28,988 nucleotides of DNA from Saccoglossus kowalevskii (taxonomy: Eukaryota > Hemichordata > Enteropneusta > Harrimaniidae), in the NCBI RefSeq assembly GCF_000003605.2, contig NW_003128863.1, positions 24,222 to 53,209 on the forward strand. Direction: 5' to 3'. Position numbers and translations under genes: made by a program. Positions within the stretch are counted from its first letter, which is position 1. Each line of letters begins with the position of its first letter. Shown here piece by piece: positions 1 to 28,988 of the stretch. The notes below the pieces were generated by a model that saw only the letters and a program-made list of their open reading frames with translations, had not been told where the DNA came from and did no database searches.

Positions 1-1621
1 AAAGGTTGGGGTGGACTTCTTCCTAACAGCGTCATATGCAGTGTCCACTTCACTCAGATTCTTTTTTTTTGAAAAACTGTCCTGTCCATGACAAAACAAC
101 TAGGTTTTAATGAGAAACGCTGACAATACAAAACGTTTTCGAAAAAAATAGATTCCGGACCAGCCCATGATCACTAAGACGGATTTCAGAAGGGAGAGAG
201 ACGTCGAGTATGTGTTTCAAATGATTTGATTTTTTTTGCGATCCTGATTATCGCTTTATAGAAACCACCCGTGTTATGTAAAAGGTAGCAGTAACTTTGA
301 TAATGACACGAAAACGAAGCGCCGGACAAACAGGAAATTACGCAGCCCTCAAGCTTTTTTCATTTTCGCAGGCTAAAAGTGTCTGAATTGTTCAGTTATT
401 GGTGTTGAATGTCAAATTCACGCCTTTGTTGCCTTTACTTGCAGCTTGATCGGCGTAATAATTTACGGAATAAGAATCCGAGCTTGAGCTGTCAATGTAT
501 TTTTTTAATATGATGTCATAATTATTAAAATCACGCTAAATCCACTCTGAATTTGTCTGTATGTGAGCCGCTCTCAATTATTTTTGTTATCCAAATAAAT
601 ACCGCCATTTACGCACTTGTCCCCCTCATGACCCGACGCGTTTACCCATTACAACGCGGCAGTCATTTATTTAGTAACTGTGTTTTGTCGTTTTTTTTAA
701 ATTATTTCTCTATTTTATAAATCAATAGTGTCTAATAACCTGCTAAATAACAAGACGATTCAGGCGTCAAATTTGATTTTGTCCAATGCCAAAGTCCAGC
801 GACAGTGTACAAACATGCTCCGGTGATGGTGACAACCACGGTGACTAGCTACACCAGACCGGACATATTTCGCATCTGACTCAACCCCATGGAACAAACT
901 TGATACTATGTGTTCATTATGGTCCATTCTTCCTCGACGAACAAGAACATAAGTGGCAATTTAGTCAAAGACAAGAAAACAGCACAAGAAATTTGCCTTA
1001 TTTACACGTATTGGCAATGCAAGCTACCCAGCAACTTCCCCTTCTGACGTCACAAGGGGGAATTTATGTATGCAAATAAGAAGCTAATGAGGAGCCTCAT
1101 TTTAAAATACACAAAAATAAAGTTGCCATAGATCGAGTTTAAAACACATTTTTTCACATAAAAAAATAATTTATGCTTAGAAACATAAAAATTAATATTT
1201 ATGTATCAAAGGATAATTTTAGGTGTGAAAATAGCAGCCATTTCACAGGCACTTTAAATAACAAACCATTATTCTGAGGATGTGATCATCAATAACATCT
1301 CCAAGGGAAGGTGAATATAATACCAGGAAAATAGACATGTATTGTTCAGTAAGTGTAAATGAACAAGAGCATATTTCAATTTGCTATAGGAGTCTGACTA
1401 CTAGTACAGAACTGTATATTGAGATCTTAAACAAAATTAAATACATACAAAAACTAGCTGATTTCTGAGTCATCATTTTAGGCTACAAACATTGTCAAAA
1501 ATTGTTTTTTTCAAGACATCACAATGAAACATAGGACATGATATTAGTTAAACATATTAAAGATGTTGATACAAGATTCATTGTCCAGTGAAAAAGGACA
1601 TGTATTGGGGAAGTGACTTAC
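1..1621 (-). other. Intron 2 of PSMB1 (partial), no gene seen
   Basis: AT-rich sequence lying 3' of PSMB1 exon 2 on the minus strand. No exon encoding the next conserved PSMB1 segment was found on the minus strand, so intron 2 probably continues past the left edge. No convincing ORF, RNA gene or repeat structure was recognised here. Confidence 0.5.
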
Positions 1622-2631
1622 AGTTTATATAATTTCGGATTATCTCTTGTGTGTATTGAAAAACCTTCACTAAGTCTTGTATCAGATGCTATAACAGCGA
1701 AGTCTTCACCAGCAATTGCAAGAACAGTCCTATGAAGTAATAGAATTTTAACATAGATTACTTTCTTGAGGTTCTTGTTATGCAAATATTCATGGCATTG
1801 TCAGAATGGGCATTATTTACAAATGACATTTAATCAAATTGAAACAAATTTGAAGTGTCATTGAGATTTGTATAGATAAATCACGATTCTGACAGTTAGT
1901 AGTCACATCAATTTGCCTCTGACAATGCTGTTGATCCAGGCCCATAAACCTGGCACATATTCAAAGTTAGCATTTAGCATGAAATATCATCACTGATATG
2001 GTCATGTATAATGCACATTTGAAAAGTGCAAAGTATAAAACAATCATGTGATATTTTGATTGGAGTAATTGAGAATTTCTGACTGGATAATATTACAATT
2101 ACTTGCAAAACTTGTTATAAAATCCACTGAAAAAACAACAGATTCGCATCCCTCAACGACTGTAAGTGAAAAAAAGGTTATCACCTGGTGCCACTTTTCG
2201 ATAGAGCTGGCTTATAATGAAATCATGGCTTCATGGGTTGCATTATTCACTCAAGCTCCTCGTAATTAACTAGCTCAACGAACAAGTAATATAACATTAT
2301 TCGACCAAATATACCATTAATTTTAATGAAGATGGCCTTAGAGTGCAACTTTTTCAGTTTTTCAAAAATATTAACTGGGCAGGGAACTTCTTTGAAAATC
2401 CGTCCCTCAACATACAGTAAAAATTGATGTGTGATACAGAAGAAGTGTAATTCTAGAGAGCCACAATAACAATTTAACATTCTGACATAACAACATGCAA
2501 GTCATGCTTTCATATTTCTAGGGTTTCAATTTCGTGTTAACTTACCCTCCATTGAACGCATACGGACTGAAATGTCGCTGTTTCGGGCCAGCAATATATT
2601 GGCCGTGCATCTGAGGATGTTCAACATTCAT
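1622..2631 (-). CDS. PSMB1: Proteasome subunit beta type-1 (beta-6), first two coding exons
   Basis: PSMB1 is a non-catalytic beta-ring subunit of the 20S proteasome. Coding exon 1 is 2631-2546 (28 codons plus 2 nt) and ends at a GTAAG donor. Exon 2 is 1729-1622 (108 nt), opening after a TAG acceptor and closing at GTAAGT. Spliced phase is continuous across the junction, giving FSPYAFNGG then [20 protein letters not shown] and later [14 protein letters not shown]. These match the conserved start of animal PSMB1, including the region after the short propeptide. The start ATG at 2631-2629 is supported by the family-like N-terminus [12 protein letters not shown]. Only 64 codons lie in the window; the remaining ~170 residues must lie left of position 1. 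It is head-to-head with LSM2, with 330 bp between the start codons. Confidence 0.95.
1730..2545 (-). other. PSMB1 intron 1
   Basis: An 816-bp intron between the TAG acceptor at 1731-1730 and the GTAAG donor at 2545. It is AT-rich. Short open frames on both strands here show no protein-like composition and no repeat family was recognised. Confidence 0.85.
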
Positions 2632-2961
2632 ATTTTCTTATAAAATGCCTAACTGACAAGGTAGAATATTATTAATTTTGCAGACAACCTCCCAAGGTAA
2701 ACTTCTAAAATGGCGGTACCTATCCCACAATTCATTTTGTATTTTGACCTCGGCGCAAATGAAAATATTATCAACAGCTTATCTAGCAATTAGAAATCAA
2801 TATTCAGTATATTAATGAGTCTATTTAATATTTAATTGAAATACACTTGGTCTGGTCAATTATTTTGAAGAATTTGTATTTTTGATGATATTTTTTAGAG
2901 TGGAAAACATTTCTATGGAACGAGGACAAACAACTGTTTCCACTTCCGGTCAAAAACCAAG
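2632..2961. promoter_or_regulatory. Divergent PSMB1/LSM2 promoter
   Basis: The 330 bp between the two opposed start codons must contain both promoters and both 5' UTRs. Visible motifs are AAAATGGCGG at 2707-2716 (YY1-like), ACTTCCGGT at 2942-2950 (ETS/GABP-type core) 12 bp before the LSM2 ATG, and AAGATGGTGGG over the LSM2 ATG itself (2960-2970, one to two bases from the YY1 consensus). No TATA box is placed suitably. TATA-less ETS/YY1 promoters with very short leaders are typical of housekeeping genes. Transcription start sites are inferred, not seen. Confidence 0.6.
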
Positions 2962-3740
2962 ATGGTGGGTATCGTGCAAAGCACGTTTGCTTTGATGCAA
3001 AACAAACATCGATATGCGACTTAACATGGTTTTGTCTGGTATATGGTCCGGTTTACTCTACGCTGGACGTTTTTTGTATTTACTGAATTGTGCTTTATTT
3101 TGTATTTGTAGCTTTTCTACTCGTTCTTTAAGTCGTTGGTCGGAAAAGACGTAGTTGTTGAACTGAAAAATGATCTCAGGTATGTCATTTCCTTTTTACC
3201 ACCTACTTCAATGGTATATAAGTGATTGGAAACAACATTTAGGGTCTCACTAGTATGAGAGACTCCACTGTTGACCCCATCGGCTTCGAATATAAATAGC
3301 AATCGACATTTGTCACGCGTAACTGCGCCCTCATATGCACGTAGTCATTAACTTTTGTTTTTTTCATTCATCGCTTCTTTCAGTATATGTGGCACACTGC
3401 ACTCGGTAGATCAGTTTCTCAATATTAAATTAACAGACATCAGCGTGACAGACCCTGAAAAATATCCACACATGGTAAGTACATTTCTTTCTTTTGGAGG
3501 GGGGGGGGGTTGCTGTTAAAATGTGAATGCACCCAATTTCAAGCTGTTGCTACTTTCATGCAGTCATAGTGTTCACCAATTCTCAAATCAAGCATTTTCT
3601 TTTAATCCTAGCTCTCAGTGAAAAATTGTTTTATACGTGGTTCTGTGGTACGGTATGTGCAGCTACCAGCAGATGAGGTTGACACACAGCTACTACAAGA
3701 CGCTGCCAGGAAAGAAGCTGCCCAGAGCAAAGGGCAATAA
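2962..3740 (+). CDS. LSM2: U6 snRNA-associated Sm-like protein LSm2, complete
   Basis: LSm2 is a subunit shared by the nuclear Lsm2-8 ring, which binds the U6 snRNA 3' end, and the cytoplasmic Lsm1-7 ring of mRNA decapping. Four coding exons are visible: 2962-2964 (only the ATG), 3112-3179, 3384-3474 and 3612-3740, each with GT-AG borders. The spliced frame gives 96 residues, beginning LFYSFFKSLVGKDVVVELKN, with Sm1 through residues ~10-45 (VDQFLNIKL) and Sm2 near CFIRGSVVRYVQLP, then an Ala/Lys/Gln-rich tail ending QSKGQ. Human LSM2 is 95 aa. The start is fixed by homology: exon 1 carries nothing but ATG, as I recall for vertebrate LSM2. No disabling change is seen, so this is an intact gene. 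Confidence 0.97.
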
Positions 3741-5060
3741 CAGATAGTTTTTTGTAAAAGGGATTTTTTTTATACTTATGTACTTGAAACACCTCTCTTC
3801 CATGTGGATTGTGAGAATGCATTATTTGTATATTCGGGGAAGGGGGTGCTGGTGAACATATTATAACAGTGGTTATGATAATAAGACATGGGCCCAATGC
3901 ATTATTTTATTGAAATGTTAAAGAAAAAAGTTATGTTGCATCCCAACAATAAGGACTAATACAGATTTTTGTTTCATTTTTCAACAGAATTATTTAAACA
4001 CAGGTCCACTTTACATGACATGAAGGCCATTGTTCATGGTCTCCTGCAAAAGTCAGTTATTTTATTTAGTCCAAGGCTGGCTTAGCCTGCAAATTAAGTG
4101 CTCTATTTATATAAACTTGACTAATGCATAACACCACTTTATTTTCACTGCAATTTCTCACATTACCCAGGACATAGTTTGAGATAGTTGGCATACACCC
4201 TTTGCAGATTTGTGAGGTACCATTCACTGACTAATATATACATCATGGCTGCTCACAATGAAGCATTTTTTTATGTGAAGAATACACATAAAATTATCGA
4301 GAAATATCCTTTATTGTGTTTGTATATTTTCTGTTCATTTTCTGTTCTCATTGTGTAGGTCTATTTTGTTGACACTTAGATTGTCCAAGGTAAAAAGATA
4401 AAACATCCCTTGAAACATATTTCTGAAGTCAAAAGTTGCTGAAAAATTAACACTGCAAGAGAACCCAGTTTTTACAAGTCTGTGATTGTGAACTACATTC
4501 ACAACATTATAACTTCTTCAATTATATTACTATACTCAGTCTATAACTAATTCATATGATTGAGACCTGAGACGATACTTTTTGGTTTATTGGCATTTGT
4601 ATGCATCTGTATTACTGTAAGTTACAGCATTCCATAATTTTGCAGTATTGACAGGGAATCTACATCTAACCATATTAGAAAATCCAAATTCCAAATATGG
4701 AATTCTGATGTGGAGTTTCCAATATATCTTACATCAAATAGTCGGGGGTTAGGAAAATGTACAACAATGTTAAGTTACTTTGAAGTATGCACTGAGACGG
4801 TACAGTCTCATGACCTCTGCTACACATCGGTTGATACTGCCATTGTGACATAGCTAATATGAACACCATTAGTAATGCAATCTCTTACTGGAAAGCCTCT
4901 ACAGATAGCCATAATGAATGAGGTGGAGTTTGTGTTAATTGATTTTCTCCTGGATAAATAACCAACTCAACTTACTCAAGTAGTAGTTTAGCTTCCATAG
5001 ATAAATGTGTATCATTTTTACTATGAAGATTTTGTAATAAAACATCAAACAAAGTTGTAT
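3741..5060 (+). other. LSM2 3' UTR (inferred)
   Basis: AT-rich non-coding DNA after the LSM2 stop. The first well-placed AATAAA on the plus strand that I found is at 5036, so a ~1.3-kb 3' UTR is inferred. No gene-like ORF was seen in it. Confidence 0.4.
5036..5041 (+). terminator. Candidate LSM2 poly(A) signal
   Basis: A canonical AATAAA, followed ~10-20 bp later by the GT-rich stretch GTTGTATTGTG, the expected layout of a cleavage and polyadenylation site. It is assigned to LSM2 by orientation and distance only. Confidence 0.45.
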
Positions 5061-5960
5061 TGTGACCGTCGTTTATTCCCAGTATTAAAGAAAGTCTGTA
5101 CATTTTAGAGCTGCACTTGTATTTTTAGTACGTGTAAAGTCCAAAAACCAAGACTACTATTAGTATCAATGATACATTTGTGTGACATGCAACTACGAGA
5201 CCATACTTGTTTTGATGCAAAAGTGGCCGATTTCTAAAGAATGTGCATAAGTTTACATTTTGGGATGAATCTGATAATTTGATCAAACTTATGTTGCATA
5301 CATTTTTGTCATTGTATTCGTTGCTCGTTTCCTCTTGCAATACACTGCACCAACATCTGCAAACCGGTGATGTTTTACTCAGTCAGCCACTTAGTAAAAC
5401 ATCAACTTTCAGAAAGAAGCTCTACACAGATAGCAAAGCTAGGAACTCCCCTTGTGTAATTTCCATTCTTCTTAAGGGTAAACAGTGGTGCAGCCCTTTA
5501 CTTTATGCTACAATTTGAAAACATTTTTTTTCTGCTTCATGTGTTTGTTTGCCTTCAATTACCTCCCCGGTACATTTCGGTGGTCATCACTGTCGTCCCT
5601 GGAATCTTGTTCTTAGTTTACGTAACTATCGCCAACAAAATTCAAGTAATTAGCATAACTATGTTTTATGACCTTAGTAGCCATTTTTAATTATCCTTGA
5701 CTTTTTCCCATGCCAGAGTGAATTGGAGTTTTTAATAAAAATGAATCAATGTCTTCCATCAAAATTCACAAAAGTTTGTGTCATCACTGGTCACCGCGTT
5801 TCCCTGAACCTTGCCAATATTGATTAGATCGCAATTAAGGTATTGCCGAGGTAAATCATCCCTTTTTCATTGCCACAAATATTGGTTCTCCAGACGCCTC
5901 TAATAAATAACCTATTCTATTGTTGGCTTCACTCTTTTTTTTTACTTGGAAAGGTGACAA
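5061..5960. other. Intergenic, nothing recognised
   Basis: AT-rich sequence between the LSM2 3' end and the LTR-like block. Open frames of 60-90 codons occur on both strands but overlap each other, have no recognisable motifs and no codon-like composition. Confidence 0.5.
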
Positions 5961-6019
5961 GTCTCCATTTTAAGGTCGCAGGTCGTTTGAATTGGACCGT
6001 TTCGTTTTCGAGTTTCGAG

Positions 6020-6345
6020 TTTGTTGTATGCCTAGAAACATGGCAACATTGTTTATTTGGTGAATATAAAACATGTTCGGGTCCAATAAAGGATTTTGAT
6101 ATGCATAACAATTCCTTACTAAACGTTTCCTGTATTCTCCAAAAAGGCCTTGTTCAACGCGTCTTTGTATTGACCAATCACAGTATTGTATATTTGTATC
6201 TAAGTTTCCCCGCTCAAATTCAGAATCCCCACGACGGTATATAAGCATCCATTGTAATTGTTTCAGGGCTCTTCTATGTTATGTTCACGAATAAACTACT
6301 TGTGTTCTACTATTGAAAGTACTTGTCTTGTCTGATTGCTGGTAT
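6020..6345 (+). mobile_element. Possible solo LTR (promoter/poly(A) block)
   Basis: The order of signals resembles an LTR: a CCAAT-type box (GACCAATCACA, ~6172), a TATA box (TATATAA, ~6238), a short transcribed segment, then AATAAA (~6290) followed by T/GT-rich sequence (TGTGTTCTACT...TTGTCTTGTCTG). A TG-starting left end near 6023 is possible. I could not identify matching target-site duplications, a CA end or a primer-binding site, so both borders are approximate. It lies just 3' of the point where the SWIM-type relic loses homology, suggesting it may have interrupted that gene. An alternative is an ordinary short cellular transcription unit. Confidence 0.3.
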
Positions 6346-6382
6346 TATAAAGAATATTACGTCCAAAAATACGACTTCCCAC

Positions 6383-6958
6383 ACAGTTACAAAGAGCACA
6401 AATTACACAACCACTTTTTCCCACTACAATCCAAGGATGTAATGGCTTCTCAGTCATTCTCTGTGAAAGAATAACCTGGAAAAAAGAACCAAAAAAAAAC
6501 ATTCTTTAAAACTACGACTATCTGTTGTGTGGCACAGCTTTATGCAATGTGAATGCAACATTGTAACAAGTTATTCATGCAAACTGAAAGTTAAAACAGA
6601 ATTTTTTCCTAACACAGTTCAGTCTTCGATGCATTTGTTGGCAATAGTATTCACGTCTGTTTGGTCCACTTACCTTAATTGGCAGTAACAATAAGTATGT
6701 CATTGTGAAAAACAGTTGATACGTCTCTCACCCACCCACAAGCAAACTGATTATATGCTTCAAGACTTTTAAAGCGTTTCAAATCAGCTAGGGGACTGAG
6801 GACTGTGTGAGGACTGGGATTGAATACCAAGTAATTGACAATGTCTGGATAAGAAACTGCAGGTAACAAGGCGGCATCAGTTGACCATTCACCAGCAACG
6901 ATAGCGTACGAATCGGAACCGCCAATTAATGACAATTTTTTATCGTAACATAACTTCT
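6383..6958 (-). pseudogene. Broken SWIM/YqaJ-type transposon-derived gene fragment
   Basis: Two exon-like blocks are seen on the minus strand. Block 1 (6958-6674, after a TTGCAG acceptor, up to a GTAAGT donor) encodes EKLCYDKKLSLIGGSDSYAI, then SYPDIVNYLVF and KSLEAYNQFACGWVRDV. Block 2 (6475-6383, after TTTTTTCCAG) encodes VILSQRMTEKPLHPWIVV and then CALCNC. The order 'YPDI.NYL / LEAYN.F..GWV / HSQRM.EKPL.PW / C.C' matches the N-terminal part and start of the SWIM zinc finger in multicopy invertebrate proteins that often also carry a YqaJ-like nuclease domain. Block 1 ends with an in-frame TAA one base before its donor, and a one-base shift is needed to meet block 2 in frame. No continuation after the first C.C pair is seen. 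I infer a decayed copy rather than a working gene. Confidence 0.55.
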
Positions 6959-7329
6959 CTGCAACAGGAAGAGTTTAACGATAATGAAACAGTGATGTGT
7001 TTCCCTTTGAACTAGAGATAGACATGGTTTTTGTAAGATCGTGAGGCAGAAATTAATACAATGGTGGGAACACAAACTTGAGCTTCATTTATTCACTGCA
7101 TGAACATGGCAGCTATATTGTAAACACTCTTTCACATATTGCCTGTGAGGGCGCACTTCACAAATAACAATTACATGAATATATAAATGTACACTAATAT
7201 AGTGGACATTACAGTTTTAAGCGTTAAGATCTCGAAAAGATTCAAAAGAATGACTGCGTTATTCGTGTTGTTAGTAGGAGTGCCTCCAATATGGCCGACT
7301 TCCAGCATGATGACGTCATGTGAAAGGCC

Positions 7330-7343
7330 CCTCTAGAGGGCGC
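7330..7343 (+). promoter_or_regulatory. CTCF-like motif
   Basis: CCTCTAGAGGGCGC agrees with the CCASYAGRKGGCRS form of the bilaterian CTCF motif at 13 of 14 positions. It sits just after a CRE-like palindrome TGACGTCA (7311-7318). A weaker relative (CTATAGAGGGCGCG) is at ~27940. Occupancy is unknown and one match in 29 kb could be chance. Confidence 0.3.
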
Positions 7344-7574
7344 CGTCTATTCACCCTCATTGTAGTAATAAACTGGCCAAAAAATTGTGTAAATCTGCAA
7401 TCCATTTTCGCTGTTAATTCCTGCTTCGGAAGGCGTTTTGCATGTGATTTTATTGCGTTATATTCCAAGCTAGTTGAAACTAGAAATTACGCGGGAAATT
7501 TTAAACTTTAAACACAAATTTTATTATTGACGCTACGCTAGGATTTCCCACAGTGGATTGCCATTAAAATGACT

Positions 7575-7690
7575 TTTGTCTGTGTGTGATTTCCAGTGTC
7601 CTCGCGTATTAATTCTTCTGTAATTTTTTTTTGGCTTGGCCTATTTCGCTCAAACCTGGCAGGTTAGGGACTGGACAGAAAGTACAGGGG
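7575..7690 (-). repeat. 3' fragment of the 17.7-kb repeat element family
   Basis: Read on the minus strand this is similar to ~18520-18620: a CAAGTTTG-like phrase, then CCAAGCCAAAAAAA, TTACAGAAGAA, and CACTGGAAATCACACAC. It is a short inverse-orientation piece of the element described at 17711-18671. Beyond it, 7665-7690 (GGACTGGACAGAAAGTACAG) matches the complement of ~14708-14730, a separate shared segment. Confidence 0.55.
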
Positions 7691-7965
7691 GTCGGTGGGT
7701 TTTTTGGGGGGGTCACTGATTTTCTTGCAAGTGTTTAGGGGAGGGTTACATTAATCTATGCAGGCATAAGGGAATGGTCGCGATGTTTGTCCTATGCAAG
7801 TCTTATCACACCACAGTAAAAGTAGCCGAGATTTTATGCACAGTCTGGTTGACCGTGGTTGACTGTGTTGCCTCAACAAAAACCTATTCTTATTACTGAT
7901 ACAGCAACTGTATTTACATTGAATCACTGATTGAATGACATGTTTAAAACTTAACTTATATTCAG

Positions 7966-8082
7966 AGCTATGATGAGGACTCACTGTCTGGAGATTCTAA
8001 TAATGAATCATCTGACAGCGGAAATGAAAGTTTCCAGCCAGTACTATACACCATATCTGCAATTCACCACTGGGGAAAATAA
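7966..8082 (+). pseudogene. Acidic Ser-rich ORF fragment
   Basis: After a TATATTCAG acceptor-like site there is a 38-codon open stretch starting SYDEDSLSGDSNNESSDSGN and ending SAIHHWGK before TAA. The D/E/S/N bias is unlike the surrounding AT-rich DNA and resembles the acidic Ser-rich leader seen in many transposon-derived invertebrate proteins with a P2X7-receptor-like C-terminal zinc domain. A similar acidic stretch is on the minus strand near 25656. No partner exons were found; function unknown. Confidence 0.25.
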
Positions 8083-8571
8083 TGTACGTGTACTGCTGGA
8101 TTAAAACACATACATTTATTGAAGTGAAATATTATGATATAATATGTGTTTACAATACCAATAGCCACTCGTTGTTTACATGATTTTAGCATATTGTAAT
8201 TAATATGCAAATGTAACTTTTCATTCAAATGTGATCTTTAAAATGTAATTATTTTAAAGCAATGATTATCCAGTGTTAAATGAATTGAGGTTACTAATAT
8301 TAGTTAATAATAATATTAGCAGTGGTGTGACTAGCACCTTTCTACTTTCTCATTTCACTTCAATGTTTGGCTACAAGGCAGACTTTCGTCCCCACCCACC
8401 CTTCCCTTCAAAGTATATTTCGCATTCGTTGTTATAATCTTTATCTTTTCAGTGTAGGTTTCATGGTATGATTGTAGAATTTTCTTCACATGGATGTATT
8501 TACCCGAAGGTACGGTAAACGTTTGTTGGTATAGTGGCTGTGCTGGCATGCAGCCACAAGCCTACCTATTT

Positions 8572-8604
8572 AACAAGTCATTGCGAATAACATAGTCCCC
8601 GTTG
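8572..8604 (+). repeat. Dispersed hairpin motif, copy 1
   Basis: AACAAGTCATTGCGAATAAC followed by ATAGTCCCCGT closely matches 23323-23356. Both can fold on the six-base arms GTCATT/AATRAC. It lies ~200 bp upstream of a tandem array, as copy 2 does, so it may mark an element end. Confidence 0.5.
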
Positions 8605-8759
8605 GAATTAGAGGGAAATGTTATTCATTCCAAAAATAAAGTTGCAGACTAAAGTATAGTTGGTAATTTAGAGTGAATAAATGGTCTAGTATCAACAGAA
8701 ATTAGATGTATTAAATTACTCTTTCAAAATCAAAATTTATGATCAGAAATTAAACAGGA

Positions 8760-9480
8760 TAAGCTAATTGTGCATTTTTTTTGTATCCAAACTGAATTTA
8801 CTTGTCTTGGCCCATGTACAGAGATATAGTAGTATGGTCAAAAAGCAAGATTACAGGCAGTCAACCATCATGGATCCGATTGTGAAACTAATTGTCAACG
8901 ACATGTATCATATGTATAATTCCAAGAGAGAAAAACATGTAACAGTACATTTTGAAAAAAACAAGATGGGTCCTGTTGTTTGTTTTTTTGTATTTGAACA
9001 CGAAACAAATCATGAAGGACATGTATCACAACATATACAATGTTTGTATCACATTTGAACGAAAACCAACAAATCCTTTCAAAGAAACCACATCTTTGAT
9101 CTGATTATGGGCCAAACTGATATGAACATTTATGTATGTGCCAAATATGAATGAAAATGGTCTAAAAGCCTTGGAGCTAAAGTAGTATGGTCAAAAAGCA
9201 AGATGGCCACCAGTCGGCCATCTTTAAGCGATTGTAAAACAAATTTTCATGGAAATGTAATCTAAAACGTATAATGCATGTACCAAATTTTAACAACTTA
9301 CACAGCGTGCATAAGATACCACATTTTCAAAAAAAAGTGGCTGTCAGTCGGCCATCTTTGATCCGATATTCAAACGAATTATTATAGATATGTATCCAAA
9401 GATGTATAACGTATGTACCAAATTTGAACAAAAACTGGCAAAGCATGCATGAGAAAAACAAAATGGCTGCCACTCAGACA
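8760..9480 (+). repeat. Degenerate tandem array of GGCCAT-type units
   Basis: At least four diverged units contain a phrase like 'TATGGTCAAAAAGCAAGATGG', then a CAGTCGGCCATC block (near 8850, 9210, 9345, 9460), then 'GATCCGATTGTAAAAC', then 'TGTACCAAATTTGAAC' (9282, 9418). The open frames at 8768-9058 and 9424-9621 are by-products of the repeat. The same theme recurs at 16340-16560 and 27240-27900, so it is an interspersed repeat family. No coding function is seen. Confidence 0.65.
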
Positions 9481-9501
9481 TATTTGATTGAATCAATAAA
9501 C

Positions 9502-9622
9502 CATAGACTGTCGACAGTTCTCGGGCCTAATAAAGAGTCACTTATTTTCAAACGTCGTAGGCGTGGTAATGAAATACCGAAGGCATTTCAAGCGAGCGCC
9601 GTAAGTCTGTCGACAGTCTAAG
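9502..9622. mobile_element. 121-bp miniature inverted-repeat element
   Basis: Both ends carry the same palindrome-containing sequence in opposite orientation: left CATAGACTGTCGACAG, right complement CTTAGACTGTCGACAG (15 of 16). TAAAC lies directly outside each end (9497-9501 and 9623-9627), consistent with a 5-bp target duplication. The interior is more GC-rich than the flanks and has no ORF or transposase trace, so it would be non-autonomous. The superfamily is not assignable from these ends. It sits between two tandem arrays. Confidence 0.55.
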
Positions 9623-10037
9623 TAAACCACTGCATGTGCATATGTTCCAGGTAAACTACTAGACACATACAAAGAAGGAACCTGACTTTGATGTGAGCTT
9701 TGTGCGCGCCTAGGGTATTCGAATGTCCCCTGTTAGGTAATTTCCTAAATAACGCTAGTGCGCAACTCTAGAGGACTTCGAAAACTACTGCGCAGCCCCA
9801 GAAGGTGCCAGAATTTTTTTGCTGGCTCAATTTGCTCTCAAATTTACTCCGGTTTTCGCTGTAACCGGTCACTTAGACCATGACGACTCCAAATAACGAC
9901 AGGGCGCAACTCTAGAGGACTTCGAAAACTACTGCGCAGCCCCAGAAGGTGCCAGAATTTTTTGTCGGGTCAATAAGGTCTCAAATTGGCGCTAGGGCAG
10001 CCCTTCATTGTTCCCCTGGCTCCTATTGTTCTTCATT

Positions 10038-10089
10038 TGACCTCGTGACCTTGATGTGACCTCGTGACCTCAATTTGACCATGTGACCT
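10038..10089 (+). promoter_or_regulatory. TGACCT half-site cluster (representative unit)
   Basis: Six half-sites (five TGACCT and one TGACCA) start at 10038, 10046, 10057, 10065, 10076 and 10084, so spacers alternate exactly 2, 5, 2, 5, 2 bp. TGACCT is the complement of the nuclear-receptor half-site AGGTCA; direct repeats with 2- or 5-bp spacers are the classical RAR/RXR arrangements. Similar clusters occur in the other satellite monomers. It may simply be a 19-bp minisatellite inside the satellite; binding is not shown. Confidence 0.4.
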
Positions 10090-13000
10090 CTGTGCGCGTC
10101 AAGGGTATTTGAATGTCCCCTGTTAGGGCATTTCTGGTTGGATTTGACTGCGGCTTTTGCTGTACCTGGTCAATTCGACCATGGCGAGTCTAAATAACGA
10201 CAGTGCGCAACTCTAGAAGATGTGTAAAACTACTGCGCAGCCCAAGAAGGTGTCAGAGTTTTTTTGCTGGCTCAATTTGCTCTCAAATTTACTCCGGTTT
10301 TTCGCTGTAACTGGTCAATAGACCATGACGACTCCAAATAACGGTAGTGCGCAACTCTAGAGGACTTGGAAAACTACTGCGCAGCCCCAGAAGGTGCCAG
10401 AATTATTTTGACTGATCAATTTGGTTTCGAATTGGCGCCAGGGCTACCTTCCATTGTTCCCTTAGCGGTTCCTTTGTTCCCTGGCCCCTATTGTCCTTCA
10501 TTTGACCTCGTGACCTGGATGTGACCTCTGTGTGACCCTGTGACCTCTGTGCGCGCCTAGGGTATTTGAATGTCCCCTGTTATGTTATTTCTGGTCGGAT
10601 TTGACTCCGATTGTCACTGTACTCGGTCAACTCGATCATGGCGAGTCTAAATAACGCTAGTGCGCAACTATAGAGAACTTAGAAAACTATTGTGCAGCCC
10701 TGGAATGTGCCAGAATTTTTTTGCTGGCTCAATTGAGAGCAAATTGACGCCTTGGCTTCACTCACTGTTCCCTTGGCGTTTTTTTTTGTTCCCTGACTCT
10801 ATTCTTCGTCATTTGACCTCGTGACTCTGGTGTATCCTCGTGACCTCGATGTGATCTCTGTGTGCGCCTAGGGTATTTGAATGCACTCTGTTAGGTCATT
10901 TCTGGCCGGATTTGTTTTTGCTGTACCCGGTCAATTCGACCACGGCGAGTCTAAATAACGCTAGTGCGCATCTATATATGACTTTGAAAACTATTGCACA
11001 GCCCCAGAATGTGGCAGAATTATTTTGCCTGCTCATTTTTGTCTCAAATTGGCGCTAGGGCAGCCCTCCATTGTTCCCTTGGCGGTTCCTTTGTTCCCTG
11101 GCTTCTATTGTTCTTCATTTGACATCATGATCTTGATATGACCTCATGACCTCGATTTGACGCTGTGACCTCTGTGCGCGCCTAGGGTATTTGAATGTCC
11201 CCTGTAAATTCATTTCCCTTCCGATTTGACTCTGGTTTTCGCTGTACCCGGTCAATTCGACCATGGTGAGTCTAAATAACGCTAGTGCGCATCTATATAT
11301 GACTTTGAAAACTATTGCGCAGCCCCAGAATGTGCCAGAATTATTTTGACTGCTCAATTTGGTCTCGAATTGGCGCCAGGGCTACCTTCCATTGTTCCCT
11401 GAGCGGTTCCTTTGTTTCCTGGCCCTATTGTCTTTCATTTGACCTCGTGACCTGGATGTGACCTCTGTGTGACCCTGTGACCTCTGTGCGCGCCTAGGGT
11501 ATTTGAATGTCACCTGACTTTGAAAACTATTGCGCAGCCCCAGAATGTGCCAGAATTATTTTGCCTGCTCATTTTTGTCTCAAATTGGCGCTAGGGCAGC
11601 CCTCCATTATTCCGTTGGCGGTTCCTTTGTTCCCTGGCTTCTATTATTCTTCATTTGACCTCATAATCTTGATATGACCTCGATTTGACGTTGTGACCTC
11701 TGTGCGCGCCTAGGGTATTTGAATGTCCCCTGTAAGTTCATTTCTCTTCGGATTTAACTCGGGTTTTCGCTGTACATGGTCAATTCGACCATGATGAGTC
11801 TAAATAACGCTAGTACGCATCTATAGAGAACTTGGAAAATTACTGCGCAGCCCCAGAAGGTGCCAGTATTATTTTGCCTGCTCAATTTGGTCTCAAATTG
11901 GCGCCATGGCAGCCTTCCAATGATCCTTTAGCGATTTCTTTGTTCCCTCGCTGTTCTTCATTTGACCTCGTGAACTTGGTGTAACCTCGTTTTCTGATTT
12001 GACCTTGTGACCTCGATGTGACCTCTGTGTGCGCCTATAGTTTTTGAATGTTCATGTTAGCTCATTTTTGGTAGGATTTGACTCCGGTTTTTGCTGGACC
12101 CGGTCAATTCGACAGGGCTACCTTCCATTGTTCCCTTGGCAGTTCACCAAGGTAACAAGGTGTATTTGAATGTCACCTGTTATGTTATTTTTGGTGGTAT
12201 TTGACTCAAATTTTCGCTGTACTCGGTCAATTCGACTATGACGAGTCTAAATAACGCTAGTGCGCAACTATAGAGGACTTCGAAAACTACTGCACAGCCC
12301 CAGAATGTGCCAGAATTTTTTTGCTGGCTAAATTTAGTCTAAAATTGGCGCTAGGGCAGCCCTTGGCGGTTCTTTTGTTTCCTGGTCGCTATTTTCCTTC
12401 ATTTGACCTCGTGACATTGGTGTGACCTCGTTACCACGATTTGACCTTGCGACTTCGATGTGTCCTCTATGAGCGACTAGAGTACATGAATGTCCCCTGT
12501 TATGTTATTTCTGGTCTGATTTGACTCCGGTTTTTGCTGTACCCGGTCAATTCGACCACGGTGAGCCTAAATAACACTAGTGCGCATCTATAGATGACTT
12601 GGAAAACTACTGCGCAGCCACAGAAGGTGCCAGAATTATTTTGCATGCTCAATTTGGTCCCAAATTGGCGACAGGGCTACCTTCCATTGTTCCCTTGGCA
12701 GTTCCTTTGTTCCCTGGCCCTATTGTTCTTCATTTGAACTCGTGACCTTGGTGTGACCTCGTGGTCTCGATTTGACCCTACCACAATGTGACCTCCATGC
12801 GCGCCTAGGGTATTTGAATGTCCCCTGCCAGGTAATTTCTGGTCCGATTAGACTCCGGTTTTTGCTGTACCCGGTCAATTCGAACTGGCGAGTCTAAATA
12901 ACGCTAGTGCGCATCTACAGATGACTTGGAAAACTACTGCGCAGTCCCAGAAGATGCTAGAATTATTTTGCCAGCTCAATTTGGTGTCAAATTGGCGCAA

Positions 13001-13712
13001 GGGCTGCCTTCCATTGTTCCCTTGGCGGTTCCTTTGTTCCCTGGCTCATATTGTTCTTCATTTGACCTCGTGACCTTGATGTGACCTTGTGCGCACCTAG
13101 GGTATTTGAATTTCCCTTGTTATGTTATTTCTGATCGGATTTGACTCCAATTTTTGCAGTACACGGTCAACTCGACCACGGCGAGTCTAAATAACGCTAG
13201 TGCGCAACTGTAGAGAACTTATAAAACTACTGCGCAGCCCCAGAAGGTGCCAGAATTATTTAGCCAGCTCAATTTGGTGTCAAATTGGCGCAAGGGCTGC
13301 CTTCCATTGTTCCCTTGGCGGTTCCTTTGTTACCTGGCCCCTATTGTTCTTCATTTGACCTCGTGACCTTGAAGTGACCACGATGTGACCTTGTGACCTC
13401 GATGTGACCTCTGAGCGCCTAGGGTATTTGAATGTCCCTTGCTAGGTAATTTCTGGTCCAATTTGACTCCGTTTTTTGCTGTATCCGGTCATTTCGACAA
13501 TGGCGAGTCTAAATAACGCTAGTGCGCATCTATAGATGACTTGGAAAACTACTGCGCAGCCCCAGAAGGTGCCAGAATTATTTTACCTGCTCAATTTGGT
13601 CCTCAATGGGCGCCAGGACTACCTTCCATTGTTTTTTCAGCGGTTCATTTGTTCCCTGGCCCCTATTGTTCTTCATTTGACCTCGTGACCTCGATTTGAC
13701 CTTGTGACCTCG

Positions 13713-14247
13713 ATGTGACGTCTGTGCGCGATTATGGTGTTTGAATGTCCCTTGTTAGATCATTTGTTTAAGTTAGTTTTGAATCATATATCTTCATTTG
13801 ATCTCGTGACCTTGATGTGACCTCGATGTCACCCTGTGATCTTTGTGCGCGCCTAGGGTATTTAAATGTCCCCTGTTATGTTATTCCTGGTGGGATTTGA
13901 CTCCGATTGTCGCTGTACCCGGTCAATTCGACCACGGCAAGTCTAAATAACGCTAGTGCGCATCTATAAATGACTTATAAAACTACTGCACAGCCCCAGA
14001 ATGTGCCAGAATTTTTTTGATGGCTCAATTTGCTCTCAAATTGATGCCTGGGATGCCATCTATTGTTTCCTTGGCGGTTCCTTTGTTCCCTGGCCCCTAG
14101 TGTTCTTCATTTGACCTCGTGACTTTGATTTGACCTCGTGACCTCGATTTGACCTGGTGACCTCAATGTGACGTCTGTGCGCGATTATGGTGTTTGAATG
14201 TCCCTTGTTAGATCATTTGTTTAAGTTAGTTTTGAATCATATATCTT
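13713..14247 (+). repeat. Duplicated right border of the satellite
   Basis: An 82-bp stretch running from satellite sequence into non-satellite sequence (ending GTTTTGAATCATATATCTT) occurs identically at 13713-13794 and 14166-14247, 453 bp apart. The array edge was thus duplicated together with at least one monomer. Confidence 0.85.
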
Positions 14248-14250
14248 ATT

Positions 14251-14739
14251 TCATTCAACATCACACTGATTCAAGAGATAAATACACTGAAGATGATTTG
14301 GTGAATATGATTAGTTTTCTCATTAGCATATTTATACTATATGGTGGGCAAGTCTTCCAACAAGCTTTGGATATAAGTCTTCTCAATACTTTTGTAATTA
14401 TTACTAGAATTCGTTAGACCAGTAAAGTTTGGCTGAATCTCAGTGTTGTTATAAAAAAATTTGTATATTTAGAGTATGTAATAAGAATAGAGTATTAAAA
14501 TTAATGATGACATTGAACATTTGTATCTCATATTTTAAAGAATGCACACGATTCAACACACAACACTTATAAAGAGCCAATAATAAAGTCAATTAGTAGG
14601 GGAGGGTCATTTTTTTTTCATGCACCATTCAAGGGAGAGCGCAGCAAATTTCATGCAAATGTTTGTGAAGGGTCATATATTTTTATGTACGCGACACTGG
14701 CCTATCCCTCTGTACTTTCTGTCCAGTCCCTTAGTAGAT
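14251..14739. other. Unclassified sequence between satellite and element copy
   Basis: AT-rich DNA followed by a segment (14600-14735) with GGGAGGGTCAT and ACTTTCTGTCCAGTCC, the latter matching the complement of 7668-7690. It is probably repeat-derived; no gene is visible. Confidence 0.35.
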
Positions 14740-15425
14740 AAAATGCGAAAAGAATTTGGGGCCCACCATTGCCATAGCAACAGCCAAAAACCTGAGTTGT
14801 TAATACCATCGCGCCAAATTAAAAGGATTAAACACCTCAGACATACATTTGTAGCTCATACTACTCAGCTTGAGTGTGGGCACAAAAATACTTTCGGTAC
14901 AATGTATTTGAATTTTTGATATCTTGTTACATTATCGAGAAATTTGACCCCCAAATTGGGGTAACTGTTCACCAGGAAGGGTATTGTTACTTTTCTGTGA
15001 GTTTTGTTGCTGGGCTGCTTTGGTTCAAACTTGGCAAGCCAATCACACCTTCACTCTAGTTAGGTGGTAAAATCCTTAAAAAAAGACTGATTTTTAAATA
15101 CTTTCGCCTTAAATGTATTACCTTCTATCAGTAATAGCAGTTTCACATAGACGAGAGATCATGATCACTGGTGCCCACATTGTTACAATGCACAATGTAA
15201 TCCCAACGCAACTTTGAACTTTAAATGAACTGTAAATGCTGCGTTCAATCAAAGAATCTAGAAAAAAAATCGCAAAAGTTCTGAAGACTGGATGCTGTTT
15301 GAGAACTTCGTATGAGTGACCCTGTGTTAGTGATACACCGACGCTAGCTTCACGTCCTACCATTGTAACAGCTGAAAACATGGTCCTTTGAGCTTAGTGG
15401 ATCGCCAACCAGCCGACCGGCTCGT
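14740..15425 (-). mobile_element. Inverse copy of the hairpin-ended repeat element
   Basis: Read on the minus strand it starts near 15425 with GAGCCGGTCGGCTGG and CGATCCACT, the counterpart of the 17711 left end. It then follows the same order as 17950-18480: GCAGCATTTACAGTTCATT, AAAGTTGCGTTGGGATTAC, GTTACCCCAA, ACTCAAGCTGAGTAG read in order, and GCTATGGCAA. Homology fades beyond ~14740; the CA tract and right end of the 17.7-kb copy are not seen, so this copy is probably 3'-truncated. The 87-codon ORF at 15118-15381 lies inside it and is not convincing. Confidence 0.6.
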
Positions 15426-16339
15426 AGTTAATATGTCTTGGTTTCTGCTGTTCCGAAGATAGAACTATGTATGACAATAATATTTCACTCACTAAACATT
15501 ATTTCACTAAAATGAAGGATTAAATAGCTACTTGAAAAAGAAACATTTCTGTGTATAAACACTGAAAGGGTGTAAAAATCTGATTGAGCGCTATTTCAGC
15601 CAAAATCAGCTAGTAAGGCAATATAGGGATTATTTATGGCTATAGTGATGTATTCTGTTGTTGCAAAAAATATTTGGTTCACCCAAATGCCAGCATCATA
15701 CAGAATTCAAACAATTAATGCGAGCTTTATCAGAGAAATGTGTGTAAAAACGACAAGTTTTAAACCACCTAAATCAAATCTACTGAAAATTGAATCAGAC
15801 CACAAAACAACAAGATTGCATTTCACATTTTATCTTTTATATGTTTAGCAATGGAACTCGAAATGGACAGCCCTCAGGGAGTTTTCTGAATAAATATGGT
15901 ACCAAGCCAAAGTAAAAAAACATGTAAAAAGGGTGTTATTAGACGCATATACACATGTATAGTAATAAGTGTGAAAAAAGGAATCTCATGAATTTATGTT
16001 ACCTCAACTTGGAAACAGAATGATTTTAGTATGTAATAGTATATTTTAAGTTTCTGCACTTGAAAAGGGGTATAATTTCACCCCAAAAAAATGTGCTTAA
16101 AGGCTATTTTGAAAAGCTATACTTCAGCACGAGTACCAGGTCTGACTTGAAGTACCCCCCCCCCCCAGGGAACTACCTTGTACAGAATCGAAGTTGTAGA
16201 CTGTCCAAGCACAATCGTAGATTACGATTCCAACATGTCCGAGACAGATTTTAGGCAGCTAAATATTAAACTTTCTGTGGACAGGAACTGAAGTTTTCAG
16301 AAACTTGCATTAATATTATTAATCAGGAATCAGCACAGA
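15426..16339. other. Intergenic, nothing recognised
   Basis: AT-rich sequence with a C11-type homopolymer near 16156. The 70-codon and 64-codon plus-strand ORFs have no recognisable motif and end in low-complexity sequence. Confidence 0.45.
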
Positions 16340-16560
16340 CATGAATGAAAACAAAATGGCTTCCAGTTGGCCATTTTAGTTTGAATCTCAAAAACAAATT
16401 TACGTGCACCCAATTGTAACCCAATATGCATGATCATGACAAAGTTTGAATAAAATTGATCTGTCTATCTGTCAGACATTTCCGGACACATTTAAATACT
16501 TGAAATGGCCACTAGTCGACCATATTTGATCAAATTGTCATAAAAATTTACATGCATATG
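16340..16560 (+). repeat. GGCCAT-family repeat fragment
   Basis: Contains 'AACAAAATGGCTTCCAGTTGG', 'CCCAATATGCATGATCATGA', 'CAAAGTTTGAATAAAATTGA' and a second 'ATGGCCACTAGTCGACCAT'. These correspond to phrases of the 27240-27900 array, so this is a diverged partial copy. Confidence 0.6.
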
Positions 16561-16660
16561 CAAGTCATCATTGATAATTTTGTAAGTTTTTATTTTTTAA
16601 ACACTTTTTTTTTTTCCATAAAAACTTTAAATATGAATGACTTGCATGTATATGAATCAT
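16553..16660. repeat. Long imperfect inverted repeat
   Basis: The arm around 16553-16596 (ATATGCAAGTCAT ... GTAAGTTTTTAT) is largely complementary to 16618-16660 (ATAAAAACTTTAAAT ... ATGACTTGCATGTATAT), separated by a T-rich loop. It looks like two repeat ends meeting head to head and would form a hairpin about 40 bp long. Confidence 0.55.
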
Positions 16661-16961
16661 TACATAACAGTTTTTGAATGATTTACTGTGATCAATTTTT
16701 TATGTTTTTATGCAGGACGCAAACTTTTTTTAATATCAACCCCTGCATCTACCATATAATAGGACACAATATTCTATTTTTAGCAGTTCATAAATTTATT
16801 AATAAGAATGCTACATTACGTTTTCAGCAGTTCGTACATACATGTTTTCAAAATCACACGAATAATATAAATCTGATAGATATTTGCTTACATGAACTAA
16901 AAAAAAAATTAATAAATGACAACACAATTTCAGAAACAAAAGTTATATCTTAATAAACATT

Positions 16962-16967
16962 TTTATT
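16962..16967 (-). terminator. Candidate GAPVD1 poly(A) signal
   Basis: TTTATT on the plus strand is AATAAA on the minus strand, ~200 bp past the GAPVD1 stop codon. Assignment rests on position and orientation. Confidence 0.4.
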
Positions 16968-17169
16968 TAATAATCCTAGGTTAAATCAGGTGATTTTATC
17001 TAACCAATCACAGTACAGCTACCTGGTAATCACATGATTTCACCCACCAATCATAGAACTGCTTGATCATGTGATGAGCAATATTTAAATGTAATTATAT
17101 GTGATACTTAATTGAATTGTTTATAAATACTGTAAAGAACACTACACGGCAAAGTCACAAACAAACAAG

Positions 17170-20100
17170 TTACTTTCGTTCATCTATAGTTTTAATGAAT
17201 TCAACAGCCGCAGAAAATTGCATCCACCAATACTGCTCTTCCCCATTGAGTCTTTTCTCGTAAAAGCTATTGACGTATTGAATTGTAGATAGTAGACCTG
17301 GCGGATTAGCCTTGATAAGTACAAATACCAATACAGGAACAAAGTCATCAGCGCCAGGTACGGAATTATCATTGGCCATACTAAGCAGATTCATGATAGT
17401 TGAACAGCAGCGGATTACACACTGTAGTTTATCTTTTGGTGTCTGAAAGGAAAAGTACATGAATTGTTAATTGTTAAAAAAACGCCCCAATATAATTTCC
17501 AATGGTGGTGCCCTGATCAGTATGAAATTAACATGATCATACATTGTAAGAGTCTAGCTAAACATTTGTTCAAACATTAAGGCAGAGATGTGAATAGCTA
17601 TATACATACACTTCAGTGTAAATCCGGAAAACATCAATTAAAAATTTAAATCTGTGGTCTCAAAAACCCCTGGTTTCATGTAAGATATGTTGTAATCACA
17701 TACAAAAATAACAAGCCGGTAGGCTTGTTGGTGATCCACTCCGCTCAAAAACAAGCAACATGTTTTTGGCTGTTTCCCTGGTGTGACATAAACGTGAAGC
17801 TAATGTCTGTTTATAACTAAATGGGCCCCGTATACAAAACTCACAAAAACAATTCAGTCTTTAGAAGTCACTTAGTTTATTACTAGGACGTATTCTGCTC
17901 TTACATTTATTATTTTCAACCGTTTTGAGATAGTATTTTTTAGAATGAAGGCAGCATTTACAGTTCATTCAAAGTTCAAAGTTGCGTTGGGATTACGTTG
18001 ATACAGTGTAACAATGTCGGCACCGGTGATCTCCTACCAGTGTGCAACATAGCCAAAATAAAAAAGCATGGTCATTTGAACACTGCTATTACAAAACTGG
18101 TAGGAGGTAATACATTTGGGGTGAAAGTATTCAAAAATCAGTTTTTGGATATTGCAATGGCAGTGTTGGGCCAGGATTTTTTTTCCAATTAGTGACGGTA
18201 CGACTTACCTGTGAAGTATGAACAAAATCAGCCGAGCCAAAAAAATTACAGAGGAGATAAAAGCTGTTGCTGGTGAAAAGTTACCCCAACTTTAGGGTCA
18301 AATTTCTCAGTAATGAAAAAAGATATCAAAAATTCAAATAGTAACTTTGTGCCCACACTCAAGCTGAGTAGAATGAGCTAAAGTGTTTTATCCTAAATTT
18401 GTAGAAGATACATTTGGCACGAAGCTATCCAAAAATCAGTTTTTTGGCTTTTGCTATGGCAACAGTGGTCCCAAAAACAAATCTCAGATTTTTCCTAATA
18501 ACTAGGGTGAAGGTGTGACCTACCTGTCAAGTTTGGGAAAAATCAGCCAAGCCAAAAAAATCACAGAAGAAATCATATCATAGAAATCGTGAAAACACTG
18601 GAAATCACACACACACACACACACACGAAGCGACAAAAGTGCTTATAAGGGCAATCCTAGCGGAGCGGATCGCAATACTATCTGTACATGTAGGTGTGTG
18701 GGAAGGTACTATACTGGAATTATGTGAGAAGTATGTCTGTATCACATTAGCACACATATGCATGTTAGTATCATATAATCACATAGAAATGTTTGTATCA
18801 CATGAGCACATAGAAGTCTGTTTGTATCATGTGATCACATTAAAGTGTGTTAGCATCATGTGAGCACATAGAAGTATGTTAGTATCATGTGAGAACATAG
18901 AAGTATGTTAGTATCAAGTGAGCACATAAAGTATGTTAGTATCAAGTGAGCACATAGAAGTATGTTAGTATCAAGTGAGCACATAGAAGTATGTTAGTAT
19001 CATGTGAGAACATAGAAGTATGTTAGTATCAAGTGAGCACATAGAAGTATGTTAGTATCAAGTGAGCACATAGAAGTGTTTTAGAATCAAGTGAGCTCAT
19101 AGAAGTATGTTAGTATTATGTGAGCACATAGAAGTGTGTTAGTGACAAGTATTAATATCAGGGCTCATATCACTAAAGATCAAAATTATAGTGTTTTAAT
19201 TTCTTGAAACCAAATGTATGTAATAAAATTCTGGCCAAAAAAACACATGTTGGAGCCAGTTCAAACTCCTACAAAATAGATGTAAACAAAACGAATAAAT
19301 TTGTCAGGCTTTTTACCTTCAATATTCTCAGAAAAGCAGCCAGAGAGAGAGAGAGAGTTGTGCAGATCAACAGATCACTGGTACTTGCCAATAAACAAAG
19401 CTACACATACAAGTCTAACAGCTGGCGTATGCCCACACACACATCCAATTTCAGATAAAACTCTGTGACAATAGTCACCATATGATTTCAACACTGGTAG
19501 GCTAATTGGTGGTATGAGACCCATCATTTGAGCATATAGAACAAAAGTTTTCAATATACATGAGGCAAAGTACTCACTTTATATACATTAATGGTAAGTA
19601 ATTCTGCTTGTGCTGATGGCCAGGGGGCTTCTTTCCTATACTTCTCAGCCACCTGTAGTGCCCTGTGGCTGGCTGTCACAACCCTGGATAATCTTTTGAT
19701 GTGTTCATGAAGCACTCTAAAAAATAACAAAATTATTGTATTAGTACTTTAGTTTTATATGATTAATTCAGGATGGACTCAGGGTTTCAGTGGTATATCT
19801 TTTTTTTTATACATGTACATAATATATATCATAATGTGTATGTCTGTATAGTTTCTTAATTTGAATGTTTAATACACAGAGGGATACTTCCAGCACAATA
19901 CATTTACAAGAATAGCTGCTATTGTATACAGGTATACAAACCAGTTACAAGTTATGTTTCTTGTTACAACGACGGTACAAATAATCTGACTTGATATACT
20001 GTATTTGCTCTATTAGTAGTGCATGTATTTTATGTAAATAAGGTGTATATATAGTCAAAATAAATTCATATTAAAATGATCCAGCATACGATCAATGCAT

Positions 20101-22312
20101 TTTTTCATTTATCTGTGCTACTATTGGTGATACATGTATGCAAATACAGTATTTGTGGAAGCCTGGTACATTTCGCATACTGTTGTTGCACGAGTGATAT
20201 CTTTTTATTTTCCTAATTTAAATCACAAAGGCCTGACATTTGAAGGATATTTTAGCACATTTTCCCAACCAACTCAGATTGCTCTTCCTTTTCGCTTTAA
20301 AGTTTCAAGATACTATGTATTGACAGTTTTACATTAACTCCATATGCCAGATACGCCATTCCAATAGGTACTGCGAAATACTTTATTTTAGCCAGAATTA
20401 ATTTTCGCTGAAAAGGCATTTTGGGTGTTTTGTATGGAATTTATTTTCACTGATTTTTGACGAGCTGAATGTGAAATATAGGGAAAAAAGTATATTCGCT
20501 GGATTTCATTTTCATGGAATCATCCTTTCAGCGAAAATAGCAAAAATAAATTCCAAACGAAAATAAAGTATTCTACAGTACTCAACTACGTTAGTGCCCG
20601 ACCCCCACTTCTGCTCAATTTTTATATTTGGGGTCACATTCGGCAAAGTGCCCACCCCTTCAAAATGCAACTAATATAAAACTTGGTCTTGCGTAACGAA
20701 TCTTGGTAATCATTTTTTTTATGATACAGCATGGATATCGATCGCTGTGAATATGTTGTGAATGAAAAGACCACGGTAACCGTGCGTAAACTATGATTCG
20801 ACAATGACCTGTTATTACAAGTAAAATGCGGTAAATATTTCATGCCATATTCAGTTTACCTCTCAAAAATGGCTAGTTACTAGTTTTTTGAAAAAAACCA
20901 TGGCGTTTATTCGCTGAAATCAAATCCAACAGTTCGTACTTGGTCATCGATAATTCACTTCCACATTGCATTACCGAAAAATCTTTGGAAACTTACGAAG
21001 AATTGCGTTGGTACAACACAGCATTCTGATTGGTTAATAACCAACTTGACCCAATAGGTCAAAGGACGCTGCTGCAGGTCGAATCTGCAAATGCATCATG
21101 GCGGAAAGTGATTTTCATCGAGTGTTTGCGTGCGATCCAACACCTTCGTCAGTGGAGATAATAATGAAAATTTTGACTTAGACTGTGTTCCAACAGACTC
21201 TAATGTTTTTAATTTTGTAAATTCTGGTGGTACATAATTAATATTGTAATAAAACGTGCATATTTTTTGTGATCATTTCTGTTTCTTCATTGTGAAAATC
21301 AATGACCACGCAAATAATTTCGTAATTTGATTTTCCCTCAAAGATGTAATCTGTCACATGATGAATAAAAATTTTCATTTGCACTCTTTTTCGAGGGGGG
21401 TGGTCGGGTAAGTACCCACCCCTAAAAAATTCTGATTTTCTGAGTTGAGGCCCCTGGACGCTAACGCAGTCAAGTACGGTACTTACTGGTCCCGCATGAT
21501 ATCACCATCACCATTCGGATACAACGCTTGTTTGTATATTCTACTCATTATGGCTCGTTCTGTCGCAACCTGAGCATCTAGTATCTGGTCTTCGGTAGCG
21601 GCTGAAAAACAAGATGGTGAATCAGGTTTATTTACAGCACATTGTGTTTTGATGACATGAAGTAAAAACTAGGAGGCTATCATGAGAATACAATGAGGTT
21701 ATCGAGGATACTACAAAGTATGAACGAAGACAGTACAAGCGGGAGGATCGACCAACATGCAGCAGAGGTAATCATGCGTACTGTCTTATTATTATATACA
21801 TCTTTTCCTCCCAGGAATACATCATGGGAATGCGTAATTGTTCCAAATTTGGAATTAGCATTTCTTAATATGGTAAGATGAAAATACCAAGGGCAATACC
21901 GCAAAATTATGGCACGCTGTAACTTGTTGTGTTATGGTAACAGATGTATAATAAATTACACGCCTTAACAACCAAAGTAAGACTTTTCAAATTACTTTTA
22001 TTACCAGTCCTACTTTATGGATGCGAGACATGACAAATCTATGAAAGTAACAAGAGCGAGGCTGGACACATTTCAATTCCAATGTTTGAAGATGATACTC
22101 AAAAACAGATGACCATATGTTGTATTTAAAAGTGATGTGGATATATATACATGTATATTGCAAGATAACTTTAAATCCACCCTTAAACAATTTTGAGTTT
22201 GAATGTAAAATTGATGACTAACATGATCTGTGTTTGTTTACTCACCTTGCCATATAGGATCTTGGGATATCCAATTATAGAGATGTTGCAGGAATTCCTC
22301 AACGTGATCAGT
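17170..22312 (-). CDS. GAPVD1: GTPase-activating protein and VPS9 domain protein, last four exons
   Basis: GAPVD1 (RME-6) is a Rab5 guanine-nucleotide exchange factor with an N-terminal RasGAP-like domain, acting in endocytosis. Exons on the minus strand are 22312-22246, 21601-21487, 19716-19578 and 17442-17170, with acceptors CAG/TAG and donors GTGAGT or GTAAGT, and phases that join exactly; 197 codons in total. Encoded blocks include DHVEEFLQHLYNWISQDPIW, GDGDIMRDQVLHEHIKRLS, KEAPWPSAQAELLT, CSTIMNLLSMANDNSVPGAD, DFVPVLVFVLIKANPP and ending EFIKTIDERK. The VPS9 core has the family Asp, Pro and Tyr (ADDFVP, IQYV) that correspond to catalytic positions of Rabex-5. The protein ends where human GAPVD1 ends. 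No disabling change is seen. The upstream two thirds, including the RasGAP domain, were not found up to the right edge. Confidence 0.94.
17711..18671 (+). mobile_element. Hairpin-ended element with internal repeats and CA tract
   Basis: The left end has a perfect seven-base stem, ACAAGCC (GGTA) GGCTTGT (17711-17728). GATCCACTCCGCT at 17733-17745 is answered by its near-complement AGCGGAGCGGATC at 18659-18671. The interior has two diverged units ~320 bp apart (18090 and 18410: ATACATTTGG, AAAAATCAGTTTTTGG, TTGC.ATGGCA, CAGCC.AGCCAAAAAAAT), then (CA)n at 18606-18626. Subterminal inverted repeats, central tandem units and a microsatellite before the 3' end is the architecture described for Helentron-associated elements; assignment to that class is inference. 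It lies in the last GAPVD1 intron, opposite to the gene. Confidence 0.5.
18606..18626. repeat. (CA)n microsatellite
   Basis: About ten CA units, placed just before the right end of the hairpin-ended element. A shorter ACACAC tract occupies the matching place in the 7.6-kb fragment (TGTGTGTG read on plus). Confidence 0.9.
18745..19145 (+). repeat. 29-bp minisatellite, ~14 copies
   Basis: The unit is close to TTAGTATCAAGTGAGCACAT plus AGAAGTATG. Central copies are almost identical and edge copies are diverged. Two variants alternate, TCATGTGAGAACA and TCAAGTGAGCACA, hinting at a higher-order unit. It starts ~75 bp after the right end of the 17711-18671 element, inside the GAPVD1 last intron. 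The ORF at 18639-18863 is an effect of this repeat. Confidence 0.93.
19999..20149. mobile_element. 151-bp TA-flanked MITE
   Basis: Ends are CTGTATTTGC and GCAAATACAG, a perfect 10-bp terminal inverted repeat, flanked by TA on each side (19997-19998, 20150-20151). Similarity of the two arms continues inward with gaps (CTATTAGTAGTGC versus CAATAGTAGCACAG read in complement). No ORF is contained. TA flanks suggest a Tc1/mariner-like transposase in trans, which is inference. Confidence 0.6.
20371..20578. mobile_element. ~208-bp TA-flanked MITE, copy 1
   Basis: Left end CTGCGAAATACTTTATTTT and right end complement CTGTAGAATACTTTATTTT form the inverted repeat, with TA outside each. The interior carries TTTTCGCTGAAAAG near the left and CTTTCAGCGAAAA near the right, extending the palindromic character. 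A diverged second copy is at 22878-23063. The right end meets or overlaps the left end of the next transposon. Confidence 0.7.
20576..21479. mobile_element. ~0.9-kb non-autonomous DNA transposon at a GAPVD1 splice donor
   Basis: The left end (GTACTCAACTACGTTAGTG) and the complement of the right end (CCGTACTTGACTGCGTTAGC) are imperfect terminal inverted repeats with TA outside. The left border is ambiguous by about five bases because it abuts the MITE before it. The right TA (21480-21481) supplies position +6 and +7 of the GTAAGT donor of the GAPVD1 exon ending at 21487. The interior (20735-21350) is similar to the minus strand of 25659-26857, including a CTGATTGG box, AGGTC phrase, start codon region, AATAAAA and TTTCTTCATTGT. 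The element thus looks like a deletion derivative of a coding transposon. Confidence 0.6.
21098..21181 (+). pseudogene. First-exon remnant inside the 0.9-kb transposon
   Basis: ATGGCGGAAAG opens a 27-codon frame beginning MAESDFHRVFACDPTPSSVE and ending TAG. The ATG is preceded by CTGATTGG (a CCAAT box in reverse) and followed ~150 bp later by AATAAAA. The matching segment of the second element, read on its minus strand near 26091, has ATGGTGGAAAAT ... TTTGCGTACGATC, so the start region is conserved between two otherwise deleted copies. I do not recognise the protein; it may be the N-terminus of a transposase or accessory protein. Confidence 0.35.
21944..22112 (+). pseudogene. Non-LTR retrotransposon reverse transcriptase scrap
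   Basis: Two adjacent frames carry the end of a non-LTR reverse transcriptase region. Frame one (21944-22033) includes LTTKVRLFKLLLLPVLLYGC then ET and a TGA where Trp is usual. The second (22041-22112), one frame away, reads VTRARLDTFQFQCLKMILKN. The order 'L.TK.R.....VLPVLLYGCETW ... R.LDTFQ..CLK.IL' is typical of these elements just after the polymerase core. A stop and a frameshift make it dead. It lies in a GAPVD1 intron in antisense orientation. Confidence 0.75.
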
Positions 22313-22520
22313 CTGTAAATTTAAAGTAGGAATTATTGTTTTTATTTATTCATTTCAGGGATAATCAACAAGACTAAATTTCATTTATAGACTTTAAATG
22401 ACATTCCTGTCATTCTGTGATGATTCACTACTCATTGTGACGTGGATGCTTTTATTTTTTTACATGCAAAGGCACAGCATCCTAGACCGGCAGTTTTTCA
22501 CTCTCATGTCTTTTTTTTAC

Positions 22521-22582
22521 CTGCTGAATGGGTAGCCAAGCACAGAATGAACCAGCAATCTCTCTGATGGTGAGTGGGCACA
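22521..22582 (-). CDS. Candidate further upstream GAPVD1 exon
   Basis: A 62-bp minus-strand open block lies between an ATTAG acceptor-like site (22584-22583) and a CAG/GTAAAA donor-like site (22521/22520). It reads CPLTIREIAGSFCAWLPIQQ in the phase needed to join the 22312 exon. The composition is protein-like. However, its acceptor has a poor pyrimidine tract and I cannot confirm the residues against the family, so this may be chance. Confidence 0.3.
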
Positions 22583-22877
22583 CTAATCATTCAAAGTATT
22601 ATGTTCACTTCAATATTCTAAAATGTTCAATATTCTAAAAAATATAGTGCATCCACATCATCCAAATCATATGGTTTCACAGAGTAAATGTAAACACCCA
22701 AACAAATTGTGCATGAATTTACATAGAGATTGTGTATTTAACCATACATGGCAAAAAAAACAAATCTGTCCAATCTTAGTTAGTGCAGCATATGGCAAGA
22801 GACATAAAACACAATGGAAGGTTGTCAAATAGAGCACACTTTAATACACACTTGAAAACATGGCATGCTAATGTATA

Positions 22878-23063
22878 CTGTATAGTTGGAATTCATTTTC
22901 ACTCTAAAGTTTATTTGGGTGTTTTGTATTTTGTTTATTTTCACTGATTGATGACAAGTTGAATGTGAAACGTATGAAAAAAGGCATATTCAATTGATTT
23001 TATTTTCACTGAATCATCCCTTCAGCAAAATTAAATTATGAGCAAAAATGAGGTATTTTACAG
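22878..23063. mobile_element. TA-flanked MITE, copy 2
   Basis: A diverged copy of the 20371-20578 MITE: TA then CTGTATAGTTGGAATTCATT at the left and GGTATTTTACAG then TA at the right. Shared internal phrases are TTGGGTGTTTTGTAT, TTTATTTTCACTGATT and GAATCATCC.TTCAGC. The end repeats are more eroded than in copy 1. Confidence 0.65.
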
Positions 23064-23322
23064 TAGTCAATTGCTTACTAAGATGCTCTTGACTAGCAAA
23101 GCTGGACACCATGGGAGGAAGGGAGGGGGCTCTCGCTATACACCCTGCTATACCAGATTACCAACAAGATTATAATTTATAAAGTTGATTTTTATTTAAC
23201 ACATTTTCATGCAGAGTAACACTGCACATAACGAGACTTATATGTAGACACAATATAATATAATCTGAGTTTTTATGTTCTAGCAACTGACATTTTTATA
23301 GAGCAGAGTTAGAAGCATAACC

Positions 23323-23356
23323 AACAAGTCATTGTTAATGACACAGTCCCCGTCCA
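23323..23356 (+). repeat. Dispersed hairpin motif, copy 2
   Basis: AACAAGTCATTGTTAATGAC then ACAGTCCCCGT. GTCATT and AATGAC form a perfect six-base stem with a three-base loop. It matches copy 1 at 8572 and lies ~165 bp before the left inverted repeat of the 23.5-kb element. Confidence 0.5.
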
Positions 23357-23639
23357 AAATGTTGTGATCTGACATATCAATTTGATACTGATGAAGTCAT
23401 TGAGATTAGATTGATTAAAGGGGAACTAAATAGAGCCTATTTTGGTGTTTGTATTTATCAAGTTATGTATATTGATTATAAATTTGAAAAAAAAATCAAA
23501 ATCAAAGAAAACTTAGAAAGAACTCCCGTGTGCTGAGAGTATTGGAGACACATTAAAAAATAATTCAAAATTACTTGAACTTGAGATATTGATGGAAATG
23601 CAGAAAACTAATTATGCAAATAAGGTAACTAATATGAAC

Positions 23640-24930
23640 ACATTTAAGTGTAAAACTAATAAGGTCTGCGCAATGTAAAAGTAATAAGATCTGCGTAATG
23701 TAATATCTATGTACCAAGTTTCATTGAAATGTGATTAGAACCAAAAAATTATTAATTATTGTGCTAATTAAGAGAATTAATCAGGCTGTCTATTGTCCTA
23801 GAGCATTTATGTACCAAGTTTTATTCAAATGTGATGATCAATACTTGAGATATCAGTATTAATTAATTAATTAATTATGTTAATTATGTTAATTAGGTGA
23901 TTAGCATAAATATTTACCAAAACTAATATGGTGTATAGTCCTACACATGTAGGTTCATTGAAATGTGATGAGTACTCTTTAAAAGTTTCATTAAAATTCA
24001 ATGAGTGGTTCTTAGGACAAATTAACTAATTAAGCAAATTAGTAGTTAATATGCACAATAATTTATCCTAAAATTAATCAGGTCTCTGCATAGTCCTAGA
24101 AGATCTATGTCGCAAGTCTCATTGAAATGTGATGATTAGTACTTGAGATATCAGGTGAAGGGCTGAAAATTAACTAATTATGCTAATAAGGTGATTAATA
24201 TGCACAAATATTTCTCCAAAAACTAATTAGGTCTCTGCACTGCACAGTCCTCAAGTAACTATGTACCATGTTTCATTGAAATGTGTTCATTACTACTTGA
24301 AATATCAATAGCTGAAAATGAATTAATTATGCAAATTAGGTAATTAATATGTACTGATATTACCCTAAAAACTATCAAGTCTGCGCAGTCTCATATGACA
24401 TCTATGTACCAAGTTTTATTGAAATGTTATGATTAGTACTTGAGATATCAGTGGAAAAGCCGAAAATTGATTAATCATTATGCAAATTAGGTAATTAATG
24501 TAAACAGATTTTTACCCAAAACTAATGAAATCTGCGCATTAGATCAGAGCATCCATGTGCCAAGTTTCATCAAAATCCAATGAGTGGTTCTTCAAATATC
24601 AGTGGAACAGTCATGAAACAGCTTAAAATCAGTTAATTATCCAGCAAATTAGTATTTAATATTCATAGATTTTTACCCAAAACAAATCAAATCTGCGCAT
24701 TAGTTCAGAGCATCCATGTGCCAAGTTTCATCAAAATCCAATGAGTGGTTCTTCATATATCAGTGGAACAGTCATGGAACATCTAAAAATCAGCTAATTA
24801 TCATGCAAATTAGGTAATTAATATTCATAGATTTTTACCAAAACCTAATCAACTCTGCGCATTATCCCAGAGCATCTATGTACCAAGTTTCACCAAAACT
24901 TAATTAGTGATTCTTTAGATAACGGTGGAA
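23640..24930 (+). repeat. ~155-bp tandem array, about nine units
   Basis: The anchor ACCAAGTTT(C/T)AT or a variant occurs at 23713, 23813, ~23950, 24111, 24264, 24408, 24559, 24720 and 24882; later spacings are 144-162 bp and the first are shorter. Each unit also has GAGATATCAGTGG, TTAATTATGCAAATTAGGTA, ATTTTTACCCAAAACTAAT and TCTGCGCA. The last units are the most alike, the first most decayed. Confidence 0.9.
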
Positions 24931-24941
24931 CAAAAAAAGTG

Positions 24942-25013
24942 ACATACATACACATACATACATACATACATACATACATACATACATACATACATACATA
25001 CATACATACATAC
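24942..25013. repeat. (ACAT)n microsatellite
   Basis: About 18 near-perfect tetranucleotide units directly after the tandem array and before the 3' arm of the element. Confidence 0.97.
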
Positions 25014-25439
25014 AGACAGGGTAACTGCAAAGACTCCATTTTGTGCTTCGCACACGGGAGTCAAAAATGATTATCTTCAGAGTTATGATAATTTAAATAT
25101 GAGAAACCATACCCCTGCGAAGGACTTCCGTTTGCACTATCTTGCCATAAAAAACACCCTCATGAAATATAAACAGGTAAGGTAACAAAGCATGATGACG
25201 AAATAGTATCTGATTAAATATAAGCAACTTAGGGAGCCATAGTTGGCTGGACTGGTGAATTGACTTCTAGTCTAGGTTGTTTCGACTTTTACATTAATGT
25301 TATTTACAAGCGTATCAACATACAAACATTATGGATGTGCGATTGATCAAGACAAGCATTTTGTTTTGTTTTTTGTCTATTAAACTGTCTAATAAATGCT
25401 GTTTCCAGTACTGCACTGTGTGGCGTGCAAATTATTCAA

Positions 25440-25656
25440 AAGATGGATGCTGGAGTATGCAATCTTGAGTTCATAGGTGGTGGTGGAAACATTTTCGTCC
25501 ATGCATTCACAGGGCTGCACTGGCAAATCATGGGACAATTGTCACAGGAACACCAACAGACTTCCGTGTAATTTGAAATAAAACTATCATTCGAACAAGG
25601 GGCGTCGACGATATACTCTCATCACTCACACTGGACTGATCTGAATCTTCATAGTA
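25440..25656 (-). pseudogene. Acidic and Cys-rich coding relic
   Basis: On the minus strand, just inside the TA border of the next transposon, is YYEDSDQSSVSDESIS (from 25656). In another frame follows TEVCWCSCDNCPMICQC (25529-25567 region). An acidic Ser-rich leader followed by W-C-x-C-x-x-C-x-x-M resembles invertebrate transposon-associated proteins with the P2X7-receptor-like C-terminal zinc domain, but the later Cys pair is not in the usual place and a frameshift separates the parts. I rate this a decayed fragment, possibly split by the adjacent insertion. Confidence 0.3.
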
Positions 25657-25658
25657 TA

Positions 25659-26857
25659 CCGTACTTCCCTGATCATAAGCCCGGAGGCATGAACACGTAA
25701 GGGAAAAGTAAGGGATGAGCTTATACTCGAGGACCAACTCAGAAAAGATGATTTTGTTTTGGAGTTAAACACTGTAACCATCTTTCTAACAACAAAATAA
25801 TATCCAAAAAAATTATTCGTTCACCACGCCGGGCTCGAGAAAATAATACTTATTTTTTTTAAAAATGTGTCATTGATTTCCACGGCACTTACAATGAAGA
25901 AACAAACATGTTCATAAAAAACACACACATTTTATTACAATTCGATTTACCGGTACATACCGTCTGACTTTACGGTGAAATAATGGGTAGGGTCTGTGAG
26001 TAAACAGTGGACGAAGGCATTTATCATTATCTTTGTTTTGGTATGTTTTCGATCGTACGCAAATTCTCAACGCAAAGCAATTTTCCACCATGAGATTTTT
26101 CAGCATGATTTGACCTGGACCAACTTTCTTTAACCTAACAGGTCATGTCTTTTATTTACCAATCAAAATGATGTGTCGTAATGATGACATTTTCCAATTA
26201 TTGATAATGATTTTTTAACGCAATGCGGAAGTGAATTACCGCAATGTTAAAATGCGATCTGTAGCACTGATTGCAACGAAAAAACGATGATTTTTCCCTA
26301 AAAACTGGCAATTCGCAATTTCCAAAATATAAACGACGGTTAATAGTAACCGTGGGTAAACTGAGTGTGGAGAAAGAATTTAAACACCTTTCACGGTCGC
26401 CAACATGTCACATCATTCAAACCCTAGGCCTTTCATGATAGTCTCAAAGTAAACCATGCCCAATAACCAGGTACATGACTTAACAATCACATTTTTGACT
26501 TTTCAAAAGCTACTACTCAAAGAAATATGGATTACTCCAGTATTGCAACATCAGGGCTCATCCTGAGTAAATGACAGAATAGAAAGGATGCGAAAAATGT
26601 TGTGTACGTTCGCCATGCTATCTGAAATTAATGCGAGTTTTCTCATAAAAGCTAAAAGCACGAACCAAACTACCATGCCAATCACGATTATTATGAAATG
26701 AAACACACCTTTTACACGCATATTTTAAAGAATATCGTCAACGCCCAGTAAAAACACTGGGCTTATAATCGTGAATGCTCTCAACTCGATAAATACCGAG
26801 TAAAAATATAGGGATGGGCTTCATACTCGGGAGGGGCTTACGATCGGGGAAGTACGG
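25659..26857. mobile_element. 1.2-kb TA-flanked non-autonomous DNA transposon
   Basis: The left end CCGTACTTCCCTGATCATAA and complement of the right end CCGTACTTCCCCGATCGTAA form a ~25-bp terminal inverted repeat with two or three mismatches, flanked by TA (25657-25658, 26858-26859). Subterminal copies of GGGATGRGCTT(C)ATACTCG occur near both ends. The minus-strand interior (26340-25860) parallels 20880-21290 of the other transposon: TTCACTTCC, TTGATTGGT, AGGTC, an ATGGTGGAAAAT start region, TTGTAATAAAA and GTTTCTTCATTGT. The 64-codon minus ORF at 25912-26106 covers this remnant. No recognisable catalytic domain remains. Confidence 0.75.
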
Positions 26858-26859
26858 TA

Positions 26860-27237
26860 CTTTAACGCAATTGGGCTTCCACTCTCAGAATACTGTGGTT
26901 CAAACGCATAAGGCTCTAACCCAAGTTTTAAAAAGCACATTGTGCATATAAAAGTTGAGTTTATACTAATAGTACACAATGCTTGGCAGCATGAACGGCT
27001 ATGTACAATGGCGTATACGAATGCGATCAGACACTAAAATGTCATAGCTTTATTCCCCTCCATGAATGGCCTCCATGGTGTTTAATTGCAAGCACTTCAA
27101 ATGCCTATTCAAGCTACAGTTATAATTAAAACAAAATTAAACCACTGCAATATTATTTCGAATACAGTTTAGAATATACACAACTATAAATTTAGGTTCG
27201 CTTTAATACGAGATGGATTTGTAAAAAAATTATGATT
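26860..27237. other. Unclassified AT-rich spacer
   Basis: No ORF, repeat unit or RNA gene recognised between the transposon and the tandem array. Confidence 0.45.
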
Positions 27238-27239
27238 TA

Positions 27240-27900
27240 GTGCTTTTACACAAGAATTAGACATTGGGCAGTCATATTGAATCAAATTACAAAAATAATG
27301 TTCATGTTGATGTATCTATTGGTATACTGTCTTTGTACAAAATTTAAAGAGAAACGTTCATTGCATTCAAGAGAAAGTAGCATGGGTATCATGAAAAACA
27401 AAATGGCCACCAGTCGGTCATATTTCTTGAATCACGAAAAAAAAATATGACGTGCACCTATAACCCAATATGTATGATCACCATACCAAGTTTGATCCAA
27501 ATCAGCCTAGTCATCTCTGAGAAACAGCTCCGTACATGTAAGAATGATGATTTAGAACTTTTACATGAAATTTGGGCGTCAGTCAGCCATATTGAATTGA
27601 ATCACAAAAATAATGATGGTGTAGTTGTATCTCTTGGTATACTATCTTTGTACAGAAACGTTCATGGCATTCAAGAGAAAGTAGCATGGGTATCATGAAA
27701 AACAAAATGGCCGCCAGTCAGCCATATTTGTTCGAATCACAAAAAAAAAAACATGCACCTACAACCCAATATGTATGATCATCATACCAACTTTGATCGA
27801 AATCGGCCACGTCATCTCCGAGAAACTGCTGCGGACACGTTTAAGTATCAGAAATAGCAAATTTTACATCCAAAATGGGCACCAGTCAGCCATTTTTTTT
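27240..27900 (+). repeat. ~310-bp tandem repeat, two full units plus part
   Basis: Units start near 27238, 27549 and 27857. Each has TTTACA, GGGC..CAGTCAGCCATATT, a second block AACAAAATGGCCRCCAGTC (27400 and 27705), AACCCAATATGTATGATC, ATACCAAGTTTGATC and CATCTCYGAGAAAC. The plus ORF at 27447-27698 is inside and reflects the repeat. It is the clearest copy of the GGCCAT family also seen at 8760-9480 and 16340-16560. Confidence 0.85.
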
Positions 27901-28988
27901 TTCGATCATAAAGTAACTTGACACGCATATGTAGTGACAACTATAGAGGGCGCGGCGTGGCAGAACAGACCAGTGAACTCTGGTGACCTTGCTTATTGTT
28001 ATATAATATTATCCCCTTTGAATACAATCAAGTTTTGGGGTTGAAACAACAGTGGGGAAGCAGTCTACCGAATGTCCTTGATAGATGGAAATATCTTACA
28101 AAGATGCCTCATTTGTTTAATTATCTTAAGGAACATAATTTCCAGCTTTATTCAAAGTAATTTAGATATTTTAGTATAAAAACAAATGCCTCATCTCAGA
28201 AAAAAAGTGCTGCATTTAGACGTGAATAGATTTATAAAACATGCAAGATAACAGAAAAGCTGGCTTTTGTCCATGGCAAGTATTTTGTACAGGTGTCTGT
28301 CAAAAAATTAATGATTCACTGAGACAAATATGAACTGCCTTATTATATTTATTGTGTGACTACTGTATTATATGAAAAGTAAAAAAAAAACGTCCTCTAT
28401 GAATAGCTATCATGTTACAAGCTCTGCTTTGTATGCAAATCAACTTAAATAGTTAGTCAGTGTCCAGTGGTGAGAGAAGTCAACAGTACTGTTGCCTCCT
28501 GAGAATCTACATCAAACACTGCAATCTTTGTTTTTGAAGTGCGTTTTTTCTAATAGCTGAAACAAATTCCTGTGAATTTTCATTAGTCAAATGATCTGTG
28601 TCAAATACAGAATACATATTTTTAAGTACATTTTTCTTTTCAAAATGTGAATGCAACGTTTTGCTTTTTATGTATTTTTTATGTATTATATTTGATTTGA
28701 TAACTTTTGACTAAACAGATTTTCTATTAGCTTCAGATCTTGATCAAAGTTTGGCACCCAGTTCATAGCAGTGCTTATATTGATTTTCTGACATCTTGTT
28801 TTCTGTAAAGATTTTATTGGTAGGTTTGCAAATGTGTATCAGACTGTGCAATCTCTCCATGAGTTGGTTTTGAAACCCAGTATGGGATTCTGAGATACAT
28901 TACCAAGGATATTATTACAGATAAATGATTTGCTTCATCGAACACATACAACAATGCATATTTCTACTGAGATCAGTGACCTTTGAAT
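27901..28988. other. Right-edge region, nothing certain
   Basis: AT-rich. A weak CTCF-like core is at ~27940. A minus-strand stretch near 28550-28450 after a CTATTAG site is open and protein-like, but lacks a donor. No GAPVD1 exon could be identified. Confidence 0.4.

Follow-up and report, generated by a model that had tools for sequence, protein, structure and literature searches.

Two TIR elements of apparent common descent at TA sites in Saccoglossus kowalevskii, with a shared interior and diverged ends

Elements whose interior is better kept than their ends are already known from the CMITEs of coral (Acropora), the interior of which is described as better conserved than the TIRs, and a CMITE insertion is also said to have given rise to a new element (PMC2872659). 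The same paper gives less than 500 bp as the usual size of MITEs (PMC2872659). For the pogo superfamily, a TA target and short TIRs are usual according to two papers (PMC7386202, PMC9976928), one of which gives TIRs of 40 bp or less for most pogo families (PMC7386202). Pack-TIRs have been described in animals (PMC8277862).

Here we describe two elements, A and B, in a window of S. kowalevskii DNA, by which we mean the whole stretch analysed, 28,988 nucleotides long (C2071:24222-53209 in the genome searched, which comprises 572,110,611 bases in 4830 contigs). A VPS9-domain gene, presumably GAPVD1-like, runs through the window on the minus strand (exon 17170-17466, E 1.8e-29), and an Rfam search of the window gave no match. 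The elements, their TIRs and the interior block that they share are placed as follows.

20576 to 21479, plus strand: element A, 904 nt, with TA at 20574-20575 and 21480-21481; a multi-copy family with sharp ends
20576 to 20599, plus strand: 5' TIR of A, its tip damaged; the family form is CCGTACTCGACCGCGTTAGCGCCC
21456 to 21479, minus strand: 3' TIR of A; the minus-strand letters are CCGTACTTGACTGCGTTAGCGTCC
25659 to 26857, minus strand: element B, 1199 nt, with TA at 25657-25658 and 26858-26859
26834 to 26857, minus strand: 5' TIR of B, CCGTACTTCCCCGATCGTAAGCCC
25659 to 25682, plus strand: 3' TIR of B, CCGTACTTCCCTGATCATAAGCCC; a similar end lies behind DDE_1 remains at three genome places
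20867 to 21306, plus strand: shared interior block in A, reaching AATCAATGAC in the majority-sequence alignment
25869 to 26321, minus strand: shared interior block in B, from the pairwise and majority-sequence alignments

The two interiors line up, as the earlier note had proposed: A 20867-21293 aligns with B 26321-25891, in opposite orientation, at 298 of 442 positions (E 2e-30), with a score of 170 where the highest of 1000 dinucleotide shuffles was 37 (0/1000). Without gaps, 308 of 409 positions agree (K2P 0.30); majority sequences built from the copies (8 of A, 12 of B) match at 346 of 437, and the identities of sub-blocks differ weakly (p 0.04, the best of three). No third copy of the block lies elsewhere in the window, and two further, more diverged copies were found at L062 6055-5804 (76%, E 2e-55) and L064 1472-1052 (E 1e-11). 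The TIRs of A match at 18 of 24 positions by eye, with an anchored score reached by none of 200 shuffles, and the ends of B pair over 26 nt including the TA (92%); TA stands beside A, beside B and beside most of the A copies read. The alignments and the TIR pairing support the claim, made before from the letters, that A and B are TA-flanked TIR elements of common descent with diverged ends. Exact-pattern searches for outside relatives gave 0 matches in viral and prokaryotic contig collections, and a literature search with the TIR letters brought up no transposon paper among the matches listed, judging from that list.

Both elements belong to families, as had been expected, with at least 43 genome matches for A (40 of 736 candidates scored) and at least 52 for B (40 of 659 candidates scored), counts that are lower bounds and in which some matches are pieces of one copy. 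We read 8 copies of the A family and 12 of the B family, B itself included. The 8 aligned A copies have their tips in common (TA-CCGTACT...AGTACGG-TA, damaged in some) and are sharply bounded by TA-CCGTACTCGACCGCGTTAGCGCCC and GGGCGCTAACGCGGTCGAGTACGG-TA, and the flanks beyond differ among them, which argues that A moved by its own ends. In the window, the left tip of A reads CAG where the family has TA-CCGTACTCGACCGCG (CCG), and about 18 nt are missing just inside. A different small repeat (20369-20580) ends in the CAGTA at this tip as well.

The copies of B share more than B. All 11 others that were read match the window outside the TIRs of B, on the left side from about 27206, and 8 of the 11 match it on the right side as far as 25063; past an inserted repeat, the copies resume at 23501-23409 (3/3 tested). 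The surrounding unit is bounded as follows.

About 23415 to 27206, minus strand: larger repeat containing B, with TTAA-type ends TTAAAGCGAACCTAAAT.../...TTTAGTTCCCCTTTAA, read by eye
23502 to 25062: inserted repeat that interrupts the larger repeat in the window

The outer ends TTAAAGCGAACCTAAAT and TTTAGTTCCCCTTTAA form an inverted pair at TTAA (by eye). Because the copies have common flanks far outside B, B is a passenger that was multiplied with the larger repeat; the multiplying unit is this TTAA-ended repeat, not B. Five contigs (C4618, C994, C2715, C344 and C1053) hold B copies that match the first 712-779 bases only, and that might therefore have had a different middle; the contigs with the 54 DDE_1 matches treated below do not include any of the five.

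Outside the block, the arms of the two elements were scored globally and locally against control segments, with either A itself or the A-family majority sequence as the query. With the majority sequence, the global score of the 5' arm against B lies beyond all controls (514/514) and that of the 3' arm as well (533/533); when the outermost 26 nt were dropped, 6 of 516 and 1 of 535 controls, respectively, reached the score. The local score of the 5' arm is at chance (133/514 controls reach it). With A itself the 5' arm is weak, 9 of 514 controls reaching the global and 195 of 514 the local score, which the wrong strand equals. The 3' arms of the window copies are reached by 0 of 533 controls, by 5 of 535 globally and none locally without the last 26 nt, and by 25 of 538 globally and 1 of 538 locally when the first 30 nt were dropped too. 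Past base 8, similarity between the A tips and the B tips is no better than chance (89 to 153 of 200), with the 3' pair as the exception (10/200). The earlier statement that the ends agree in little beyond CCGTACTT therefore falls short, since the agreement goes further once the A-family majority is used. On the other hand, arms simulated at the rate of the core, with one rate and short indels only, gave mean scores of 126 and 195 against the observed 25 and 24, and 0 of 1000 simulations in each case were so poor. Plain descent does not account for arm divergence so far beyond the rate of the core. Taken together, the homology of the arms and these low scores indicate that the ends are homologous yet have changed more than the interior, and between the A and B families the interior is indeed more conserved than the TIRs, as in CMITEs.

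A link to a transposase comes from a survey of the stretches, with limited flanks, around the 54 DDE_1 matches listed, in which B-type 3' arms lie behind DDE_1 remains at three places: C4080 (L034/L040; B 1077-1197, 78%, E 2e-23), C3852 (L044/L063; B 1021-1190, 83%, E 8e-48) and C4447 (L047/L062; B 1098-1199, 80%, E 3e-21), the last with the tip TACCATACTTCCCCGAGTATAAGCCC. C4080 and C4447 have 453 and 568 aligned columns in common (82-85%). Pfam recognises DDE_1 in the ORFs of C4080 (E 1.8e-10, and a second at 2.1e-4, just below the cut-off) and in an ORF of C3852 (E 6.3e-7). The arm at C4080 is likewise matched by the 3' arm of the A family, with none of 300 shuffles doing as well. Given the B-type arms behind DDE_1 remains, the ends of A and B are pogo-type, and it is by these ends that the two are assigned to this type, not as proven members of the group. 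Neither carries a transposase of its own, as expected of non-autonomous copies: no Pfam domain was found in 8 ORFs of at least 60 aa overlapping A or B or in two short peptides, all matches being weak and below the cut-off, in line with the earlier remark that no catalytic domain is left. A further candidate for a transposase beside the block, L039/L015, was rejected, as its match is confined to a 21-base box (20/21, E 0.002).

The block contains, in order, TAATTCACTTCC, TGATTGG, TGACC...AGGT, an ATG, a weaker stretch, and AATAAA followed by a run rich in T or GT. The main points are placed as follows.

21027 to 21033, plus strand: TGATTGG box upstream of the ATG, a putative promoter element; aligned with B 26159-26165 (minus strand)
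21098 to 21181, plus strand: 27-codon frame from the ATG of A, closed by a stop; MAESDFHREFAYDPTPSSVEII and a stop in the A-family majority; no Pfam match
21145 to 21237, plus strand: tail frame of A, with TAA at 21235-21237, in another frame than the ATG; the TAA of the B counterpart is at 25949-25947
21248 to 21253, plus strand: AATAAA with a T-rich run behind it, a putative poly(A) signal; B 25936-25931 (minus strand)

The block had been taken for a promoter plus first exon, but the conserved AATAAA about 150 nt past the ATG implies that it exceeds these two parts. In the A-family majority, MAESDFHREFAYDPTPSSVEII and a stop run from the ATG, and YDNFDFDCVPTDSNVFNFVNSGGT and a stop stand in another frame just ahead of AATAAA; the two frames are out of register with each other, as might result from a deletion. 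The B-family majority has a 57-codon open frame from the ATG and a related tail in a different frame. Between ATG and AATAAA, 5 of 9 gaps have a length divisible by three, compared with 1 of 12 in the upstream part (p 0.046), and the comparison of the A and B tail peptides gave 18/2000. Mismatches by codon position are 6, 11 and 5 in the ATG frame (p 0.93) and 6, 9 and 11 in the tail frame (p 0.21), the last part of which has 3, 5 and 9 (p 0.056). The signs of former coding are slight, then, with no clear coding signal, and the block as coding sequence is not proven. That it is a collapsed gene, with a promoter-like box, an ATG, a stop and AATAAA, is likewise unproven. It had also been supposed that such derivatives repeatedly keep the 5' part of a gene; one shared deletion would be enough.

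We consider it probable, at roughly 65%, that A and B come from one non-autonomous pogo-type ancestor, A being mobile by itself and B a passenger, with the interior inherited. The common ancestor would have been a TA-targeting cut-and-paste element. Its A branch may have multiplied by means of its own ends, with transposase supplied in trans, and B would be an old copy of the sister branch that landed in the larger TTAA-ended repeat and then multiplied with it. The shared interior, inherited from the ancestor, resembles a transcription unit without its middle and might have arisen from a collapsed gene. The outer arms have changed more than the interior, for a reason and in an order of events that we can only infer.

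Another possibility, which we regard as somewhat doubtful, is that the common ancestor captured the block, either out of a host gene or out of a different element, as Pack-TIRs do, so that it would not be the remnant of a transposase gene. This gains weight from the absence of the block beside the transposases seen, which suggests that it may not derive from that transposase gene: upstream of the three DDE_1 transposases the block is at or near chance (the lowest values being 2/100 and 4/100, with the A-family block), and its poly(A) part at C4080 is at chance (165/300, 143/300). Pack-TIRs are, moreover, present in animals (PMC8277862). However, there is no donor gene in hand and no clear coding signal in the block, and the stretches searched at the three DDE_1 elements end short of their 5' ends; the 5' tips, too, are at or near chance in these stretches. 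None of the transposase elements read is complete, and the copies are decayed.

It is unlikely that recombination joined one interior to different ends. Such an exchange would explain the greater difference between the arms than between the interiors, in line with the finding that none of 1000 simulations at the core's rate produced arms so poor, and the block copies at L062 and L064 do have other surroundings, but the arms are homologous when the A majority sequence is used, and one DDE_1-linked arm is matched by the 3' arms of both the A family and B. Still less probable is that, in a pogo-type family, a promoter-start-poly(A) module, under selection as a cis element or short decoy transcript, came to have different ends, to spread in part by riding in an unrelated TTAA element and so to be moved by several transposases. 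It is very improbable that two TIR elements without common origin each received the block as a repeat in its own right, because, although the A/B similarity peaks in the block and the L062 and L064 copies are known from the block part alone, the arms are homologous too and 8 A and 12 B copies hold the block in the same place (whole-element queries favour such copies).

The earlier note proposed looking for a copy in which a transposase adjoins MAESDFHRVF-like sequence; this search led to three DDE_1 places with B-type 3' arms but, in the stretches searched, not to the block beside them. A and B stand near several described systems. They resemble Pack-TIRs in having a gene-like interior inside a TIR element (PMC8277862), but no donor gene is known for them. 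With MITEs they have in common the TIRs, the lack of coding capacity and the many copies, those read of B being owed to the larger repeat, but at 904 and 1199 nt they exceed the usual size. Like pogo elements they have a TA target, TIRs of about 24 nt and a DDE_1 transposase beside B-type 3' arms, but they are themselves without transposase. B is a clear case of a transposon multiplied as the passenger of another. They also resemble the CMITEs, described as families with different TIRs, a common, better-kept interior of obscure origin and a retained outermost TIR motif (PMC2872659). These are about 100 bp long, with a TTAA target, a 75-base interior and a piggyBac-like character (PMC2872659), and A and B differ from them in their greater length, their TA target, their block of about 430 nt and their pogo-like ends. 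A full set of copies would allow testing whether the interior was kept for a function or the ends simply changed faster, and A and B add a second case, one with pogo-type ends and TA targets, to the non-autonomous elements in which the interior persists longer than the ends.

In the host genome, copies of the family of B (the minus-strand element at 25659-26857) on contigs C4618, C994, C2715, C344 and C1053 matched B only up to bases 712-779, and these copies possibly have a middle other than that of B.

By eye, a small palindrome of the CACGGT..ACCGT type was seen 5' of the shared interior block in both B (26336-26353) and A, the plus-strand element at 20576-21479 (motif at 20772-20784), with an inverted match of 16/17. 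Element A itself sits in an intron, five bases by eye (21479-21487) from the minus-strand exon 21487-21601; visual reading of the end of this exon gave ..GACCA followed by GTAAG and then the TA target of A. Further repeats were found in the window, as follows.

9683-14271: large array of tandem GTGACCT-rich units, each of roughly 300 nt
14755-15355 and 17792-18568: inverted repeats, long and imperfect, whose arms measure 28 to 82 nt
20369-20580 and 22876-23065: two copies of a small repeat with a TACAGTA end
23502-25062: array with an ACAT microsatellite, its units diverged and 150-160 nt long, bounded by CTCCCGTGTGC and GCACACGGGAG

The two small-repeat copies are 79% identical over 145 nt, and the one at 20369-20580 runs into A at its damaged left tip. 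The array with the microsatellite is inserted in the TTAA repeat that contains B. The inverted repeats flank the VPS9 exon (17170-17466) on either side, and the GC content of the large tandem array is about 46%, compared with 31-38% elsewhere.
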